Positions 1 through 64,000 of a stretch of DNA of 64,000 nt are shown one piece after another. The translations under genes were made by a program, and so were the position numbers. The notes below the pieces were generated by a model that was not told where the DNA came from, did not search any database, and saw only the letters and a list, made by a program, of their open reading frames with translations. Source of the DNA: Halobaculum sp. MBLA0147 (lineage in GTDB: Archaea; Halobacteriota; Halobacteria; Halobacteriales; Haloferacaceae); NCBI RefSeq assembly GCF_041361345.1, contig NZ_JBGKAD010000001.1, forward strand, positions 1,612,001 through 1,676,000, written 5' to 3'. Position 1 is the first letter of the stretch. The number at the start of each line of letters is the position of its first letter.

Positions 1-48
1 GAGCTCTTGGAGTTGGCTCGACGGGTTCGCGTTGCCTTGCTCGGTCAT
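1..48 (-). CDS. arlI: Archaellum ATPase ArlI (FlaI), N-terminal fragment
   Basis: Only the first 16 codons (MTEQGNANPSSQLQEL) lie inside the window; the gene continues beyond base 1. The call rests on position. In haloarchaea arlI, the hexameric ATPase that drives archaellum assembly and rotation, follows arlH, and this ATG is the first good start downstream of arlH on the same strand. A GGTGA stretch lies shortly upstream of the ATG. No ArlI domain can be checked here, so the identity is inferred. Confidence 0.55.
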   Translation of the reverse strand, partial: MTEQGNANPSSQLQEL

Positions 49-64
49 GTCGTGTCACCTCGTT

Positions 65-136
65 GCCGTGTCCGCTCGTCTGAGCGTCTCCGTGTCGCCT
101 CGTCGGACCGTCGCCGTGTCCGCTCCCGCGACGGTC
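65..136. repeat. Three 24-bp tandem repeats in the arlH-arlI gap
   Basis: Units run 65-88, 89-112 and 113-136, with the pattern xCCGTGTCxxCTC followed by GTC at the unit end, and a partial further unit at about 49-64. The 182-base gap is unusually long for an otherwise overlapping operon. Read on the minus strand the repeat would encode an 8-residue unit (RRADTAT-like), but that frame has no credible start. Possibly a relict of a longer coding end or a replication-slippage tract. Confidence 0.6.
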
Positions 137-230
137 GGTCCGTGGCACGTCCCACCACACGACGACGGTACGCCGGCCGTCGTGGCCGGGCGCGTGCTCG
201 CCGAGCGACGGGTGTGGACGCGCACGGGTC

Positions 231-992
231 TCACGCCACCGTCCGCGACTCGATGACGATTCCCGTGCCGGAGCGGACGGAGAACCCGATGTTGTCCCCC
301 ACCTGGCTCCCCATCCCGGCGAACCGCTTCACCGAGATACTCCGGCGCACGTCGTTGCCGACCTCTACCATCTGCAGCTCCAAGAACACGTCGGCGATCG
401 ATCGGAACGGCCCGATCGCCTCCTCGCCGACCGCCGAGGGGTCGACCGTCAACACGACCGTCTTGCCCTGCGAGATCAGGTCGCGGTAGAACGAGATGAT
501 CTCCAGGGCAGCCTGTCGCTCCTCGTTCTGCCGGACCAGCGCCTCGAAGGTCGGGTCGTTCCGGAGGATGGAGTCGAACGTGTCGATGAAGATCACGTCC
601 GAGTCCCACATCACCTCGGCGTCCATCAGCCGCTTGAGCAGTTCCATCCGGTCGCCGTCGTCGTCGGAGAAGGCCCCGCCGGTGTCGAAGTCCGCCGCGA
701 GGAACAACAGGTCCTCCTCCAACAGCGGCTTCGTCACGTCGTAGTCCAGCGAGTGCATCTGGTCGATGAACCCCGAGACGGTCAGCTCCGTCGACAGCAA
801 GGTCACCTGTGCACCCTCCTGGACGAGTCCGTAGCTCATCCGCTGGGTGATCGCCGACTTCCCGGCACCGTAGTCACCCTCCATCAGGACGATACTCCCG
901 CGGGGGATGCCGCCACCCAGCTCCTTGTTGAGCTGGTCTCTGTCCGGCATCCCGATCGACAACAGGTTCGACTGTGCGTTTCTGCTACTCAT
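231..992 (-). CDS. arlH: Archaellum KaiC-like ATPase ArlH (FlaH)
   Basis: A 253-residue RecA/KaiC-fold protein. The Walker A region reads MEGDYGAGKSAI around residues 36-47 and the Walker B-like strand reads DVIFIDTFDS. ArlH binds ATP, often with little hydrolysis, and docks on ArlI at the archaellum motor base under the cytoplasmic membrane. The length matches the family. It overlaps arlG by 4 bases (ATGA), which implies translational coupling, and it sits between arlG and arlI as in other haloarchaeal archaellum clusters. Confidence 0.95.
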   Translation of the reverse strand: MSSRNAQSNLLSIGMPDRDQLNKELGGGIPRGSIVLMEGDYGAGKSAITQRMSYGLVQEGAQVTLLSTELTVSGFIDQMHSLDYDVTKPLLEEDLLFLAADFDTGGAFSDDDGDRMELLKRLMDAEVMWDSDVIFIDTFDSILRNDPTFEALVRQNEERQAALEIISFYRDLISQGKTVVLTVDPSAVGEEAIGPFRSIADVFLELQMVEVGNDVRRSISVKRFAGMGSQVGDNIGFSVRSGTGIVIESRTVA

Positions 993-1450
993 GGTTGGGT
1001 CCTGAACTCGAACAGTTCCTCGTCACCGCGGACGACGATCTTGATCCTGTGGGCGGTGTCGGCCGCCAACGGCTGGTCGATCTCCAAGCTGACGACGCCG
1101 CCGCGCGTCCAGCCGGGGCCACCCGACTCGACGGTCACGGTGAAGTCGGTGACGTAGGTCCCGTTGACCAACACCTCGACGGCGTCGCTACTCGCCGGGA
1201 GGTCCGACGACCCCGTGTTGCGGACGAGCAGCGTCACGTTACCGGTCCCGGAGTCGTACACAGTCCCCGGCGAGCCGGCGTCGGAGATGATCGCCACGTC
1301 CGCCCGCACCTCGTTGGACACGTCCAGCGACCGCGCCGACAGCGAGTCGCTCACGCGGTCGACCTGGGTGGTGAGCGTCCCCGCGACGGAGGCCGCCACG
1401 ACCAGTGCCGCGATGAACAGGATCATCTCGGAGACGGAGGCACCGGCCAT
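989..1450 (-). CDS. arlG: Archaellum stator protein ArlG (FlaG)
   Basis: A 153-residue protein with one N-terminal membrane helix (MILFIAALVVAASVAGTL) followed by a beta-rich domain with the NTGSSDLPASSDAVEVLVNG pattern shared by ArlF and ArlG. In the family this domain is pseudoperiplasmic and, together with ArlF, contacts the S-layer to anchor the motor. It starts 2 bases after arlF and its stop overlaps the arlH start. The order F-G-H and the paired domain make the call firm. Confidence 0.9.
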   Translation of the reverse strand: MAGASVSEMILFIAALVVAASVAGTLTTQVDRVSDSLSARSLDVSNEVRADVAIISDAGSPGTVYDSGTGNVTLLVRNTGSSDLPASSDAVEVLVNGTYVTDFTVTVESGGPGWTRGGVVSLEIDQPLAADTAHRIKIVVRGDEELFEFRTQP

Positions 1451-1452
1451 CG

Positions 1453-1884
1453 TTACGTCACCACCCGTACCGGTTTCGCGCCGCTGACGCCGTAGTCGAC
1501 GACGACGACGACACGGTCTTTCTCGTTGGCGAAGTCCACACTGAAGTTCGCCGTCTCACCCGGGAGCCACGTCTCTCGCTCGACGCCGTCGATCGTCCCG
1601 GTGGGGTTCGTCGCTTCGCCGTCCACCAGCAGGTTCACCGCCTCGAGATCCAGTGTCGTCGTCCCGGTGTTCGTCACGTTCACTTCAACCCTCTTGCCGG
1701 TGTAGTACACCGCTCGCGTGACGTTGATCTCGGTGTTCTTCTCGGCGAGGGCGTTGTCACGAGCGGCCTGCTGTGCGTCCGTCACCCGCTCGGTCCCGTT
1801 CGCCACGGCCGGGTACAGCGAGCCGGCGGCGACGAACACGCCGAGGAAGATCACGGCCGCGGAGGCGCTATGGCTGATTCCCAT
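1453..1884 (-). CDS. arlF: Archaellum stator protein ArlF (FlaF)
   Basis: A 143-residue paralogue of ArlG with an N-terminal membrane helix (AAVIFLGVFVAAGSLYPAV) and an immunoglobulin-like domain (VNVTNTGTTTLDLEAVNLLVDG). ArlF binds S-layer protein as part of the archaellum stator. The start lies 17 bases inside the end of arlCE, so the two are probably translated together. NVT and NFS sequons in the outer domain would suit N-glycosylation, which is common in haloarchaeal surface proteins. Confidence 0.9.
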   Translation of the reverse strand: MGISHSASAAVIFLGVFVAAGSLYPAVANGTERVTDAQQAARDNALAEKNTEINVTRAVYYTGKRVEVNVTNTGTTTLDLEAVNLLVDGEATNPTGTIDGVERETWLPGETANFSVDFANEKDRVVVVVDYGVSGAKPVRVVT

Positions 1885-3493
1885 GGCGACCCTCCGAGAG
1901 CTGAGGCCACCGGTCGAGCACGACCGACTCCGCGGTCGCGTTCGTGAGCTGCATGATGTACTTCAGACTCTGGGTGTGGTGCTGGAGGTCCAGCTTCGCG
2001 GTGCCCGGACGGTCGATGAGGTTGCGGTCGATCTCCCCGAACCCGGAGAGGAACGACTTCAACTGCTCTGCCACCTCCGGCGAGAGCCACTCGACGCGCT
2101 CGTAGTAGTTGATCGCGCGGACGGCGTCGGTGGTGTCGCCTTCCTCGACGAGGTACTCCAGCCACTCCATCACGACCAGGTCCCCGACGTAGTCGCCGGG
2201 CAACTGGCGGAGGTACGGCTTCTCGCGGTCCCCCGAGAGGTTCTGGCCGTCGACGAACTCGAAGCTCTCGTCGCCACCCTGCGCCTGCGTCGGGTCGGTC
2301 TGGCGAGCGGTGTCGGCCGGCTCGGTCGCCGGTTCCGGCTCCGCGGCGGACTCGAACCCGTCGTCGGCGCCGAACTCCTCGCCGGGCCCGTCGTCCATCT
2401 CGTCCATCCCGCCGAGCGGGTCGTCCCCGTCGTCTTCGGGAATCCCCAAGTCGTCGTCCATCGGTGCCTCGTCCATCTCGTCGAGTCCGTCGTCGGCCTC
2501 CTCCTCGGGCTCCTCGCCCTCCTCGGCCCACTCTGCGTCACCGGACTCGTACTCGTCTTTCAGTTCGCTGAAGCTCTTGCCGTTTGAGTCGCTCGCCATG
2601 GTGTCGTCCTCCTCTGTGTCGTCTTCGTCGTCCGATTCCCCGAACTCGTCGAACGCGTCGTCCTCGTCGTCGAGATCGTCGAACTCGCCGTCGAGGTCGT
2701 CCTCGAACGCCGCGTCCGCCTCGTCCTCGTCGTCCGTCTCGTCCTCGTCGTCCATCGCGAACTCGTCTTCGGGCTCCTCGACCGGGTCCTCCTCCGCGAG
2801 GTCCTCGTCGAAGAACCCCTCGGCGTCGGCGTCGGCCACGTCGTCGTCGAGCCCGTCGTCGGACCCCTCCTCGTCGTCGTCGTCGAACAGTCCGAACGAG
2901 GAGCCGTCACCCATCTCGCCGCCACCCATCCCGCCGCCGCCCCCTTCGTCGACGAACGGGTTGATCCCGCGGGTGACCATCTCGTAGATGTCCAGCAGGT
3001 TCCGGACGTCCTCGGCGATGTCCTCGACCTGCTCGGAGATCTCCTCGTTCTCCGACCGGACCGTGTTGACCGTCGAGGAGAGGTTCGCGACCTCGTTCTC
3101 GAGTTCGTCGACGCGGTTGGCCAACTCGGCCGTCTGGTCGTCCTCGTCCTCGGCGAAGGGATCGTCCTCGAAGTCGCCCCCCATCCCGCCGAGGTCGCCG
3201 AGGTCGTCACCACCACCGTCGCCGCCGTCGTCCATCCCGCCGAGGGCACCACCGCCGCCGCCCCCGCCGTCATCGCCGCCCAAGCCACCGCCACCGCCGC
3301 CACCGCCACCGAGGCCACCGCCACCCCCGTCGTCGTCGTCGAGCAGGGACCCGCCACCGCCGTCGGCGGCCTCGTCTTCCTCGCGGAAGCGGTCGAGCAG
3401 GCTGCTCCCGAGGAGTCCCAGCGAGGCCAGGAGCCACGCCTCACCCCACGGAACCGCGCTCCCCGCCTCCGGCAGTACAGTGAGGAGACTCAT
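1868..3493 (-). CDS. arlCE: Fused archaellum chemotaxis adaptor ArlC/E
   Basis: A 541-residue fusion. A short hydrophobic N-terminus is followed by a Gly/Asp-rich stretch (about 40-115), a coiled coil typical of FlaC (about 125-175, ELANRVDELENEVANL), a long hyperacidic linker (about 195-420), and a C-terminal FlaD/E domain (DREKPYLRQLPGDYVGDLV onward). In haloarchaea this protein links the CheF/CheY output to the ArlHI motor. I chose ATG 3493 over upstream codons because a TATA box lies at 3520-3528, about 27 bases before it. It heads the operon and overlaps arlF. Confidence 0.9.
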   Translation of the reverse strand: MSLLTVLPEAGSAVPWGEAWLLASLGLLGSSLLDRFREEDEAADGGGGSLLDDDDGGGGGLGGGGGGGGGLGGDDGGGGGGGALGGMDDGGDGGGDDLGDLGGMGGDFEDDPFAEDEDDQTAELANRVDELENEVANLSSTVNTVRSENEEISEQVEDIAEDVRNLLDIYEMVTRGINPFVDEGGGGGMGGGEMGDGSSFGLFDDDDEEGSDDGLDDDVADADAEGFFDEDLAEEDPVEEPEDEFAMDDEDETDDEDEADAAFEDDLDGEFDDLDDEDDAFDEFGESDDEDDTEEDDTMASDSNGKSFSELKDEYESGDAEWAEEGEEPEEEADDGLDEMDEAPMDDDLGIPEDDGDDPLGGMDEMDDGPGEEFGADDGFESAAEPEPATEPADTARQTDPTQAQGGDESFEFVDGQNLSGDREKPYLRQLPGDYVGDLVVMEWLEYLVEEGDTTDAVRAINYYERVEWLSPEVAEQLKSFLSGFGEIDRNLIDRPGTAKLDLQHHTQSLKYIMQLTNATAESVVLDRWPQLSEGRHGNQP

Positions 3494-3519
3494 TACCGAA
3501 CACTCTCTCCGTCGCTCCA

Positions 3520-3554
3520 CTTAATACCTCCCCGTCGGTTATCGGACCCGATAA
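3520..3554 (-). promoter_or_regulatory. Archaellum operon promoter with upstream palindrome
   Basis: A TATA element (GGTATTAAG on the minus strand, 3520-3528) sits about 27-35 bases before the arlCE ATG. Just upstream of it, 3539-3554 holds a perfect inverted repeat TTATCGG-AC-CCGATAA. The position directly upstream of the TATA box suits an activator or operator site. The TATA assignment is strong; the palindrome's role is inferred. Confidence 0.65.
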
Positions 3555-3641
3555 TAGACCGCCTGCGGGCGGACGGCGGCGAAGTGCCGTGTCGTCGAGG
3601 TGGTTCGGTTATCACGTCTGATTCTCTGTGGTGCAGGGCAG

Positions 3642-4913
3642 TCACGACGTGTCACTCCCGTCGCCGTCTTCCGCCGCGTCCGACCCCTCGCCGTCCGGGA
3701 CCGTCGGGTGGTCGGACTGGTGAGACGTGGTCGGCGTGCCGGGGTGCGTGTCGTGACCGTCGTCGCGACGCTCCGTTCCGTCCGTCGTCGGTCCCGCGTC
3801 CGGGGACGGTCCACCGTCGACAGACGACTCCGCGTTCGGACTCGCTTCGGCGGTGTCGTCGGACTGTGCGTCGTAGTCCACCGGGACGCCCTCGTCGACG
3901 GTGCTCGGCCCGGTCGGAGCCGCCACGGGGTCGCCGTCGCGTGCCGGCCGGTCGGCGTCGACGGATCGGTACGCCCGACGGTACCGGCCGAGTTTCCGGA
4001 GCAACAGCGCACCGAACAGGCCGTCGTACAGGAGGATGTACGCGAAGCTCGCGACCAGCGGCGGGAGGCCGAGCACCTCGAAGGCCGTCGAGCCGATGCC
4101 GACGGTGCTGTTGTAGATCGCGTGGATCACCGCCGCGATCAACAACCCCTTGACGACGATGGGTCCGCGGTGGTCGGGGTTGAACTTCGCCAGCCCGAGG
4201 TAGTAGCCCGCGAACGCCGAGTAGATCACGTGTCCGGGGCCGGCGAGCGCCCGCGTGGCGGTGATCTGTGCGCCGGCGCCGAACACGGCCAGTCCCGTCC
4301 CGAGTTCCGACCCCATCAGCCCCCGCTCGATGTACAGCGCGTTCTCGATGAACGCGAACCCGAGCCCGGCTGCGGCGCCGTACACCGCGCCGTCGAGGAC
4401 AGCGTCGAACCGCTCGTCGCGGTAGGCGTACAGCCGTACCGCCAACAGCTTCACCGTCTCCTCGACCGGCCCGACGAACAGGAAGAAGAACGCGACGAGC
4501 CCGAGGAACCCGAACTGTGTGAACAGTCCCTGTGTCGCGCCGTTGAGGACGGCCGCGAACGTGGCGGTGATCACGCTCAACAGGAACGTCCCGAACAACA
4601 GTGTCGCCGGTTCGCGGCTCACGTCCGAGCGGTAGACGTACACGGCCAGTCCGAACGCCGGCAGCGCCGACAGCGCCGTGAGGACGCCGACGGCCGGGTC
4701 CGTCACCGCCGAGAACCCGCCGATCCCGAGCAGCAACAGCGATCCGCCGAGGATCACGATCCACCGCGCGCTCGCCGAGAGGAGGCGGTAGACCGCCACG
4801 GCGAACCCGTCGAGTCGGCTCCGTTCCTCCCACGTCGCGATCTCGTAGAGATCCACGTCGTCGCGCGCGTCGCTGGACCGTTCGACGGGGTCGCTCGTCT
4901 CCTCGGACGACAT
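3642..4913 (-). CDS. PrsW-family intramembrane protease-like protein
   Basis: A 423-residue polytopic membrane protein with about 8 helices. It carries the PrsW signature: an EE-containing motif (GPVEETVKLLAVR), a second motif (GFAFIENALYI) and a conserved H (VIHAIYN). The family comprises glutamic intramembrane proteases related to CAAX proteases; PrsW cleaves anti-sigma factors in Bacillus, but the archaeal substrate is unknown. ATG 4913 (MSSEETSDP) is chosen because upstream codons are basic and non-coding in character. The last roughly 100 residues are an acidic, low-complexity cytoplasmic tail typical of halophiles. Confidence 0.85.
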   Translation of the reverse strand: MSSEETSDPVERSSDARDDVDLYEIATWEERSRLDGFAVAVYRLLSASARWIVILGGSLLLLGIGGFSAVTDPAVGVLTALSALPAFGLAVYVYRSDVSREPATLLFGTFLLSVITATFAAVLNGATQGLFTQFGFLGLVAFFFLFVGPVEETVKLLAVRLYAYRDERFDAVLDGAVYGAAAGLGFAFIENALYIERGLMGSELGTGLAVFGAGAQITATRALAGPGHVIYSAFAGYYLGLAKFNPDHRGPIVVKGLLIAAVIHAIYNSTVGIGSTAFEVLGLPPLVASFAYILLYDGLFGALLLRKLGRYRRAYRSVDADRPARDGDPVAAPTGPSTVDEGVPVDYDAQSDDTAEASPNAESSVDGGPSPDAGPTTDGTERRDDGHDTHPGTPTTSHQSDHPTVPDGEGSDAAEDGDGSDTS

Positions 4914-5035
4914 ATCTCGATCGTCGGACCCCGCCCGGGTAACGTTTTGCCCCGGTCGTGTGGCGTGTCCCGTCACGGTCGCCGTCTCCGAGAGCGTGCG
5001 ACACCGTTTAACTGCTCGCCCACCTCTACTCTCGT

Positions 5036-5911
5036 ATGGACTGGGAGACCGACTGGGGCCTCCGCACGCGGATGGTCGTGGTCGTCGTGTTACTCGCCGC
5101 CCTGTACGCCGGGTTCCTCGGGGCACTGACGCTGTACGGCGTCAACCTGTTCGGGATCGTGCTCGGCATGGGGCTGTTCATGGCCGCACAGTTGTTCTTC
5201 AGCGACCGGCTCGCGCTGTACTCGATGGGCGCCCACGAGGTGTCCGAACAGGAGTACCCGGAGCTCCACCGGAAACTCACCCGGCTGAGCCAGCAGGCGG
5301 ACCTGCCGAAGCCGACGGTCGCCGTGGCGGACACGCGCGTCCCGAACGCGTTCGCGGCCGGGCGGTCGAAGTCGAACGCGACCGTCTGTGTCACGCAGGG
5401 GCTGCTCCGCACGCTGGACGACGAAGAGCTGGAGGGTGTGCTCGCGCACGAACTCGCCCACGTGAAGAACCGCGACGTGGCGATCATGACGATCGCGTCG
5501 TTCCTCTCGACGATCGCGTTCCTGGTCGTCCGCTGGGGGTGGCTGTTCGCCGGGGGCGACGAACGACAGGGTGGAGGGGGTGCGATCGTCGCCATCGTCG
5601 CCTCGTTCGTCGTGTGGATCCTCTCGTTCCTGCTGATCCGGGCGCTGTCGCGGTACCGCGAGTTCGCGGCCGACCGCGGCGGCGCGGCGATCACCGGGAA
5701 GCCCGGCGCGCTCGCGTCCGCGTTGGTCACCATCGACGGCCGGATGGACAAGGTGCCCGACGACGACCTCCGGGGGCAGTCGGAGATGAACGCGTTCTTC
5801 GTCATCCCGATCCGGAAGGGCGTGATCGGGAAGGTGTTCGCCACCCACCCGTCGACGGAGAAGCGCGTCGAGCGACTCCAGGAGTTGGAGAAGGAGATGG
5901 AGACGCGGTAG
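5036..5911 (+). CDS. htpX: HtpX-family zinc metalloprotease (M48)
   Basis: A 291-residue membrane protease. Two N-terminal helices precede the zinc motif HELAH (LAHELAHVKNRD), then come two more helices and a downstream glutamate region (RYREFAADRGG) that supplies the third ligand. HtpX degrades misfolded membrane proteins and has its catalytic site on the cytoplasmic face. A TATA-like GTTTAACT about 26 bases upstream supports ATG 5036. It is divergent from the PrsW-like gene, so two membrane proteases share this intergenic region. Confidence 0.93.
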   Translation: MDWETDWGLRTRMVVVVVLLAALYAGFLGALTLYGVNLFGIVLGMGLFMAAQLFFSDRLALYSMGAHEVSEQEYPELHRKLTRLSQQADLPKPTVAVADTRVPNAFAAGRSKSNATVCVTQGLLRTLDDEELEGVLAHELAHVKNRDVAIMTIASFLSTIAFLVVRWGWLFAGGDERQGGGGAIVAIVASFVVWILSFLLIRALSRYREFAADRGGAAITGKPGALASALVTIDGRMDKVPDDDLRGQSEMNAFFVIPIRKGVIGKVFATHPSTEKRVERLQELEKEMETR

Positions 5912-5999
5912 GGCGCCTGCCCCGCCGCGAGACTGGCACGCGGACACCGACCGCTCCGGTACCCGTAGTTCTTACACGGTGCCGGTCGCTCGTCCGGGC

Positions 6000-6935
6000 G
6001 TGACCGACACAGACGACGAGACGACCGGCACGGACGACGATTCGACGACCGGTACGGACGATCCGACGGCCGGTACGGACGACGAGACGACCGGTACGGA
6101 CGATCCGACGACCGGTACGGACGGCGACGCGACGAGCGACCCCGACGACACCGCCGCCGACTTCCGCGACCACGTCGGGACGACGGGGGAGCGACCGGAG
6201 ACGGACGACGACCTCTACGGGATGACGTGGCCGGAGGCCGGCGACGCACTGCTCACGGCAGACGCGGCAGTCCTCCCGACCGGGAGCGTCGAACAACACG
6301 CGAGACACCTCCCGGTGTCCGTCGACTCGCTCCGTGCGGACCACCTCTCCGCGGAGTTGTGCGAGGCGGCCGCCGCCCACGACCTCGCGTTCGTCCGGCT
6401 CTCGGTGTTCTCGTACGGCTACTCCGAACACCACATGGCGTTCCCGGGGACGGTGACGCTGTCGCAAGACACCTACCGCGACGCGGTGATCGAGATCGGC
6501 GCGTCGCTGGCCGACCACGGCGTCGACCGACTCCTCCTGCTCAACTGCCACGGCGGCAACCGCGAGCCGCTGTCGATGGCCGTCGACCGTCTCGGCCGCG
6601 ACCACGACGTGACGACACACCTGCTCCACTGGACGGACTTCGCCCGCGACGCGTTGGAGGAGGAGTTCGGCGACGAGTGGGGCCACGCCGGCGACCACGA
6701 GACGAGTGTCGTCGAGTTGTTCCGGCCGGAGCTGGTCCGCGAGACAGAGACGGAGCCACAGGACACCCGCTCGTTCCCGCAGACGCGGACGTACCGCTAC
6801 TTCGACGACGTGACCGAGCAGGGTGGGTTGGGCGACCCGACGAACGGCGACCCCGCCGCCGTCGCCGAGATCGTCTCGGAGACGACCGACGAGATTCTGA
6901 GGGCGTTACGGGAGGATATCGAGAACGGCTGGTGA
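6000..6935 (+). CDS. Creatininase-family amidohydrolase
   Basis: About 311 residues. The core reads LPTGSVEQHARHLPVSVDS (metal-binding E and H), then LLLLNCHGGNREPL (NxHGGN motif) and GHAGDHETS (late metal ligands), which is diagnostic for the creatininase/MftE superfamily of metal-dependent amidohydrolases. In archaea related enzymes include the FAPy deformylase of riboflavin/F420 synthesis, so the substrate is open. The N-terminal roughly 45 residues are an acidic repeat (TTGTDDP units, 21-bp DNA repeat at 6021-6128). GTG 6000 is preferred over ATG 5979 because a TATA-like GTTCTTACAC lies about 25 bases before it. Confidence 0.85.
   Translation: MTDTDDETTGTDDDSTTGTDDPTAGTDDETTGTDDPTTGTDGDATSDPDDTAADFRDHVGTTGERPETDDDLYGMTWPEAGDALLTADAAVLPTGSVEQHARHLPVSVDSLRADHLSAELCEAAAAHDLAFVRLSVFSYGYSEHHMAFPGTVTLSQDTYRDAVIEIGASLADHGVDRLLLLNCHGGNREPLSMAVDRLGRDHDVTTHLLHWTDFARDALEEEFGDEWGHAGDHETSVVELFRPELVRETETEPQDTRSFPQTRTYRYFDDVTEQGGLGDPTNGDPAAVAEIVSETTDEILRALREDIENGW
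6021..6128 (+). repeat. 21-bp tandem repeat inside the creatininase gene
   Basis: Five units (the first 24 bp, then four of 21 bp) encode TTGTDD(D/P/E)-type acidic repeats at the N-terminus of the amidohydrolase. The frame is kept, so length variation would be tolerated. The catalytic domain starts well after it. Confidence 0.85.
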
Positions 6936-7201
6936 GTGTCGTCGGCCACGGGGGTCGGACCGAGTCGCCGCGTGTCTCGGCGCTGTCACTCTACCGGCGG
7001 AGGAGCGATCGACGACTCCCGTCACCGTGAGACGACGTGTCGACGGGTGGCGCAAAGCGGTCGTACGCGGGCACAGGCGACCCGGACCACTCCTCGGAGA
7101 CCGGTGTGATCGTGATCGGTGGTGGATCGACGGGGACGGGTGTGGTCCGCGTCCACCGTGTGATCACCACCCACGCTCGACACGCACGAAGATCGGGGGA
7201 A

Positions 7202-7594
7202 TCACCCGACGGGGCGTCGAGGACGCCGGAGCGTCCAGACGATCTCGTCGATCACGTTCGTGAGGAACGCCTCGGTCACTCGTCCCTGCCACGGGTCTTC
7301 GATGGCGTCGTACCCCGCCGGGGCACGTACGTTCGACAGGCGAGGTGTGTGTAACGAGAGCGGGAGGACGTACGACTGTCTCGGGGTGCCACCGTACTCC
7401 CAGTACTCGTCGCGGAGCGGGTGTGCGACCCCGTGGTCCGTCGTCGTGACCGTCGCCCCGACGAACTGCTCCTCGTCGAACGGGTGGGTTCGTCTGCTCA
7501 CGACGAGGAACAGCCGTTCGAGTCCGTCACCGGTCTTGAACGGATCGGCAGTCCACACCACGTCGCCAGCCTCGTACCGACGGTCTGTCGACAT
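7202..7594 (-). CDS. PemK/MazF-like toxin
   Basis: A 130-residue protein with the PemK/MazF opening (YEAGDVVWTADPF), a central RLFLVVSRRTHPF strand and a VGATVTTTDHG segment, consistent with the SH3-like barrel of this endoribonuclease family. MazF-type toxins cut mRNA at short sequences when the antitoxin is lost. It overlaps the upstream wHTH gene by one base (TGATG), a classic toxin-antitoxin layout. Family assignment is by pattern; the catalytic R and T/S residues are not confirmed. Confidence 0.7.
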   Translation of the reverse strand: MSTDRRYEAGDVVWTADPFKTGDGLERLFLVVSRRTHPFDEEQFVGATVTTTDHGVAHPLRDEYWEYGGTPRQSYVLPLSLHTPRLSNVRAPAGYDAIEDPWQGRVTEAFLTNVIDEIVWTLRRPRRPVG

Positions 7595-7980
7595 CAGTTC
7601 GCGTCGTCTGGCGGCTCACTCGGGTGGGCCCGGTCCGGTTGTGCCTCGCTCCACGCCTCGGCGTCCGACTCACTCTCGACGGTCGCGTCGTGTGTCTCGG
7701 CGAGACGAGAGAGGGAGTCGGCGAATCGACTGTCGCGGACGAGTCGGTCGTGGTCCGACGTGATCGCCCAGTAGTCTCCCCTGTGTCGGACGAGACCGCG
7801 ATCCTTCAACCGAGTGAGGTTCGTCCCGACTGTGTTCGGTTCTCTACCGATCGCCTCGGCGATCTCCCCACGGGTGAAGGCGGCGTCACGGTTCCGGTAG
7901 AGGAACTCGACGATCACCTCGCTCGTGGGTCGAGTCGTCTGCTCGGAGACGGCTTCGAACTCTTCGATAGCGATTGGCAC
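7594..7980 (-). CDS. Winged-helix antitoxin/regulator paired with PemK
   Basis: About 128 residues with a MarR/ArsR-like winged helix: VIVEFLYRNRDAAFTRGEIAEAIG then PNTVGTNLTRLKDRGLVR (recognition helix) and HRGDYWAI (wing). The C-terminus (DSLSRLAETHDATVESE onward) is acidic and probably disordered, a plausible toxin-binding tail. GTG 7980 is chosen because CTCTTACGA at about 8002-8010 forms a TATA-like box roughly 26 bases upstream. The stop overlaps the toxin start, so the pair should be co-translated and probably autoregulated. Confidence 0.7.
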   Translation of the reverse strand: MPIAIEEFEAVSEQTTRPTSEVIVEFLYRNRDAAFTRGEIAEAIGREPNTVGTNLTRLKDRGLVRHRGDYWAITSDHDRLVRDSRFADSLSRLAETHDATVESESDAEAWSEAQPDRAHPSEPPDDAN

Positions 7981-8315
7981 ACGTTCGAGTCGGTCGTGCG
8001 GTCGTAAGAGTGTACTGGTGTGCTGTCTCGATCTCTGGTCGACGACATCGTACACGGTGCACACTGTGGGACGACAGCGACGGCGTTCTGCCGGCGTCGT
8101 CGCGACACCCGTCAGTGATGGGACACTGTACGGGTGTACTGTCGTACCCTCGTGTACCGAGTTCGACGGACGAACCTCACGACGGCATCTCGGAGAGCAC
8201 GGACGAAGGAGGCCGTAGACGATGTAGTCGAGCCGGGCGAACGGGACCGTTCGCGAGGGTGCCGGACGGTGTCTGTCGGTGGACACCGACGGCGAGACGA
8301 CGAGAAGTCGTACCC
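7981..8315. other. Intergenic region, no gene seen
   Basis: Apart from the toxin-antitoxin promoter at its left edge I see no conserved coding pattern. The antitoxin frame stays open upstream to 8286, but the upstream residues are Arg/Pro/Cys-rich and not protein-like. Confidence 0.5.
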
Positions 8316-8969
8316 CTACGCACCCAACAGCGCGTCGCGCACGTCGCCGATCTGTGCGCCCTCGACGACGATGGCGAGGCGGTCGCCGGCCTCGATCTCG
8401 GTGCCTGGCAGCGGGATGGTGAGCGACTCGCGCTCGCGGCCGTGAGCGTAGATCCGCGCGCCGTCGACGGAGAGGTCGTTGACGCGGCGACCGACGACGG
8501 GGGCGTCCTCGGTCACGGTGACGGTGGTCAACTGGAGGTCCTCCGTCAACTCGCCGATGGCGTTGAAGTTCCCCCCGAGCAGTGCGGTCTTCGCCCCCGC
8601 GGCACCGAGCCGTTCGGGGTAGATCACCTCGTCGACGGAGGCCTCGTACTCGTCGTAGATCTCGTCGGGTACGTCCTCCGAGAGCCGCATCACGGTCCGG
8701 CAGCCGTACTCCTTCCCGAGCGAACAGATCTCGAAGTTCGTCGTCGGGTTCCCCGTGAGTCCGGCGACCGCGTCGGCGTCCTCGATGCCCGCCTCCTCCA
8801 GGACACTCGGGTTCGAGGCGTCGCCCTCGACGACGGTGAACCCGCGTTCGCGGGCTGTCTCGGCCTTCTCCGGCACGTTCTCTACCAGTGTCACGTCGTG
8901 GCCCTCCTCGTCGAGGACGCGTGCAGTGCGCGATCCGACGCGACCGTAGCCGGCGATGACGACTCGCAT
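8316..8969 (-). CDS. TrkA-type NAD-binding potassium channel/transporter subunit
   Basis: A 217-residue stand-alone RCK protein. The N-terminal Rossmann motif is VVIAGYGRVGSRTARVLDEEG (GxGxxG, acidic residue after beta-2 at VTLVEN), followed by a C-terminal RCK_C/TrkA-C domain (TTVTVTEDAPVVGRRVNDL, AGDRLAIVVEG). Such subunits gate Trk-type K+ uptake in response to NAD(H) or ATP. No TrkH membrane partner lies nearby. The ATG has an AT-rich stretch about 25 bases upstream that is shared with the divergent lipoprotein gene. Confidence 0.9.
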   Translation of the reverse strand: MRVVIAGYGRVGSRTARVLDEEGHDVTLVENVPEKAETARERGFTVVEGDASNPSVLEEAGIEDADAVAGLTGNPTTNFEICSLGKEYGCRTVMRLSEDVPDEIYDEYEASVDEVIYPERLGAAGAKTALLGGNFNAIGELTEDLQLTTVTVTEDAPVVGRRVNDLSVDGARIYAHGRERESLTIPLPGTEIEAGDRLAIVVEGAQIGDVRDALLGA

Positions 8970-9030
8970 ACTCGCAGGTGACGCTGGGTGGTACTAAAAA
9001 GAGTGGGTCGCGGGGCGCGTCGCGTCTGGT

Positions 9031-9840
9031 GTGCTCGTGTTGGAAAGAGTGGTGGGTTCACACGTGATCGAGAGCACAAAACACACTACAGACGAGACCG
9101 AGGCCGGGGGTGTGCGACGGAGATCGGTTCTCGCGGCCGCAGTCGGAGTGTCGCTCTCGGGGTGTCTGAGTGTGTTCGGCGGGGACGACGGGTCACCCAC
9201 GCCGACGGCGAGCGAGCGGCCGAGCCCCACGCCGACCGCCACCGAGTCACCGACGCCGAGCGACACGCCGACGGACACGGACTCGTCCACGCCGACCGAC
9301 GCCGAGCCGGAGACCGACGACCCGACGGCGACACCGCTGTGTCCCGGTGACGGGGGACGGCGGGTCCCGTTCGGAACGACCGTTCGGTTCGACGGCTGGG
9401 CCGTGACGATCCAGTCGCTGGAGTTCACACAGACGTACCGACTGGAAGACGAACCGGGGACACAGCGGACCGCCGACGGCGAGCAGTTGGTGATCGTCGA
9501 GGGTGAGATCACCAACGACACCGCCGACGAGCGCACGTGGTGGTTCGACTCCGGTGTGACGCTGATCCTCCCCGGGTGTGTCACCGACGACTACCAGTTC
9601 CGGCCCAGGATAGGCACGGGTGATTACTACGATCGAGTTCGAGCGGTGAAGCTCGAACGCGTCGGTCACCTCGACCAGTTCCTACCGGAGGTCGGCTACG
9701 AGCTCGACGCGAGGGAGACGGGACCACTCTGGAACGTGGCGACGATCGACGCCGACCTCGAGCGATCGGACCTCGAGATCGGCGTGAACTACGGGCCCGA
9801 CGTCGAGTCGACGCGGTGGGTGCCGGAGCTGTCGGGGTGA
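9031..9840 (+). CDS. Tat-type lipoprotein of unknown function
   Basis: About 269 residues. The N-terminus has RRRSVLAAAVGVSLSGC, a twin-arginine-like signal ending in a lipobox, as is usual for exported haloarchaeal lipoproteins. A Thr/Pro/Ser/Asp-rich linker (about residues 50-105) precedes a beta-rich domain (TVRFDGWAVTIQSLEFTQ, VIVEGEITNDTADERTW) that resembles DUF4352-type immunoglobulin-like domains. GTG 9031 fits the TACTAAAAA element about 30 bases upstream; GTG 9064 is an alternative. Function unknown. Confidence 0.75.
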   Translation: MLVLERVVGSHVIESTKHTTDETEAGGVRRRSVLAAAVGVSLSGCLSVFGGDDGSPTPTASERPSPTPTATESPTPSDTPTDTDSSTPTDAEPETDDPTATPLCPGDGGRRVPFGTTVRFDGWAVTIQSLEFTQTYRLEDEPGTQRTADGEQLVIVEGEITNDTADERTWWFDSGVTLILPGCVTDDYQFRPRIGTGDYYDRVRAVKLERVGHLDQFLPEVGYELDARETGPLWNVATIDADLERSDLEIGVNYGPDVESTRWVPELSG

Positions 9841-9883
9841 CACTCCCCCGCGGTTTTTCACCGCTCGCCTCCCACCGTCGTGT

Positions 9884-10489
9884 ATGGGACTGTTCGACGG
9901 CGTGAAGGCCGCCTTGGGGATCAAGGCGGAGGCGGACGCGACGAGAGCGGCCGACCCCGAGGACCTGTTCGGGATGAGTACGGCGTACGTGACGATGTAC
10001 GCGGACCTCGACTTCGAGTCCGTCGGGGAGGCGGCGCTGTGTTTCTCCGGGGTGGACTCGACGGACTTCTCGGACACCGTCGACGAGGTGGCGGACCTGC
10101 TCCACGCCGGCGAGGAGGAGACCGGGACGAGCTTCGCGTTCCACAGCGACAGTCACGGCTACGAGTGGGTGGTGCTCGAGGACGACGACGAGGAGGACCT
10201 GGTCACGTCGATCCACTTCGCGGCCGACACCTTCGTCGAACGCGGCTACGGCTCCCGGCTGCTGGCGGCCGTCTTCGGGTTCGAGCGACCGGACGGGGAC
10301 CGAGCCTACTGGATCTACTCCTTCCGCCGAGGTGCGTACTACCCGTTCGCGCCGCGGAACGGCGACCGCGACGGGCAACTCGAGTTCAAGCTGGAGTCGG
10401 TCCTCGACGGCGAGTTGGACGTGGAGTCGGACAAGGAGTACTGGTACGCGCTGTGGCCCGACCGGGCCGGCGGACACCCCTGGGAGTAG
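9884..10489 (+). CDS. PspAB-like (PspA-associated) protein
   Basis: A 201-residue protein beginning MGLFDGVKAALGIKAEADA then PEDLFGMSTAYVTM, followed by a domain with GTSFAFHSDSHGYEWVVLED and ending EYWYALWPDRAGGHPWE. I recognise this as the halophile PspA-associated PspAB family from its opening and length. A role in membrane stress alongside PspA is inferred from the family name, and no PspA gene is in the window. A GGTTTTT element about 30 bases upstream supports the ATG. Confidence 0.65.
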   Translation: MGLFDGVKAALGIKAEADATRAADPEDLFGMSTAYVTMYADLDFESVGEAALCFSGVDSTDFSDTVDEVADLLHAGEEETGTSFAFHSDSHGYEWVVLEDDDEEDLVTSIHFAADTFVERGYGSRLLAAVFGFERPDGDRAYWIYSFRRGAYYPFAPRNGDRDGQLEFKLESVLDGELDVESDKEYWYALWPDRAGGHPWE

Positions 10490-10571
10490 CCGCGCCGACG
10501 GGGAGAGTTCACCGAGCGGCGACGGCGACGGCGAGAACCAGAAGAGGTTTCCTCGCGCGCGGTCCGCGTTA

Positions 10572-11010
10572 CGGGTGTAAGCTACCACGGCCTGAAGGCC
10601 GTGGCATTTCCCCCATGATGGGTTTCCAACCACCGACCTGCGACAGACCGTGGCGGACTGCACCACGCCGGTTCTGCCAGAGCGAACTGTGTGGTTCTCT
10701 CGGGCGTACTCTCACCAGGCTTTATCCGGTGAGGAGCGCTGGCGTGTCGCGTCGCTTTAATTCAGCGTGGACTCACACACGTCGCGCCACCGAATTGGCG
10801 GGCGGAGCGGTGTGGTCGGCGTCCCGCTGTTCGGGGCTGGCCTACGACAGCCCCTCCGAAGCGTCCAGTTTGGCCACCTCGGAGTGTAACCGAATGTACA
10901 CACGAATGACACTAAAATCACACGGAAGCCAGTATAGCGCGGTAAACACAGCAAGTGGAAGCCCGTGTCGGCTTCCTCCCACCCCTGAACGGGTGGGTAT
11001 CCGCCTTGCA
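10572..11010. mobile_element. IS200/IS605-like element remnant or MITE, no transposase
   Basis: The left end holds a perfect hairpin at 10585-10604 (CCACGGCC-TGAA-GGCCGTGG). The right end holds two consecutive hairpins, 10957-10976 (GGAAGCC stem) and 10978-10997 (CCCACCC-CTGAAC-GGGTGGG). Subterminal imperfect hairpins with TGAA loops are typical of IS200/IS605-family ends in haloarchaea. The 430 bases between show no TnpA or TnpB reading frame in any frame. The right end is about 10 bases from the sulfatase ATG. Exact boundaries are uncertain because these elements make no target duplication. Confidence 0.6.
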
Positions 11011-11015
11011 TCTCT

Positions 11016-12581
11016 ATGAGTCGGGCTTCGCCAGACAACGTCTTGTTCGTCGTCCTCGACACGGTCCGGAAGGACCGCCTGGGGCCGTACGGCTACGAGC
11101 CGGACACGACCCCGGGACTCGACGCCTTCGCGGCCGAGTCGGACGTGACCGTCTTCGAGGAGGCGGTCGCACCCGCGCCGTGGACGCTCCCGGTTCACGC
11201 CTCGCTGTTCACCGGGATGTACCCCAGCCACCACGGCGCCGACCAGGAGAACCCCTACCTGGAGGGGGCGACGACGCTCGCGGAGTCGCTCTCCCGCGAG
11301 GGGTACGCGACGGCGTGTTACTCCTCGAACGCCTGGATCACGCCGTACACCCACCTCACGGACGGGTTCGACGATCAGGACAACTTCTTCCAGGTGATGC
11401 CCGGCGACCTGCTGTCGGGGCCGCTGGCGAAGGCTTGGAAGACGATGAACGACAACGAGACGCTGCGGACCGTCGCCGACAAACTCGTCTCGCTGGGGAA
11501 CGTCGCCCACGAGTACTTCGCCTCCGGCGAGGGGTCGGACTCGAAGACGCCGGCGGTGATCGACCGGACGCAGTCGTTCGTCGACGACGCCGAGGCGAGC
11601 GGGGACGACTGGTTCGCGTTCGTCAACCTGATGGACGCACACCTCCCGTACCACCCGCCGGACGAGTACGCCGAGGAGTTCGCACCCGGCGTCGACTCGA
11701 CGGAGGTGTGTCAGAACTCCAAGGAGTTCAACGCCGGCGCACGCGACATCGACGTCGACGAGTGGGAGGCGATCGAGGGGCTGTACGACGCGGAGATCGC
11801 CCACATCGACGCCCAGTTGACGCGGCTGTTCGACTGGCTCCGCGAGACGGACCGCTGGGACGACACGGCGGTCGTCGTCTGTGCGGACCACGGCGAACTC
11901 CACGGGGAACACGGGCTGTACGGTCACGAGTTCTGTCTGTACGACCAGCTCGTGAACGTCCCGCTGCTGGTGAAACACCCGGAGATCGACGGGGACCGCC
12001 GCGAGGACACCGTCGAGTTGCTGGACCTGTACCACACGGTGTTGGACACCCTCGACGTGACCGCGGGGGTACCGGTGGCGCCCGACGAGGACAGCGTCCC
12101 GCTGGACCGCACTCGGTCGCTGTTGGCCGACGACTACCGGGCGTTCGCGGACGCGACGGAGCCGGATCCGGGCCAGGCGGCGGCCGTCGACGGCGAACAC
12201 GGGTTCGTTGAGTACTCCCGGCCCGTGGTCGAGTTGAAGCAGTTGGAGGAGAAGGCGAGCGCGGCCGGCGTCGCCTTACCCGAGGACTCGCGGTTCTACT
12301 CGCGGATGCGTGCCGCCCGTGGGACGGCCGGCAAGTACGTCCGGATCACGCGGATCGACGACGAGGCGTTCCGACTCGACGAGGACCCGGACGAGACGGA
12401 GAACCTCGCCGACGGCGACGATCCGGTGATCGAAGAGACGGAGTCGCGGCTCGCGGCCTTCGAGGAGGCGGTCGGCGGCGCCTGGACCGAACCGGACGAC
12501 GCGGACGTGTCCGACGACTCGCTGGACCAGATGGACGACGAGGCGCGCGAACGGCTCCAAGACCTCGGGTACGTTGAGTGA
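11016..12581 (+). CDS. Sulfatase/alkaline-phosphatase superfamily protein
   Basis: A 521-residue member of the sulfatase family. The metal site begins NVLFVVLDTVRKDRLGPYGY, the nucleophile region reads APWTLPVHASLFTGMYPSHHG, and CADHGELHGEHGLYGHEF supplies later metal ligands. Classical sulfatases have C/S-x-P-x-R here; this protein has Thr at the nucleophile position and H after P-V, as in many haloarchaeal paralogues, so it may be a phosphotransferase or phosphodiesterase rather than a sulfatase. No signal peptide is seen, so it is probably cytoplasmic. The start lies immediately after the IS605-like element, which must therefore hold its leader or promoter. Confidence 0.85.
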   Translation: MSRASPDNVLFVVLDTVRKDRLGPYGYEPDTTPGLDAFAAESDVTVFEEAVAPAPWTLPVHASLFTGMYPSHHGADQENPYLEGATTLAESLSREGYATACYSSNAWITPYTHLTDGFDDQDNFFQVMPGDLLSGPLAKAWKTMNDNETLRTVADKLVSLGNVAHEYFASGEGSDSKTPAVIDRTQSFVDDAEASGDDWFAFVNLMDAHLPYHPPDEYAEEFAPGVDSTEVCQNSKEFNAGARDIDVDEWEAIEGLYDAEIAHIDAQLTRLFDWLRETDRWDDTAVVVCADHGELHGEHGLYGHEFCLYDQLVNVPLLVKHPEIDGDRREDTVELLDLYHTVLDTLDVTAGVPVAPDEDSVPLDRTRSLLADDYRAFADATEPDPGQAAAVDGEHGFVEYSRPVVELKQLEEKASAAGVALPEDSRFYSRMRAARGTAGKYVRITRIDDEAFRLDEDPDETENLADGDDPVIEETESRLAAFEEAVGGAWTEPDDADVSDDSLDQMDDEARERLQDLGYVE

Positions 12582-12740
12582 GGTGGCGGCGACTACGACG
12601 ACCCGACGGAGCCCGGTATCGACCGGGACGACCCGACGACGCGCGACGACGGACCGGACCGTTTTACCACCGGACGCCGTAGAGGAGCCCGTGACACGCG
12701 CTCCGTCGGATCGCCGTGGAACACGCTGGGGGGGTCGTCC

Positions 12741-14126
12741 GTGACCGACCGCGAGCGACGCGAGAGCGACGAGGGTGACGGGTCACGACGAGAGTCCAGT
12801 GGCGAGCGAGGGCGAGACTCGGACGCAGAACGGCGACGAGACGCGGACGAGCAGCGACGAGACGCGGACGAGCGACGGCGAGAATCAGACGAGCAGCGGC
12901 GACGAGATTCGGACGGCCAGCGGCGAGAGTCCGACGAACGGCGGCGACGAACGACGAGCGACGGCGACAGACGAGAGCGGGGAGCCGACAGACACGCGGA
13001 GGACGCACGTCGGCGCGAGCGGCGAGACCGACGGCGCGACCGACCGGCCGAGGGACCGTCGCGGACGGGCGGAGAACGGTCACCCGTCGACCCGGGCAGT
13101 GGGGGGACGAGGGAGGAACGGACCTACGACCTCGGACGCGCAGACGAGGTCGGCGCCGGCGCCCGGCGCGGTAGTGGCGACGGTGACGGGCGAGCAAGTG
13201 GCGACAGTGACGGACGTGCGAGTGGCGACGGTGACGGACGTGCGAGTGGCGACGGTGACGGGCGGACAGGCGGGGCTGGCGAGCGACGACCGGACAGAGG
13301 TGACGACCGGCAGGCGGCGAGCGGTGGGAGACAGTCGGAGCCAGTCGGCAGAGAGCAGCGGACGGGGCGAGACGACGACGGCCAGTTGGACGAGCGCCTC
13401 TCCGAGGCGCTCGACGCGGCGCGTGCTGCCGACACCGGTGGCAGGTCGAGCGACTCCCGACGAGAGAGCCGCGAACGGCCACCCGACTCGGGAGCGGAGT
13501 CGAACGACGAGCGACGGGAGGGTGCGTCCGAGCCCCGGCGACGAGACGACGACCGGCAGCAGAGGGAAGCGGAACGCGGGCGATCCGACGCTCCGTCTCG
13601 CGAGTCAGCGACACCCGAGTCGACGACCGATCGGTCGGAGCGGCCCGTCGAGGGTGATGGCGACGCCAGCCGCGCACAGCCTGGTGGTGACGATGGACGC
13701 GCACAGCCTGGTGGTGACACCGGCCGCGCACAGCGAGAGGATAGAGACACCGCACCGGCGACGGAGTCGGACCGGACGAGACGGCGCGGCGGCGGCGAGA
13801 CGGCCGATCCCGTCGACCGCGTGTCGGCACGGGGCCACGACGCGGCGCTCGTGAGCGCGTTCGAACACGAGGGGTACGCCTGCGAACTCGGGCGGATCGG
13901 AGACGTGTTCTACGGGTTCGTCTCGGTGCCGCCGGAGCTCGATCGGCTCCAACTCCTGTGGGAACTCGACGTGCCGGGAGAGTTCAGCTACGGGCCCGAC
14001 GCCGACGGCTGGGTCGGCTTCGACACCCGGTCCGTCGATCGCGAGTTGGACCCCCGCGAGGCGGCGATGGCCGTCGCGGGACTCGCCGCGCAGGTCGCCG
14101 ACCGCGGGCGATCCGCGCCGCGGTGA
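12741..14126 (+). CDS. Low-complexity Arg/Asp/Glu-rich protein with conserved C-terminal domain
   Basis: A 461-residue protein. Residues 1 to about 350 are a repetitive, charged R/D/E/S/G tract, including ASGDGDGR repeats (24-bp DNA unit, about 13200-13262) and a 27-bp repeat around 13670-13730. The last roughly 105 residues look globular: RGHDAALVSAFEHEGYACEL then VFYGFVSVPPELDRLQLLW and FSYGPDADGWVGFDT. I do not recognise the domain. Other frames are also open because of the composition, but only this frame ends in an ordered domain. The start is uncertain; a TTTTACC element lies about 77 bases upstream of GTG 12741. Confidence 0.6.
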   Translation: MTDRERRESDEGDGSRRESSGERGRDSDAERRRDADEQRRDADERRRESDEQRRRDSDGQRRESDERRRRTTSDGDRRERGADRHAEDARRRERRDRRRDRPAEGPSRTGGERSPVDPGSGGTREERTYDLGRADEVGAGARRGSGDGDGRASGDSDGRASGDGDGRASGDGDGRTGGAGERRPDRGDDRQAASGGRQSEPVGREQRTGRDDDGQLDERLSEALDAARAADTGGRSSDSRRESRERPPDSGAESNDERREGASEPRRRDDDRQQREAERGRSDAPSRESATPESTTDRSERPVEGDGDASRAQPGGDDGRAQPGGDTGRAQREDRDTAPATESDRTRRRGGGETADPVDRVSARGHDAALVSAFEHEGYACELGRIGDVFYGFVSVPPELDRLQLLWELDVPGEFSYGPDADGWVGFDTRSVDRELDPREAAMAVAGLAAQVADRGRSAPR

Positions 14127-14174
14127 GACGCCCCCTCACGGTAGTGAGACGGGCGAACGTTCGCTCGCTACGTG

Positions 14175-14852
14175 TCACTCCGTGTAGCCTCGCCCGGCCG
14201 GCGCGTCGGGCACGTCGCGACGTTCGACCGGGAGGTCGAGGGCGTCGAGAGCGGCCTCGACGTGGTCGTCGTCGACGAAGTCGTCGTCGGCGGCGACGCG
14301 TTCCGACTGGGCGTGTGCGAGCACCTCGGCGCGGCGGTCGTCCGGGATGGCGTACTTGTCGACGACCAACTCGATCGTGAGCCCGTTGTGGTCCGTCGTG
14401 TACAGCGCGTGGAACGCACCGCGGTCGTACTCGCTGTAGCCGTACCCGCCGTCTGCGAGTCGCTCGCGGACGGCGTCGAGCCGCTCGTGGTCGATCCGGA
14501 AGGCGAGGTGGTGGACGGCGCCGACGCCCGGCTCCTGATCCGCCGGCTCGGAGTCGCGCGACTCGTCGACGAAGAACGTCACCAGTCGGCCGTCGCCGCT
14601 GTCGAAGAAGAGGTGGGTCACCTCCGGCCGGTCGAGGTTCGGCTGTCGGAGCACGAGTCGCATCCCGAGCACGTCGCGGTAGAACGCGACCGTGTCGTCC
14701 GCGTTCGAGCCGACGAGTGTCACGTGGTCCGTCCCGGTCGTCTGAACGGTCGTGTCCGGCGGCGACGCCGAGACCGGCGGGCCGTCAGTGTCGGTCGATC
14801 GCTCGGCTCCCGTCTGGGCCTCGTCCGCGGTGTCGGAGTCCGTGTTCGTCAC
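14175..14852 (-). CDS. Glyoxalase/VOC-family dioxygenase-like protein
   Basis: About 225 residues. The VOC domain begins DHVTLVGSNADDTVAFYRDV and repeats its beta-alpha-beta unit at GVGAVHHLAFRIDHERLDAV, ending DHNGLTIELVVDKY. H, H and E residues at the usual metal positions (DHVTL, VHHLAF, IELV) suggest a metal-dependent VOC enzyme of the extradiol dioxygenase/glyoxalase group. The substrate is unknown. GTG 14852 is chosen because a TATA-like TTGCTAAGT lies about 25 bases upstream. The N-terminal roughly 45 residues are an acidic tail. Confidence 0.8.
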   Translation of the reverse strand: MTNTDSDTADEAQTGAERSTDTDGPPVSASPPDTTVQTTGTDHVTLVGSNADDTVAFYRDVLGMRLVLRQPNLDRPEVTHLFFDSGDGRLVTFFVDESRDSEPADQEPGVGAVHHLAFRIDHERLDAVRERLADGGYGYSEYDRGAFHALYTTDHNGLTIELVVDKYAIPDDRRAEVLAHAQSERVAADDDFVDDDHVEAALDALDLPVERRDVPDAPAGRGYTE

Positions 14853-15178
14853 ATCACTCCTACGAGCGGGACGCACTTAGCAACCCGCGGGACCGGGACA
14901 CAAGCAGGTGACACGAGTGTCACCGGGCTGGGAGAGTGTCGTCGAGAACTGGGTCGTCTCCGTCGGGATCGACGGTGCAGAGGGCGTCTGTGTGGAGGGT
15001 GACGGCGCGGGGTCGTGTGCCGTGTCGGATTCGTCGGGTGAGGTCGGGTGTCGGGGCCCGGATCGGGAGTCCGGGCGTCGGGTGGGGTCGGGTGTCGGGC
15101 GTGGAGGGGGACCGCGGCGGGGTCGGGTGGAGGGCTCGCGTCGCGGGGACCGGTGGAGGGCGGGGAGCGTCCCGCGTG
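14853..15178. other. Intergenic, G/T-skewed tract, no gene seen
   Basis: Apart from the promoter of the VOC gene at the left edge, the plus strand is dense in GGTCGGGTG-like words (about 15040-15170). Open frames here are composition artefacts without domain-like sequence. Confidence 0.45.
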
Positions 15179-15448
15179 TCAGTGACCGTGTCCGACGACG
15201 AGCGAGACCGCGTTGAGCGTCATCAGCCCCAGCAGCGTCGGGATCTGCTGGGCGGTCAACCCGCTGGCCAACAGCGGGAGGTACACCAACGGCACCAACG
15301 CCGCCGTCCAGAAGGCGACGGCGCGCACGGGTGCCGCCAGCGTGGTGCGGTCGAGTGTCGGGACGCGCTCGCTCGTCGCCGCCCCGAGGGAGGGCAGTGC
15401 TCGCGTCGCGGTGCGGACCAACGTCGTCGGGGTGTCGGAGGTAGACAC
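15179..15448 (-). CDS. Small two-helix membrane protein
   Basis: About 89 residues from GTG 15448 (VSTSDTPTTL). Two hydrophobic segments, VRAVAFWTAALVPLVYLPLL and IPTLLGLMTLNAVSLVV, separated by a short polar turn, predict a small integral membrane protein; the C-terminus is GHGH. A TATA box CCTTATACG at about 15485-15493 lies roughly 38 bases upstream, so a short leader is likely. No family is recognised. Both neighbours are separate transcription units. Confidence 0.6.
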   Translation of the reverse strand: MSTSDTPTTLVRTATRALPSLGAATSERVPTLDRTTLAAPVRAVAFWTAALVPLVYLPLLASGLTAQQIPTLLGLMTLNAVSLVVGHGH

Positions 15449-15828
15449 GGTGGATCGCTCCACCCGATCCCTGGACTGGCACCCCCGTATAAGGGGTCGT
15501 TCGTTGCCGGAGATTCGGGTGTCTTTCCACCGACTCACGTGATTTTACGGCCGGTTCTCCACGACGACCGACTCTTTACGAACAGTTCGGAGGCAGTTAG
15601 ACAGTTTACGCTTCGATCTGAGTGCGTCTCGTCGTGTCGGTCGTACACCCGCAGAGGTGACCGGGATCACGCCCGAGCCCGCGAGTACATCGGTGGTCGG
15701 ACGGCTCGGGCGACGAGCGCGCGGTCGACCGGCGTCGCCGGACCGGGGAGAACGACCGTCGAGTGAGCGACCGCCGAGAGAACAAGCGTGGGGAGAGTGC
15801 CCCGTAGGTGTCGACCGGGACCGGGCGC
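15449..15828. other. Intergenic region, no gene seen
   Basis: About 380 bases. The first 140 bases are AT-richer than the surroundings (TTTTACGG, TTTACGAAC, AGTTTACGC), which suggests promoter or regulatory DNA, but no start with a plausible product follows. The remainder is GC-rich with no coding signal that I trust. Confidence 0.45.
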
Positions 15829-15906
15829 TCAGGGGTCGAGATCGGCCCAGTCGATCAGGGGTCGAGGTCGGCCCAGTCGATCAGGGGTCGAGGTCGGCCC
15901 AGTCGA
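15829..15906. repeat. 26-bp tandem repeat copying the 3' end of a gene
   Basis: Three units at 15829-15854, 15855-15880 and 15881-15906 differ at a single base. The third unit is the real 3' end of the zinc-ribbon gene (codons for LIDWADLDP plus TGA on the minus strand). The other two are downstream duplicates, each carrying the stop codon. Because 26 is not a multiple of 3, readthrough would shift frame in every unit. Confidence 0.9.
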
Positions 15907-16132
15907 TCAGGCCCTCTTCGAGTGCGTACCGGACGCGCTCGTCGAGCGGCGTGTCCGCCCAGTCGTCCGGGCGTTGCTCCTCGGGGATGCCCTCGACCAC
16001 GTCGGTCAGCGACTCGTTGAGGAACCGGCCGTTCGTCCCACACTCGTCACAAGTCCGGACGAGGTACTTCACGCGGTAGTCCCGCTCGACGGGGGTCGTG
16101 CACTCCGGACAGACGTACGTCTCGCTGCTCAC
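15881..16132 (-). CDS. Small zinc-ribbon protein
   Basis: 83 residues from GTG 16132 (VSSETYVCPECTTP). Two CxxC pairs (CPEC and CDEC, about 22 residues apart) make a zinc ribbon, followed by a helical acidic tail ending LIDWADLDP. Such halophile mini-proteins are often regulators or RNA/protein-binding accessory factors; no specific function can be given. The gene is divergent from the beta-CASP nuclease. Its 3' end is tandemly triplicated in the DNA. Confidence 0.7.
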   Translation of the reverse strand: MSSETYVCPECTTPVERDYRVKYLVRTCDECGTNGRFLNESLTDVVEGIPEEQRPDDWADTPLDERVRYALEEGLIDWADLDP

Positions 16133-16277
16133 ACGCGACACACGGGACCGAACGTACTCGGGTCTTTGGATTCGGGGGTCGCCACGGGGAGGGAGCCGGC
16201 GGCCGCCGCAGCAGCCGTCACCGGACGCAGTCGACGGACCGACGCGGTGAAACCGACGGCGACCGTACCGGTCCACG

Positions 16278-17519
16278 ATGGAGATTCGGTTCCTGGGCGG
16301 GGCACGCGAGGTCGGGCGGAGTGCCCTCCTGGTCGACGACACGCTCCTCCTCGACTACGGAATGAAGGCGGACACGCCGCCCTCGTACCCCGTCGCCAGC
16401 GCCCGGCAGGTAGACCCAGACGCGGTGGTCGTCTCACACGGTCACCTCGACCACGTCGGTGCCGTTCCGGCGCTGCTCTCGGGGACCGACCGGCCGCCGA
16501 TCCACTGGACGCCGCCGACACGGCAGCTCACGCGCCGACTCGCACGCGACACGCTGAAACTCCACGGCAACAGTCCGCAGTGTCCGTTCGGCGAGGAGTC
16601 CGTCCGCCGACTCGGCGAGGTGTCCGTCGAACACGGCTACCGCGAGTCGTTCACCGCGGCGGGGTACGAGGTGACGTTCTTCGACGCCGGCCACATCCCC
16701 GGGAGCGCACACGTCCTCGTCGACGACGGCGACACCCGACTGCTGTACACCGGCGACTTCCACACGGACGACCAGCGACTCGTCGCCGGGACGACGGCAC
16801 GCCCGGACGCCGACGTGGTGGTGTGCGAGAGCACCTACGCCGGCGTCTCGCACGACCCCCGGGAACACGTCGAGGAGCGGTTCCTCGACCGCGTGCAGAC
16901 GACGATCTGGGAGGGCGGGACGGTGATCGTCCCGGCGTTCGCCATCGGGCGGACACAGGAGATGTTGCTCGTCTGTGCGAGCGCAGACGTGCCGTGTTAC
17001 GTCGACGGGATGGGCGTGGAGGTGACGGCGATGCTCCGGCGACACCCGGAGTACGTCCGGGACCCGGACGCACTCGACCGGGCAGCGGGGCACGCACGCG
17101 AGGTGACCGGCCGCGACGGGCAGCGGCGACGGATCGCCGACCAACCCGTCGCGGTCGTCACCACCAGCGGGATGCTCTCGGGCGGGCCGGCGATGACGTA
17201 CGTGCCGGCGGTCCGCGCGAACCCGACGAACCAGATCGCACTCACGGGCTACCAGGTCGCCGGGACACCCGGTCGGGAACTGTTGGAGACCGGGAGTGCG
17301 GAGATCGACGGCCGGATGCTCCGGGTCAGCGCCCGCGTCGATCAGTTCGACTTCTCGGCACACGCCGACGAGGCCGGGATCAGGTCGTTCCTCGACGCCT
17401 ACCGCGACGCGACCGTCCTCGTCAACCACGGCGACGACTGTGTCGCGTTCGCCGACACGCTCCGCGAGGACGGCTACACCGCCTCGGCCCCGGAGTTGGG
17501 CGAGACGGTGACCGTGTAG
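16278..17519 (+). CDS. Beta-CASP metallo-beta-lactamase RNA nuclease-like protein
   Basis: A 413-residue protein with the full set of MBL motifs: HGHLDH (HxHxDH, about residue 55), AGHIPGSAH, TGDFHTDD, and the beta-CASP motifs CESTYAG, PAFAIGRTQE and FSAHADEAG near the C-terminus. This is the CPSF/RNase J-type family of archaeal endo- and 5'-3' exoribonucleases involved in mRNA 3' processing and decay. It lacks the N-terminal KH domains of aCPSF1, so it is the shorter aCPSF2-like type. Substrate polarity cannot be read from sequence. Confidence 0.88.
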   Translation: MEIRFLGGAREVGRSALLVDDTLLLDYGMKADTPPSYPVASARQVDPDAVVVSHGHLDHVGAVPALLSGTDRPPIHWTPPTRQLTRRLARDTLKLHGNSPQCPFGEESVRRLGEVSVEHGYRESFTAAGYEVTFFDAGHIPGSAHVLVDDGDTRLLYTGDFHTDDQRLVAGTTARPDADVVVCESTYAGVSHDPREHVEERFLDRVQTTIWEGGTVIVPAFAIGRTQEMLLVCASADVPCYVDGMGVEVTAMLRRHPEYVRDPDALDRAAGHAREVTGRDGQRRRIADQPVAVVTTSGMLSGGPAMTYVPAVRANPTNQIALTGYQVAGTPGRELLETGSAEIDGRMLRVSARVDQFDFSAHADEAGIRSFLDAYRDATVLVNHGDDCVAFADTLREDGYTASAPELGETVTV

Positions 17520-17559
17520 CCGAGCGTCTCCGACGGAACCGCCGTAGCCGACGCCGGAT

Positions 17560-17568
17560 GCTTATACC
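17560..17568 (+). promoter_or_regulatory. TATA box of the HEPN-like gene
   Basis: GCTTATACC ends 26 bases before ATG 17594, so the message is probably leaderless. This decides the start against the long upstream open frame. Confidence 0.65.
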
Positions 17569-17593
17569 GTATCGTGGGGGCAGTCTGTCCACG

Positions 17594-18217
17594 ATGTCCG
17601 ACGTGGGGTTCGCTGCGAGGAAACTCGTCGAAGTCGAGACGGTCCGCACCCAGCTCACGGAGAGACGGATCGAGGTGGTCGGGAAGGCACGTGCCTGTGC
17701 CGAGTCGTACGACACGCCGTACGCCGGGAAGCGAGAGATCTGGCGAGATCTGAACGACTTCGAGTGGTCGCTGTACCAGTTTACCAGTTTGCTCCACATG
17801 CTGGGGGAAGTTCTCGCGACGATTCGAGACCAGTGTGGCGTACGATTGTCAGAGGCACGTCCGATCAGACACGCCGTCCCGCGTCTGATCGGACTGCGGC
17901 ACTGTATCCACCACAACGGACTCGTTGGAGCACAGGTGGCGAGTGCCGAAGGGTTGCCACACCCGGTGGTCGGGATTCCACTCGAGAGCGTCGAGAGACA
18001 CGGGTCGTGGGGCGGGGGGAACCCGAGCTTCGAGACGTTCTTTCACTCTGCGGACGACCTGCTCGTCGTTCGACCGATCGTCGAGAACAGCGAGACGCGG
18101 TACCTGGCTCCAGTCGAAGAGACCGTGGCCGGTGTCGAAGAGCGGTACGGTGAGGACGAACTCCAGCGTGTAGCGTCGAACGTCGAGATCTACGACCGAT
18201 CGGAGTCGGACGGCTGA
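17594..18217 (+). CDS. All-helical HEPN-like protein
   Basis: 207 residues, largely helical. Around residue 100 it has RLIGLRHCIHHNG, where R-H-x3-H matches the R(N/D/H)x3H catalytic pattern of HEPN ribonuclease toxins. The helix-rich N-terminus (TVRTQLTERRIEVVGKARA, DLNDFEWSLYQFTSLLHML) suits that fold. HEPN proteins are commonly RNA-cleaving toxins or defence effectors; that function is inferred here from one motif. Its 3' end overlaps by 28 bases a convergent 52-residue gene, and a DUF433 gene follows, so the cluster could be a toxin-antitoxin locus. Confidence 0.6.
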   Translation: MSDVGFAARKLVEVETVRTQLTERRIEVVGKARACAESYDTPYAGKREIWRDLNDFEWSLYQFTSLLHMLGEVLATIRDQCGVRLSEARPIRHAVPRLIGLRHCIHHNGLVGAQVASAEGLPHPVVGIPLESVERHGSWGGGNPSFETFFHSADDLLVVRPIVENSETRYLAPVEETVAGVEERYGEDELQRVASNVEIYDRSESDG

Positions 18218-18348
18218 TCGAACGCGTCGTCGTCCGCGACTCGGTCGTCGTAGAACGTCAACTGGATCCGTCCGACGTCGTCGGCGCTCACCGACTCCGG
18301 GAGTTCGTGATCACGAGCCGTGGACGCCTTGGTGCGAGACGACTCCAT
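18190..18348 (-). CDS. 52-residue acidic protein convergent with the HEPN-like gene
   Basis: The ORF runs from ATG 18348 to TAG 18190, with product starting MESSRTKASTARDHELPESV and ending DQPSDSDRS. The middle (DDVGRIQLTFYDDRVADDDA) looks like a short folded beta segment. A strong TATA box (GATTTATACTGT on the minus strand, 18372-18383) lies 25 bases upstream of the ATG, which is the main support. Its 3' end overlaps the HEPN-like gene by 28 bases in antisense. It could be an antitoxin, but no family is recognised. Confidence 0.6.
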   Translation of the reverse strand: MESSRTKASTARDHELPESVSADDVGRIQLTFYDDRVADDDAFDQPSDSDRS

Positions 18349-18371
18349 CGTGTGTCGGGTTGCCGTCGGTA

Positions 18372-18383
18372 CAGTATAAATCT
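18372..18383 (-). promoter_or_regulatory. TATA box of the 52-residue gene
   Basis: GATTTATACTGT on the minus strand ends 24 bases before the ATG at 18348. It is one of the clearest TATA boxes in the window. Confidence 0.65.
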
Positions 18384-18400
18384 GTTCGGGGTTGTGAGAT

Positions 18401-18931
18401 CTACGTCTCGTCGGCCGACTCTGCGCCGATCCGTCGCCACTCGGCCTCCTCGATCCGCGCCACGTCCTGGAGCACGTCCGGGTGGTCCTCGGCGTACTCC
18501 AGCGCCGACTCGATCTCGGCGCGCGTCAGCTCGGAGTAGATCCCGTCGCGGAGTTGTGCGACCGTCCGGCCGCGTTCGTGTTTCGCGTAGACGTAGTGGA
18601 CCGCGACGCGGTGGCCGTCGATCCGGGGTTTCCCGTCCAAGACACCGTCCGTACAGACGATCCGCACGGTCTCGCCGTCTCGGAGGTACGTCTCCTCCGG
18701 GTACTCGAACGACGGCTCCAGGGGGTCTCCCACGCCACCGTCTGTCGCGACCCCGTCGTTCACCGCCGCGCCGTCACCGGTCGCCGCCGTCTCGTCACTG
18801 GCTGCAGTCGCCTCGCCGGGCGCCGCCGCCTCGTCACTGGCTGCAGTCGCCTCGCCGGGCGCCGACTCGTCGGTGGACGCCGCGTCCGCTACCACCGTGT
18901 CGTCGCCGGGGCTGTCGGGGGTGTTCGTCAC
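18401..18931 (-). CDS. DUF433 domain protein
   Basis: 176 residues. The C-terminal half carries DUF433: RIVCTDGVLDGKPRIDGHRV then HYVYAKHERGRTVAQL and YSELTRAEIESALEYAEDHP. DUF433 is a helix-turn-helix domain of VapB-like antitoxins and regulators. The N-terminal roughly 75 residues are Ala/Glu/Asp low complexity with a 13-residue repeat (39-bp DNA repeat). GTG 18931 has an AAAATCATTA element about 27 bases upstream. It is divergent from PCNA and upstream of the 52-residue gene on the same strand. Confidence 0.8.
   Translation of the reverse strand: MTNTPDSPGDDTVVADAASTDESAPGEATAASDEAAAPGEATAASDETAATGDGAAVNDGVATDGGVGDPLEPSFEYPEETYLRDGETVRIVCTDGVLDGKPRIDGHRVAVHYVYAKHERGRTVAQLRDGIYSELTRAEIESALEYAEDHPDVLQDVARIEEAEWRRIGAESADET
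18791..18863. repeat. 39-bp direct repeat in the DUF433 gene
   Basis: Two near-identical copies start at 18791 and 18830 and contain CTCGTCACTGGCTGCAGTCG. They encode the in-frame ATAASDE-type repeat of the disordered N-terminus. Confidence 0.85.
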
Positions 18932-19080
18932 GGATCAGTGTACGTGTGCCACGGGTAATGATTTTGTGGGTTGGAACACCTGTATCACCTGCCGGCGTGG
19001 GGTGAAGCGGGCGGCCGTGACGGCACACTGCCGGTCGAATCGACGGTATTTTCACCGGGACCGACCGTAGGTGACTCCAT

Positions 19081-19824
19081 ATGTTCACGGCGATCGTGAG
19101 CGCGTCGACCCTCCGGGACGCGCTCGACTCGGTGAGCGTGTTGGTCGACGAGTGCAAGATCCGGTTGAACGAGGACGAACTCGTGATCCGGGCCGTCGAC
19201 CCGGCCAACGTCGGGATGGTGGATCTCTCGCTGGAGGCGGCCGCCTTCGAGTCGTACGAGGCGGACGGCGGCGTCATCGGCGTCAACCTCAGTCGCTTGG
19301 AGGACATCGCCTCGATGGCCGACAGCGGCGATCTGATCAACATGGAGTTGGACGAGGAGACCCGCAAGCTCCACATCCAGATCGACGGGCTGTCGTACAC
19401 GCTGGCGCTGATCGACCCGGACTCGATCCGCGAGGAGCCGGACATCCCGGACCTGGACCTGCCGGCGGAGATCGTCCCGGAGGGTGCCCAGATCGACCGT
19501 GGGATCACCGCCGCCGACATGGTGAGCGACTACATCCGACTGCGGGTCGACGAGACGGAGGAGACGTTCGTCATCGAGGCAGAGGGTGACACCGACGACG
19601 TCGACTTCGTGCTCGGTCGCGAGGACCTGATCGAGCTGCAGGCCGGCGCGGCGGACTCGCTGTTCTCGCTGGACTACCTCAAGGACATGAACAAGGCGAT
19701 CCCGAACGACGCGGAGGTCCGCGTCGAACTCGGGGACGACTTCCCGGTGAAGATGCACTACGACTTCGCCGAGGGGCTCGGACACGTCACGTTCATGCTC
19801 GCGCCGCGGATTCAGAGCGACTGA
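19081..19824 (+). CDS. pcn: DNA polymerase sliding clamp PCNA
   Basis: 247 residues, the normal PCNA length. N-terminal domain: [20 protein letters not shown]; interdomain region: [21 protein letters not shown]-terminal domain: [18 protein letters not shown] and the end APRIQSD. The trimeric ring tethers DNA polymerases, FEN1, ligase and RFC through PIP boxes. A TATA-like GGTATTTT about 30 bases upstream supports ATG 19081. A divergent second clamp is encoded at 58735-59622. Confidence 0.97.
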
Positions 19825-19917
19825 GTCCGGGCGGCGGCGCGACCGGGTGACGGCCCGTCACCGGCGTGACGACACGCGGGTCGCCGGTGGCCGCACCACG
19901 CGACGCGATCAGACAGG

Positions 19918-20565
19918 ATGTTCGACACGGCAATCTGGTTCGACCTCGACGGGACGTTGCTCGACTTCGACAGCTACGGCGTCGTGCTGGAACGCGCCTG
20001 CGAGACGGTCGGTCTCGACGGCGAGGAACGGACGACGTTCGTCCAGGCGTACGACGAGCAGTTCATGACGTTGCTGGAGGAGCTCGCCGACGAGCCGTAC
20101 CGGCAGGCGGCGCGGGCGGGGATCGACGCCGCCGAGGCCGGCGCCGACCCGGCGGCGTTCGTCGACGCGCTCCACGAGGCTGAGTGTGCCGAGACACACG
20201 TCCCGCGGGCGACGGTCGAGACACTCGCCGGGTTGCAGGCGAGCGACGACGTCGGTGTCGGCGTGCTGACGAACGGGGTGACGACGTGGCAGCGGTCGAA
20301 GCTCGCGCACCACGAGTTGGACGAGTACGTCGACGCCGTCGTCGTCAGCGAGGAGGCGGGCGCCCACAAGCCACGTACCGCACCGTTCGACCTCGCCGCC
20401 GAGCGGCTCCCGGCGGCCGACCGCTGGATGGTCGGCGACGACCGCGACGCCGACGTGGCCGGCGCTCGGACCGCCGGGTGGCACGCCACCCACGTCGCGA
20501 CGCCGACGGACGTGCCCGACGCCGTCGCCGAGATCCGCGAGTCGACCGCGGACGTACCGGAGTGA
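19918..20565 (+). CDS. HAD-superfamily hydrolase
   Basis: 215 residues with all HAD motifs: FDLDGTLLDFDSYG (nucleophile D and general acid D), GVLTNGVT (motif II T), K in SEEAGAHKP (motif III) and MVGDDRDADVAGA (motif IV). The cap between motifs I and II is helical (C1 type), which suggests a small-molecule phosphatase, phosphoglycolate phosphatase-like. The substrate is not determined. It lies downstream of PCNA on the same strand with a 93-base gap. Confidence 0.88.
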   Translation: MFDTAIWFDLDGTLLDFDSYGVVLERACETVGLDGEERTTFVQAYDEQFMTLLEELADEPYRQAARAGIDAAEAGADPAAFVDALHEAECAETHVPRATVETLAGLQASDDVGVGVLTNGVTTWQRSKLAHHELDEYVDAVVVSEEAGAHKPRTAPFDLAAERLPAADRWMVGDDRDADVAGARTAGWHATHVATPTDVPDAVAEIRESTADVPE

Positions 20566-20670
20566 GCGCCACCCTCGTACCCGAGTGACCGCGGCACGTC
20601 GAGTACGGGCGAGTGGGCCCGGTGGAGTTCACCCACACGTTCATTGGCGGGTCGGTCGTGACGACTCGAC

Positions 20671-21861
20671 GTGAACGGACTGGACACGGAGTTGGTCGCG
20701 GAGAAGGTGGCGCAGTCGCGCCGTGCGGTGGCAGAGACGGACGGCGTCGACGCCTGGGTGACGTTCTGTCGAGAGACGGACGCCGTCCCGGAGCCGGCGC
20801 TGCCGTACGTCCTCGGGTTCGACGTGGTGTGGCCGACGGCGGTCGTGATCGGCCCCGAGGACTCGACGGTCGTCCTCGGCCGCCACGACGCACCCAACGC
20901 CGAGGAGTTGGGGGTCCACGAGGTACGCGCGTACGACGAGTCCATCGCCGAGCCGCTGCGGACGACACTCGACGAGATCGGGACGAGCGGCGACGGGCCA
21001 CAGACACTCGCGCTCAACTACGACGCGGACGACGACACCGCCGACGGGCTCACACACGGGCTGTTCCGCCGGCTGGAGTCGCTGCTCCCCGACAGAGAGT
21101 TCGTCTCCGCCGGGCCGATCGTCCGGCGCGTCCGGGGGTTGAAGTCGGAGACGGAACGCCAGCGGGTGCGTCGTGCCGCCGAGACCACCGAGGAGTTGCT
21201 CCAGACGGCGGCGAGCACGTGGGGCCCGGCGACCACCGAGGCGGCGTTCGCAGCGACACTCCACGAGTTGCTCGACGACCGCGGCTTGGGGACTGCGTGG
21301 GCCCGCGACTACTGTCCGACGGTCCACCTCGGCGGCGACAGCGAGGTGGGGCACACCCTCCCCGGCGAGCACACGCTCCCGGAGGGAGAGTTGCTCCACG
21401 TCGACTTCGGCGTGCGCCGCGACGGCTACGCCGCCGACATCCAGCGGCTGTGGGTCCGCGGCGAGCCGTCCGCGGAGTTGCGGGCGGTGTTCCGCGACGT
21501 GCGGGCGGCGATCGACGCGGGACACGAAGTACTGGAACCCGGCGTGGTCGGCCACGAGGTGGACGCCGCCGCGCGCGCGGCGCTGACGGATCGGGGCCAC
21601 CCGGCGTTCCAACACGCCTTCGGCCACCAGGTGGGCCGCGTCGCCCACGACGGCGGGACGCTGTTGGGCCCCGAGTGGGAGCGGTACGGCGACGCCCCGC
21701 GCGGCGAGGTGCGTGCCGGCGAGATGTACACGATGGAGTTGGGTGTCGACACGGAGTGGGGGTACGTCGGCCAAGAGGAGATGGTCCGCGTGACCGACGA
21801 CGGCACCGAGTGGGTCGTCCCGCCACAGACACGGCTGCGACGGCTGTCCGAGACGGACTGA
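20671..21861 (+). CDS. M24-family Xaa-Pro dipeptidase/aminopeptidase
   Basis: 396 residues with an N-terminal creatinase-like domain and a C-terminal pita-bread domain. Metal ligands are seen as HVDFGVRRDGYAADIQRLW (two D), AFGHQVGRVAHD (H), YTMELGVDTEW (E) and QEEMVRV (E). The enzyme should remove N-terminal residues next to proline in the cytoplasm. The GTG start gives a normal family length. No operon partner is evident. Confidence 0.9.
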   Translation: MNGLDTELVAEKVAQSRRAVAETDGVDAWVTFCRETDAVPEPALPYVLGFDVVWPTAVVIGPEDSTVVLGRHDAPNAEELGVHEVRAYDESIAEPLRTTLDEIGTSGDGPQTLALNYDADDDTADGLTHGLFRRLESLLPDREFVSAGPIVRRVRGLKSETERQRVRRAAETTEELLQTAASTWGPATTEAAFAATLHELLDDRGLGTAWARDYCPTVHLGGDSEVGHTLPGEHTLPEGELLHVDFGVRRDGYAADIQRLWVRGEPSAELRAVFRDVRAAIDAGHEVLEPGVVGHEVDAAARAALTDRGHPAFQHAFGHQVGRVAHDGGTLLGPEWERYGDAPRGEVRAGEMYTMELGVDTEWGYVGQEEMVRVTDDGTEWVVPPQTRLRRLSETD

Positions 21862-21907
21862 GCGACGACGACGTGGACACGCCGGGGCGACGGCCGTACG
21901 CGGCGTC

Positions 21908-22465
21908 TCACCAGGTGACTTCGTACGTACAGGCGTCGGCGCCGTCCTCGCGGCAGCGGTCGCTCGTCTCGTCGATCGACGCGTAGTCGTCGGAGAACAC
22001 CTCGACGGTCCCCTGCAGTAGCCCCTGGTCGTAGACACACGGGTACGGGTTGCGACACCGGACCGTCGCGCGGCCGTCGTCGCCGTCGACGACCTCGTAC
22101 GAGCCGATCTCCCCGCCGCGGTGGTTCATCTGGTAGGCGTCGTCGACGGACTCCAGCGCCGCGAGCGGCGTGTCGACACCGGGAGGCCACTCGGCGTTCT
22201 CCGGCGTCGACCGGCCGATCTGCTCCAGTGTCCGTTCCCCGACCCGGTCGGCGACCGCCCGGTAGGCGTCGAGGTACGCCGCCTGCGAGTACCACTCGTC
22301 CGGCTGTGGGTCCTCGATCCCGTTCTCGGCCAGCAGCTCTCTCGCCTGCCCGGTGAACGCGTCCGGCACGCCGTTGACGATCGACAGGATCGCACTCCCC
22401 CGAACCTCTACCCCGTCGTCCAGTGGTTCGAACGTCGGCACAGAGGCACCACGGAGCGAGATCAC
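21908..22465 (-). CDS. Possible sensory-domain protein (H-NOX/V4R-like), function unknown
   Basis: 185 residues. An N-terminal helical half (ILSIVNGVPDAFTGQARELL, YLDAYRAVADRVGERTLEQI) is followed by a beta-rich half ending CREDGADACTYEVTW. This helical N-half plus C-x6-C-x-[YF]-x-V ending resembles small-molecule-binding V4R and H-NOX-associated sensor folds, but no heme histidine is evident and the assignment is weak. It stands alone, upstream of an AT-rich intergenic tract and facing the M24 gene. Confidence 0.5.
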   Translation of the reverse strand: MISLRGASVPTFEPLDDGVEVRGSAILSIVNGVPDAFTGQARELLAENGIEDPQPDEWYSQAAYLDAYRAVADRVGERTLEQIGRSTPENAEWPPGVDTPLAALESVDDAYQMNHRGGEIGSYEVVDGDDGRATVRCRNPYPCVYDQGLLQGTVEVFSDDYASIDETSDRCREDGADACTYEVTW

Positions 22466-22705
22466 TTAGATTGTCTTACCGGTGTAGTACCAATCCCGAC
22501 ACAATCAAAGTAACTCATATCGTACATTTTCCTACTGCTATTTACAAATAAATACAACACCGGTCGTCTAACTCCGCCGGCGGTAGAGACGGTCGGGGCG
22601 CACGGCTGCTCGGGCGGGCAGTAAGTCACGCCGTCCCTCCGGGCGGGGCCGTACCCACACGTCGGTCGGGACCGTCCCCGACGGCACAGCCCGGTCCGAG
22701 GCCGC
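22466..22705. other. AT-rich intergenic tract
   Basis: About 22500-22560 is strikingly AT-rich (ATTTACAAATAAATACAAC) for this genome. It is upstream of the sensor-like gene and downstream of the thiamine transporter operon. It may hold promoters or a terminator; no gene is seen. Confidence 0.4.
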
Positions 22706-23884
22706 TCACCCAGGTCGTCCGACTGCGACGACGTGTGCCGCCGCGGGAGCGAAGCCGACGGTCACCCGCTCGCCGACCGCCGGCGGGTCGGCGAGTCTGA
22801 GGGTCAGTGTCCGGTCGTTCCAGTCGCACCGGACACGGGTGGTCTCGCCGAGGAACTCCGCCTCCGCGACCGTCGTCTGGAGTCGGTTCGTCGTCGCGTC
22901 GCGGGCCAGCGCACCAGGACGGACACACAGCGTCAGCCGGTCGCCGACGCGGACCGGGTCGTCTCCGGGGACGGCCACCGTCAGTCGTCGCTCACCGACC
23001 GCGACGGTCGCCGCCGTGGCGTCGGTGGCGGCGGCCAGTGTGTCGGTCGTCGGGTCTCCGTCCCGCTCGTCGCTCACCCGCTCGTCGGTCGCCCTCACGT
23101 CGTTCACCCGCTCGTCGGCGTGCGCGCCGGTGGCGACGACCTCCCCGGTGAAGACGTTGTTGTCGCCGACGAACTCGGCGACGAACCGCGTCGCCGGACG
23201 GCGGTACACCGCGCGTGGCGTCCCGACCTGTTCGACGCCGCCGTCGTTGACGACCGCGACGCGGTCGGAGATCGCCAGCGCCTCCGCCTGGTCGTGAGTG
23301 ACGTACACCGTCGTGATCCCCAACTCGCGTTGGATCCCGCGGACGGTCGTCCGCAGGCGCTCGCGCAGTCGCGCGTCCAGCGCCGACATCGGCTCGTCGA
23401 GCAACAGCAGCCGCGGGCCGGGTGCCAGCGCCCGCGCCAACGCCACCCGTTGTCGCTGGCCGCCGGAGAGGGTGTCCGGCTCCCTGTCGGCGAACCCCTC
23501 CAAGTCGACCAGCGCGAGCAACTCTCGGACCCGTTCGTCGCGCGACACGTCGCCCGGCGGCGCGGCGAACCGGAGCCCGTAGCCGACGTTCTCGCCGACG
23601 GTCATGTGCGGGAACAGCGCGTAGTTCTGGAACACGACGCCGATGTCGCGCTCCTCGGGTGGGACGCCGGTCACGTCCGTGCCGTCGATGCGGACCGTCC
23701 CGCTCGTCGGCGACTCGAACCCCGCGAGCGTCCGCAGGGTCGTCGTCTTCCCACACCCCGAGGGGCCGACGAGCGTGAAGAACTCCCCGGGCTCGACCGC
23801 GAGGTCCACCCCGTCGAGCGCCACCGTGTCGCCGTACTCCTTCCGGACGGCGTCGAACGACACGGTCGCGGCGTCGTCGGTCAC
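22706..23884 (-). CDS. ABC transporter ATPase, ThiQ-like
   Basis: 392 residues. Walker A is GPSGCGKTTTLRTLAG, the signature LSGGQRQRVALARAL, Walker B LLLLDEPMSALDARL, and the H-loop VTHDQ. After the ATPase domain, a charged, low-complexity linker (about 255-300) leads to a TOBE-like domain, so the architecture resembles PotA/FbpC-type ATPases. It energises the ThiP permease. It overlaps thiP by 4 bases. Thiamine specificity rests on the ThiB-like binding protein. Confidence 0.82.
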   Translation of the reverse strand: MTDDAATVSFDAVRKEYGDTVALDGVDLAVEPGEFFTLVGPSGCGKTTTLRTLAGFESPTSGTVRIDGTDVTGVPPEERDIGVVFQNYALFPHMTVGENVGYGLRFAAPPGDVSRDERVRELLALVDLEGFADREPDTLSGGQRQRVALARALAPGPRLLLLDEPMSALDARLRERLRTTVRGIQRELGITTVYVTHDQAEALAISDRVAVVNDGGVEQVGTPRAVYRRPATRFVAEFVGDNNVFTGEVVATGAHADERVNDVRATDERVSDERDGDPTTDTLAAATDATAATVAVGERRLTVAVPGDDPVRVGDRLTLCVRPGALARDATTNRLQTTVAEAEFLGETTRVRCDWNDRTLTLRLADPPAVGERVTVGFAPAAAHVVAVGRPG

Positions 23885-25875
23885 CAGCCGTCACCTCCCG
23901 TGCGGTCGACCAGCACGAACGACACTGCGGTGACCAGCAACAACACCGTTCCCATCGCGGTCGCCGGACCGAGTCGGCGACCGACGTACCGCTCGACGGC
24001 GATCGGCATCGTGTACGCCCCGCTCCCCTCCGCGAGGACGACCGTCGCGTCGAACTCGCCGACGCTGACCGCCAGGGCGAACGCCGCACCGGCGAGCACC
24101 CCCGGCCACACCAACGGGAGTTCCACGTCGACGAGCGCGCGGACGCGACTCGCCCCGAGACTGCGTGCCGACTCGACGAGTCGCCCGTCCAGTCCCCCGA
24201 GCGCCGGGGCGACGTTCCGGACGACGAACGGGTACGCCGCGACCGCGTGGGCCGCCGCGACGGCGACCGGGCCCGCGGCCGAGAGCCGGTAGCCGAACGC
24301 CGTCACGCCGAACACCAGCCCGCGGAGGAGTCCGAGTCCGACGACGACACCCGACACCGCCAGCGGCGCCATCGTCACCGCGTCGACGAGCGTCGACCCG
24401 CGGTACGAGCGGGTCGTCACCACCGCCATCGCCACGCCGGTCGGGAGCGCGATCACGAGCGTCGTCGCGGCGAAGACCAACGAGTTCCGCACCGCCGGCC
24501 ACGGCTTCACCTGGAACGACGCCCCCGTCGTCTGGCGGTCGAGCAGGAACCGGTACGCGCGGAGCGTGAACTGCCCGTCGACGACGACACTCTCGTACAG
24601 GACGCTCGCGACCGGCCCGAGGAAGACGACCGCGACGATCGCGGTGTACCCCGCGACCGCCGCCCGCGAGAGCAGTCGCGTGCGAGTCCACGCGGCCGCC
24701 GAGCGCCACCCGTCCGGGAGCAGTCGCCGCCGCGAGAGCGGGCGCCCGCCGCGTCGTTCCGTCCGCTGGCGCCGCTCGTACCGGAGGTACGCAGCCGTCA
24801 GTGCCAGCGAGATCCCCGACTCCAGTGCGGCTAGCGCCGCCGCCTCCCCGTACTCCAACTGGCGGATCGCGGAGTACAACACCACCTCGACGGTCGCCAG
24901 CCGCGCGCCGCCCAACGCGAGCACGATCGGGAAGGAGGCGAACGTGAAGACGAACGTCAGCGTCGCGCCCATCAACACCGCCGGGAGCAGCTGCGGCGCG
25001 ACCACGTCGCGGAACGCCCGCCGTCGGGAGGCACCCAGCGACCGCGCCGTCTCGACGGCACCGGCGTCGACGTTCTCCCACGCACTCGCGACGACACGTG
25101 TCACCAACGGCGCGTTGTAGAAGGCGTGTGCGAGCACGATGGCCGGCAGCGACGGGAGGAGGTCGAGGCGGGCGAGTCCGAGAACCGCCAACACCGTGTT
25201 CAGGGTGCCGTTGGCGCCGAACGCCGCGTAGAAGCCGACGACGACGAGCATCGACGGGAGGATGAACGGGACGATCGTCAGCGACCGGATCGTCTCCCGC
25301 CCGCGGAACTCGAAGCGCGCGAGCACCCACGCACCCGGCAGGCCGAGCAGCACGCTCGCGACCGTCGACAGCGCCGCCTGCCACGCCGTGAACCCGAACC
25401 GCCCGAGTGAGCCGAGCGCCAGCAGCGCCCCGACCGGGTCGGCGACCACCGCGGCGAGGGTCTCGCCCGGCTCGCCGAACACGTCGGCGAGTGTGCCGAC
25501 GGGATCGGCGAAGAGGTCGCCCAGCCAGCCGAGGTAGAACGGGTCCGTCGCGACGCCGACCAGCGGCGCGAGCGACGGCCGACCGTCGACGGTGACCGCC
25601 TCGACGAACACCGTCGCGACCGGGTAGTAGAAGACGACGACGAGTAAGGCGGCGGTGAGGGCCGCGAGTGCGGGGAGTGTGAACCGTTCGACACGCCCGG
25701 CGAGCGACTGGGTCGCGTCCGAGGCAGCGTCGCTCGTCGTCCGGGGGTTGTCGCCCGCCGTCCGGGTGTCCCCGCCCGTCGTCCGGAGACCGGGAACTCG
25801 TCGCGCCGCGGCGGCCGCTCGTCGACGGTACCGCCTCAGCCGTTCGCGAAGCGTCTCGACCACTGGTCCGTCCAT
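23881..25875 (-). CDS. ABC transporter fused permease, ThiP-like
   Basis: 664 residues with two binding-protein-dependent permease domains in tandem. EAA loops occur at ARSLGASRRRAFRDVVAPQL and ARSLGASRVRALVDVELPLV, each followed by G and hydrophobic helices. About 12 membrane helices are expected. ThiP and iron-type permeases share this fused form. It overlaps the binding-protein gene by 40 bases, which may mean the true start is GTG 25863. An Arg-rich N-terminal tail precedes the first helix. Confidence 0.85.
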   Translation of the reverse strand: MDGPVVETLRERLRRYRRRAAAAARRVPGLRTTGGDTRTAGDNPRTTSDAASDATQSLAGRVERFTLPALAALTAALLVVVFYYPVATVFVEAVTVDGRPSLAPLVGVATDPFYLGWLGDLFADPVGTLADVFGEPGETLAAVVADPVGALLALGSLGRFGFTAWQAALSTVASVLLGLPGAWVLARFEFRGRETIRSLTIVPFILPSMLVVVGFYAAFGANGTLNTVLAVLGLARLDLLPSLPAIVLAHAFYNAPLVTRVVASAWENVDAGAVETARSLGASRRRAFRDVVAPQLLPAVLMGATLTFVFTFASFPIVLALGGARLATVEVVLYSAIRQLEYGEAAALAALESGISLALTAAYLRYERRQRTERRGGRPLSRRRLLPDGWRSAAAWTRTRLLSRAAVAGYTAIVAVVFLGPVASVLYESVVVDGQFTLRAYRFLLDRQTTGASFQVKPWPAVRNSLVFAATTLVIALPTGVAMAVVTTRSYRGSTLVDAVTMAPLAVSGVVVGLGLLRGLVFGVTAFGYRLSAAGPVAVAAAHAVAAYPFVVRNVAPALGGLDGRLVESARSLGASRVRALVDVELPLVWPGVLAGAAFALAVSVGEFDATVVLAEGSGAYTMPIAVERYVGRRLGPATAMGTVLLLVTAVSFVLVDRTGGDGW

Positions 25876-26990
25876 TCGCCGACCTTCCCCTTCAACTCGC
25901 TGTACGAGAACGTCACCGCCTCCGGCGGTGCGACGGCGTACTCGTCGTAGGTGTCCGACAGCGGCGCGTCGGGGATCGCGGGGAACGTGACGTTCCGCTT
26001 GGCGATCCCGGCCTGGATCTCCGGTTCGAGCAGGAAGTCGACGAACTGCTCGGCCAACTGTGGGCTGTCCGTCTGGCGGAACACCGCGGCCCCCTCGGGG
26101 TTCGCGTACCCCTGGTCGTTCAGGAACCGCAGCTGGTGGCGGTCCATGTTCTGGTCGTAGCGGTTGGCGTACACCTGGTCGGTGGAGTACGACACCACCA
26201 TCGCCGCCTCACCCTCGCCGTAGGCGGCGTAGCTGTCCGACCAGTTGCCCAGCACGGTGACGCCGTCCTCCCGGAGACGGTCCCAGTAGTCGAGGAACCC
26301 GTCGGCGCCGAACCGGTCGACGGTGTGGAGCATGAACGCCTTCCCGGTCGACGAGGAGGTCGGGTTCTGTGCGAGCAGTTGTGCGGCGGTCCCCGAAGTC
26401 GCGAGTTCCTCGAACGTCTCCGGCGCCGTGAACGTGCCGTCCTCGGCCGTCGCGTCCCAGACGAGACAGATGTACCCAGAGGAGAACGGCACCGCACGCC
26501 CGTCCGGGTCGAACTCCAGGTCCGACTGCACCGTGTCGCGGCGGCCGATCCCGTCGGCGCTCCGGAACAGCGGCTCGGTGAACTGCCCGGAGCCACGCTT
26601 CCGGTCGACGCGCAACAGCATCTCCGTGTCGAGTCCGACGTACACGTCCGTCTCGAAGTCGACCCCCTGGATCGCGCGTTCCAGGTAGTAGTTCAGCTCG
26701 TTCTCGGGCGTCTGGTAGATCAGCGTCGCGTCGAACCGCTCCTCGAACCGGCGTTTGAGCCACGCGCCCGGACTCGAACTCGGCGCGTTCACGAACGGCG
26801 GGTAGGTGGCGACGACCAGCGTGTCGGCCGTCTCCGTCGCCGTCCCCGTCGTCGCGCCGGTTGTCTCCGTCTCGCCGCTCCCAGATCCGGACGCCGTCTC
26901 CGACTCCGTCGCGACCGGCTCCGCCTGACACCCCGACACCAGCGCCGCGGCACCCGCACCGACCGCACCGAGGTAGGTTCGTCGCTTCAT
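25836..26990 (-). CDS. Thiamine ABC transporter substrate-binding protein, ThiB-like
   Basis: 384-residue lipoprotein. The signal is RRTYLGAVGAGAAALVSGC with a lipobox, followed by a Thr/Glu linker. The mature part has family-typical patterns ENELNYYLERAIQGVDFETD, SSTGKAFMLHTVDRFG, YWDRLREDGVTVLGNWSDS and EAAMVVSYSTDQVYANRYD, which match thiamine/thiamine-phosphate binding proteins of the ThiB/TbpA group. It acts outside the membrane, feeding ThiP and ThiQ. It heads the operon, with TTTTGTACAA about 25 bases upstream. No TPP riboswitch is seen. Confidence 0.82.
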   Translation of the reverse strand: MKRRTYLGAVGAGAAALVSGCQAEPVATESETASGSGSGETETTGATTGTATETADTLVVATYPPFVNAPSSSPGAWLKRRFEERFDATLIYQTPENELNYYLERAIQGVDFETDVYVGLDTEMLLRVDRKRGSGQFTEPLFRSADGIGRRDTVQSDLEFDPDGRAVPFSSGYICLVWDATAEDGTFTAPETFEELATSGTAAQLLAQNPTSSSTGKAFMLHTVDRFGADGFLDYWDRLREDGVTVLGNWSDSYAAYGEGEAAMVVSYSTDQVYANRYDQNMDRHQLRFLNDQGYANPEGAAVFRQTDSPQLAEQFVDFLLEPEIQAGIAKRNVTFPAIPDAPLSDTYDEYAVAPPEAVTFSYSELKGKVGEWTDQWSRRFANG

Positions 26991-27425
26991 TACCCAGTGG
27001 TCGTAGCCCGTTGTACAAAAGACGACGGATTCCGGATCGGTCGTCTCGTCGGACGCCGGGGTCGCCGTGCTCTTCGGACTCGGACCCTACCCGCTCCGAT
27101 TCGTCACGCAGTCGTGCGGTCTCGGCGACGCCGGCGCGCTCGGCCGCTCCGTCTGGTGTCTCCGAGTAGCCGACGCCGGTCGCCGCGAGCGGCCCACGGA
27201 GTCGTCCGAGGGGAGTCGGCGAACTACTCCACACAGGTCTCCGATTCGCCGAGCCGTCGTTCGATCTCACATTACCAGCCGCTCTGTCCGCTTCCGTCTC
27301 TCTTCCCAGTCTTGCGGTTCTCTCGGCCGACTGGCGCCCTCGCCCCCACCCCGACGGACGCAGTCGACGACTGCCGAACTGTATCACCAACAATCGTTAA
27401 GTATCTGCGATTGTCACACGTTAGC
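26991..27425. other. Intergenic between thiB-like and GNAT genes
   Basis: Divergent promoter region of about 435 bases. The right end carries CGTTAAGTAT (about 27393-27402), a TATA-like box for the GNAT gene. I see no small gene or RNA in the rest. Confidence 0.5.
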
Positions 27426-28160
27426 ATGGAACTCTCCCCGAAGCGCGAGTTCGATCACCGTGGGCGCAAGGACATCTACGAGTACGTCGAGAGCAACGGC
27501 GTCGTCCGCGAGCGTGACGCACGGGCGGCCCTCCGGATGGACCCGGCGGAGTTCGGCCACCACGTGAACGTCCTCAAACGCGATGGGGTACTCGCGGAGA
27601 CCGAGGACGGGCGGCTCCGCGTGGGGTACACGCGGGCCGACGAGGAGACACACGAGAGCGACGAGGTCACCTTCACCGTCCGCGGCGCGCGACAGGCGGA
27701 CATCACGGGACTCGTCGGGCTGATGCGGACCGCGATGGACGAGGACTACGTCGTCGCCGAGAGCGTCGCGGACATGCTCGACCACGAGGAGGTACTGCTC
27801 CGCCACAACGACGTGGAGTCGCGCGTGTTCTTCGTCGCCTGCGTCGACGACGACGTGGTCGGGTGGGTCCACGTCTCCGCGCCGGAGTTGGACAAGCTCT
27901 CGCACACCGCGGAGCTGACGGTCGGGGTGCTCTCGGGGTACCGCGGCCACGGCATCGGGAGCGCGCTGCTGTCGCGGGGCGTCGAGTGGAGCCGCGACCA
28001 GGGGTACGAGAAGGTGTACAACAGCGTCCCGGCGACCAACGAGCGCGCCGTCGCGTTCCTCGAAGACCACGGCTGGCACGAGGAGGCGCGCCGGACGGAC
28101 CACTACCGGATCGACGACGAGTACGTCGACGAGGTGATGATGGGGTTGGAACTGGACTGA
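27426..28160 (+). CDS. Fusion of N-terminal winged helix and GNAT acetyltransferase
   Basis: 244 residues. Residues 1-65 form a winged helix (DIYEYVESNGVVRERDARAA then PAEFGHHVNVLKRDGVLAE). Residues 75-240 form a GNAT domain with the acetyl-CoA loop LSGYRGHGIGSALLSRGVEW and the C-terminal NSVPATNERAVAFLEDHGW. It may sense or regulate as well as acetylate; the substrate is unknown. The TATA-like box about 25 bases upstream supports ATG 27426. Confidence 0.85.
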   Translation: MELSPKREFDHRGRKDIYEYVESNGVVRERDARAALRMDPAEFGHHVNVLKRDGVLAETEDGRLRVGYTRADEETHESDEVTFTVRGARQADITGLVGLMRTAMDEDYVVAESVADMLDHEEVLLRHNDVESRVFFVACVDDDVVGWVHVSAPELDKLSHTAELTVGVLSGYRGHGIGSALLSRGVEWSRDQGYEKVYNSVPATNERAVAFLEDHGWHEEARRTDHYRIDDEYVDEVMMGLELD

Positions 28161-28173
28161 TCCACCCACCGAC

Positions 28174-28671
28174 TCACAGGAACACCGTCAGCGCCAGTCC
28201 GAGCAGGATACAGCCCGTCAGCAGCGCCTGGACCACGTTCGAGGCGAGCATCCCGGCCGTCGTGACGAGTGCGGTCCGGAGGCTCGCCTCCCGGTCCGCG
28301 CCGCCGAGGTACTCCGCGAGGAACACCGTGCCGGCGACGCCCACCAAGACGCCGACGGGGCCCGCCACGAACAGCAGCGCCACGCCCGCGACGGCGGCGA
28401 GAATCGTCGTCCGTGTCGAGGCACCGCCGGCCTCCGCCGCGATCGCGCCGCCGAACCAGTCGACGAGCAGCGTCACCACGCCCAGCGTCACCAGTCCCGC
28501 GAGCACGAGCGGCCCCGGGTCGGTGTAGCCGGTCGACCACCAGTACAGTCCGACCCCCGCCAACGAGAACACTGCCCCCGGCGCGAACGGGATCAGACTC
28601 CCGACGACGCCCGCGAGCGCCAACAGGAGGGCGAACAGGGCGACGATGTCCAGCCCGAAGACGAGACTCAT
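28174..28671 (-). CDS. DUF456-family membrane protein
   Basis: 165 residues from ATG 28671 (MSLVFGLDIVALFALLLALA). The Gly-rich helical pattern (GVVGSLIPFAPGAVFSLAG, TLLVDWFGGAIAAEAGGAS, GPVGVLVGVAGTVFLAEYL) matches the DUF456 family of glycine-zipper membrane proteins. About five helices are predicted. Function is unknown. It converges with the GNAT gene. A longer frame from 28776 adds 35 Cys/Pro/Arg-rich residues, which I discount. Confidence 0.8.
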   Translation of the reverse strand: MSLVFGLDIVALFALLLALAGVVGSLIPFAPGAVFSLAGVGLYWWSTGYTDPGPLVLAGLVTLGVVTLLVDWFGGAIAAEAGGASTRTTILAAVAGVALLFVAGPVGVLVGVAGTVFLAEYLGGADREASLRTALVTTAGMLASNVVQALLTGCILLGLALTVFL

Positions 28672-29627
28672 CGCCCGTCGGTACACACCCGCCGCCGGTG
28701 TGTCTTGTGCCGCGTCGGGTGGTTCGTCGGGACGACGAGAGACGCACCCAGCCGGTTCGATATAGCACTCTTCCATTTACGCTCGTCTACGACCCCACAG
28801 ACGGCGCAGTGCCGGGCGGCGATCGGCGTGGACGGCGTCGGCACCGTGTGCAGCGGTAGTGAGCCCCGGGGGCAGCCACTCGCGCCGGGCGGACGGCGAC
28901 CGACGAGTGACACGGCGGGCCCGCGGGTCGGGTACCGAGAGTGGTCGGCGCACCCCCAGTGAGAGTCTAGAGGTTTGGACTGGAGTGTCCGACCTCGACG
29001 GCGCACTCCACGTCGACGAGCCTCCGGTAGGCACCGCCGAGACGACGGGAGACCACGTCACCGACTCACCCCTCCGAACGACGACCGGAGATCGGGATCG
29101 TTCGACGATCACGCGTGGGTGGACGGTCGACGGCCCCGAGGAAGAGAGACGAGTCACCACGCGGCAGGCGACGGCCGACCGGCCGCCCCTCCGATTCGGA
29201 GCCGCCTCGGCGAGGTGATCCCCGATTCGCTCGTCGGACACCCCGGCTGACCTCGTGTCTCACCGCGGTCCGTCCTCGGTCCGGCCGACCCGACACGGAC
29301 CGCCCGGTCCGCCCGTCGACGTGGTCGGGCCACCACCGACCCGCGCGAGCACGAGTCCCGAGTGAATCCGGACGACCACTCCACACGGACGAGATGGCTG
29401 TGTCGCTCGCACCCGGCGACTCACCTCGCCGTCCACGTTCGACGCCCGGACGGACGACGGGCGGTGCCGAGCTGGCCAGACCCATCTGGGTCGCCGTCCG
29501 ACCGGTCGAGCGGGGAGATCCGGCGCGAACGGAGTCGACTCTGGCGACACGCGGGTCACTCGGTCCAGTCTGTCGCGCCACGATCGACCTCGTAAACCAC
29601 TGTTTGCGATACAGAACCGGCTCGGGG
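28672..29627. other. Gene-free stretch of about 950 bases
   Basis: Several open frames exist on both strands (for example 28859-29218 plus, 29066-29581 minus), but none shows domain-like sequence, halophile-typical amino-acid balance or a promoter. This is the longest silent stretch in the window. It may be a decayed gene or a regulatory or RNA-coding region. Confidence 0.4.
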
Positions 29628-30467
29628 CTACCTCGTGTCCGCCTCGCGGACGAGCGCGAGGAGGGCGGCGGTCGTCGCGAGCAGACACGTCGCCGCCGCG
29701 TGGAGGGCGGTCTCGACGGCGACGGGACGGTCGAAACAGCCCGCGAGGGCGATCGCCAGCGGGGCGTGACCGGGGAGGAGGGCCGCGAGTGCCGGCGGGT
29801 CGGTCGCCAGCGGGTTCTGGAAGACGAACAGGTCGATCATCGTGCCGAACAAGACGACGTAGACGCCCGCGAGGCGCCCGACCGTCGCGCCGACGAGGAC
29901 ACCGACGGCGGCGTACGTCAGCGCGGCGAGCACCGTCCCGAGCAGGAACACCGGGAGCGACACTGGCTCGACGGTCGCCAACGAGACCGCGACCGGGACG
30001 ACCGCGGCACACACCGCGAGCAGTCCCAGCGGTCCCAGACGCGCCGCAACCACCTCCGTGGCCGTGTAGCCGGCCGCGACGAGTCGCGCGTCCGCGGCCG
30101 CCGCCGACCGGACGACGAACAACCCGGCCACACCGGCGACGAGCGCCGCGGTCATCGGGGTCGTGAACGCCGGGAACGCCGTCTCCAGTGTGGTCTGGAC
30201 GGTGTCGCCACCGAGGTGGAGCCGTGCCGGACCCGTCGGAGCCACGACGCCGAACAGCCCGACGACGTACGCGGGGGCGACGACCAGCAGTGCCAGCAGC
30301 GTCGGCGTCCGCCGCAGGTCGACGAGTCCGTACCACGTCGCCGTCGCGACGCGACGCAGTCGACGGATCGGACCACGCCGCGCTCCTCGGGTCGCCACGA
30401 CGCCACCGTCGGCCTCGGCGGACGCGTCGGCGTCGGTGGTGTGTGACCGCCGGGTCACGTCGCCCAC
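29628..30467 (-). CDS. ABC-2 type exporter permease subunit B
   Basis: 279 residues with about six hydrophobic helices (LLALLVVAPAYVVGLFGVVA, TPMTAALVAGVAGLFVV, VFLLGTVLAALTYAAVGVLV, VYVVLFGTMIDLFVFQN). The N-terminal Arg-rich cytoplasmic segment and helix pattern suit ABC-2 exporter subunits. It is the last gene of an operon ATPase-permease-54-residue protein-this gene, with each junction overlapping. The GTG start overlaps the preceding small gene by 13 bases. The substrate is unknown. Confidence 0.72.
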   Translation of the reverse strand: MGDVTRRSHTTDADASAEADGGVVATRGARRGPIRRLRRVATATWYGLVDLRRTPTLLALLVVAPAYVVGLFGVVAPTGPARLHLGGDTVQTTLETAFPAFTTPMTAALVAGVAGLFVVRSAAAADARLVAAGYTATEVVAARLGPLGLLAVCAAVVPVAVSLATVEPVSLPVFLLGTVLAALTYAAVGVLVGATVGRLAGVYVVLFGTMIDLFVFQNPLATDPPALAALLPGHAPLAIALAGCFDRPVAVETALHAAATCLLATTAALLALVREADTR

Positions 30468-30619
30468 CTCCGTTCTGGATCGAGCCGGCCGACGCGGTGT
30501 GCGAGGAGGAGGCCGACGGCCGTCGTGACCGCAGTCACGACGAGGAGTACGACCACCGCCGGAGAGACGGCGTGCGTGGCGACGCCGTGGAGGTGGGTCG
30601 CCGGGAGCGTCGCGATCAC
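30455..30619 (-). CDS. 54-residue single-helix membrane protein in the exporter operon
   Basis: The ORF starts at GTG 30619, overlapping the permease stop (GTGA), and ends at 30455, overlapping the next gene by 13 bases. One membrane helix is clear (AVVVLLVVTAVTTAVGLLLA), followed by a basic tail ending DPERRWAT. The overlaps on both sides make it a genuine operon member despite its size. It is probably a small accessory subunit of the exporter; no family is recognised. Confidence 0.65.
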   Translation of the reverse strand: MIATLPATHLHGVATHAVSPAVVVLLVVTAVTTAVGLLLAHRVGRLDPERRWAT

Positions 30620-31461
30620 GACGACCACCCCCGATCGATCTCGGCGACGGCCGCGTCGGTGTGGCTAGCTGCCGAGAGCCCGCCGGTCGCGCGACTGTAC
30701 GCGACCAGCGCGACCGGGAGGAGGGCCGCGGGCCACGCGAGCGCGGGGAGCAGGTGGCCGTCGGGCAGAGAGCCGTCGAGGACCGCGGCGGTGAACAGCG
30801 CGTTGGCGTGCGCCAGCGGGAGCAGGTCCGTCACGCCGACCGTGCCGAGCCACGGGACGGACAGCGACGCGTCGATCGGGAACAGTCCCGACGAGAGGGC
30901 GTTGTCGAGGTCCGCGAGGAACACCAACACGAGCGACCCTTCGAGTTCGGTCGGACGGAGCGTGGCGACGACGACCCCGAGGAGGCCGTAGACGGACGCC
31001 GCGAGCAGCAGGACCGCGGCGGCGACGAGCGGTGCGGCCACGTCGACGCCGACCGCCAGCGTCGCCAGCGCGCTGATCGACGCGACGGCGGCCGCACAGC
31101 CGACGGTCGCGACGCGTGCGACGACCGTCACCGAGCGTGGGAGGCCGGCGACGGCGGCGCGCTCGTCACCGCTGCGAGCCGCGACGGTCTCGAACAGCCC
31201 GACCAGCCCGGCGAGGAACGCCGCCGCGAACAGTGCGCCGGTGACGCGACCGAGCGTCGCCGGATCTGCGGACAGTCCCGGGAGTCCGGGGAAGCTCGCG
31301 AGTGCGACGCCGTACACCCAGACGACGACCGGCGGGAGGACGACGGCACCGGCGACGACCGCCCGTCGCCGCGCCAGCGCCCGGAGTTCGACGGCGGTGA
31401 CGACCCACAGGCGCCGGAGGCCGGCGACGAGTGGTGCCGCCTCTGGGGACCCGCTCGTCAC
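30616..31461 (-). CDS. ABC-2 type exporter permease subunit A
   Basis: 281 residues with six or so hydrophobic helices (VVAGAVVLPPVVVWVYGVAL, ATLGRVTGALFAAAFLAGLV, APLVAAAVLLLAASVYGLLG, LLPALAWPAALLPVALVAYS). The N-terminal cytoplasmic WVVTAVELRALARRR precedes helix 1, as usual for ABC-2 permeases. It overlaps the ATPase gene by 4 bases. With the second permease it probably forms a heterodimeric channel for drugs, lipids or peptides. Confidence 0.75.
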   Translation of the reverse strand: MTSGSPEAAPLVAGLRRLWVVTAVELRALARRRAVVAGAVVLPPVVVWVYGVALASFPGLPGLSADPATLGRVTGALFAAAFLAGLVGLFETVAARSGDERAAVAGLPRSVTVVARVATVGCAAAVASISALATLAVGVDVAAPLVAAAVLLLAASVYGLLGVVVATLRPTELEGSLVLVFLADLDNALSSGLFPIDASLSVPWLGTVGVTDLLPLAHANALFTAAVLDGSLPDGHLLPALAWPAALLPVALVAYSRATGGLSAASHTDAAVAEIDRGWSS

Positions 31462-32438
31462 GACTCGTCACCTCGTGTCGTCGTCCGTGTGTCCGTGGTC
31501 GTGCGGTCCGGTGGCTCGGCAGTGCCCGTTTCGGGTCGATCCACCGGCGCGGCTGCGTCGTCGTGTCCGGGACTCCCGTCGTCGGCGGTGTCGTGTGCGG
31601 CCGTGCGTGGCTGTCGTCCGGGGTCGTCGCGCTCGTGGAGCTCCCCGTCGCGCAGTTCCAACACGCGGTCGAACCGCTCGCGTTCGCTGACGAGGTGCGA
31701 GACGATCGCGACCGCGGTGCCGTCGGCGACGAGGTCCTCGGTGAGCTCCCAGAAGGCGAGGTACGTCTCCCAGTCGAAGCCGGTGTACGGCTCGTCGAGC
31801 AACAGCACGTCCGGATCGTGTAACACGGCGACGGCGAGGTTCACTTTCCGCCGGTTGCCGCCCGACAGCGCCGCGACGCGGTAGTCGAGGAACCGCTCGA
31901 AGTCGAGTCGCTCCGCGAGCGTGTCGCGTCGCTCGCGCACCCGATCGGCGTCCATCCCGTACGCCTCGCCGAACAGTCGGAACGTCTCCGCGACGGTGAG
32001 CCGGTCGTACAACAGCGACTCCTGTGGACACCAGCCGACGCGACCGGCAGTGGCGACCTGCCCCGCGTCCGGTTCGAGCGTCCCGACCAGAATCTGCAAC
32101 AGTGTCGACTTCCCGGAGCCGTTCGCGCCGACGATCCCGACGATCTCGCCGGGCCACAGCGTCAGGTCCGCGCCCGCCAACACCGAGACCGGTTCGCCGA
32201 CGAGCGGCAGCCGCGAGCCGTACGACTTCTCGATCCCGCTCGCACGGAACACCGGTCCGGCGTCGTCGGACGCGACCGCGTCGTCTCCCCACACACCGCG
32301 CTCGGCGTCGTCCGGTTCGCCGGTCCCGTCTCTCGTTGCGGAGGCAGCCACACCCCCATCGGTGAACGGCTGATCGGTCACCGTCCCGTCTGGCGGGTCG
32401 ACACCACTCGTACCGTCCGTGTTCGATATGTTCGGCAT
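31458..32438 (-). CDS. ABC exporter ATPase subunit
   Basis: About 326 residues from ATG 32438 (MPNISNTDGT). Walker A is GANGSGKSTLLQILVG, the signature-like segment is ALSGGNRRKVNLAVAVL, Walker B is VLLLDEPYTGFDWETY, and the switch region VSHLV follows. Q-loop CPQES is present. The N-terminal roughly 55 and C-terminal roughly 60 residues are acidic, disordered tails. It is the first gene of the exporter operon. The promoter (CTAAATC, about 25 bases upstream) and a GAATATTC palindrome lie between it and the divergent regulator. Confidence 0.88.
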   Translation of the reverse strand: MPNISNTDGTSGVDPPDGTVTDQPFTDGGVAASATRDGTGEPDDAERGVWGDDAVASDDAGPVFRASGIEKSYGSRLPLVGEPVSVLAGADLTLWPGEIVGIVGANGSGKSTLLQILVGTLEPDAGQVATAGRVGWCPQESLLYDRLTVAETFRLFGEAYGMDADRVRERRDTLAERLDFERFLDYRVAALSGGNRRKVNLAVAVLHDPDVLLLDEPYTGFDWETYLAFWELTEDLVADGTAVAIVSHLVSERERFDRVLELRDGELHERDDPGRQPRTAAHDTADDGSPGHDDAAAPVDRPETGTAEPPDRTTTDTRTTTRGDES

Positions 32439-32443
32439 CAAGC

Positions 32444-32470
32444 GAATATTCCGAACGAAGCGATTTAGTC
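32444..32470. promoter_or_regulatory. Shared divergent promoter with GAATATTC palindrome
   Basis: The element GATTTAGTC (32462-32470) sits about 26 bases before GTG 32493 on the plus strand. Its complement GACTAAATC sits about 25 bases before ATG 32438 on the minus strand. So one TATA-like site serves both directions or two overlap. The perfect 8-bp palindrome GAATATTC (32444-32451) lies between that TATA box and the exporter start, a natural repressor position. Confidence 0.6.
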
Positions 32471-32492
32471 CTTTCGCCCAAGACCGCGGGGT

Positions 32493-33044
32493 GTGAGCGA
32501 CACCGAGACCGCCGAGGAGTTGACCCCGGACGGACCCGCCGGCGAGGCGCGCGAGCGGGTGATCCAGGCGATCGAGCAGAGTGCGGAGATCTACGGGTTG
32601 AGTCGCAGCTACGGGCGGCTGTACGGGTTGTTGTACTTCGCCGACGGCCCGGCGTCGCTGGACGCCCTCGTCGAGGCGAGCGGGTACGCGAAGTCGACCG
32701 TCTCGACGACACTGAAGGACATGGAGCGACTCCACCTGGTCTACCGCCGGTCGGTGCCGGGCGAGGGGAAGAAGGCGTTCTACGAGGCCGAACGCGACTT
32801 CTGGACCGTCCTCCAGGAGTTCCTCCGGCGCGAGGTCCAACGCGAGATCAACACGATGCAGCGCGCGTTGACGGAGGCCGAGGAGACGCTCGAAGACACC
32901 GACGGCGAGGTGGCCGCCCGCGACCGCGAGCGGGTCAGACAGCTCCGGCAGACGTACGAGCGCAGCGACCGTCTCGTCCGACTGTTGACCGGGTCGTCCG
33001 TCGAACGGTTGGCGGACCTGCTCGGGCGACTCCGCGGGGAGTGA
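32493..33044 (+). CDS. GbsR/MarR-family transcriptional regulator
   Basis: 183 residues. The winged helix is YGLLYFADGPASLDALVEAS then YAKSTVSTTLKDMERLHLVY, with a charged wing (PGEGKKAFYEAE). A long C-terminal helical region (VQREINTMQRALTEAEETLE) likely dimerises. This GbsR-type architecture is common in haloarchaea beside ABC exporters, which it often represses. It is divergent from the exporter operon over a 54-base promoter. Confidence 0.85.
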   Translation: MSDTETAEELTPDGPAGEARERVIQAIEQSAEIYGLSRSYGRLYGLLYFADGPASLDALVEASGYAKSTVSTTLKDMERLHLVYRRSVPGEGKKAFYEAERDFWTVLQEFLRREVQREINTMQRALTEAEETLEDTDGEVAARDRERVRQLRQTYERSDRLVRLLTGSSVERLADLLGRLRGE

Positions 33045-33146
33045 CTGCCGAGCCGTCGAGGTGGCTCCACGGGGAGCGGTACCCCCGTCACGGACTGGGT
33101 CGCCGGGGCCCGAAGAGGCAAGCCCACGCGGAGCCACGGGCGTCGT

Positions 33147-34580
33147 GTGACAGAGACAGACGTGGACGGCGTCGTCGCGGACCGACTCGACGACTACCGC
33201 GAGGCGCTGTTCGACCTGCTGGCGCGGCCGACGATCTCGACACGCGGCGAGGGGATGGACGCGGGTGCAGACGCCGTGGTCGACTTCTGCGAGCGGTTCG
33301 GATTCGACGCGCGCCGGATCGAGACGAGCCGGTACCCGCTGGTGTACGCCGAACGACCCGCGACGGCGGCGACCGGGGGCGACGAGGGGGCGGCCGAGCG
33401 CCCGACGGTGGTGTGTTACGGCCACTACGACGTGCAGCCGGCCGACGACCCCGCGGCGTGGGAGACGCCGGCGTTCGAGCCGACCGTCCGCGACGGGGCG
33501 ATCTACGCCCGCGGCGCCGGGGACAACAAGGGGCAGTTCACCTGTCACGCGTTCGCCGTGGACGCGCTCTCGCGTGCCGACGCACTCCCCGAGGTGGACG
33601 TGCGACTCCTGATCGAGGGCGGCGAGGAGTCCGGGAGCGTCGGCTTGCGCGAGTACCTCGACGACGACGCCGGGACCGGCGAGACTGCGGGCGCGCCGAC
33701 CGAGATTGCGGACGCGGACCTCGTGTACGTCGCCGACGGGCCCCAACACCGCAGCGGGCGGCCGACGCTGTTGTACGGGAACCGCGGGATCGTCACGTTC
33801 GAACTCCACCACGAGACGGCGGCGACGGATCTCCACTCCGGGAACTTCGGCGGCCCGGTGCCGAACGCGGCGACGGAACTCGTGGAGTTGCTGGGGACGA
33901 TGGTCGCGGACGGACGGCCGACGATCGACGGGTTCCACGAGGGGATCGCCGTCGGCGATGCCGAACGCGAGCTGATCGAGCAGATCCCCGTCGACGAGGC
34001 GGCACTACGCGAGGAGCTGGGCGTCTCGCGGTTCGTCGGCGACACGGGCTACTACGAGCGACTGCTCGCGGAGCCGACGTTCACCGTCAACGGGCTCGAG
34101 GCCGGCTACCAGGGTGAGGGGAGCAAGACCGTGATCCCGCGGGCCGCGACGGCGAAGTGCGACTGCCGACTCGTCCCGGGACAGGAGCCGGAGCGGGTGT
34201 TCGAGGCGATCGAGGCACACGTCGACGCACACCGCCCCGAGGTGACCGTCGAGCGCGGGACGGCGTTCCCGCCGATGCAGACGCCGGTGGACACGCCGCT
34301 GGCGACGCCGGTCGTGGACGCGCTGCGTGCGGTCTGGGGCGAGGAGCCGGTGGAACTGCCCGTGATGGGCGGCTCGCTGCCGGCGGCGTTCTTCCGCACC
34401 GCGGACGCGCTCGCGGAGACACCGTTGCTCGTGGTGCCGTACGCGAACCACGACCAGGGGAACCACTCGCCGAACGAACACCTCGACCTGGCCTGCTTCG
34501 AGAACGGCATCCGGACCACCGCGGCCGTGCTCCGACGGGTCGCGGCGGCGGACGCGGACGACGACCGGGGAGTGGCCTGA
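33147..34580 (+). CDS. M20-family dipeptidase/peptidase
   Basis: 477 residues. Metal-site motifs are GHYDVQPADDPAAW (H and D), ARGAGDNKGQ (bridging D), EGGEESGS (E, catalytic and metal) and later NHDQGNHSPNEHLD (H). A dimerisation domain lies at about 210-330. The family hydrolyses dipeptides or N-acyl amino acids in the cytoplasm with two zinc or cobalt ions. GTG 33147 gives a full-length protein. It has no clear partner gene. Confidence 0.9.
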   Translation: MTETDVDGVVADRLDDYREALFDLLARPTISTRGEGMDAGADAVVDFCERFGFDARRIETSRYPLVYAERPATAATGGDEGAAERPTVVCYGHYDVQPADDPAAWETPAFEPTVRDGAIYARGAGDNKGQFTCHAFAVDALSRADALPEVDVRLLIEGGEESGSVGLREYLDDDAGTGETAGAPTEIADADLVYVADGPQHRSGRPTLLYGNRGIVTFELHHETAATDLHSGNFGGPVPNAATELVELLGTMVADGRPTIDGFHEGIAVGDAERELIEQIPVDEAALREELGVSRFVGDTGYYERLLAEPTFTVNGLEAGYQGEGSKTVIPRAATAKCDCRLVPGQEPERVFEAIEAHVDAHRPEVTVERGTAFPPMQTPVDTPLATPVVDALRAVWGEEPVELPVMGGSLPAAFFRTADALAETPLLVVPYANHDQGNHSPNEHLDLACFENGIRTTAAVLRRVAAADADDDRGVA

Positions 34581-35190
34581 GCCACGGACTCGTTCTCCGT
34601 CTCCCGCCGCCGTCTGGTGGTTCGCTGTCGCCACATCTCGTCGGGGCCGTCGCGCCCGATACGAAGTTCGAGAGGCTCTCACACGGCCCACTGGGGAGAC
34701 GAGAGAGGAGATCGACGGCGGTAGCGCGCGTGGCGAGCGACCGGGGGGCGCCGCGAACGGAGTGAGCGACGAGTCGCGGTCGCGAGCGCGTGCGAGGGCC
34801 GAGCAGTCGAGCGGGGAGCGAGCGACCCGTGAGTTGCGAGGCGTGAGCGGAGCGAGCGGGGAGCGAAGCGACCCGCGAGCCGCGCAGGCGGTCGGGGAGG
34901 CGCGAAGGCCGTGCGGAGCGGTGGCGGACGGGCGGACGAGTGAGTCCCGCGACCGACACGGGAGACCACCCGTCGGAGCGAGCCGTATCACCACTCCGTA
35001 GTGAGTGTCATCTGCTCCGAATCCTCGCCCCGTCTTGCGATTCGTGCGTCGATCACCACCACCGCACCCACACCCGCCCAGACACCGCAGGAGACCGACC
35101 AGATCGCTCGGTTCGGGAGCGGACGCGGAGACGAGACGACGGATCGCCGGGGAGCCAACACTCTTTGTGCGGCGGCCACCGGGCAGTGGT
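34581..35190. other. Intergenic with purine-skewed GAGCGAGCG tract
   Basis: About 34700-34930 is highly purine-rich on the plus strand (repeated GAGCGAGCG, GGAGCGAAGCGA words). Long open frames here are due to composition. A possible short membrane-protein frame on the minus strand (34988-35161) is listed as uncertain elsewhere. I see no other coding signal. Confidence 0.45.
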
Positions 35191-37152
35191 GTGACAGACA
35201 CGAGTCCGACGACGAGCGGCCACTACGACGTGGCACGGTACTTGGCGATCGACGAGGTGTCGACGCCGACGATCACTCCCGCGGGGCGACTCCTGTTCCT
35301 CGCGGACACCACCGGGACGCCGCAGGTGTGGACCGTCGACGAACCCGGCGGGTGGCCCGACCGCCTGACCGCCACCGACGAGCGCGTCTCGACGGTCGCC
35401 GCCTCGCCGACGGACGAGGCGGTCGTGTACGCGATGGACGCCGGCAGCGACGAACGCGACCAGCTGTACCACCTGGACCTGAAGACGGGTGTCGAGCGAC
35501 GGCTCACCGACGCCCCCGAACACAAACACGTCTGGGGCGGCTGGCACCCCGACGGGACGGAGATCTTCTTCGTCGCGAACCGCGCGGACCCGGGGCGGTT
35601 CGACGTGTACAGTCTCGACGTGACCGACCCCGACGCCGAGCCGGTCGTCGAGTTCGAGGGTCCCGGCGGGTGGCTCCACGTCGGTGCCGTCGGCCCCGAC
35701 GGCGAGCGACTGGCGCTGCTGGAACCCCACTCCAGTACCGACGTGACGCTGTCGATCCTCGACCGCGCGGACGGGACGACGCAGGGCTTCGGCGGCGACG
35801 ACCCGGCGACGTACAGTCACCCGCAGTTCGACGGCGCCGCCGGACTGTACTGTGTCACCGACGAGGGCCGCGACACGTCGTACGTCGGCCGCTTCGACCT
35901 CGACACCGGGGAGTTGACCCCCGTCGCCGGCGACGACGGCGACACTCGTGAACGTATCCAGGGCGAGACGGACGACGGCGAGACCCCCGGCGGCCCCAAG
36001 ACCGACACGTGGTCGGTCGACGCGTTCGCGTTCCACCGCGACACCGGCCGACTCGTCTACACCCGCAACGAGGGCGGGTACACGGCGCTCCACGGCGGTC
36101 GTGTCGATCGAGGCGGAGGCGGCGATGTAGCGAGCGACGCGAGCGGTGCCGTCGACGACCTCGGCGGGGAGTTCGAGCCGGTCCCAGTTCCCGACCCCGG
36201 CGGTGTCGTCGGGGAGCCGACGTTCGGACCCGACGGCGAGCGTGTCGCGGTCGTCCACACCGCCCCGGACGAGCCGTACGGCGTGTGGACGTTCGCGTTC
36301 GGAGACGGCGAGGCGAGCGAACTCACGGAGTGGACGCCGGTCGGGACCTGCGGGGTCCCACAGTCCTCGTTCCGGACGCCCGAGACGATCCACTACGAGA
36401 CGTTCGACGACCGGGAGATCCCCGCCTACTGGACGCTGCCGGCCGGCGTCGATCCGGACGACCCCGACGCGTCGGTGCCGGCGATCGTCGACATCCACGG
36501 CGGGCCGGAACACCAGCGCCAGCCGTGGTTCTACCCGACGAAACAGTTCTTCCTGAACCGCGGGTACGCCGTCTTGGAACCGAACGTCCGTGGCTCCTCG
36601 GGGTACGGTCGTGCGTACGCCGCGCTCGACGACGTCGAGAGGCGGATGGACTCCGTCCGCGACGTCGAGCGGGCGGTCGACTGGCTCCACGACCGGTCGG
36701 CCGTCGACGACGACCGGATCGTCGCGTACGGCCGCTCGTACGGCGGGTTCATGGTACTCGCCGCGATCACGGAGTACCCCGAGTTGTGGGCCGCGGCCGT
36801 CGAGTTCGTCGGCATCGCGGACTTCGAGACGTTCCTCGAGAACACCGGCGAGTGGCGGCGCGGCCACCGCGAGGCGGAGTACGGCAGTCTCGAGACGGAC
36901 CGGGAGCTCCTGCGCGAGATCAGCCCGCTCCACCAGATGGACCGCGTGTCGTGTCCGCTGTTCGTCCAACACGGCGCGAACGACCCGCGCGTGCCGGTCG
37001 GCGAGGCCGAGCAGGTCGTCGAGACCGCCCGCGAACAGGGCGTGCCGGTGGAGTCGCTGATCTTCGAGGACGAGGGCCACCACACCACCAGCCGCGCGAA
37101 CCTGATCGAGGAGTTCGAGCGGATCGCTGCCTTCCTCGACGACCACGTCTGA
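35191..37152 (+). CDS. S9-family prolyl oligopeptidase-like peptidase
   Basis: 653 residues from GTG 35191 (VTDTSPTTSGHYD). The N-terminal half is a beta-propeller with WHPDGTEIFFVANR and WTVDEPGGWPDRLT blades. The C-terminal alpha/beta-hydrolase has the nucleophile GRSYGGFMVLA, the aspartate in GANDPRVPV and the histidine in DEGHHTTSR. The protein should cleave short peptides or acyl-peptides in the cytoplasm. The upstream frame is Arg/Pro-rich and rejected. Confidence 0.9.
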   Translation: MTDTSPTTSGHYDVARYLAIDEVSTPTITPAGRLLFLADTTGTPQVWTVDEPGGWPDRLTATDERVSTVAASPTDEAVVYAMDAGSDERDQLYHLDLKTGVERRLTDAPEHKHVWGGWHPDGTEIFFVANRADPGRFDVYSLDVTDPDAEPVVEFEGPGGWLHVGAVGPDGERLALLEPHSSTDVTLSILDRADGTTQGFGGDDPATYSHPQFDGAAGLYCVTDEGRDTSYVGRFDLDTGELTPVAGDDGDTRERIQGETDDGETPGGPKTDTWSVDAFAFHRDTGRLVYTRNEGGYTALHGGRVDRGGGGDVASDASGAVDDLGGEFEPVPVPDPGGVVGEPTFGPDGERVAVVHTAPDEPYGVWTFAFGDGEASELTEWTPVGTCGVPQSSFRTPETIHYETFDDREIPAYWTLPAGVDPDDPDASVPAIVDIHGGPEHQRQPWFYPTKQFFLNRGYAVLEPNVRGSSGYGRAYAALDDVERRMDSVRDVERAVDWLHDRSAVDDDRIVAYGRSYGGFMVLAAITEYPELWAAAVEFVGIADFETFLENTGEWRRGHREAEYGSLETDRELLREISPLHQMDRVSCPLFVQHGANDPRVPVGEAEQVVETAREQGVPVESLIFEDEGHHTTSRANLIEEFERIAAFLDDHV

Positions 37153-37692
37153 CGCGACGGGAGGGGTCGCCTGCGGTACTCCGAGTCGACGCTACACGGC
37201 GTCGTCACTCCGTGTCGTGTCTCGAAGTGGCGTCCCGGAGGACGCCGACGAACCGCGCAGCTAGCACACGGCCTCCCACGGTCGGGGAGGCGACTCTGCC
37301 GACGGACTCTACGCGATCCCCGGTCACGCGCTGCGGTCCGTCGCTCCACACACCCGCTCACCGTGGCGGGTCACCCGGCCGTCACCGGGTGAGACAAGAC
37401 AGGGACGACTGGATAATAAAACTGTCCGACTCTTTACGGCCGTCTCGGCCCCGATCCCCCGTTCCCAGCCGCTGGCAACGACGCCACCGGGGGACGACGA
37501 AACCGCCCGACAGCGTTCGGACTCCGTCTTGTGTTCGTCTACTGTGGAGAGAAAGTGCCGACAAAGTCGTAAGTAGAAGAAGTCGTCTACTGGGTTCTAG
37601 ATGCCACCGGGTGGAACCGGTGGCGTGACGGAGCCGACGGCGTCGTCGCGTCGTCGACGTGAGGCGGACCGCGCGTCGGTCGAGAACGGCCG
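37153..37692. other. Intergenic between S9 peptidase and rhodanese, no gene seen
   Basis: 540 bases. An AT-rich element GGATAATAAAAC (about 37411-37422) could serve as a TATA box on either strand. The inverted repeat CCACCG...CCGGTGG (about 37604-37623) could be a terminator of the minus-strand rhodanese gene. No credible coding sequence follows either element. Confidence 0.45.
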
Positions 37693-38583
37693 TCACTCCG
37701 CGGTGACGACGCGGCCGCCGCGTCGCTCCCACTCCGTGAGGCTCCCCTCGTAGAAGCCCACGTGCTCGAACGAGAGGTGCCGCAAGACGAGGTAGGTGTG
37801 GCTGATCCGGCGCGCGGTGTTACAGTAGAGCACGATCCGCCGCTCCGGGTCGATCCCGCGCTCGGAGAGGATCGTCCGCAGTCGCTCGCGCGGGTGGAGC
37901 CCCCGCGTCCCGTCCGTGTCGACCAGTTCGAGCCAGTCCAACTGTACGGCACCGGGGAGGTGGCCCTCCTCGTACTCCCACGCCTCGCGCGTGTCGACGA
38001 GGAGTGTGTCGTCGTCCAGCGCCGCCTGGACCGTCTCGAAGTCGACCAACGGTGTGTCTGCGACCGTCTCCGGCGAGCGGGCGTCGTACGTCGTCGGCGT
38101 CGGTGTCGGCGTCTCGCGTGCGACCGCGCGGTCGCGACTCCAGGCGCTGTAGTCGCCGTCGAGCACGAACAGTCGGTCCGGGTCGTGACCGTACAGCAAC
38201 GCCGTCACGACGAACCGCGCCGCGAACACCCCGTGGGTGTCGTCGTACGCGACGACGGTGTCGTCCGTCTCGATCCCGGCAGTCGAGAGTCGGTCCTGCC
38301 ACGCCGCGACGCCCGGGAGCATGCCCACGTCGGCCGTGTCGTCGGTGCGGTCGCCGTCGTCCGCGTCGTCCGTGTCGGTCGTGCCGTCCGCCGCTTCGTC
38401 GGTCCCGTCGGTCGCGTCGTCTGCCTCGCCGTCACCGCTCCGGAACTCGTCGAACGGGATCGACACCGCCTCGGGGAGGTGTCCGATCCCGTCGAACTCC
38501 CAGGCGTCGCGCACGTCGACGACGCGGAAGTCGTCGTCCCCGAGTCGGTCCGCGACCGTCTCGTGGTCGAGAAACACGTCCAT
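37693..38583 (-). CDS. Thiosulfate/3-mercaptopyruvate sulfurtransferase, two rhodanese domains
   Basis: 296 residues from ATG 38583. Domain 1 begins DFRVVDVRDAWEFDGIGHLP; domain 2 begins DTLLVDTREAWEYEEGHLPG and carries the active-site cysteine in IVLYCNTARRIS. A Thr/Asp-rich linker (about 50-90) interrupts domain 1. The enzyme transfers sulfane sulfur between thiosulfate or mercaptopyruvate and thiols. It is divergent from a second tandem rhodanese, and the pair share a regulatory gap. Confidence 0.87.
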   Translation of the reverse strand: MDVFLDHETVADRLGDDDFRVVDVRDAWEFDGIGHLPEAVSIPFDEFRSGDGEADDATDGTDEAADGTTDTDDADDGDRTDDTADVGMLPGVAAWQDRLSTAGIETDDTVVAYDDTHGVFAARFVVTALLYGHDPDRLFVLDGDYSAWSRDRAVARETPTPTPTTYDARSPETVADTPLVDFETVQAALDDDTLLVDTREAWEYEEGHLPGAVQLDWLELVDTDGTRGLHPRERLRTILSERGIDPERRIVLYCNTARRISHTYLVLRHLSFEHVGFYEGSLTEWERRGGRVVTAE

Positions 38584-38918
38584 ACCACCAGTTGCCACGC
38601 GGTCCACATACGTACCACGACTGCGGCGAGTCCGACGGGGCGGGGACGGCCGTCGGGTAGACACGGGTGAAGAACCGGTCGCGGTCCACGGCGACCGACC
38701 GGCGACCGAGACGCCGGAGGCGCGTCCGTCGAAGCGACAAATGTTGCTGGTAGTTCGCGGGAGCCGCGACACATCTCCGGCGCGCCTCCGGAACCTCCGT
38801 CTGTCCACTGGGACGGGGGGACACGGAACCAGTAATATTTGTCGGTACGTGGGACGGACGGCCGATACGGCCGTCGTGAGGGGTCTTTATGCCGACGGCA
38901 GTCGTACCGTCGAGTGCG
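38584..38918. promoter_or_regulatory. Divergent rhodanese promoter region with a long-spaced inverted repeat
   Basis: A 16-bp arm at 38735-38750 (CGACAAATGTTGCTGG) recurs inverted at 38829-38844 with 14 of 16 matches. The two arms, 78 bases apart, could bind one regulator of both sulfurtransferase genes. TCTTTATGCC at about 38884-38893 is the TATA box for the plus-strand gene and explains why ATG 38889 is not the start. Confidence 0.5.
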
Positions 38919-39779
38919 ATGTCAGATTACGCTACAGACGTACTCGTGAGCGCGGACTGGGTCGAGGCGCGACTGGACGAGTTCCAGTCCGACGACCCCG
39001 CACACCGCCTGGTCGAGGTCGACGTGGACACGGAGGCGTACGACGAGGGCCACGCCCCCGGCGCCATCGGGTTCAACTGGGAGACCGACCTCCAGGACCA
39101 GACGCAGCGAGACGTGCTCTCGAAGGACGACTTCGAGGCGCTGAACGCGGAACACGGTATCTCCGACGACTCGACGGTCGTGCTGTACGGGGACAACTCG
39201 AACTGGTTCGCGGCCTACACCTACTGGCAGTACAAGTACTACGGCCACGACGACGTGCGCCTGCTCGACGGCGGCCGCGAGTACTGGGTCGAGAACGACT
39301 ACGAGCTGACCGACGAGGTGCCGTCGTTCCCGGAGACGGAGTACGAGGCCGACGAGCCGGACGAGTCGATCCGTGCGTACCGCGGCGACGTGGAGGACGC
39401 CATCGACGCCGGCACGCCACTCGTCGACGTACGCTCGCCCGAGGAGTTCTCCGGCGAGATCCTCGCGCCGCCGGGCCTCCAGGAGACCGCCCAGCGCGGC
39501 GGTCACATCCCGGGCGCTCGCAACATCTCGTGGGCCTCCGTCACCAACGACGACGGGACGTTCAAGACGAAGGAAGAGCTCGAAGAGCTGTACGAGGACG
39601 TGCTCGCGGAGGGTGACGACGAGATCGTCGCCTACTGCCGGATCGGCGAGCGCTCCTCGGTCGCCTGGTTCGCGCTGCACGAGCTCGTCGGCGCCGATCA
39701 GACCGTCAACTACGACGGCTCCTGGACGGAGTGGGGCAACCTCGTGCGCGCCCCCATCGAGACCGGTAGCGGCGACTGA
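38919..39779 (+). CDS. Thiosulfate sulfurtransferase, two rhodanese domains
   Basis: 286 residues from ATG 38919 (MSDYATDVLVS). The inactive N-terminal domain includes WVEARLDEFQSDDPAHRLVE and TVVLYGDNSNWFA (no cysteine), while the C-terminal domain carries the catalytic Cys in IVAYCRIGERSS, a normal CRxGER loop. It transfers sulfur from thiosulfate to acceptors such as cyanide or thiols. A TATA box overlaps the upstream in-frame ATG 38889, which rules that start out. Divergent from the other rhodanese. Confidence 0.92.
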   Translation: MSDYATDVLVSADWVEARLDEFQSDDPAHRLVEVDVDTEAYDEGHAPGAIGFNWETDLQDQTQRDVLSKDDFEALNAEHGISDDSTVVLYGDNSNWFAAYTYWQYKYYGHDDVRLLDGGREYWVENDYELTDEVPSFPETEYEADEPDESIRAYRGDVEDAIDAGTPLVDVRSPEEFSGEILAPPGLQETAQRGGHIPGARNISWASVTNDDGTFKTKEELEELYEDVLAEGDDEIVAYCRIGERSSVAWFALHELVGADQTVNYDGSWTEWGNLVRAPIETGSGD

Positions 39780-39815
39780 TCGCCACGAGCGTCACGACTA
39801 CCCGTTCTTTCGAGT

Positions 39816-39864
39816 GTCCCCGACCCGGAGTCACCACGCCGAGCCGTCCCCGACCCGGAGTCAC
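39816..39864. repeat. 19-bp repeat spaced 30 bp, including the AI-2E gene stop
   Basis: GTCCCCGACCCGGAGTCAC occurs at 39816-39834 and 39846-39864. The second copy contains the stop codon (TGA on the minus strand, 39861-39863) of the transporter gene, so the first copy is a downstream duplicate of that gene's end. It lies between two converging genes. Confidence 0.75.
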
Positions 39865-41081
39865 GACTCTGAACCGTCTCCGTCGTCGCCGGCGGTGTGT
39901 CCCCCCGTGCCAGTCGCCGGCGACGTGCTCCCACGGGGCGGGTCCTCGTCGGCCGGATCGGGTGGGACCGTCGCTCCAGGGGCCGACTCTTCGACGGCCG
40001 TCCCACTGGCCACCGACTCCTCGCCGACCGCCCCGCCGGCCGCCGACCCCCGGCCGGCCGACCGCTCTCCGTCCGGCGTGTCGTCGAGCCGTCGTTGGGC
40101 GCGCTCGACGCCGTCGGACAACAACAGTACCGTCTCGACGAGTAAGGCGACGACGAGCGGGCCGAGCACGAACCCGACGGCGCCGACGGTGAGCACCCCG
40201 CCGACGAAGCCGACGAAGTACAACGAGACGGGCAGTTCCGTCGTGTACTCCGCCAGTCGCGTCCGGATCACGGCGTCCGGGAGGAACCCGACGATCACGA
40301 GTCCGAACACGGTGACGAGGATCGCGCCGGTGAGGTCCCCGGCGAGCACCTCCAGCCCGGCCAACACCACGACGACGACGCTGGGGCCGAGGATCGGCAC
40401 GAACTGGAGCACCGCCGAGAGGACGCCCAACACCACCGGGGAGTCGTACCCCAGCGCCCAGAACGTCCCCGTCCCGAGGAGGAAGGTGCCGACGGCCGTC
40501 GCCGCCTGGAGGACGTAGATCGCCCGTAGCGTCTCGCCGGCGCGTCGGTGGAGCGCGAACAGCGGCTCGTGGTACGCCCGTGGGACCGCGCGGACCGCCG
40601 CGGTCCGGAGTGCGTCCGGGCGGTAGAGCAGGCCGTACAACAGCAACACGAGCACGGTTGCCTTCAGCGCGATCACCGGCGCGACCGCCGCGACTTCGAT
40701 GGCGACGCCGGTGAGCGTCTCGCGGGCCAGTGCGATCAGCGGTTCGACGGGGATCTCGTAGGTCACCTCGCCGACGGTGACCGGCAACACGTCCGGCAGC
40801 GACTCGAAGAGCGCGACCGCCGCGGCACGGCGCTCGTACAGGACGAACGCGACGGGCGCGACGAAGCCGACGACGATCAGCGACGCCAGTGCCGTCGCGA
40901 CACCCGCCGCCACCCGCCGCGGTGCACCGCGCGCGACGGCCTCGTTGCGAACTGGCAACAGGACGTACCCCAGCGTCACGGCGAGCACGACCGTCGCGAG
41001 CACGTCCGCGAGCACGACGGCGGTCACCGCACTCAACGCGAGCAGCGTCGCCGCCAACGCCGTCTGTCGACTCGGTGGCAC
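39861..41081 (-). CDS. AI-2E-family transporter-like membrane protein
   Basis: About 406 residues from GTG 41081 (VPPSRQTALAA). Eight or so helices follow the family pattern, with an extramembrane segment after helix 3 and the conserved FVPILGPSVVVVV loop plus GFLPDAVIRTR near helix 7. The C-terminal roughly 75 residues are an acidic Gly/Ser tail. The family moves autoinducer-2 or other solutes, or sodium; the substrate in archaea is unknown. It converges with a rhodanese gene across a short repeat. Confidence 0.82.
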   Translation of the reverse strand: MPPSRQTALAATLLALSAVTAVVLADVLATVVLAVTLGYVLLPVRNEAVARGAPRRVAAGVATALASLIVVGFVAPVAFVLYERRAAAVALFESLPDVLPVTVGEVTYEIPVEPLIALARETLTGVAIEVAAVAPVIALKATVLVLLLYGLLYRPDALRTAAVRAVPRAYHEPLFALHRRAGETLRAIYVLQAATAVGTFLLGTGTFWALGYDSPVVLGVLSAVLQFVPILGPSVVVVVLAGLEVLAGDLTGAILVTVFGLVIVGFLPDAVIRTRLAEYTTELPVSLYFVGFVGGVLTVGAVGFVLGPLVVALLVETVLLLSDGVERAQRRLDDTPDGERSAGRGSAAGGAVGEESVASGTAVEESAPGATVPPDPADEDPPRGSTSPATGTGGHTAGDDGDGSES

Positions 41082-41197
41082 GGTACTACCCGGAACGGGT
41101 GACGGCTTGAACGTTCTCCCGTCTGCGTGGTGTCGAGACTGGGCAGTCACGTCGCGCTCCCCGAAGACACTCCTCGGTCCGGGACGACCCCGGAAGT

Positions 41198-41437
41198 GTG
41201 TCAGACGGCGACGGCGGAGCCACGAGAGCAGCGCAGAGTCGAGAGGTGGGACCGACGGACGAAGACCTGTACGCGACGGTGATCCGCGTCGGGGCGGTGA
41301 TCGTGCTGGTCCAGTGTCTCGTCGGTCTCGTCGCCGCCCGCGTGGCCGTCGGGGCCGCGCTGGCCGTCCTGCTGTTCGCCGGTGCCGGCGCGGCGCTCAC
41401 GTTGGCCGCGAGTCTCGCCGGAGGACGTGGCGGGTGA
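41198..41437 (+). CDS. Small two-helix membrane protein, first of a paralogous pair
   Basis: 79 residues. After an acidic N-terminus (TDEDLYATVIRVGAVIVLVQ) there are two helices, ending AALTLAASLAGGRGG. The TVIRVGAVIVLVQ segment matches TVVQVGALLVLVE in the next gene, so the two are tandem paralogues. Function is unknown. No upstream partner; PolX lies about 1 kb downstream. Confidence 0.6.
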   Translation: MSDGDGGATRAAQSREVGPTDEDLYATVIRVGAVIVLVQCLVGLVAARVAVGAALAVLLFAGAGAALTLAASLAGGRGG

Positions 41438-41555
41438 CCGTCGACGACACAGCCACCGCTCGCCGCGGCAGGCGACCGTCCACGGCGCAGCCGCCGCCCG
41501 TCGCGTCGGATCGGCCTCCGGAACAGCTACCACGCCGGCTCGACTCTCCGGACGT

Positions 41556-41765
41556 GTGCCCTCCGAGATCGAGCGGCTCCGAGAGACAGTCGTACAGGTC
41601 GGCGCACTACTCGTCCTCGTCGAGGTGCTCTCGACGGTCGCCACGGGTGGTGGCGACCCGCCGGTCTGGATCGGGACACTCCTGATCGTGAGTGGGATCG
41701 GGAGTGCACTGTTCCTGTTCACGAGTCTCGTGCGTGGCGTCGTCCGGCGCCACGCTGTCGACTGA
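41556..41765 (+). CDS. Small two-helix membrane protein, second of a paralogous pair
   Basis: 69 residues from GTG 41556 (VPSEIERLRETVVQVGALLV). Two helices: TVVQVGALLVLVEVLSTVA and VWIGTLLIVSGIGSALFLFT, then a basic end (RGVVRRHAVD). The upstream part of the open frame is Arg/His-rich and not protein-like. Shares the V(I/V)xVGA(V/L)(I/L)VLV motif with the gene before it. Function unknown. Confidence 0.6.
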   Translation: MPSEIERLRETVVQVGALLVLVEVLSTVATGGGDPPVWIGTLLIVSGIGSALFLFTSLVRGVVRRHAVD

Positions 41766-41856
41766 TCACTCCGTCGACACGACGACGCGGCCGTCTCCAC
41801 ACACGACCGCCAGACGACCCCGAAGAGCAAAGACGGCGTAGACCCAACGACGCTCC

Positions 41857-42315
41857 GTGAGGGAGTTCGAACGCAAACAACTCCTGGAACGTGTCGAGCG
41901 CGACTCCGCGACCGTCGGGCGGACACTCCCGGACGGCGTCGAGGTGCAAGGCGAGGAGATCGACCTCCAGGAGTTCGTCTTCGAGATCAAGCGTCGGGAC
42001 ACGATCCCGGCCGGGGAACGCGACCGCGTCGAGCGGGCCAAGCGCAACCTCCGGCGGGAACGACGCGAGCGGCTGGAGTTGATCGAGGAGAACGAGGTGT
42101 CCTTCGCGGAGGGCGAGGAGTTGGTCGAGGGGATCGTCGGGATCGACCGCGCGCTGAACGCGCTCGAACAGCTCCGCCCGGTCGACCTCGAGGCCGAGGC
42201 GCGCAAACAGGAGACAGCCGATCGCCAGCGCTGGATGAACTTCCTCCGGAAGGCGCTGGGCAGAGACGACGGCGACAGTCACGGCGGGCGTGGGAGTCGG
42301 CGCGGCTCGCGGTGA
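41857..42315 (+). CDS. DUF5788-family protein
   Basis: 152 residues. Starts REFERKQLLERVERDSATVG, then GEEIDLQEFVFEIKRRDTIP, a helical RLELIEENEVSFAEGEELV, and ends in a helix with WMNFLRKALGRD. I recognise the pattern as the haloarchaeal DUF5788 family, whose function is not established. It is predicted cytoplasmic and helical. The Gly/Arg tail after 140 is low complexity. Confidence 0.72.
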   Translation: MREFERKQLLERVERDSATVGRTLPDGVEVQGEEIDLQEFVFEIKRRDTIPAGERDRVERAKRNLRRERRERLELIEENEVSFAEGEELVEGIVGIDRALNALEQLRPVDLEAEARKQETADRQRWMNFLRKALGRDDGDSHGGRGSRRGSR

Positions 42316-42467
42316 GGTGACGAGCGTCGGGGCCGGGACACGGACTGCACCCGACAACTACGCGATGACCACGGACGTGGACGCGACACGACTACCACGA
42401 ACGCGGACACGACACGACCACCACACGACCACCACGGACGCAGACGCCACACGGACACAGACCACAG

Positions 42468-44207
42468 ATGCGCAACGACGAGATCGCGACACTGCTCGAA
42501 GAGTTCGCCGACCGACTGGAGGCGACCGGCGTGGAGTACAAACCCAGCGCCTACCGTCGCGCGGCCGAGAACGTCCGGGAGTACCCCGGTGCCGTCGAGG
42601 ATCTGGCGGCCGACGGCGAGGACGCCGTCGCGGAGATCGACCGCGTCGGCGACGCCATCGCGTCGAAGATCGTCGAGTACGTCGAGACGGGCGAGATCGA
42701 GGAGTTGGCGGAGTTGCGGGCGAAGTTGCCGGTCGACATCGCGGCGCTGACCCGCGTCGAGGGGGTCGGACCGAAGACCGTCGGCTCGCTGTACGACGCA
42801 CTCGGCGTCGAGGACCTCGACGACCTCGAACGCGCCGCGGAGGCGGGCGAGATCCAGACGGTGACGGGGTTCGGCGCGAAGACGGAACAGAACATCCTGG
42901 AGAACGTCCAGTTCGCCCGCGAGGCGGCCGAGCGGACGCGGCTCGGCGCGGCGCGACCGCTTGCGGACGACCTGTTGGCGTACCTCCGAGAGAGCGAGGC
43001 GGTCGAACGGGCGGCGACCGCGGGGTCGATCCGCCGGTGGCGCGACACGGTCGGCGACGTGGACGTGTTGGTCGCGACGACGGCCGGCGAGGCGGTCGTC
43101 GAGCGGTTCACCGAGTGGTCCGCGGCCGACGACGTGATCGAGGCGGGCGCCCAGAAGGCGAGCGTGCGCGCCGACGGGGTCCGCGTCGACGTACGGACCG
43201 TCGTCCCCGCGGAGTTCGGGGCCGCACTCCAGTACTTCACCGGGTCGCTCGATCACAACGTCGCGCTCCGGAACCGCGCCATCGACCGCGAGTTGAAACT
43301 CAACGAGTACGGCGTCTTCGACGTGTCCGACGTCGACGACCCCGACGCAGACCAGCGCGTCGGCGAGCGCGTCGCCGGCCGGACGGAGGCGGACGTGTAC
43401 GAGACGCTGGATCTCCCGGCGTTCCCGCCGGAGATCAGAGAGGGGACCGGGGAGATCGAGGCCGCCGACGCCGACGCCCTCCCCGAACTGGTGACCGCCG
43501 ACGACGTGCGCGGCGACCTCCACACGCACACGGACTGGTCGGACGGGGGGAACACGGTCGCGGAGATGGTCGCGGCGGCCACGGAGCGCGGCTACGCGTT
43601 CCACTGCGTGACGGACCACGCCGCCGGACCGGGCGTGTTCGGCGACACCGGGCTGACCGACGAGCAGATCCGCGAACAGGTGGCCGCCGTCGAGTCGGTC
43701 CGGGCGGACGCCGAGATCGACGTGTACCACGGGGTCGAGGCGAACGTCGACGCCGACGGCGACGTGACGACGGACGAGGACCTGCTGGCGGAGTTGGACC
43801 TCGTCGTCGCGTCGCCCCACGCCGCGCTCGGGCAGGGGGAGGCGACCGACCGCCTGATCCGGGCGGTCGAGCACCCGGAAGTCGACGTGTTGGGCCACCC
43901 GACCGGGCGGCTCATCAACGAGCGCGCCGGGTTGGAGGTGGACTTCCAGCGGCTCGCCGACGCCGCTGCGGCCGCCGACACGGCGCTGGAGGTGAACGCG
44001 AACCCCGCGCGAATAGACCTCCACGGGGAGGCCGTCCGCGCGGCCGTCGAGGCGGGTGCGCCGGTCGCGGTGAACACGGACGCCCACTCGCCGGGCGAGT
44101 TCGACAACGTCCGGTACGGGATCCACACCGCGCGACGCGGGTGGGCCGAACCCGCGGACGTGGTGAACACCTGGGAGACAGAACGGCTGGAGGCGTTCCT
44201 GGGGTGA
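42468..44207 (+). CDS. polX: DNA polymerase/3'-5' exonuclease PolX
   Basis: 579 residues in the usual PolX order: helix-hairpin-helix region (TRVEGVGPKTVGSLYDALG), X-family polymerase domain with the catalytic aspartates in VGDVDVLVATTAGE and RVDVRTVV, then a PHP exonuclease domain starting DVRGDLHTHTDWSDGGNT with TDHAAGPG, GVEANVDADG, HPTGRLINE and NTDAHSPGE metal motifs. PolX fills short gaps in base-excision repair and proofreads 3' ends. ATG 42468 gives the normal length. Confidence 0.95.
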   Translation: MRNDEIATLLEEFADRLEATGVEYKPSAYRRAAENVREYPGAVEDLAADGEDAVAEIDRVGDAIASKIVEYVETGEIEELAELRAKLPVDIAALTRVEGVGPKTVGSLYDALGVEDLDDLERAAEAGEIQTVTGFGAKTEQNILENVQFAREAAERTRLGAARPLADDLLAYLRESEAVERAATAGSIRRWRDTVGDVDVLVATTAGEAVVERFTEWSAADDVIEAGAQKASVRADGVRVDVRTVVPAEFGAALQYFTGSLDHNVALRNRAIDRELKLNEYGVFDVSDVDDPDADQRVGERVAGRTEADVYETLDLPAFPPEIREGTGEIEAADADALPELVTADDVRGDLHTHTDWSDGGNTVAEMVAAATERGYAFHCVTDHAAGPGVFGDTGLTDEQIREQVAAVESVRADAEIDVYHGVEANVDADGDVTTDEDLLAELDLVVASPHAALGQGEATDRLIRAVEHPEVDVLGHPTGRLINERAGLEVDFQRLADAAAAADTALEVNANPARIDLHGEAVRAAVEAGAPVAVNTDAHSPGEFDNVRYGIHTARRGWAEPADVVNTWETERLEAFLG

Positions 44208-44240
44208 CGCCGTGCCGGGAAGACTCGCTGGGGTGACAGC

Positions 44241-44798
44241 GTGAGGGAGACGGATCGCGCGGAGCGGTTCCTCTGTGACGCGATGCTCGGAAAGCTGGCG
44301 ACGTACCTGCGGATGTGCGGGTACGACGCGGCGTACGCGCTGGACCGCGGGGTGGAGGCCGACGACAGACTCCGCGAGATCGCCGCGAGTGAGGGCCGGC
44401 GACTGCTCACACGAGACGTGGATCTGGCGGCACGGACACGTCGTGGTGTGGCGAGCGACGAGCCCCGTCGGGAGGCGGTGTCTCGGGGAGAGTCGACGGA
44501 CGGCGACGCGACGGCGACCACCACCGACGGACCGCCGGAGCCGATTCTCCTGGAGACGCGGGAGGTCGAGGACCAACTCCGAGAGGTGCAGGCGGCGGGG
44601 TACGAGGTGACGTTGGCGGCACGGCCGGCACGGTGTGGAGACTGCAACGGGACCGTCGAGCGAGTCGAGCCGTCGGCCGACCGGCCGGCGTACGTCCCCG
44701 ACGAGCGGACGGACGTGTGGCGCTGCGTCGACTGCGGGCGGCACTTCTGGAAGGGCGGCCACTGGGACCGCGTCGCCGAGACGCTCGCGAATCTGTGA
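44241..44798 (+). CDS. Mut7-C RNase domain protein with C-terminal zinc ribbon
   Basis: 185 residues. N-terminal Mut7-C/PIN-like core: RFLCDAMLGKLATYLRMCGY then RLREIAASEGRRLLTRDVDL-like segments, with conserved D residues near DAM and TRD. C-terminal zinc ribbon: CGDCNG and CVDCGRHFWKGGHWDRV. The family is PIN-related and probably an RNase. An acidic low-complexity insert (about 75-105) separates the parts. It starts 33 bases after polX, so co-transcription is possible. Confidence 0.85.
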   Translation: MRETDRAERFLCDAMLGKLATYLRMCGYDAAYALDRGVEADDRLREIAASEGRRLLTRDVDLAARTRRGVASDEPRREAVSRGESTDGDATATTTDGPPEPILLETREVEDQLREVQAAGYEVTLAARPARCGDCNGTVERVEPSADRPAYVPDERTDVWRCVDCGRHFWKGGHWDRVAETLANL

Positions 44799-44848
44799 GC
44801 GGTGTCACCACGGCACTCACCGTCGAGTGAACGGGGAGACCCCGGACG

Positions 44849-45061
44849 CTACTCCAGGTACCCCAGATCGCGGAGTTGGTCGGTGATCTCGTCGAAGTCG
44901 GACTCCGTGAGCGTCTCCTCGGACTGCTGGTGTTGGATGACGATACTCCGGAGGAGGAACCGCACGAGGTCGCTCGTCGAGGAGAAACTCGTCCCCTCGA
45001 TAGTCTCGTCGACCCGGTCCGCGAGGTCCTTCGGGATCGAGACGGTGGTGTAGTCTGTCAC
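44849..45061 (-). CDS. Ribbon-helix-helix regulator
   Basis: 70 residues from GTG 45061 (VTDYTTVSIPKDLADRVDET). The TVSIP strand followed by DLADRVDETIEGTSFSSTSD and LVRFLLRSIVIQ is the ribbon-helix-helix (CopG/NikR-like) fold that binds DNA as a dimer. A GCGTTTATCGG TATA box (45086-45092 core) sits about 28 bases upstream, which fixes the GTG start; the longer open frame is rejected. Its target is unknown; it is a lone gene convergent with the Mut7-C gene. Confidence 0.78.
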   Translation of the reverse strand: MTDYTTVSIPKDLADRVDETIEGTSFSSTSDLVRFLLRSIVIQHQQSEETLTESDFDEITDQLRDLGYLE

Positions 45062-45225
45062 ACACGCCCGTGGCGCTGGCGCGCCGATAAACGCCGCGGT
45101 CGGGGTGGCCACGTCCCACGCTCTGTCCCGTCGCTCGCCGGTGGTCGTTTCCCGTGCGGCCGTCGGCCGCTCGGGACCGTCGCGTCCCGCACCGCTTTTC
45201 CTCACGCCGGCCGTACCGGTTCACG

Positions 45226-45552
45226 ATGGCTGTCAGACCACCGCAGGGCGGGGACGACGAGCCGGAGGCGATCGCGTTCGGCATCGCGGCGTTGGACGCA
45301 CGACTCGACGAGGCAGACGTGTCGTTCCCGGCGACGACGGAGGAGCTCGTCGCCGCGCTCGACGAGCCGGCGATCCCCTACGACGCCGCCGGCAACACCC
45401 TGCGGCTCCGGGCGGCGATCGACGAACTCCCGCGGGACCGCTTCGAGTCCGAACAGGAACTGCTCGAACTGCTCCACCCGGTGTTCGAGGCGTACCGCGA
45501 CCGCGCCGGTGCCTCCATCGTCGCCCGCCTCCGCGGACTCCTCCCCTTTTGA
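45226..45552 (+). CDS. DUF5789-like small protein
   Basis: 108 residues from ATG 45226. The pattern AIAFGIAALDARLDEADVSF, PATTEELVAALDEPAI, NTLRLRAAIDELPRDRFES and EELLELLHPVFEAY resembles the halophile DUF5789 family. Function is unknown. A CGCTTTTCC element about 30 bases upstream may be the TATA box. Divergent from the ribbon-helix-helix gene. Confidence 0.65.
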   Translation: MAVRPPQGGDDEPEAIAFGIAALDARLDEADVSFPATTEELVAALDEPAIPYDAAGNTLRLRAAIDELPRDRFESEQELLELLHPVFEAYRDRAGASIVARLRGLLPF

Positions 45553-45669
45553 CTGTCGGGGTCCGTCGGCCCCCTCGCGCACCCCGTCGAGAGCTTTCCC
45601 CGAGGACTCGTCTCCTACGTACCGAGAATCGAGTAAACGTTTAGACACCTCGCGGACGGAGCGTCTCGT

Positions 45670-46644
45670 GTGTTCCGAGTGTTCGTCAGCGACGACATGG
45701 CGATGTTGGACGGGATCGCGCCGGCGATCGAGGCGGCTGCGGACGGTCCAGTCGCCGTCGAGACCGGGGTGGCGGAGACGCCGGAAGCGGTGATCGACGC
45801 CTGTCGGGAGACAGACGCCGACGCGTTGGTCGCGGGGGCACAGACGCCGGTGACCGCCGAGGTGGTCGCGGAGACGGAGCCGTCGCTCGTGAGTCGGGCT
45901 GGCGTCGGCGTCGACACGATCGACCTCGACGCGGCGAGTGACGCGGGCGTGACGGTGACCAACGCGCCGGACTACTGCACCGAGGAGGTGGCGAGCCACG
46001 CCGTCGCCCTGCTGACGGCGGCGGCGCGACGGCTCGGGCGGTTCGACCGTGCGGTCCGCGACGGCGCGTGGGGGTGGGAGGACACCCCGGCACCGCGGCG
46101 ACTGAGCGAGGCGACGCTCGGCTGTGTCGGCTTCGGACGGATCGCCCGCGAGGCGGTCGCGATGGCGGACGGACTCGTCGGGGAGACGGTCGTGTCGGAC
46201 CCGTACGTCGACGCGGAGACGGTCGCCGACTACGGCGCCGAGCACGTCGACTTCGAGACGGTGACCGAGCGAGCGGACCTGCTGGCGGTGTTCGCGCCGT
46301 TGACGCCGGAGACGCGCGCGCTCGTCGACGCGGCGGCGCTGGAACGACTCCCCGAGGACGCCGTCGTCGTGAACGTCGGCCGCGGGGCCGTGATCGACGA
46401 CGCGGCGTTGGCCGACGCGCTCGCGGACGGGGCCGTCGCCGCGGCGGGGCTGGACGTGTTGCCGACGGAGCCGCCGGTCGACTCGCCGCTGGTCGGGCGC
46501 GAGGACGTGCTCGTCACGCCCCACGCGGGCTGGTACTCCGTCGAGGCGCGCGAGGACCTGTTCGCGACCGTCGCGAGCGCGGTCGCCGCGGTGGCCGACG
46601 GCGGCCGCCCCGACGAACGGGTGACCGTCGTCGACGGGGCGTGA
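45670..46644 (+). CDS. D-isomer 2-hydroxyacid dehydrogenase (CtBP/phosphoglycerate dehydrogenase-like)
   Basis: 324 residues. The Rossmann motif GCVGFGRIAREAVAMADG is followed by the second-lobe residues FAPLTPETRALVDAAAL, VVNVGRGAVIDDAAL (R), LDVLPTEPPVDSPLVG (E) and VTPHAGWYS (catalytic H). This is the NAD-dependent 2-hydroxyacid dehydrogenase family, close to CtBP/SerA. The lack of a regulatory C-terminal domain and family breadth leave the substrate open. TATA-like CGTTTAGAC is about 30 bases upstream of GTG 45670. Confidence 0.88.
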   Translation: MFRVFVSDDMAMLDGIAPAIEAAADGPVAVETGVAETPEAVIDACRETDADALVAGAQTPVTAEVVAETEPSLVSRAGVGVDTIDLDAASDAGVTVTNAPDYCTEEVASHAVALLTAAARRLGRFDRAVRDGAWGWEDTPAPRRLSEATLGCVGFGRIAREAVAMADGLVGETVVSDPYVDAETVADYGAEHVDFETVTERADLLAVFAPLTPETRALVDAAALERLPEDAVVVNVGRGAVIDDAALADALADGAVAAAGLDVLPTEPPVDSPLVGREDVLVTPHAGWYSVEAREDLFATVASAVAAVADGGRPDERVTVVDGA

Positions 46645-46800
46645 CCGACGGCTCCTGGGGCGCGGCGGTCGTCGGGTCCCCGTCGCGTCCGCGCCGACCA
46701 CCGGCGAGGTGCCGCCGACCACCGCCGCGTTCCCCACCAGAACTATACTCGCCAGTCGTGAACGGTGGGGCGTGTCACGTCGACAGAGGGGGGTTCGGTA

Positions 46801-47493
46801 GTGAAACGACGCGAGTACGCGGTCGTGCTGTCGCTGGGGGTACTGCTCGGCGTCGTCGCCGGCGGGCTCGTCGTGGCGTTCGACGTGCAGCCGTTCGAGA
46901 CCGTCGACGACGCCGTCGGCGGGAACGAACTCGCCGGCATCGAGGACGGCAGCGCCGTCGGCACCGAGACCGGCGGCGAGACGGCGACGGCGGACGACGA
47001 CGGGTCGACGTCCGACGGCACGCCGACGCCGGCGAGTGACGGCGGGACGGCGACCGCGACGGCGGCACCAGACACGCGGACCGCGACCGCGAGCGGTGGC
47101 GACGGGACCGAGACGGCGGCCGGTGGGAGTACACCGACCGCGACCCCGGCACAGTTCGCGTTCGTGGTCGAGGAGATCACGGAGTGCGGGCGGACCTGTC
47201 GGACGGTCACCTCGTCGGTGACCAACGACGGCGACGAGACGGCGACGGGTGTCGTCGTCGAGACGCGGCTGTACGCCGGCAACTCGACGGCCGAGAGCGA
47301 CCGGATCTACACCGGGACCGAGGAGGTCGGGGCGTTGGCGGCCGGCGAGACCACACGGACGACCCGCGACGTGGACCTGTCCGCGAGCGAGGCGCTGGCG
47401 GTCGACCAGGCCGGCGGGTGGGTGACCGTCGTGACGATCGTCCAGTCGGACCAGACGAGCGAGCGGTCGACGACGCGCCGGCGGGCGAACTGA
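46801..47493 (+). CDS. Membrane-anchored surface protein of unknown function
   Basis: 230 residues from GTG 46801 (VKRREYAVVLSLGVLLGVVA). One N-terminal helix anchors the protein, a Thr/Gly/Ala/Asp linker (about 45-120) follows, then a beta-rich domain (AQFAFVVEEITECGRTCRTV, TNDGDETATGVVVETRLYAG, GALAAGETTRTTRDVDLSAS) resembling outer Ig-like or CARDB-type domains. A TATA-like ACTATACTC (about 46742-46750) and a GAGGGGGGT purine-rich site before GTG 46801 support this start over GTG 46765. Function unknown. Confidence 0.7.
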   Translation: MKRREYAVVLSLGVLLGVVAGGLVVAFDVQPFETVDDAVGGNELAGIEDGSAVGTETGGETATADDDGSTSDGTPTPASDGGTATATAAPDTRTATASGGDGTETAAGGSTPTATPAQFAFVVEEITECGRTCRTVTSSVTNDGDETATGVVVETRLYAGNSTAESDRIYTGTEEVGALAAGETTRTTRDVDLSASEALAVDQAGGWVTVVTIVQSDQTSERSTTRRRAN

Positions 47494-47547
47494 CCCCCGG
47501 CTCGGTTTCGTAATCCTCTTCACTCGGTGCCACGACTACCCGACTGC

Positions 47548-47621
47548 GCCGCCTTAGCTCAGACTGGGAGAGCACTCGACTGAAGATCGAGCTGTCCCCC
47601 GTTCAAATCGGGGAGGCGGCA
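47548..47621 (+). tRNA. tRNA-Phe (anticodon GAA)
   Basis: 74 nt with a clean cloverleaf. Acceptor GCCGCCT pairs with AGGCGGC; the anticodon arm is CTCGA-CTGAAGA-TCGAG with anticodon GAA; the T-arm is CCCCG-TTCAAAT-CGGGG. Discriminator base A. CCA is not encoded, which is normal for haloarchaea. The 3' 22 bases recur at 47729-47750. Confidence 0.95.
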
Positions 47622-47728
47622 TGTTTCGAGACGGTGAGCCACGCGAACCGTCGAGAAAACGACGCCGAGCCGATTCGAGCTCGGAAGTCGCAGCCCGCGC
47701 AGCGAAGCGAGCAGGAACGTCTTCCTCA

Positions 47729-47785
47729 GTTCAAATCGGGGAGGCGGCATACTTCGAAACCGCGAGCGACGCGAACCGTCCGCAA
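47729..47785 (+). repeat. Second copy of the tRNA-Phe 3' end (att-like)
   Basis: GTTCAAATCGGGGAGGCGGC plus AT repeats exactly the tRNA 3' end and following bases, 128 bp downstream. Similarity then continues imperfectly (TTCGA-A-CG-GAGC-ACGCGAACCGTC in both). This is what an integrase att site or a small relict integration leaves behind. The interval holds no gene. A simple tandem duplication is the alternative. Confidence 0.7.
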
Positions 47786-47842
47786 CCGACACTCCACCGC
47801 AGACAGTCATCCTCTTGCCGACGGGTCCCGACCGGCGAGACG

Positions 47843-48271
47843 ATGCGACTCCCACTCGACGCGGAGGATCTCGGCACCGTCGACCGGCTGTCGCTCGTCG
47901 CGATGGCGAGCGTCTACCTCGTGGCCGGCGTGGCGCACTTCCTCGTGCCGCGGGCGTTCGAGCGGATCGTCCCGCCACAGCTCCCGCAGCCGCGGACGTT
48001 GGTGTACGTCTCCGGCGCCGCCGAGGTCGCGTTCGGCCTCGGCGTGCTCCACCCGCGGACCAGACGCGCCGCGGCGGTCGGGATCGCACTCCTGCTGGCG
48101 GCCGTCTTCCCGGCGAACGTCTACATGGCCGCCGGCGACCCCGGCCTCGACCTCCCCAGACCGGTCGGCGAGCCCTCCGAGGCGGCACTGTGGGGTCGTC
48201 TCCCGTTGCAGGCCGTACTCGTCGCGTGGGCGCTCCGCTACGCGCGAGCCGACGACGGCGACGCCGAGTGA
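47843..48271 (+). CDS. DoxX-like membrane protein
   Basis: 142 residues from ATG 47843 (MRLPLDAEDLGTVDRLSLVA). Four helices: ASVYLVAGVAHFLVP, TLVYVSGAAEVAFGLGVLHP, AAAVGIALLLAAVFPANVYM and PLQAVLVAWALRYAR. The H and R/E pattern of helices 1-2 fits the DoxX/DoxD membrane family, which is often linked to quinone or thiosulfate redox chemistry; that role is inferred. It lies between the tRNA repeat and a small membrane protein gene. Confidence 0.75.
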   Translation: MRLPLDAEDLGTVDRLSLVAMASVYLVAGVAHFLVPRAFERIVPPQLPQPRTLVYVSGAAEVAFGLGVLHPRTRRAAAVGIALLLAAVFPANVYMAAGDPGLDLPRPVGEPSEAALWGRLPLQAVLVAWALRYARADDGDAE

Positions 48272-48298
48272 CCAGCGCGGATTGACACCCACCCCGAC

Positions 48299-48484
48299 GT
48301 GCGGTCGAACGTCGTCGCCGGCCGGTACGACTACCCCCGTCGCGACCCGAGAGAGTCCGTGCGCAACTCCACACTGGTGATCCTCGGCGGCGTCGCACTG
48401 TTCGTGCTCCCAGTTCCCGGAACGTTCGTCCTCGGCGGGCTCGCGATCCTCGCCGGCCTCGTCGCCCGACTACTCGGGTGGTGA
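48299..48484 (+). CDS. Small membrane protein (61 residues)
   Basis: The GTG start gives a charged N-terminus (RSNVVAGRYDYPRRDPRES) and a C-terminal hydrophobic half STLVILGGVALFVLPVPGTF then VLGGLAILAGLVARLLGW. One or two helices with a Pro-Gly hinge. The gene follows the DoxX-like one by 27 bases and may be co-transcribed. Function is unknown. Confidence 0.6.
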   Translation: MRSNVVAGRYDYPRRDPRESVRNSTLVILGGVALFVLPVPGTFVLGGLAILAGLVARLLGW

Positions 48485-48519
48485 GAGTCCGGACGTAGTG
48501 GCGGCGTGAACGGTGAGGA

Positions 48520-49053
48520 TCAGCTCTCCGCGACGGCGAGGAGGATTCCGGCGGTCTGCCCGAGCCCGGCGAGTCCGAGGCCGAGGAGTCGCGCCGCGGA
48601 CGCGGGGGCGACGACGGGGCCGCCGAGGTAGACGACCAGCCCGAGCGCGGAACAGACGCCGCCGGCGGTGTACACCCACCCGCGCTCGCCGGTGGGTGTC
48701 TCGTGGCCGGTGTACGCCAGTGCGACCGCCGGGAGCGCCATCCAGCCGGCGACGGTCGTCGCCCGCATCGCGGCCAGCGTGTCGGCCGCGAACGCCTCGC
48801 TCGCGAGGAAGGAGACCGCTCCGAGGAGCGTGACACCGAACCCGACGACGATCACCCACAGCCACGCGTGGAGGACGCCCTCGCGCATGTCGCGCCACGA
48901 GGTCACCGCGAAGGCGGCCAGCAACACGCACATCACGACGTGTGCGATCAGGACCGTCCGCGTCGCGACGAGGCCCTCGTGGGCCGTCGCGGCGAACGTC
49001 CAGGCCAGCGGCACCAGCAGTCCCGGTCCGGTCTCGCGCAGACGTCTGAACAC
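48520..49053 (-). CDS. Six-helix membrane protein of unknown function
   Basis: About 177 residues from GTG 49053 (VFRRLRETGPGLLVPLAWTF). Hydrophobic segments: LIAHVVMCVLLAAFAVTSW, LWVIVVGFGVTLLGAVSFLA, TTVAGWMALPAVALAYTGHE, YTAGGVCSALGLVVYLGGPV and LLGLGLAGLGQTAGILLAVA. A TATA-like TTCATACC about 28 bases upstream fixes the start; the longer frame is rejected. The family is not recognised. Convergent with the 61-residue gene. Confidence 0.65.
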   Translation of the reverse strand: MFRRLRETGPGLLVPLAWTFAATAHEGLVATRTVLIAHVVMCVLLAAFAVTSWRDMREGVLHAWLWVIVVGFGVTLLGAVSFLASEAFAADTLAAMRATTVAGWMALPAVALAYTGHETPTGERGWVYTAGGVCSALGLVVYLGGPVVAPASAARLLGLGLAGLGQTAGILLAVAES

Positions 49054-49165
49054 GTCGGGGTCGAGACCACGCCGCGGTATGAACTTTCCCGGTCGCGTGT
49101 GTTCCCCGGTCGCGTGTGCGGCGGCGGTTGCCGAAGCCGGTCGCGTGTGCGGTGGCGTCTGCAGT

Positions 49166-49783
49166 CTACAGTTCGCCCTTCGTGCTCGGGGTGTCGGAGC
49201 GGTGCGGGTCCCGTCGCGTCGCGTCGTCCAGCGTCCGGGCGAGCGCCTTGAACAGCGCCTCGACCTCGTGGTGGGCGTTCCGACCGCGTTCGATCTCGGC
49301 GTGGAGCGTGATCCCGGCGTTCGTCGCCAGCGACCGCGCGAAGTGCCGCGCCATGTCGCTGGTGAACTCCCCGACGGCGTCCTGTGAGAACTCGCCGCGG
49401 AACTCGACGTGCGGGCGTCCCGAGAGGTCGACGACGACGCTCGCGACCGCCTCGTCCAGCGGCACCCGACGGTCCGCGAACCGCCGGACGCCGCGCTTGT
49501 CGCCCAGCGCTTCGGCGAGGGCGTCGCCGAGTGTGATCGCCACGTCTTCGACGGTGTGGTGGTCGTCGATCTCCAGGTCGCCGTCGCACTCGACCCGGAG
49601 GTCGAACAGCCCGTGTTTGGCGAAGGATTCGAGCATGTGGTCGAAGAAGCCGACGCCGGTGGACACGTCGGCGTCGCCGTCGCCGTCGACGGTGAGCTCG
49701 ACGGTGATCTCCGTCTCCGCCGTCTGGCGCGTGACGGTCGCGCTACGTGGCGGCGGCGTCTCCTCATCGCTGTCGTCTGTCAT
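49166..49783 (-). CDS. hisB: Imidazoleglycerol-phosphate dehydratase HisB
   Basis: 205 residues with the HisB signatures [59 protein letters not shown] and [20 protein letters not shown]; histidines in the HxxH pairs bind Mn2+. It converts imidazoleglycerol-phosphate to imidazoleacetol-phosphate. The size is normal. hisA lies upstream on the same strand (about 110 bases away), so this is a small histidine cluster. Confidence 0.95.
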
Positions 49784-49894
49784 GTGTGAGCGTGTGGGCG
49801 GGGGCTACATGGTGGTTGTGCTACTGGCTCTGGACGACGGCCCTCGGTCTCCGGCGGTGTCACACGGCTCCCGGCGGAGTGGAGTTCGGTCACC

Positions 49895-50635
49895 TCACGC
49901 CGAGTCCGTGAGAGCTTCCCGCGCCGCCGCCAAGGTGAACTGCTCCTCGTACAGCGCGGTGCCGACGACGACCGCAGCGGCACCGGCGTCGCGCAACGCG
50001 ACCACGTCGTCGACGGTCGCGACGCCGCCGGAGGCGACCACCGGGATGTCGACCGCCTCCGCGACCGCCCGGACCGCGTCGGTGTTCACGCCGGCGAGTT
50101 GCCCCTCCACGTCCACGTCGGTGAACAGGATCGCACCGGCACCGCGCTCCTCGTAGCGGGCCGCCGCCGCGGCGGGGTCGAGTCCGGTCCCCTCCGTCCA
50201 GCCCGAGACGACCACCTCGTCGTCTCTCGCGTCGAGACTCACCGTCACCGTCTCCGGGCGCCGCTCGTCGATCTCGCCGACGATCTCGGGCGTCTCGACC
50301 GCCGCGGTGCCGAGGATCACGCGATCGACCCCCGCGTCCAGCAGGTCGACGGCGTCCGCGACCGTCCGGATGCCGCCGCCGACCTGGAGCGACACCTCGT
50401 CGCCGACGGCGTCGACGATCCGCCCGAGCGCGGTGTCGTTGACGCGCTCGCCGGCGAACGCGCCGTCGAGGTCGACGAGGTGGAGCGTCTCGGCGCCGGC
50501 CGCCAGCCACCGCTCGGCCACCTCCACCGGGTCGCCGTAGGCGGTGCCGGTGTCTGGGTCACCGCCGACGAGTTGCACCGTCTCGCCGTCCTTCACGTCC
50601 ACCGCCGGGATCACCTCGAACTCGGGGAAGTGCAC
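49895..50635 (-). CDS. hisA: Phosphoribosylformimino-AICAR-phosphate isomerase HisA
   Basis: 246 residues, a (beta/alpha)8 barrel. Phosphate-binding and catalytic patterns: FEVIPAVDVKDGETVQLVGG (catalytic D), LQVGGGIRTVADAVDLLDAG and VVASGGVATVDDVVALRDAG, with the second catalytic D in LFTDVDVEGQ. HisA opens the ring of ProFAR to PRFAR. The GTG start gives the normal length. It lies just upstream of hisB. Confidence 0.95.
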   Translation of the reverse strand: MHFPEFEVIPAVDVKDGETVQLVGGDPDTGTAYGDPVEVAERWLAAGAETLHLVDLDGAFAGERVNDTALGRIVDAVGDEVSLQVGGGIRTVADAVDLLDAGVDRVILGTAAVETPEIVGEIDERRPETVTVSLDARDDEVVVSGWTEGTGLDPAAAAARYEERGAGAILFTDVDVEGQLAGVNTDAVRAVAEAVDIPVVASGGVATVDDVVALRDAGAAAVVVGTALYEEQFTLAAAREALTDSA

Positions 50636-50725
50636 ACCGAGCCGTGGGTGGCGACGACACGAGAACGCGTCGGTCCCGGTCGACTCCCGTCGCCCGTCGG
50701 AGTCGTCTCGGACGGTCGCGGCGTC

Positions 50726-51313
50726 TCACGCCTCGTCGGACGCGTCCGTCCCGTCCGCTCTGGCGGCGTCGGTCGTGTCACTCGTGTCGGCCGCGTCACC
50801 CGTGTCACTCGCGTCCGTGAGTGCGTCGAGGTCGGCGGCGACGATCACCTCGTCGTGTTCCTCGCCGCCGAAGGTGGTCGTCTGGCGGTCCACGACCTCG
50901 AACGTCCGGGCGTCGTAGAAGGCACGGCCGACCTCGTTGTCGGCGAGGACGACCGCCGAGACGCGCTCGTAGCCCGCGTCGACGAACCGCTCGGCGGCCC
51001 GTTCCAACAGCGCCGAGCCGACACCCTCGCCCCAGTAGTCCGGCAAGGCGTACAGTCGCGTGACGACGACGTTGCCCACGGACTCTCGGTAGCCGGCCTG
51101 CAGGAACCCGACGATCTCGTCGGCGACGGCGACGAAGAAGGCGTCGTCTTCGCGGGCGACCGCCGAGCGGAGCGACGCCGGATCGTACCACTCGTCGACG
51201 GTCGCGTCGATCGCGTCCGTCGAGAGGAACTCCCCGTAGGCGGCGTGCCACGTCTGTCTGGCGACCGTCGCGATCCGCTCGGCGTCCGCCCGCCGTGCCG
51301 CCCTGATCTCCAT
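50726..51313 (-). CDS. GNAT N-acetyltransferase
   Basis: 195 residues. The acetyl-CoA motif is LYALPDYWGEGVGSALLERA, followed by SAVVLADNEVGRAFYDARTF and FEVVDRQTTTF. The N-terminal strand is MEIRAARRADAERIATVARQ. The C-terminal roughly 40 residues are a low-complexity Asp/Thr/Ala tail with DTSDTTDA-type repeats. The substrate is unknown. It lies upstream of hisA on the same strand, but no functional link is known. Confidence 0.85.
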   Translation of the reverse strand: MEIRAARRADAERIATVARQTWHAAYGEFLSTDAIDATVDEWYDPASLRSAVAREDDAFFVAVADEIVGFLQAGYRESVGNVVVTRLYALPDYWGEGVGSALLERAAERFVDAGYERVSAVVLADNEVGRAFYDARTFEVVDRQTTTFGGEEHDEVIVAADLDALTDASDTGDAADTSDTTDAARADGTDASDEA

Positions 51314-51389
51314 ACCGACTCGTCGGACGCCGCCGGCAAAGGTGCTCGGGTCCCGGGGGCAGAGTCCGTCTCCTGCCGATCACCATCGA

Positions 51390-51992
51390 CTACAGCAGTG
51401 TCGCGAGCACCGGCTCTCTGATCCGTCGGTCGGTGGCGAGTTGCCTGGCCTTCCGGTCCATCTCGTCGCGGTCGTCTGCGTCTTTGTCGATTCCGGCGAC
51501 GGTCTCGAGCGAGTCTCTGAACGCGACGACACCGAACTCGGACTGCGGCGTCTCGGCGACGACGAACTCGTACCGTCGTCGGACGAGGTAGTGGTGCCGT
51601 CGTACCTCGGAGACCGGTCGGACGCACATCGGTCTCCCACCGATGTCCGTCAGTTACTCGTCGAGTTGCCCCGCGAACCACCCGAAGTCGCGGCCGTCGA
51701 GGTCGACGAGTACGTCGAGTGCGAGACGCCGCCGTCGCAGGTCCAAGAGGAGTCGCGGAACCCCGGCCAGCAGGTTCTGGACACCGCCCTCGGACTTCAG
51801 CAGTACGTCGGTGTCGTTCCACTCGGCGTCGAACCGCGCGATCCGGTTGGTCTCCCGGTCGACGACTCTGTCGGGTGGCTCGTTCTCGATGTCGAGTCTG
51901 GCTGTGTCGAACTCGCGGTCGTGTGTCGCGAAGAGTGCCTCGAGGAACTCCGTGTCTCGTCGCCCCTCCGAGAGGATCACTCGCTCGCGCAT
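51390..51992 (-). pseudogene. TOPRIM-like OLD-partner gene interrupted by an in-frame TAA
   Basis: The first part (ATG 51992 to TAA 51654, 112 residues) has the TOPRIM opening VILSEGRRDTEFLEALFATH (conserved E and D) and the DxD-type LDVLVDLDGRDFGWF. The same frame continues after the TAA as LTDIGGRPMCVRPVSEVRR, RYEFVVAETPQSEFGVVAF and DKDADDRDEMDRKARQLATD to the stop at 51390, giving about 200 residues in all. So a single nonsense codon seems to split one gene. It overlaps the AAA ATPase stop by one base (TGATG). The full protein would be a nuclease-like partner of the ATPase. Confidence 0.65.
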
Positions 51993-53275
51993 CAGATCCC
52001 TCGGAGGTCGATCTGGAGATCCAGCGCCGTCTCGCGTGCAGCGTCGTAGTCGTACGTCTCCGGAACCTCCGGGTCCAGCTTCAACAGTCGGAACTCCTCG
52101 GTGAGAAACGCCTCGCGTGGATCGTCCACGAAGTCGAAGAACGACCGGACGAAGTCGAGATCGTGTGTCGTCAGGAACACCTGCGTCTCCGTGTCCTGGA
52201 CGACACCGACGACCCAGTAGACGAACTGACGGATGTACCCAGGGTGCATGTGATTCTCCGGTTCCTCCAACAGCAACACGTCCGGCGTGTCGTCTCCCCA
52301 GAGTTCCCACAGGAGCCCGAGCAGCGTCTTGAATCCCTCGCCGGTGAACTCGTAGGGGACCTGGTACTTCTCGCCGTCCTCCTCGTACACCACCTGGTCG
52401 AGCGAGAGGGTGTCGAGGTCGTCGACGAGATCGTTCTCGATCAGGTAGTCTTCGATGTCCGACAGTCTGACCGCGGCGCCGTTCTCGGCGAGATCGACGT
52501 CGGCGGCGGTGAGCGCGAGGTCGTCGCGGAGGTCGACGGTGCCGATCGGTTCCGGGTCGTCGGTGAACAAGTGACCACCACTGAGCATGCGGTGGAGAGA
52601 ACCCTCGACAAACTGTCCCATGCTGTCATCGAATTCCTCCGGAAGGGCACCCTGGTTGATGCCAGTCTCGGCAGCTATGTCAGCCGAGAGGGAAGATGTG
52701 ACCGCAGTCGTGACTTCTGTGACGAATTCTCGTGGAGTCTGGTCGACGTAGACAAAGGTGTACGACTCCTCGTTGATACTGAGTCTAACTAGCTGCGACG
52801 AGACCTCCTCGGACCATCGCGCTCTGAGTTCCGACTCAACGTTCGACTCCACCACACTCATGATCGCAAGGACTGCGTCTTCAGTTGATTCTGATTCAGG
52901 TGTGACGGCATTCGAAGCCACCGTGTGACTGTACTCCCGCAGCTCCTGTCGCGCCAGTAGCTCTGAGACGAGCGTTCCCTCGTTCACCTTCTCTGGTACC
53001 CACAGTTCCACCTCCCGCCGTCCACGCTCCCCGTCGTCTTCGTACTCCAGCGTGATCTCGGCGGTGTCCGCGCCCGCCGCGACCACCGACTCGACGCGGT
53101 CACCGTACTGTTCGATCCGCGTCGGGTCGACGGCGAGTTCGACGGCCTCCAGCAGCGAGGTCTTCCCGGAGTTGTTCCGTCCGGTCAGGACGGTCACCTG
53201 GCCGGGGTCGAACGACAGCGAGGAGACTCCCTTGAAGTCGGCAACCTCGACACGAGTCAAGTTCACGGCTCTCAC
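51992..53275 (-). CDS. OLD-like AAA ATPase (defence-type)
   Basis: 427 residues. Walker A is TGRNNSGKTSLLE at about residues 31-43; Walker B is PDVLLLEEPENHMHPG; the H-loop is LTTHDLDFVRSFF. The SMC/Rad50-like ATP-binding fold with a helical and beta insert is typical of OLD and other AAA_15/AAA_21 defence ATPases. It overlaps the TOPRIM-like gene, the usual ATPase-effector pair. The middle of the gene (about 52600-52960) is visibly AT-richer than its neighbours, which suggests transfer. Confidence 0.82.
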   Translation of the reverse strand: MRAVNLTRVEVADFKGVSSLSFDPGQVTVLTGRNNSGKTSLLEAVELAVDPTRIEQYGDRVESVVAAGADTAEITLEYEDDGERGRREVELWVPEKVNEGTLVSELLARQELREYSHTVASNAVTPESESTEDAVLAIMSVVESNVESELRARWSEEVSSQLVRLSINEESYTFVYVDQTPREFVTEVTTAVTSSLSADIAAETGINQGALPEEFDDSMGQFVEGSLHRMLSGGHLFTDDPEPIGTVDLRDDLALTAADVDLAENGAAVRLSDIEDYLIENDLVDDLDTLSLDQVVYEEDGEKYQVPYEFTGEGFKTLLGLLWELWGDDTPDVLLLEEPENHMHPGYIRQFVYWVVGVVQDTETQVFLTTHDLDFVRSFFDFVDDPREAFLTEEFRLLKLDPEVPETYDYDAARETALDLQIDLRGI

Positions 53276-53332
53276 TCGGCAGTTCGTCGTCTCCCGGTAT
53301 AAACTCCGCCCCGTCGGGACGAACTCGACTCG

Positions 53333-54103
53333 TCACCCCTCGCCACGCTCGTCCGCGAGCCGCGCCAACACCGGAATCTCGTCCAGTCGCTCGTCGTCGA
53401 CGGCGGCCCAGTCGATCCCCTCGGGACGGCACAGCGACCGCTCTTGCTCGCCCGGTGTCAGCGTCCGCTCGGGTGTGCAGACCACGTCGACCGGCACGTC
53501 GTGAGCGTCGAACAGCGTCGCGTCCGCGGGGCGGACCTGCGACTCGTGGACCGTCGTCGCGACGGTCGTCGTCTCGTCGACGGCGTCGAACGCGCGGAGA
53601 ACGGCGAACTCGAGGTCGCTGTACCCCTCACCCTTGCCGATCCGGCCGCCCGCGGGCGTGACGAGGACGCTGCCGGAGACGATCAGGTCCACGTGTGGGA
53701 CGGCCTCGGGCGCGACCGGCTCGCCGTACTCGGAGATCCCCGAGACGGTGGTCGCGTCGTCGACCTCCTCGGACGGGATCGCGTCCGGATCGAGGCGGAG
53801 GAACGGCTCCGGCTCGCGGAGCCGCGGGACGGCCACGAACACGGTCTTCCCGGCGCGCAGTGCCGCTCGCCGGACCGGGAGCTGTGGCGCGTCCGGGTTC
53901 GCCTTCACCGTCGTCGCGGTCTCCCACGCCGTCGTCTCGGCGAGTCGGTCCGCGGCGGCGTCGGCACCCGCGAAGTTCGGGATCCGGCCGTGTGGCGGGA
54001 ACGGGAAGCGCGCCTCGCCACTCGTCTCCAGGTGGTCCCAGACGGTCTCTCGCAGCGCGTCCTTGTCTTCCGGACTCGTCGCTCCGGTACCCTCGTCTGT
54101 CAC
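53333..54103 (-). CDS. 5-formyltetrahydrofolate cyclo-ligase family protein
   Basis: About 256 residues from GTG 54103 (VTDEGTGATSPEDKDALRET). The start RETVWDHLETSGEARFPFPP, the AALRAGKTVFVAVPRL strand and the glycine-rich GGRIGKGEGYSDLEFAVLRA near residue 165 match the MTHFS-like family, as do HDVPVDVVCTPERTL and the end. It should make 5,10-methenyl-THF-type folate from 5-formyl-THF, although archaeal members may act on other pterins. It stands between the OLD-like pair and the ribokinase gene. Confidence 0.78.
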   Translation of the reverse strand: MTDEGTGATSPEDKDALRETVWDHLETSGEARFPFPPHGRIPNFAGADAAADRLAETTAWETATTVKANPDAPQLPVRRAALRAGKTVFVAVPRLREPEPFLRLDPDAIPSEEVDDATTVSGISEYGEPVAPEAVPHVDLIVSGSVLVTPAGGRIGKGEGYSDLEFAVLRAFDAVDETTTVATTVHESQVRPADATLFDAHDVPVDVVCTPERTLTPGEQERSLCRPEGIDWAAVDDERLDEIPVLARLADERGEG

Positions 54104-54170
54104 GCGTGGATCACGGGGTGGCGTCGGGACCGGAGGGTGGTAAGCGGTCGGACACGGCCTCCGGGTCGAG

Positions 54171-55349
54171 TCAGGGTGACTCGTCGGTGGCGTCGCGGTG
54201 AGTCCCGTCGCCTCGGGCGTCGCCGTCCGGGGCGTCGTCCACGTCGGCGGCACGCGGTGCGGTCATCGCCCCTGCCTCGGCACACGACAGCGTGCCAGCA
54301 CGAACACCCCGTTCGACGGCCGCACGGAGCGTCGCCGTCCCGATTCGGCCGCGGGCGGTCGTGGTGTCGGCGACGGTCCTCGTCTCGGCGGCGGCCAGCG
54401 TCGCGGCGAAGTACCCCGCGAAGGCGTCGCCAGCCCCGGTCGTGTCGACCACCGGCGCGGACGGGGCCGACACGCGGAACGAGGGAGTCGCGAGCGGATC
54501 GGTTGCCACCTCGTCGTCGGTTGCCGCGTCGTCGCCCGCGAACACCGTCGCGCCGTCGGGACCGTCGGTACGGACGACGACCGCGCCGCGCTCGCGTGCC
54601 GCCGCGAGCGGCCCACACAGCCCCGCGAACTCCGTCTCGTTGGGGACGAACACGTCGACACGTGGGTGGTCGACGAGCGGCACCGCACCCGGTGCCGGTG
54701 CCGGATCGACGACGACGAGTGGCCGCTGTCCGGCGGCGGTGTCGGTGGTGTCGGCAGCCTCGCCGCCCGCCGAGCGCGACGGGAGCGCGTCCAACAGCGC
54801 CTCGGCGGCGGCGACCGGCACCTCGTTCTGGAGGAGCACCACGTCCGCCTCGCGGGCGGCGGCCAGTGCACGCTCGGCGTCGCTCGCGTCGAGTGTGTCG
54901 TTGGCCCCGGGACGGACCAGAATCCGGTTGTCGCCGTCCGGCGTCACCCAGACGAACGCGGCGCCGGTCTCCGTCTCGCGGGTCGCCAGCGCCGTCTCGA
55001 CACCCTCGTCTACGAGCGTCTCGCGGACGGCGTGATCCGTCGCGTCCGATCCGACCGCACCGACGAGTGTCGTCGCGGCACCGGCACGCGCCGCCGCGAC
55101 CGCCTGGTTGGCGCCCTTCCCACCGAGTCGGATCGCGTCGGCGTCGAAGTCGTCCGGCGGCGACTCGGCGGGAGCGGTCGTCCCCCGCGGCGGCACCGCC
55201 GGGTCCGCGTCGAGGGCGGCCACCTCGTCGTCTGGGACGCGCCGCGTCCGATCGAGGTTGACACTCCCGAAGACCGCGACGGTCGGTGTGTCGGGAGTGT
55301 CGTCGTCTCCGGTCGTCGAACTGGCAGTGTCGGGGGTGTCGGTCGTCAT
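54171..55349 (-). CDS. PfkB-family sugar kinase, ribokinase-like
   Basis: 392 residues. Opening VAVFGSVNLDRTRRVPDD, then RLGGKGANQAVAAARAGAAT (ribokinase-type GGKGANQA) and the catalytic DTTGAGDAFAGYFAATLAAA near the end, with the anion-hole glycines and base D. PfkB kinases phosphorylate ribose, fructose or nucleosides; GGKGANQA favours ribokinase. The N-terminal Thr/Asp tail, an inserted loop around 35-60 and an acidic C-terminal tail make it longer than usual. It overlaps the thioesterase gene by 4 bases. Confidence 0.85.
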   Translation of the reverse strand: MTTDTPDTASSTTGDDDTPDTPTVAVFGSVNLDRTRRVPDDEVAALDADPAVPPRGTTAPAESPPDDFDADAIRLGGKGANQAVAAARAGAATTLVGAVGSDATDHAVRETLVDEGVETALATRETETGAAFVWVTPDGDNRILVRPGANDTLDASDAERALAAAREADVVLLQNEVPVAAAEALLDALPSRSAGGEAADTTDTAAGQRPLVVVDPAPAPGAVPLVDHPRVDVFVPNETEFAGLCGPLAAARERGAVVVRTDGPDGATVFAGDDAATDDEVATDPLATPSFRVSAPSAPVVDTTGAGDAFAGYFAATLAAAETRTVADTTTARGRIGTATLRAAVERGVRAGTLSCAEAGAMTAPRAADVDDAPDGDARGDGTHRDATDESP

Positions 55350-55756
55350 CGCTCCGTGGGTGTCGGGGGGTCGTCGTAGGCGGCCGCGGCCTCCCGGAGC
55401 GCGTCGGGGAGCGGCACGGGCTCGCCGTCGTCGTCGAGCGTCACCAGTACCGTCTCCCCCGTCGCGGCCCGGTCGCCGTCGGCGGTACGGACCTCGTAGC
55501 CGAACGTACAGCTCGTCTCTCCGAGCGTCGGCACCCAGACGGCGACCGGGACCGGGTCGGTCCCGTCGACGGGCGCGTGGAACTCGACGGAGAGACTCGC
55601 CAACACGGCGTCCGTCTCCGCCAGTTCCGTCCCGACGACCTCCCGGAAGAACGCGTTGCGCGCCTCCTCGAACAGCGTGGCGTACACCGCGTTGTTCACG
55701 TGACCCATCGGGTCCAAGTCGCGGTACCTCACCGCGACCGTCGTCTCCAGTGGCAC
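55346..55756 (-). CDS. 4HBT-family acyl-CoA thioesterase
   Basis: 136 residues from GTG 55756 (VPLETTVAVRYRDLDPMGHV). Hotdog-fold pattern: RYRDLDPMGHVNNAVYATLF with the catalytic-type D and H, then EARNAFFREVVGTELAETDA, VEFHAPVDGTDPVPVAVWVP and CTFGYEVRTADGDRAATGET. It should hydrolyse short acyl-CoA or hydroxybenzoyl-CoA-like thioesters. It overlaps the ribokinase gene by 4 bases, so the two are probably co-transcribed. Confidence 0.83.
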   Translation of the reverse strand: MPLETTVAVRYRDLDPMGHVNNAVYATLFEEARNAFFREVVGTELAETDAVLASLSVEFHAPVDGTDPVPVAVWVPTLGETSCTFGYEVRTADGDRAATGETVLVTLDDDGEPVPLPDALREAAAAYDDPPTPTER

Positions 55757-55928
55757 GGTCGTGTGTCGGGAGCCACCGATTTCGGTCTTGTGCCCGAGGC
55801 AGCGCGCCGCCCGCGCCCGACGCGGCAGACGGGGACGATCGGCGTCGCCACGCCGGTCGCCGCGGCGGACACCCCCGCGTCGAACCGCTGCCCGCACATT
55901 CAAGTCGGCGTCGCCCCCACCGCACCGT

Positions 55929-56516
55929 ATGGACTACCGCCTCGCGGTCGGCGACACGGAGACGACAGTACCCGGTGGCACCGGTATCCTCCTGCTCCAC
56001 CCGAGCATCGGAGAGACGGACCGCATCGACACGGACTTCCTGCGGACGGACACGGACCACTTCCTCGTCGTCTCCACGCGCACCACCGCACGCGAGGTCG
56101 AACAGAAGTTGGAACACTACGAGGTCGACGAGTCGACAGCCGACATCCTCGACACCATCTCCGTCGACCGCGGCTACTCCCGTCGCGGGAGCGACCACCT
56201 CCACTACGTCTCCGCGCCCGACGACCTCGACGGCGTCGTCGAACAGGTCGAGACGTTCCTCGCCGACCACGAGGGGAAACGACGCCTCAGCGTCGACTCG
56301 CTGACGGAGATGGCCTACTACGCCGACGACGACCGCGTGTACGACGCCGCCGGCGCGATGCTCGCCTTACTCGATCAGTACGACGCCGTCGGCCTGTTCC
56401 ACCTCTCGAAGGAGGTCCACGACGCCGAGACCCTCGACCGCTTCCGCGCCCAGTTCGACGGCGTGATCGACCTCTCCGAGGACGGCGACGTGACGGTCGA
56501 CCTCGGTGGCGAGTGA
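55929..56516 (+). CDS. RecA/KaiC-like protein without obvious Walker motif
   Basis: 195 residues. Pattern TGILLLHPSIGETDRIDTDF, HFLVVSTRTTAREVEQKLEH, VDESTADILDTISVDRGYSR and YDAVGLFHLSKEVHDAETLD looks like the RecA-like halophile regulator family that has lost the P-loop. I cannot name it. The final 23 bases of the gene are repeated downstream (56490-56627). Function unknown; cytoplasmic. Confidence 0.6.
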   Translation: MDYRLAVGDTETTVPGGTGILLLHPSIGETDRIDTDFLRTDTDHFLVVSTRTTAREVEQKLEHYEVDESTADILDTISVDRGYSRRGSDHLHYVSAPDDLDGVVEQVETFLADHEGKRRLSVDSLTEMAYYADDDRVYDAAGAMLALLDQYDAVGLFHLSKEVHDAETLDRFRAQFDGVIDLSEDGDVTVDLGGE

Positions 56517-56627
56517 CGGCGGACCTCGACGCCGAGTGACGGCGGACCTCGACGCCGAGTGACGGCGGACCTCGACGCCGAGTGACGGCGGACCTCGACG
56601 CCGAGTGACGGCGGACCTTGACGACGA
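56490..56627 (+). repeat. 23-bp tandem repeat derived from the gene's 3' end
   Basis: The gene's own last 23 coding/stop bases (56490-56512) are followed by five near-identical 23-bp units (from 56513 to 56627) of GTGACGGCGGACCTCGACGC plus CGA. Each unit carries TGA from the original stop. As 23 is not a multiple of 3, the units stop every frame. A last partial unit follows. Confidence 0.9.
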
Positions 56628-56688
56628 GTGACGGCCGGGACACGACGACGCGACTCGTCGCGACCCACCGCGACGGTCGTGCGTCCAG

Positions 56689-57693
56689 CTACGCCTCCTC
56701 TTCGAGTCGCTCGTAGGTCTTCTTCGCCCACTCGACGGCGAACGGCGCGGCGTGTTCGCGGTAGGCGGCGGTCGCGAGCGCGCCGAACGGCGCCGGCAGT
56801 GACAGGTCGTGTTTCACCGCCGAGCAGGCGTACTCCGTCGCGGCCGGGAACGTCGTCCGTCCGTGTGCCACCTCGCTCGACAGGTCGCCGAGCCGACCGG
56901 ACAGCCGCTCGCCCGCGTCGCGCCAGGCGTCGTACAGCTCCGGGTACGGCCCGAACGTCGGCGATTCGCCGGCCGTACCCTCGGGTTCGCCGCTCGTCGG
57001 GCCGTCGCGGTCGTCGGGAGGCGCGTCTCCGACGACCCGGTCCAGTGCCGCCAGCGTCGGCGTCGCGGACGCGCCGGCACCGGCGTCCGACACCGCCGCC
57101 GCCGGACCGGGGTCGACGAGATCGGCGAGTACAGTCTGTGCCGTGCGGTCACCCGCGCGTTCACCCGTTCCCCACGACCGGAACACCTCGCGGGTGTACA
57201 GCCCGACCCAGGCGTCACACAGCGCCGCGGCGAGCTGGTAGGTGTCGGCCGGCCCGACCGGCGTCGCGGCCGCCAACTTCGCGTACGACTCGCCGAAGAA
57301 GGGGAGGAAACTCTCGGGAGCGCCGACGCCGAGTTCGACGAACGCCTCCGCGAGCAGGAACGAGAGGAACGCGTCCGGCGTCCCATCGGCGCGGTGTTTG
57401 ACCAACACCGTCGGCGGGTCCGTCTGGCGCGTCCACACGACCGTTCCGTCGCCAGGCAAGCCGACGGTGAAGTCCGTCCCCGCGTAGCGCCGCAGCGGCT
57501 CTGGTGCGTTCGGCGGGAGCCAGTCGGTCGGGTACGCGACCGGGTCCAGCGAGTCGACGAGCAGCCCGAGTTCCTCTGCGGTCTCCGGCGGGAGTGTCTC
57601 GAAGTCGGCGTCCGTGTCGAGGACGAGCGCGTCCGGCGCGTACGCGTCGCGGACGGCGGCCAGCGGCTCCGAGAGTGAGCGACGTTCGAACAC
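56689..57693 (-). CDS. Conserved archaeal protein of unknown function
   Basis: 334 residues from GTG 57693 (VFERRSLSEPLAAVRDAYAP). Segments DALVLDTDADFETLPPETAE, DWLPPNAPEPLRRYAGTDFT and GDGTVVWTRQTDPPTVLVKH suggest a globular N-half, while the middle (SPTFGPYPELYDAWRDAGER) and end (AAPFAVEWAKKTYERLEEEA) are helical. No motif I recognise. A TATA-like GCGTTTTCGC about 28 bases upstream supports GTG 57693. An acidic low-complexity stretch (about 205-245) interrupts it. Confidence 0.6.
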   Translation of the reverse strand: MFERRSLSEPLAAVRDAYAPDALVLDTDADFETLPPETAEELGLLVDSLDPVAYPTDWLPPNAPEPLRRYAGTDFTVGLPGDGTVVWTRQTDPPTVLVKHRADGTPDAFLSFLLAEAFVELGVGAPESFLPFFGESYAKLAAATPVGPADTYQLAAALCDAWVGLYTREVFRSWGTGERAGDRTAQTVLADLVDPGPAAAVSDAGAGASATPTLAALDRVVGDAPPDDRDGPTSGEPEGTAGESPTFGPYPELYDAWRDAGERLSGRLGDLSSEVAHGRTTFPAATEYACSAVKHDLSLPAPFGALATAAYREHAAPFAVEWAKKTYERLEEEA

Positions 57694-57772
57694 GGACGTG
57701 CTAGGAGACGAGACGGCGAAAACGCACCGCTTCACCGGCGGTGACGGCCGAGGACCGACCACCGGCTCCGCT

Positions 57773-57865
57773 CACGAGCGGCCCCGGTGGGCGGGACACG
57801 AGCAGCCCCGGTGGGCGGGACACGAGTGGCCCGACGGGGGAACACGAGTGGTCCCCGGTGCGGAG
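57773..57865. repeat. Degenerate 24-bp tandem repeat between two minus-strand genes
   Basis: Four units of about 24 bp (ACACGAGCAGCCCCGGTGGG plus CGGG and decayed variants) fill the gap between the 334-residue gene and the 29-residue gene. The outer units diverge more. It lies just downstream of the 29-residue gene stop, so it resembles the gene-junction repeats elsewhere in the window. Confidence 0.75.
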
Positions 57866-57882
57866 CGAGGAGCGACCGTCGG

Positions 57883-57972
57883 TCAGGGGAACGCGATGAC
57901 GAGGACGAGCGCGATCGCGAGGACGGCCGCACCACCGACGACACCCGCGACGATCTTCGTAGCCTGCGACAT
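57883..57972 (-). CDS. 29-residue single-helix membrane protein
   Basis: Starts MSQATKIVAGVVGGAAVLAI and ends VLVIAFP; nearly the whole protein is one hydrophobic helix with a small basic start. The ORF is only 30 codons, but a strong TATA box (GGGTTTAAGCCC on the minus strand, core 57996-58003) ends 24 bases upstream of the ATG, as expected for a leaderless message. Such tiny membrane proteins are easily missed. No function is known; divergent from the Dim2 gene. Confidence 0.6.
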   Translation of the reverse strand: MSQATKIVAGVVGGAAVLAIALVLVIAFP

Positions 57973-57995
57973 ACTCTCGCGTGCCGCCGGAGCGG

Positions 57996-58003
57996 GCTTA
58001 AAC
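57996..58003 (-). promoter_or_regulatory. TATA box of the 29-residue gene
   Basis: GTTTAAGC on the minus strand, 24 bases before ATG 57972. The flanking GGG/CCC makes the 12-mer GGGTTTAAGCCC nearly palindromic. Confidence 0.65.
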
Positions 58004-58167
58004 CCTTCAGTTCGGAGTCGGGCCCGTCGCCTCGGAGCCGTCGCCGGTCGCCGATCCAGAGCCACCGCGTGACCGTGATCGTGTGGCGGATTACGGACCA
58101 GACCACGCGACGCGACCGCGAACGTGTGGAGAGAACGCTTAACTCCGTCCGACAGGTACGCGGAGTT

Positions 58168-58728
58168 ATGCAACACGTGAAGGTTCCCGACGACCGCGTG
58201 GGCGTTCTCATCGGCGAGGGAGGTGAGACGATGCGACGGATCGAACAGCGAGCCGAGGTGCGACTCGACATCGACTCCGAGACCGGTTCGGTCGGCATCG
58301 AGACGGTCGGCGACCCCGTCGCCGGGATGGTCGCCCCGGACGTGATCCGCGCCATCGGCCGCGGGTTCACCCCGGACGCCGCGCTGACACTGTTGGACCA
58401 CGACCTGCGACGCTTCGACCTGATCGACCTCGCGGAGAAGACCCGCAACAAGAACGACCTCCGCCGCCAGAAGGGCCGACTGATCGGCGAGGACGGCCGG
58501 ACACGCGAACTGATGGAGGAGCTGTCCGGCGCCGAGGTCGTCATCAAGGGCTCGACACTGGGCGTGATCGGCCAGCCGGAGGAGGTCCAGGCCGTCCGGC
58601 GCGCCGCCGGGATGATCCTGGACGGCGCGCCACACGGCGCGGTGTACTCCTTCTTGGAACGGAAACACAACGAGATCCACGGCACGCCGGACCTCTCGCC
58701 GCCGAGTCCCGAGGACGGCTCGCCGTAG
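58168..58728 (+). CDS. KH-domain ribosome assembly factor, Dim2/Pno1-like
   Basis: 186 residues from ATG 58168 (MQHVKVPDDRVGVLIGEGGE). The two KH domains have GxxG loops VGVLIGEGGETMRR and QKGRLIGEDGRTRELMEELS. The middle VAPDVIRAIGRGFTPDAALT and end HNEIHGTPDL complete the Dim2/Pno1 pattern. In archaea it helps mature the 16S rRNA 3' end. TATA-like GCTTAACT (58137-58144) about 24 bases upstream supports the start. It converges with the second sliding clamp gene. Confidence 0.88.
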   Translation: MQHVKVPDDRVGVLIGEGGETMRRIEQRAEVRLDIDSETGSVGIETVGDPVAGMVAPDVIRAIGRGFTPDAALTLLDHDLRRFDLIDLAEKTRNKNDLRRQKGRLIGEDGRTRELMEELSGAEVVIKGSTLGVIGQPEEVQAVRRAAGMILDGAPHGAVYSFLERKHNEIHGTPDLSPPSPEDGSP

Positions 58729-58734
58729 TCTCGC

Positions 58735-59622
58735 CTACCGCTGGATCCGCGGTGACACCAACGTCTCGACCGTCCCGTCTCCGTCCGCGAACCCGTACTC
58801 GAACCTGACCGGACAGTCTTCACCCAGTCGGAGCGCCACGTCGGTCCCGCCGGGGATCGCACGCGTCACCTCGTCCAAGTACACCAGCGAGAACAGCGAC
58901 TCGGCGGAGCCGGGCGACAGCGCCGGGAGATCCTCCTCGGCCAGTCGGACGGACACCTCGTCCGTGTCTCCGTCCGCGCGCACGAGGAACGCCGGCTCCG
59001 TGGGGTCGACCGCGAGCGTGGCGTAGTCCGCGACGAGGTCGACCGCCCCGACGAACCGCTCGATCTCCGCGACGGGGAGTGTACAGTCCGCGGTGTAGGG
59101 GAACGCCAACTCCTCGCGGTCCGGCGGCGAGAGAACGCTGTCGGGGTCGAGCGCAGCGACGCCGTACGACAGCTCCGGCAGGCGCACGTCGAGGTGCCAC
59201 GTCGCCGGGTCGACGGCGAGCGTCACCGGGTCGTCGCCGGCCGCGACGCCGACCAACTCCGAGAGTCGGCCGGCGTCGACCCCGACGGTCGTCCCGTCCG
59301 CCTCGTAGCGGTCGAACGCGGCGGCGTCGACGGTCACCGTCGCCAGCGCCACCTGCGCCGGGTCCGTCGCCTCCACCCGCAACGCACCCGGCTCGAAGTG
59401 GAACAGACACTCCTCGGCGACCGCCTCGACCGCGGCCAACGCCCGTTCGAGCCGCGCGACCGGGAGCGTCGCCGTGACCGGCGGGCGCCTGTGCTCGTCG
59501 CCGTCTGTCGTCGTGTCCCCACCGGACATCGCCCCGTTCACCGCCGTGTCGCCGCCGGTCGCCGTCCCGTCCGTCGCCGTGTGCTGCACGCCGCCGTCAC
59601 CGCTCGACTCCGACTCGCTCAT
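58735..59622 (-). CDS. Second, divergent PCNA-like sliding clamp
   Basis: 295 residues from ATG 59622 (MSESESSGDGGV). After about 45 low-complexity residues, the PCNA fold follows: RLERALAAVEAVAEECLFHF, VEATDPAQVALATVTVDAAA, an interdomain region ALDPDSVLSPPDREELAFPY, and a C-terminal domain with GSAESLFSLVYLDEVTRAIP and the end LVSPRIQR, which parallels PCNA1 ([20 protein letters not shown]). Conserved positions are weaker than in PCNA1, so it may form mixed rings or act in a specialised role. Confidence 0.85.
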   Translation of the reverse strand: MSESESSGDGGVQHTATDGTATGGDTAVNGAMSGGDTTTDGDEHRRPPVTATLPVARLERALAAVEAVAEECLFHFEPGALRVEATDPAQVALATVTVDAAAFDRYEADGTTVGVDAGRLSELVGVAAGDDPVTLAVDPATWHLDVRLPELSYGVAALDPDSVLSPPDREELAFPYTADCTLPVAEIERFVGAVDLVADYATLAVDPTEPAFLVRADGDTDEVSVRLAEEDLPALSPGSAESLFSLVYLDEVTRAIPGGTDVALRLGEDCPVRFEYGFADGDGTVETLVSPRIQR

Positions 59623-59735
59623 ACCAGACCACAGGGTCGTCCACGGCAAGAGGGTTTTCGTAACGCGAGTGGTAGGTAACCCGTATCAGGTTACAAATAT
59701 ACAAATAGTATGACGATCGTAATCGTTTTTGGATT

Positions 59736-60326
59736 ATGTCTGGCAGCAAAGGCGGAGACGGCGACGACCGCGATCGCGGTGTCCTCACGGCGGCCGACCG
59801 CGCGTACCTACGTGGAGAGACGGAGCCGTCGAGTACGCAGGTGGAACGGAACACGAGAGCACGGATCCGGGACCGCGTCCACGACGCACTGTTGGACTTC
59901 CCGGTGTTGGTCGAACACCTCTCGGACCGCGACCGGGAGTTGGTGTTCGGGGACCGACTCGACGCCGCCGGGCCGGCGGCGTTCGACGCGCTCGTCGCGA
60001 CGGTCGCGTTCCTGTACGACGGACTCGAGGAGACGGACCTCCCGTTCGAGACGGTGCTCGCGGAGGGGATCAACCTCGCAGTCGCCGACGACGAGCGGTC
60101 CGCGACCGTCTCGCTGGACGTGACGTTCCACGGACTGACGGCCGAGACAGTCCGCCGGAAGGCACGACAGGGCGAGTCGCTGTCGCTCACCGAGGTCGCG
60201 TTCGCCGACCGGTCCGACGAGGTGGACCTCGCGGCGGTGACCGACACCGTCGACGGACCGACCGAGACGGGCGACGACCGCGCGGTCGACGACGGCCGTA
60301 TCCAGGCCCGTGTGACCGACTTCTGA
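59736..60326 (+). CDS. Haloarchaeal protein of unknown function
   Basis: 196 residues. Starts MSGSKGGDGDDRDRGVLTAA then DRAYLRGETE, a common halophile N-terminal signature, followed by helices RIRDRVHDALLDFPVLVEHL, PAAFDALVATVAFLYDGLEE and the C-terminal SVDVTFHGLT-like strand (VSLDVTFHGLTAETVRRKAR). I do not recognise the family. Preceded by an AT-rich stretch (about 59690-59712). Downstream is the thermosome gene. Confidence 0.65.
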   Translation: MSGSKGGDGDDRDRGVLTAADRAYLRGETEPSSTQVERNTRARIRDRVHDALLDFPVLVEHLSDRDRELVFGDRLDAAGPAAFDALVATVAFLYDGLEETDLPFETVLAEGINLAVADDERSATVSLDVTFHGLTAETVRRKARQGESLSLTEVAFADRSDEVDLAAVTDTVDGPTETGDDRAVDDGRIQARVTDF

Positions 60327-60376
60327 CGGCGGCGGGTCCGAACCCACCCGGCACCCGGCTCGTCGGGCGAGAAGTA

Positions 60377-60465
60377 GTATAAAAATCCCAGTGTGAGACA
60401 TCTTCACAACACCCAGAACGGCCACAGGCGACCGTTCTCGTGCCAGTGTCGTAAGGTATTTATAG
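60377..60465 (+). promoter_or_regulatory. Two TATA boxes upstream of the thermosome
   Basis: GTATTTATAG (60456-60465) ends 23 bases before ATG 60489, the normal site. A second strong box GTATAAAAAT (60377-60386) lies about 80 bases upstream and could give a longer leader. Dual boxes suit heat or stress control of a chaperonin, but this is inferred. Confidence 0.6.
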
Positions 60466-60488
60466 AAGTGTGGACAATCAGAGAGTAC

Positions 60489-62177
60489 ATGTCTCAGCGA
60501 ATGGGTAACCAGCCGATGATCGTACTCTCGGAGGACAGCCAGCGGACCTCCGGGAAGGACGCACAGTCGATGAACATCACCGCAGGGAAGGCCGTCGCCG
60601 AGTCCGTCCGGACGACACTCGGACCGAAGGGGATGGACAAGATGCTCGTCTCCGACGCGGGCGACGTGGTCGTCACGAACGACGGCGTCACCATCCTCAA
60701 GGAGATGGACATCGACCACCCCGCGGCCAACATGATCGTCGAGGTCTCCGAGACGCAGGAGGACGAGGTCGGCGACGGGACGACCAGTGCGGTCGTCGTG
60801 GCCGGTGAACTCCTCGAACAGGCCGAGGACCTCCTCGACTCGGACGTCCACGCGACGACGATCGCACAGGGGTACCGACAGGCCGCCGAGAAGGCCAAGG
60901 AGATCGTCACCGACGCCGCCATCGACGTGTCCGCGGAGGACCGCGACACCCTCGAGCAGATCGCCGCGACGGCGATGACCGGCAAGGGCGCGGAGTCCGC
61001 CCGCGACACGCTGGCCGCGCTCGTCGTCGACGCCGTCCTCGCCGTCCGCGACGAGGAGGGCATCGACACGGACGACGTCTCCGTCGAGACGGTCGTCGGC
61101 GGCTCGATCGGCAACTCGGAGCTCGTCGAGGGCGTCATCGTCGACAAGGAGCGCGTCGACGACAACATGCCGTACGCCGTCGAGGACGCCAACGTCGCGC
61201 TGTTCGACGGGGCCCTCGAGGTCAAGGAGACGGAGATCGACGCCGAGGTCAACGTCACGGACCCGGACCAGCTCCAGCAGTTCCTCGACCAGGAGGAGGA
61301 ACAGCTCCGCGAGATGGTCGACCAGATCGTCGACGCCGGCGCGGACGTCGTGTTCGTCGGTGACGGTATCGACGACATGGCCCAGCACTACCTCGCACAG
61401 GAGGGCGTGCTGGCCGTCCGCCGGACGAAGAACACGGACCTGCGCCCGCTGGCTCGCGCCACGGACGCACAGATCGTCTCGAACCTCGACGACCTGACCG
61501 AGGACGACCTCGGCTTCGCCGGCTCCGTCGCCCAGAAGGACATCGGTGGCGACGAGCGGATCTTCGTCGAGGAAGTCGAGGACGCGAAGTCGGTGACGCT
61601 GGTGTTGCGCGGTGGCACCGAGCACGTCGTCGACGAGGTCGAGCGCGCCGTCGAGGACTCGCTGGGCGTCGTGCGCACCACGCTCGAGGACGGGAAGGTC
61701 GTCCCGGGCGGCGGTGCCCCGGAGACGGAACTGGCCCTGCAGTTGCGTGACTTCGCCGACTCCGTCGGCGGGCGCGAGCAGCTGGCCGTCGAGGCGTTCG
61801 CCGACGCGCTGGAGGTCATCCCGCGCACGCTGGCCGAGAACGCCGGACTGGACCCGATCGACTCGCTGGTCGACCTGCGTGCCCGTCACGACGGCGGCGA
61901 GTTCGGTGCCGGCCTCGACGCCTACACGGGCGAGGTCGTCGAGATGGACGAGGACGGCGTCGTGGAGCCGCTGCGCGTGAAGACGCAGGCCATCGAGAGC
62001 GCGACGGAGGCCGCGACGATGATCCTCCGCATCGACGACGTGATCGCCGCGGGCGACCTGAAGGGCGGCGGCACGGACGACGACGACGACGCCGCGGGCG
62101 GCCCCGGCGGTGCCGGTGGCATGGGCGGCGGCATGGGCGGCATGGGCGGTATGGGTGGCATGGGCGGCGCGATGTGA
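60489..62177 (+). CDS. Thermosome (group II chaperonin) subunit
   Basis: 562 residues from ATG 60489 ([20 protein letters not shown]). ATP-binding patterns: [35 protein letters not shown], the catalytic-type D in GDGTTS region and [19 protein letters not shown] near the C-terminus. The end is a typical GGM-repeat tail ([20 protein letters not shown]). Thermosomes fold proteins in double rings with a built-in lid. The upstream TATA boxes indicate strong, probably heat-regulated expression. Confidence 0.95.
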
Positions 62178-62369
62178 CGCCGGCCAGAGTCACGCCACAC
62201 CACCACACCCCGACCGCACCGTAGCTCGACCACCGTCGCACGCGACGACCTCACGTTCTCACACTTTCTCGCGACCCGCGAGCCGGTGGCTCGTCGGCCG
62301 GATAGGTGTATCTCCGACGATACGAGCCGCCCAGACAGTTCGTGGCGCCGCGGCCGAAGCCTCGGCCAC

Positions 62370-62777
62370 TCAGCCGAACAGGCCGCCGAGGTAGAGGACC
62401 GCGAGCGCGGAGACGACGAACAGCCCACTCGCGTACCGGGTGACGACCACGCGACCGCGGGGAACACCGCTTCGCCCGTCGGGGTCCGTCCCGCCGGACA
62501 GCGCCGAGCGGAGCCCGACCGCTGTCCGCTCGTCGCGGCCGGTCGCGCCACCCACCGGGTCGTCGTCGGGCTCCATCTCGCGGGTCTGCGAGAGGAGCAG
62601 GCCGGCACTGCCGGCTGCCGCGCCCATCGAGAGCGTCAGGACGGCGAGTCCCGGCGAGGCGCCCACGAGGGTCGCGCCGCCGGCGACGACCGCGAGTGTC
62701 ACCAGCGGCCAGACGAGCCCGTGGACGACGATGCCCCGCAGTCGGCGTCGGTTCACGCCAGCGACTCGGACGAGCAC
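62370..62777 (-). CDS. Small membrane protein of unknown function
   Basis: 135 residues. Three hydrophobic segments: GLVWPLVTLAVVAGGATLVG, ASPGLAVLTLSMGAAAGSAG and RYASGLFVVSALAVLYLGGL, with an acidic loop in between (about 70-110). GTG 62777 as start is reasonable but not proven. It is a lone gene upstream of and divergent from the phosphate permease. Function is unknown. Confidence 0.6.
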   Translation of the reverse strand: MLVRVAGVNRRRLRGIVVHGLVWPLVTLAVVAGGATLVGASPGLAVLTLSMGAAAGSAGLLLSQTREMEPDDDPVGGATGRDERTAVGLRSALSGGTDPDGRSGVPRGRVVVTRYASGLFVVSALAVLYLGGLFG

Positions 62778-62888
62778 GTAGGAAACGGTTCCGACGCGCG
62801 GGCGCGATCGACGCGACCGACATCGTCACGCGACACCGGAGTCACCACGACACGATCCCGCAACACCACACGACGGCAGAACGGTGAC

Positions 62889-62897
62889 ACTTATCAC
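62889..62897 (+). promoter_or_regulatory. TATA-like box of the phosphate permease
   Basis: ACTTATCAC ends 23 bases before GTG 62920, so a leaderless message is likely; this decides the GTG start. Confidence 0.5.
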
Positions 62898-62919
62898 CGA
62901 CGGCACGTCAGGCGTCGGT

Positions 62920-64000
62920 GTGGTCAGTCTGCTGTTGGTCCTCGGGGTCGCGGTCGCGGTGTTCGTCGGGTTCAACATCGGCGGCTCCTCGACGGGGGTC
63001 GCGTTCGGCCCGGCGGTCGGGAGCGGGTTGCTCGCGAAGCTCCCCGCTGCCGCGTTGATGACCGTGTTCGTGTTGTTGGGAGCCGCGACCGCCGGTCGCG
63101 GCGTGATCCAGACGCTCGGCGGCGAGATCGTCCCCTCCTCGGAGTTCACGCTGCTGGTCAGCGTGATCATCCTGCTGTTCGTCGGGTTGGCGCTGCTGGT
63201 GTCGAACACCTTCGGTGTCCCGGCATCCACGTCGATGACGGCCGTCGGCGCCATCGCGGGACTGGGCGTCGCCACCGGGACGCTCCAGGAGCCGGAGATG
63301 GCGCGCATCGTCGGCTGGTGGCTCGTCTCGCCCGTGTTGGCGTTCTGGATCTGTGCCGTCGTCGGCCGGTACCTCTACCCGTACCTCGACGCCAGCTTCC
63401 GGATCGACCGTTCGCCGGGTGCGGTGCTGGAACGCGACGGGCTCTCCGTGTCGCTGGCCGAGGGGACGACGCGCCGCGAGTTCGTCGGCACCGTCGCGGT
63501 GGTGGTCGTCGCCTGCTACATGGCGTTCTCCGCGGGGGCGTCGAACGCGGCCAACGCCGTCGGGCCGCTGGTCGGCTCCCCGGCGGCGAACGTCTCCGTC
63601 GACGCCGGGATCCTGTTGGCGAGTGGCGCCATCGGACTCGGCGCGTTCACCATCGCCCGGCGGACGCTGGACACCGTCGGGAACGACCTGACCGACCTGC
63701 CGATCCTGGCGGCGCTGATCGTCGAGGTCGTCTCGGCGAGTCTCATCACGTTCCTCTCGTGGATCGACGTGCCGGCGTCGCTGGCCGTCTCCGCGACCAT
63801 GAGTATCGTCGGCCTCGGGTGGGGGCGTGCGACGCGGACCGCCACCCTCGGCGACGCCGTCCGCGGTGACGCCCCCGACGTGTCCGTCGACGCGCTCGCG
63901 GCCGAGGCAGAGTCGACGCCGACCGCAGACGGGCAGGCGCAGGGTGACGGCGGCGCCGCGACGACGGACGGCGTCCCGGAGTTGGGAGAGACGGACGAGG
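62920..64000 (+). CDS. PiT-family phosphate (sulfate) permease, truncated by window end
   Basis: Starts at GTG 62920 (VVSLLLVLGVAVAVFVGFNI) and stays open to the last base (about 360 codons). PiT signatures: GFNIGGSSTGVAFGPAVGSG (an inverted-topology repeat) and its second copy AFSAGASNAANAVGPLVGSP, plus VSNTFGVPASTSMTAVGAIA and SWIDVPASLAVSATMSIVGL. This family imports inorganic phosphate with H+ or Na+. The visible C-terminus is acidic low complexity, so little remains beyond the window. Confidence 0.88.
   Translation, partial: MVSLLLVLGVAVAVFVGFNIGGSSTGVAFGPAVGSGLLAKLPAAALMTVFVLLGAATAGRGVIQTLGGEIVPSSEFTLLVSVIILLFVGLALLVSNTFGVPASTSMTAVGAIAGLGVATGTLQEPEMARIVGWWLVSPVLAFWICAVVGRYLYPYLDASFRIDRSPGAVLERDGLSVSLAEGTTRREFVGTVAVVVVACYMAFSAGASNAANAVGPLVGSPAANVSVDAGILLASGAIGLGAFTIARRTLDTVGNDLTDLPILAALIVEVVSASLITFLSWIDVPASLAVSATMSIVGLGWGRATRTATLGDAVRGDAPDVSVDALAAEAESTPTADGQAQGDGGAATTDGVPELGETDE

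Follow-up and report, generated by a model that had tools for sequence, protein, structure and literature searches.

Among the systems closest to the locus described here, the HepT-MntA (HEPN-MNT, type VII) pairs combine a presumed RNase toxin carrying a HEPN-type R-x4-H motif with a dedicated gene for a neutralising partner (PMC3710099, PMC7641770, PMC11586414), and in such MNT-HEPN dyads the antitoxin gene is described as the 5' member (PMC3710099). Other HEPN toxins have non-MNT partners, as in RnlA-RnlB (RNase LS), where a HEPN RNase and its own antitoxin are encoded in an operon (PMC3710099). A convergent arrangement is described for type I loci such as C. difficile CD2517.1-RCd8, where the genes of a 50-53-aa membrane-peptide toxin and an RNA antitoxin overlap tail-to-tail (PMC6563280).

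In the window, the 64,000-nt stretch of Halobaculum sp. MBLA0147 DNA analysed here, a gene for a 207-aa HEPN-like protein converges with a gene for a 52-aa protein, hereafter the mini gene. As in HepT-MntA, a protein with an R-x4-H motif has a dedicated partner gene, but this partner is an acidic protein of about 50 aa (48-55 aa among homologues), far too small for the nucleotidyltransferase of type VII systems; the genes converge instead of forming an MNT-first operon, and profile comparison (hhalign) revealed no significant similarity of the HEPN-like family to haloarchaeal HepT, though the RHCIHH of the motif lines up with RNIL(A)H. No sequence relation to RnlA-RnlB was detected, and the operon of that system has no counterpart here. 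The convergent type I loci share the gene order, but the present module comprises two conserved proteins with a toxin candidate of about 200 aa, and its partner does not qualify as an RNA antitoxin because purifying selection acts on the protein that the mini gene encodes; the gene may also have a role as RNA. With type II systems the module shares an adjacent, dedicated pair with a small protein partner (9/9 intact HEPN-like genes); the single operon with the antitoxin usually first was found in none, all nine intact loci being convergent. The module is best read as a protein-antitoxin counterpart of the convergent type I loci, and we put at about 0.6 the probability that it is a mobile, two-gene convergent module in which a HEPN-like RNase toxin is paired with an antitoxin of a new acidic family. 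Titles and abstract openings in the literature revealed no HEPN toxin-antitoxin pair in convergent order, which does not establish its absence from print.

The convergent pair and its promoters

The features of the locus, in window positions, are:

16278-17519, + strand: beta-CASP metallo-hydrolase gene, neighbour of the HEPN-like gene
17561-17566, + strand: TATA box CTTATA, some 30 nt ahead of the HEPN-like start codon
17594-18217, + strand: HEPN-like protein gene, predicted RNase toxin, 207 aa, R102-x4-H107
17897-17914, + strand: RHCIHH codons (R102 to H107) of the R-x4-H motif, computed from the ATG at 17594
18190-18217, both strands: 28-nt antisense overlap of the HEPN-like and mini-gene 3' ends
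18190-18348, - strand: convergent mini gene, predicted antitoxin, 52 aa, charge about -15 per 100 aa
18375-18380, - strand: TATA box TTTATA, some 30 nt ahead of the mini-gene start codon
18401-18931, - strand: DUF433 gene (PF04255, E 1.6e-11), a neighbour outside the module
19081-19824, + strand: PCNA gene, a neighbour that adjoins the module in two Halorussus genomes too

This layout bears out the original prediction of a 207-residue frame with an R-H-x3-H motif (R102-H-C-I-H-H107, equivalent to R-x4-H), a 52-residue convergent frame overlapping it in antisense by 28 nt, a TATA box before the latter and a DUF433 gene just upstream. The hexamer YTTATA occurs six times on both strands of the window against 0.5 expected, and two of these six sites lie about 30 nt upstream of the HEPN-like and mini-gene ATGs. 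This distance is typical of leaderless haloarchaeal transcripts, and such transcripts are expected for both genes. A sigma-70 promoter and terminator scan, whose model excludes archaea, found nothing. In two Halorussus loci of the window's clade (L013 and L014; clade A below), the sequence CGACTATT lies near the start codon of each module gene (L013 8240-8370 and 9139-9160; L014 likewise), with GACTATT in its place in one of the four promoters, that of the L014 HEPN-like gene. Its presence at both promoters of these two related loci would be compatible with a shared operator, which is possible.

A HEPN-like family of patchy distribution

The 207-aa protein has eight intact homologues (25-46% identity) in seven other haloarchaeal genomes, with Halorussus litoreus, Halocatena pleomorpha and Halorussus ruber among the named hosts of the gene. 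With the window protein they form two clades: clade A holds the window and L012-L015, whose identity to the window protein is 43-46%, and clade B holds L016-L018 and L036, at 25-27%. Among 60 genomes of relatives, three of them congeners, the gene was present in the window's own genome only, and a search of 391 class genomes gave eight strongly matching places (E < 1e-16) in seven genomes (G000 and six others). A profile built from eight HEPN-like proteins (A2) matched 6/390 class genomes and 2/294 genomes of a phylum sample; in the G195 family it matched 4/28 genomes, of which G421 was new, as was G419 with a frameshifted copy. Three of the ten genomes from the class sequence search (G017, G220 and G388; E 0.0025-0.0056) were treated as chance and dropped because they do not appear in the profile search at E<=0.001. 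A single-sequence search of genome contigs returned nothing useful.

Neither the 207-aa nor the 52-aa protein had a match in Pfam, NCBIfam or PADLOC, the NCBIfam value for the 52-aa protein being a chance-level 0.13. PHROGs gave only weak single-member matches (e.g. phrog_3095, 0.0077), as did PaaA_PaaC (0.063), and sequence searches of solved structures gave best E values of 0.31 and 0.2.

HEPN RNases are characterised by R-x4-6-H in which the arginine is followed by a polar N, D or H, and the motif is placed where helix 3 of the four-helix domain ends or the loop to helix 4 begins (PMC3710099). The present family carries the motif: R102 and H107 are invariant in 9/9 aligned homologues, and the residue after the arginine is H (5) or N (4). 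The predicted model of the H. litoreus homologue (mean pLDDT 67) has four long helices (3-42, 48-83, 91-108 and 162-188), with R104 within helix 3 and H109 just past it (pLDDT about 60 at the motif). Its insert follows helix 3 and is not between helices 2 and 3. HEPN domains also feature a conserved acidic residue in helix 2. In the window protein, modelled at pLDDT 53, D55 aligns with E in the other eight sequences and lies within model helix 46-81, but an E-x3-[KR] form is not evident.

Matches to known HEPN proteins did not reach significance. No HEPN Pfam family matched any of the nine members at E<=5, and a search for PF18739 in 10 genomes was uninformative, its controls being equally silent. 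Foldseek searches with the predicted models gave no match under E 0.06, generic helical bundles filling the lists, and the alignment to 3jrt, a HEPN structure in the list of the HEPN review (PMC3710099), had a Z of 9.0 (rmsd 3.9, 130 aligned) that lies within the background of unrelated bundles. The HEPN fold put forward in the original prediction is consistent with the predicted model, in which the motif ends the third of four long helices, but is not proven: the models are weak, and neither family nor structure searches gave a significant match. The description of the protein as all-helical was incorrect, residues ~110-160 forming a poorly predicted, partly beta insert. On balance, we regard membership of the family in HEPN as probable.

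The mini gene as constant partner

A gene of 48-55 aa lies tail-to-tail at the 3' end of 9/9 intact HEPN-like genes, and, counting the window, each of the 10 HEPN-like loci examined has a mini homologue in this convergent position. The mini proteins align over a common core. As sole query in a pairwise search over 175 kb of DNA from the neighbourhoods, the window mini protein recovered four of the nine other loci, matching the convergent ORFs of L012, L013, L014 and L015 (E 8e-10, 1e-10, 9e-7 and 1e-8). The best other matches in the control set were at E 0.002 (window mini) and 6e-4 (L013 mini), in a set that was imperfect as it included the module loci L071, L094 and L096 and loci pre-selected for weak mini similarity. 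The L016 mini matches those of L014 (E 9e-6), L017, L018, L036 and L037 as well as an orphan in L068, and since it bridges to clade A via L014, the two mini clades are one family. Substitutions between L036 and L037 comprise 11 synonymous and 0 nonsynonymous changes, and dN/dS was 0.12 for L017/L018, 0.10 for L018/L068 and about 0.10-0.26 across pairs with finite estimates. By these codon comparisons, the mini gene is a real protein-coding gene under purifying selection. None of the 11 mini proteins had a Pfam match at E<=5 or a recognised DNA-binding domain.

The mini profile A1 hit eight places in 7/390 class genomes at E < 1e-18, seven beside HEPN-like genes and one orphan. Only this threshold was counted, as a loose E<=0.5 passed 187/390 genomes; inspection of the locus of the best dropped match (L069 in G228, 4.6e-4) revealed no mini gene there. 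In the 390 class genomes, the HEPN-like gene was present in six and the mini gene in seven, all six being among the seven (Fisher p 1.5e-12, an optimistic value because the mini profile was built from HEPN-like neighbours). Distances within the two families were correlated (r 0.92, 0/5000 permutations), which we do not take as proof, since the common descent of the two clades accounts for it.

Exceptions to the pairing ran in one direction. In Halorussus ruber (L037), a frameshift directly behind the R-x4-H motif breaks the HEPN-like gene, and the mini gene is intact. In G383, the orphan mini gene (L068 5927-6082, - strand) is convergent to an unrelated 434-aa ORF, and the surrounding 14 kb contain no HEPN-like match better than E 0.015. 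Thus, 2/11 mini genes lack an intact HEPN-like gene and 0/9 intact HEPN-like genes lack a mini gene, the pattern expected of a toxin and its antitoxin. The orphan (contig G383:C9) shares 89% identity with the L017 and L018 mini proteins across 46 aa, and the 434-aa ORF abutting it has no Pfam match; perhaps the orphan is an anti-addiction antitoxin or has had its toxin swapped.

The two proteins also differ in charge. Per 100 residues, net charge ranges from -6.8 to +1.5 for the HEPN-like proteins and from -15 to -26.5 for the mini proteins, with neighbour medians of -6 to -11; the HEPN-like protein is less acidic than its neighbour median in 9/9 cases and the mini protein more acidic in 11/11. 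This contrast between a near-neutral and a strongly acidic protein suits an acidic masking antitoxin. We infer that the 207-aa protein is a HEPN-like RNase toxin that would act through R102 and H107, and that the 52-aa protein would be its antitoxin, probably binding the much less acidic toxin so that its conserved strand-like core (I-x-L-x-F-Y-D-E) and MPDP tail may cover the active site. Each gene would be read from a TATA promoter of its own, apparently without a leader, and with these separate promoters facing each other, toxin and antitoxin would be made independently. The converging transcripts would overlap at their 3' ends, which may add mutual RNA-level damping.

Genomic surroundings and competing readings

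GC3 of the HEPN-like gene is below the neighbour median in 9/9 loci and below every scored neighbour gene in 8/9, giving the gene a foreign look. In Halorussus G185 and G195, the module fills the gap between ftsJ and PCNA, and in Halorussus G388 and G198, this gap measures only 142 and 152 bp and the module is absent. As the same intergenic site is filled or empty among Halorussus genomes, the pair, promoters included, can be gained or lost by itself. Clade-A modules adjoin, or lie within two genes of, PCNA (window 19081-19824, L013 9330-10073, L014 9854-10597), the RFC small-subunit gene (L012 9485-11758) or MutS-MutL (L015 4080-8382), a closeness to clamp and mismatch-repair genes that is a post hoc pattern. 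Clade-B modules lie beside gatA and a permease gene, beside an integrase-like gene or on a 165-kb contig.

Further observations concern these neighbours. The RFC small-subunit gene by the L012 module carries an intein (Intein_splicing, E 3e-15). At least one further, divergent PCNA-like match (25-54% identity) is present in 7/30 haloarchaeal genomes searched (G012, G185, G292, G051, G001, G009 and G003). Between gatA and the module of G421 lies a PIN-like and AbrB/VapB-like pair (L036 7722-8404), of which only the small partner is listed in Halorussus ruber (L037 9719-9958), both named by eye.

The surroundings also bear on other functions of the pair. Abortive-infection defence, in which the mini protein holds the HEPN-like RNase inactive until a virus disturbing the host, for example its replication machinery, releases it and addiction is secondary, would fit the patchy distribution, the foreign GC3 and the sites beside PCNA, RFC and MutS-MutL genes, and HEPN proteins are described as common in such systems (PMC3710099). 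However, PADLOC gave no match for the window proteins, no defence-island neighbours were seen by eye in the gene lists of the module loci, and searches of viral contigs, plasmids and phages found no relatives of the module, and we consider this account unlikely, if the strongest of the alternatives.

The same sites could mean a housekeeping role, which would count against a toxin-antitoxin module: the pair might be non-toxic and regulatory, tied to the DNA clamp and mismatch repair, with the mini protein inhibiting, or serving as adaptor for, a helical protein that binds RNA or nucleotides. All clade-A modules lie near PCNA, RFC small-subunit or MutL genes, but those of clade B do not follow this pattern, the proximity was noticed after the fact, and the lack of the module in most relatives argues against a housekeeping function, leaving this proposal improbable.

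The junctions between the two genes vary. The window's 28-nt overlap accompanies seven extra C-terminal residues of the HEPN-like protein relative to the shared end of its relatives; the overlap is 4 nt in L012-L015, with a shared CTAA or CTAG stop at the L012, L013 and L015 junctions, and gaps of 3 nt (L016, L036) or 17 nt (L017, L018) occur elsewhere. Coding-overlap antisense was accordingly rejected as a conserved feature: the 28-nt overlap is not conserved, so antisense within the coding region is not the common denominator, the mini protein is. A type I-like arrangement, in which the mini-gene transcript is an antisense RNA on the toxin mRNA and the peptide is incidental, recalls the convergent C. 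difficile loci in its tail-to-tail order and overlapping 3' ends (PMC6563280), but is very improbable given the purifying selection on the mini protein and a coding overlap of just 4 nt in four loci and none in 4/9 intact loci.

The DUF433 gene proved to be a bystander. An orthologue (76-77% identical) adjoins PCNA in the congeners G001 and G003, where no module remnant is detectable, marking DUF433 as an older PCNA neighbour, and none was seen at the other nine module loci in ORF-scored gene lists inspected by eye. DUF433, which we take to be COG2442, provides the antitoxins of some VapBC systems, and the window likewise has a DUF433 gene adjoining the pair; in contrast to those systems, no PIN toxin gene was seen beside it, its flanks being the mini gene and PCNA, and its conserved link is to PCNA, not to the module. 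A three-gene locus of HEPN-like toxin, DUF433 as VapB-like antitoxin and regulatory mini gene, suggested by DUF433 lying on the same strand as the mini gene, 52 nt upstream of it, and by the PIN-COG2442 pairs described as VapBC-type systems in Synechocystis (PMC3834315), can be set aside, as DUF433 stays with PCNA in the two congeners that lack the module and was not seen at the nine module loci other than the window. Of the toxin-antitoxin-like locus in the original prediction, the HEPN-like/mini pair behaves as such in comparative genomics and is conserved, but DUF433 has no part in it as module member or second antitoxin. In the window, the DUF433 protein is extended at its N-terminus by an acidic stretch in which the segment APGEATAASDE is repeated (18730-18931), and the proteins called in G001 and G003 begin just before the PSF-YPEETYL segment.

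The reading as a HEPN-like RNase toxin with a very small acidic protein antitoxin has a bolder form, in which the module would be a new toxin-antitoxin class that joins type I gene order to a type II-style protein antitoxin, built from HEPN-like RNase and ~50-aa acidic families outside Pfam with separate leaderless promoters, one clade of which, beside PCNA, RFC and MutL, may sense damage there; we hold this extension to be doubtful. If the toxin-antitoxin reading is true, a HEPN-like RNase family and a very small acidic antitoxin would join the little-explored toxin-antitoxin repertoire of haloarchaea, and a protein antitoxin would be maintainable in a convergent, separately promoted order, as opposed to the antitoxin-first operons of type II systems. 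A 52-residue gene that is easily missed in annotation would then be the constant partner that explains the larger gene.

Follow-up and report, generated by a model that had tools for sequence, protein, structure and literature searches.

A divergent second sliding clamp of haloarchaea encoded with a PIP-tailed partner gene across a twin-palindrome promoter

In the sliding clamp PCNA of H. volcanii, Arg72 and Asp172 form an inter-subunit ion pair, and Met46 has been singled out as a residue of the PIP pocket (PMC2737543). PIP boxes are defined by the pattern QxxhxxAA, where h is L, I or M, and recruited archaeal factors, NucS and NreA among them, typically carry one at the C terminus (PMC4929162). 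Additional clamps have been described as well: duplicate PCNAs were reported in four haloarchaea in 2012, one of them traced to phage PhiCh1 (PMC3404096), and according to a 2020 review Thermococcus kodakarensis alone among euryarchaea has two PCNAs (PMC7776575).

According to the table of clamp matches, most of the 293 genomes sampled from the order have one clamp, but 86 hold at least two. The first-pass annotation of the locus described here took a single PCNA to be the rule in haloarchaea, which is right for most genomes but passes over these 86 and the published duplicates. Clamps were also found in the viruses PhiCh1, phiH, CGphi46, HSTV-1 and others when a virus collection was searched, and on 39 plasmids of a plasmid collection. 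Given the 2012 duplicates, the viral and plasmid clamps and the 86 genomes, a second clamp alone is ordinary for haloarchaea and not new. The most telling neighbour of the present clamp is the partner gene described below.

The window, the whole stretch of 64,000 nucleotides analysed from Halobaculum sp. MBLA0147, encodes the canonical clamp PCNA1 and a second, divergent clamp, PCNA2 (Table 1). The translated PCNA2 reading frame, 295 aa and a stop codon, fills its interval exactly. The two proteins are 40% identical (E 6e-54) in an alignment spanning the whole clamp. PCNA2 passes the Pfam PCNA_N model (23.0 bits, cut-off 20.3), and Pfam PCNA_C is not reported for it. With the NCBIfam model "DNA polymerase sliding clamp" it gives a real match (179.5 bits, E 8e-53) that lies below the curated cut-off of 207, whereas PCNA1 scores 348, which marks PCNA2 as a genuine clamp that has diverged. 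AlphaFold2, run with 12 relatives, predicts the clamp fold (mean pLDDT 84, the core mostly above 90), and the top Foldseek match of the model is the H. volcanii PCNA chain 3ifv_C (E 8e-26, TM 0.93 by target length). The core spans residues ~50-295; residues 1 to ~45-49 form an acidic extension that is predicted to be disordered, residues 1-45 being modelled with low confidence. Reading frame, alignment, family models and fold thus agree with the first-pass annotation in a second divergent PCNA-like clamp of 295 residues with an acidic 45-residue N-terminal extension, and the predicted fold, with H. volcanii PCNA as the nearest solved structure, bears out its expectation. The SPRIQ ending that it ascribed to both clamps exists in PCNA2 (SPRIQR) but not in PCNA1, which ends in APRIQSD.

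Table 1. Position of the two clamps, the partner gene, the shared promoter elements and the flanking genes in the window
Feature	Position	Strand	Basis or remark
PCNA1, canonical haloarchaeal clamp, 247 aa	19081..19824	+	alignment, Pfam/NCBIfam, tree
Dim2/PNO1-like KH-domain gene	58153..58728	+	PCNA2-side flank, context outside the module
PCNA2, divergent sliding clamp	58735..59622	-	translation, PCNA1 alignment, Pfam/NCBIfam, AlphaFold2 and Foldseek, trees
Palindromic site 1, GTAACC-CGTATCA-GGTTAC	59676..59694	.	between PCNA2 start and partner's TATA-like element
TATA-like element, AAATATACAAATA	59695..59707	+	between the two sites, ~30 bp upstream of partner ATG
Palindromic site 2, GTAATC-GTTTTTG-GATTAT	59719..59737	.	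overlaps partner ATG (59736-59738); 43 bp from site 1
Partner gene, 196 aa, divergently paired with PCNA2	59736..60326	+	haloarchaea-specific superfamily
Partner C-terminal PIP-box tail, DDGRIQARVTDF-COOH, core QARVTDF (QxxhxxF)	60288..60323	+	alignment
Thermosome subunit gene	60480..62177	+	partner-side flank, context outside the module

Several further clamps were met during the searches. The same genome encodes a third one (L003/L073, contig C4:93343-94164 of G000, a 226-kb contig), which is 31% identical to PCNA2, has a long acidic N-terminal region and a very long tree branch, comes without the partner gene, and probably derives from a plasmid or provirus. Another divergent clamp, apparently frameshifted, lies at 8783-9516 of the contig G003:C383 (L072), which also has homologues of the window's DUF7089 and DUF7090 genes. 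In an unrelated archaeal MAG (Dive96_bin4.290, L004) a PCNA gene and a thermosome gene stand in divergent orientation, an arrangement that is probably a coincidence.

PCNA2 was originally described as lying beside Dim2 and the thermosome. Both are indeed neighbours, but the partner gene, which lies between PCNA2 and the thermosome gene, had been overlooked, and the dim2-thermosome setting was seen only in the genus Halobaculum and one other genus, whereas across families it is the divergent PIP-tailed gene that is conserved. When the partner was mapped onto the loci of relatives, it was found beside the PCNA2-like clamps first examined. Searches with the partner itself recovered full-length copies in 36 of 293 genomes of the order sample and in 14 of 170 of the family sample. 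The 45 partner genomes read (the 36 and nine more from the family sample, covering several families) all have a clamp gene divergently adjoining the full-length partner, and each of the 36 has at least two clamp matches. A comparison of 12 loci, which represent at least six families, shows nothing but clamp and partner to be conserved throughout within ~7 kb; its other gene clusters are shadow ORFs of the two or common to closely related loci.

One copy of the module lies on a 359-kb Halomicrococcus plasmid with identical layout. In another genome (G275:C1, L067/L158) PCNA2 (-), the partner (+) and PCNA1 (+) stand side by side. Within the genus of the window the module is lost in G001, where a C-terminal PCNA2 fragment with a stop (L071, G001:C65, 9972-10190) remains between dim2 and the thermosome gene and the partner is absent; in G193 (L132, G193:C1) a truncated partner overlaps a truncated PCNA2. 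In these two cases clamp and partner have decayed together. Dim2 was not found in the G003 assembly, which is fragmented, and PADLOC gave no defence-system match for the module.

The partner has no family in Pfam, NCBIfam, PHROGs or PADLOC. There is no significant Pfam or PDB match, and neither a known DNA-binding domain nor an enzyme family is detectable. A single-sequence AlphaFold2 model is poor (pLDDT 53), and a weak PDB similarity of residues 117-160 to protein 114 (2x4i, E 0.09) was judged to be due to chance. An alignment of 52 sequences reveals invariant arginines in its N-terminal domain. The partner belongs to a superfamily that, in the phylum-wide sample, is confined to Halobacteriales save for one marginal match (E 9e-4), and the partner was not found in the phages or viral contigs searched. 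Related to it is a large unnamed haloarchaeal group of ~200 aa proteins (L116-L131) with the signature RDRGILxPADRxYLxGE...RNxxARIRxR, in many of whose genes an ATAATC-N7-GATTAT palindrome overlaps the ATG. The superfamily consists of small proteins that probably bind DNA.

The last dozen residues of the partner are near-invariant, [DE]DGR[IV]Q[SA]x[VM]Tx[FY], and carry a relaxed PIP box, with Val or Met at the h position and a single aromatic residue, weaker than the classical QxxLxxFF. QxxhxxF/Y occurs no more than nine residues from the C terminus in 41/41 distinct partner genes, in 39 cases as the last residues of the protein, and in none of 15 paralogs that lack a clamp neighbour. The stretch just upstream of the tail varies in length and sequence, which fits a short motif at the end of a flexible linker.

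On the clamp side, Hv Arg72 is kept in 40/40 PCNA2s and Asp172 in 39/40 (Arg119 and Asp221 in the window's PCNA2), a pattern equally compatible with a homotrimer and with a mixed ring. The PIP pocket, whose residues the first-pass annotation had picked out for comparison, is retained in its C-terminal P-R but altered elsewhere in most of the 40 PCNA2s: Met46 is replaced by Ala or Ser in 27 and Leu125 by Phe or Tyr in 29. These changes are not universal, since the partner-linked clamps L089 and L098 are PCNA1-like at these positions and the window's PCNA2 has Leu93 at position 46, together with Phe174 at position 125. As for loading, the RFC C-terminal family has only two matches in the genome, so that no dedicated extra small loader subunit is seen; PCNA2 would presumably be loaded by the ordinary RFC.

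Between the two start codons lie 113 bp with two 19-bp imperfect palindromes, arranged with great precision. In 35/35 distinct loci the two copies (consensus ATAAYC-N7-GRTTAT) are 43, rarely 42, bp apart, and copy 2 ends at the partner ATG; in a further locus (L156) only one site exceeds the threshold. TTTATAT-type elements occupy the equivalent place in the aligned loci, and the distance of the window's TATA-like element from the partner ATG is that expected for a leaderless transcript.

By pattern search, exact TAAYC-N7-GRTTA occurs only twice in the window's genome, both times in the PCNA2/partner promoter; one-mismatch sites are as numerous as those of the reversed control. In a matrix scan, 10 of 16 clamp-less paralogs have the palindrome at their start or a short way before it, and two other paralogs have TACAC...GTGTA there instead. 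All 140 sites of at least 14 bits in 838 kb of loci lie in promoters of the partner superfamily, although these loci were chosen around superfamily genes and include some repeat copies, so that 140 overstates the number of independent sites. Across the order, the presence of sites per genome exceeds the reversed-pattern control only slightly, and unrelated repeats such as ATAATCACAGTAAGGTTAT are among the matches; for this reason the argument rests on position near superfamily genes and not on genome counts. That 19-mer and its variants recur at multiple positions in the genomes of a single family (for example G197, G169, G093 and G155) and resemble an independent repeat or the site of a mobile element. 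The fact that the palindrome travels with the gene, changes with the subfamily and, in the 838 kb scanned, is confined to superfamily promoters points to self-binding, though the palindromes could be read by another regulator.

A quick tree unites 40 partner-linked PCNA2s in one group (100% SH-aLRT), apart from PCNA1 and free of any viral or non-partner plasmid clamp; two partner-linked clamps, L089 and L098, fall outside it. In a careful tree of a trimmed set all 33 partner-linked clamps lie on one side of a branch with weak support (79/32), which becomes 100/99 for the 31 that remain when L089 and L098 are left aside. Phylogeny thus agrees with the first reading of PCNA2 as divergent, and places it with the partner-linked clamps, apart from PCNA1 and from the sampled viral and plasmid clamps. 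Two sources of PCNA2 were considered and rejected: a viral origin, since the clamps of viruses and plasmids form other groups and, with the exception of one plasmid, come without the partner, and a recent duplication of PCNA1, to which the trees lend no support. Two species of the genus Halobaculum share 58% identity in PCNA2 and 93% in PCNA1. Between close relatives dN/dS is ~0.16-0.36 for the clamp, disregarding the L087/L088 value as a wrong-ORF artefact, and ~0.10-0.26 for the partner; PCNA2 evolves fast, yet clamp and partner alike are under purifying selection.

A specialised role of PCNA2 is likely. For its nature, we give roughly even odds to an accessory clamp that is passed on together with a dedicated, divergently transcribed partner as a module of two genes; the partner would be an autoregulatory DNA-binding protein with a PIP tail. 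Such a clamp might be put to use in repair, under replication stress or on secondary replicons. Proteins of the partner superfamily would regulate their own genes by binding ATAAYC-N7-GRTTAT at the start codon, and in the module the two promoter sites ~43 bp apart would control both genes. Occupying these twin sites, the partner would hold down expression of pcna2 and of its own gene. Its C-terminal PIP box may dock on the PCNA2 ring at the PIP pocket, which would either change the occupancy of the sites or tether the partner to clamp-loaded DNA, and the outcome would be a clamp supply matched to need. The fuller form of this proposal, in which the partner, a site-specific DNA-binding protein, would sense by way of the PIP tail how much of its clamp is present or loaded and adjust both genes in return, is put forward as a tentative suggestion. 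To our knowledge, clamp-coupled gene control of this kind would be the first in a cellular organism.

The same tail can be understood differently. The partner may be a working client of PCNA2, an accessory factor of repair or replication that the PIP tail would bring to the clamp, in the manner of NreA and NucS (PMC4929162), in which case the palindromes would steady the partner's own level or bind an unrelated regulator, and PCNA2 would stand outside the regulation. Linkage, tail and the invariant N-terminal arginines would all fit a factor that acts on nucleic acids. Yet the presence of the palindrome at the starts of clamp-less paralogs, and of sites only in superfamily promoters, argues for self-binding, and no enzyme family was found for the partner, so that we regard a client as unlikely. 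Less probable still is the heteromeric ring raised in the first-pass annotation, in which PCNA1 and PCNA2 would be combined, in the way known from Crenarchaeota, and the partner would be specific for the PCNA2 face. Both faces of PCNA2 could pair with PCNA1, as the two ion-pair residues are kept in nearly all PCNA2s, and every partner genome of the order sample (36/36) has at least two clamp matches; but identical interface residues also permit a homotrimer, PCNA2 diverges fast (58% against 93%) with no matching change in PCNA1, and its patchy loss implies that PCNA1 does not need it.

Patchiness (36/293 genomes) could also recall a module left behind or carried by a mobile element or provirus and kept with no cellular role, or a defence module, and one copy does sit on a 359-kb plasmid, in a lineage whose viruses and plasmids commonly carry clamps. 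Against such an origin stand the chromosomal place shared by two genera between dim2 and the thermosome gene, purifying selection, the separate grouping of the partner-linked clamps from viral and plasmid ones, the failure to find the partner in the phages or viral contigs searched and the lack of a PADLOC match, which together make it very improbable.

The locus reveals a separate second-clamp clade in about one eighth of the sampled haloarchaeal genomes, accompanied by a dedicated, predicted clamp-binding protein and by promoter elements set out with precision, and brings to light an unnamed haloarchaeal superfamily with a putative DNA site. It offers a direct test of why cells keep two clamps and of how PIP-pocket specificity diverges.

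The nearest structural counterpart is the PCNA of H. volcanii (HVO_0175; 3IFV/3HI8), with which PCNA2 shares the fold (TM 0.93), the Arg72-Asp172 pair and the C-terminal part of the PIP pocket. PCNA2 differs from it in sequence (~38-40% identity), in the ~49-residue acidic N-terminal extension and in the remodelled PIP pocket, and, unlike it, is accessory, patchy and paired with a partner gene. The haloarchaeal duplicates of 2012 (PMC3404096), HacjB3_05215 of Halalkalicoccus jeotgali among them, and the clamps of PhiCh1, phiH, CGphi46 and HSTV-1 likewise represent an extra PCNA homologue beside the cellular one. Compared with virus and plasmid clamps, PCNA2 is mainly chromosomal and groups apart from those sampled, and the divergent PIP-tailed partner with its twin sites, which belongs to PCNA2, is absent from the virus and plasmid records examined, one plasmid excepted.

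T. kodakarensis too has a non-essential second clamp, PCNA2, and a small, lineage-specific PCNA-binding protein, TIP (PMC3984812, PMC4929162); TIP differs from the partner in its length of 64 aa and in its proposed role as a PCNA inhibitor. For clamp and partner together, the nearest working analogy would be gp45 of phage T4 with gp33 and gp55, transcription proteins that a linker-borne clamp-binding motif fastens to the clamp (PMC7892883). The T4 proteins bind RNA polymerase at late promoters, while the partner would act by site-specific autoregulation, and the likeness is drawn as an analogy with no claim of homology; within these bounds, the module may reveal clamp-coupled transcription outside phage T4.
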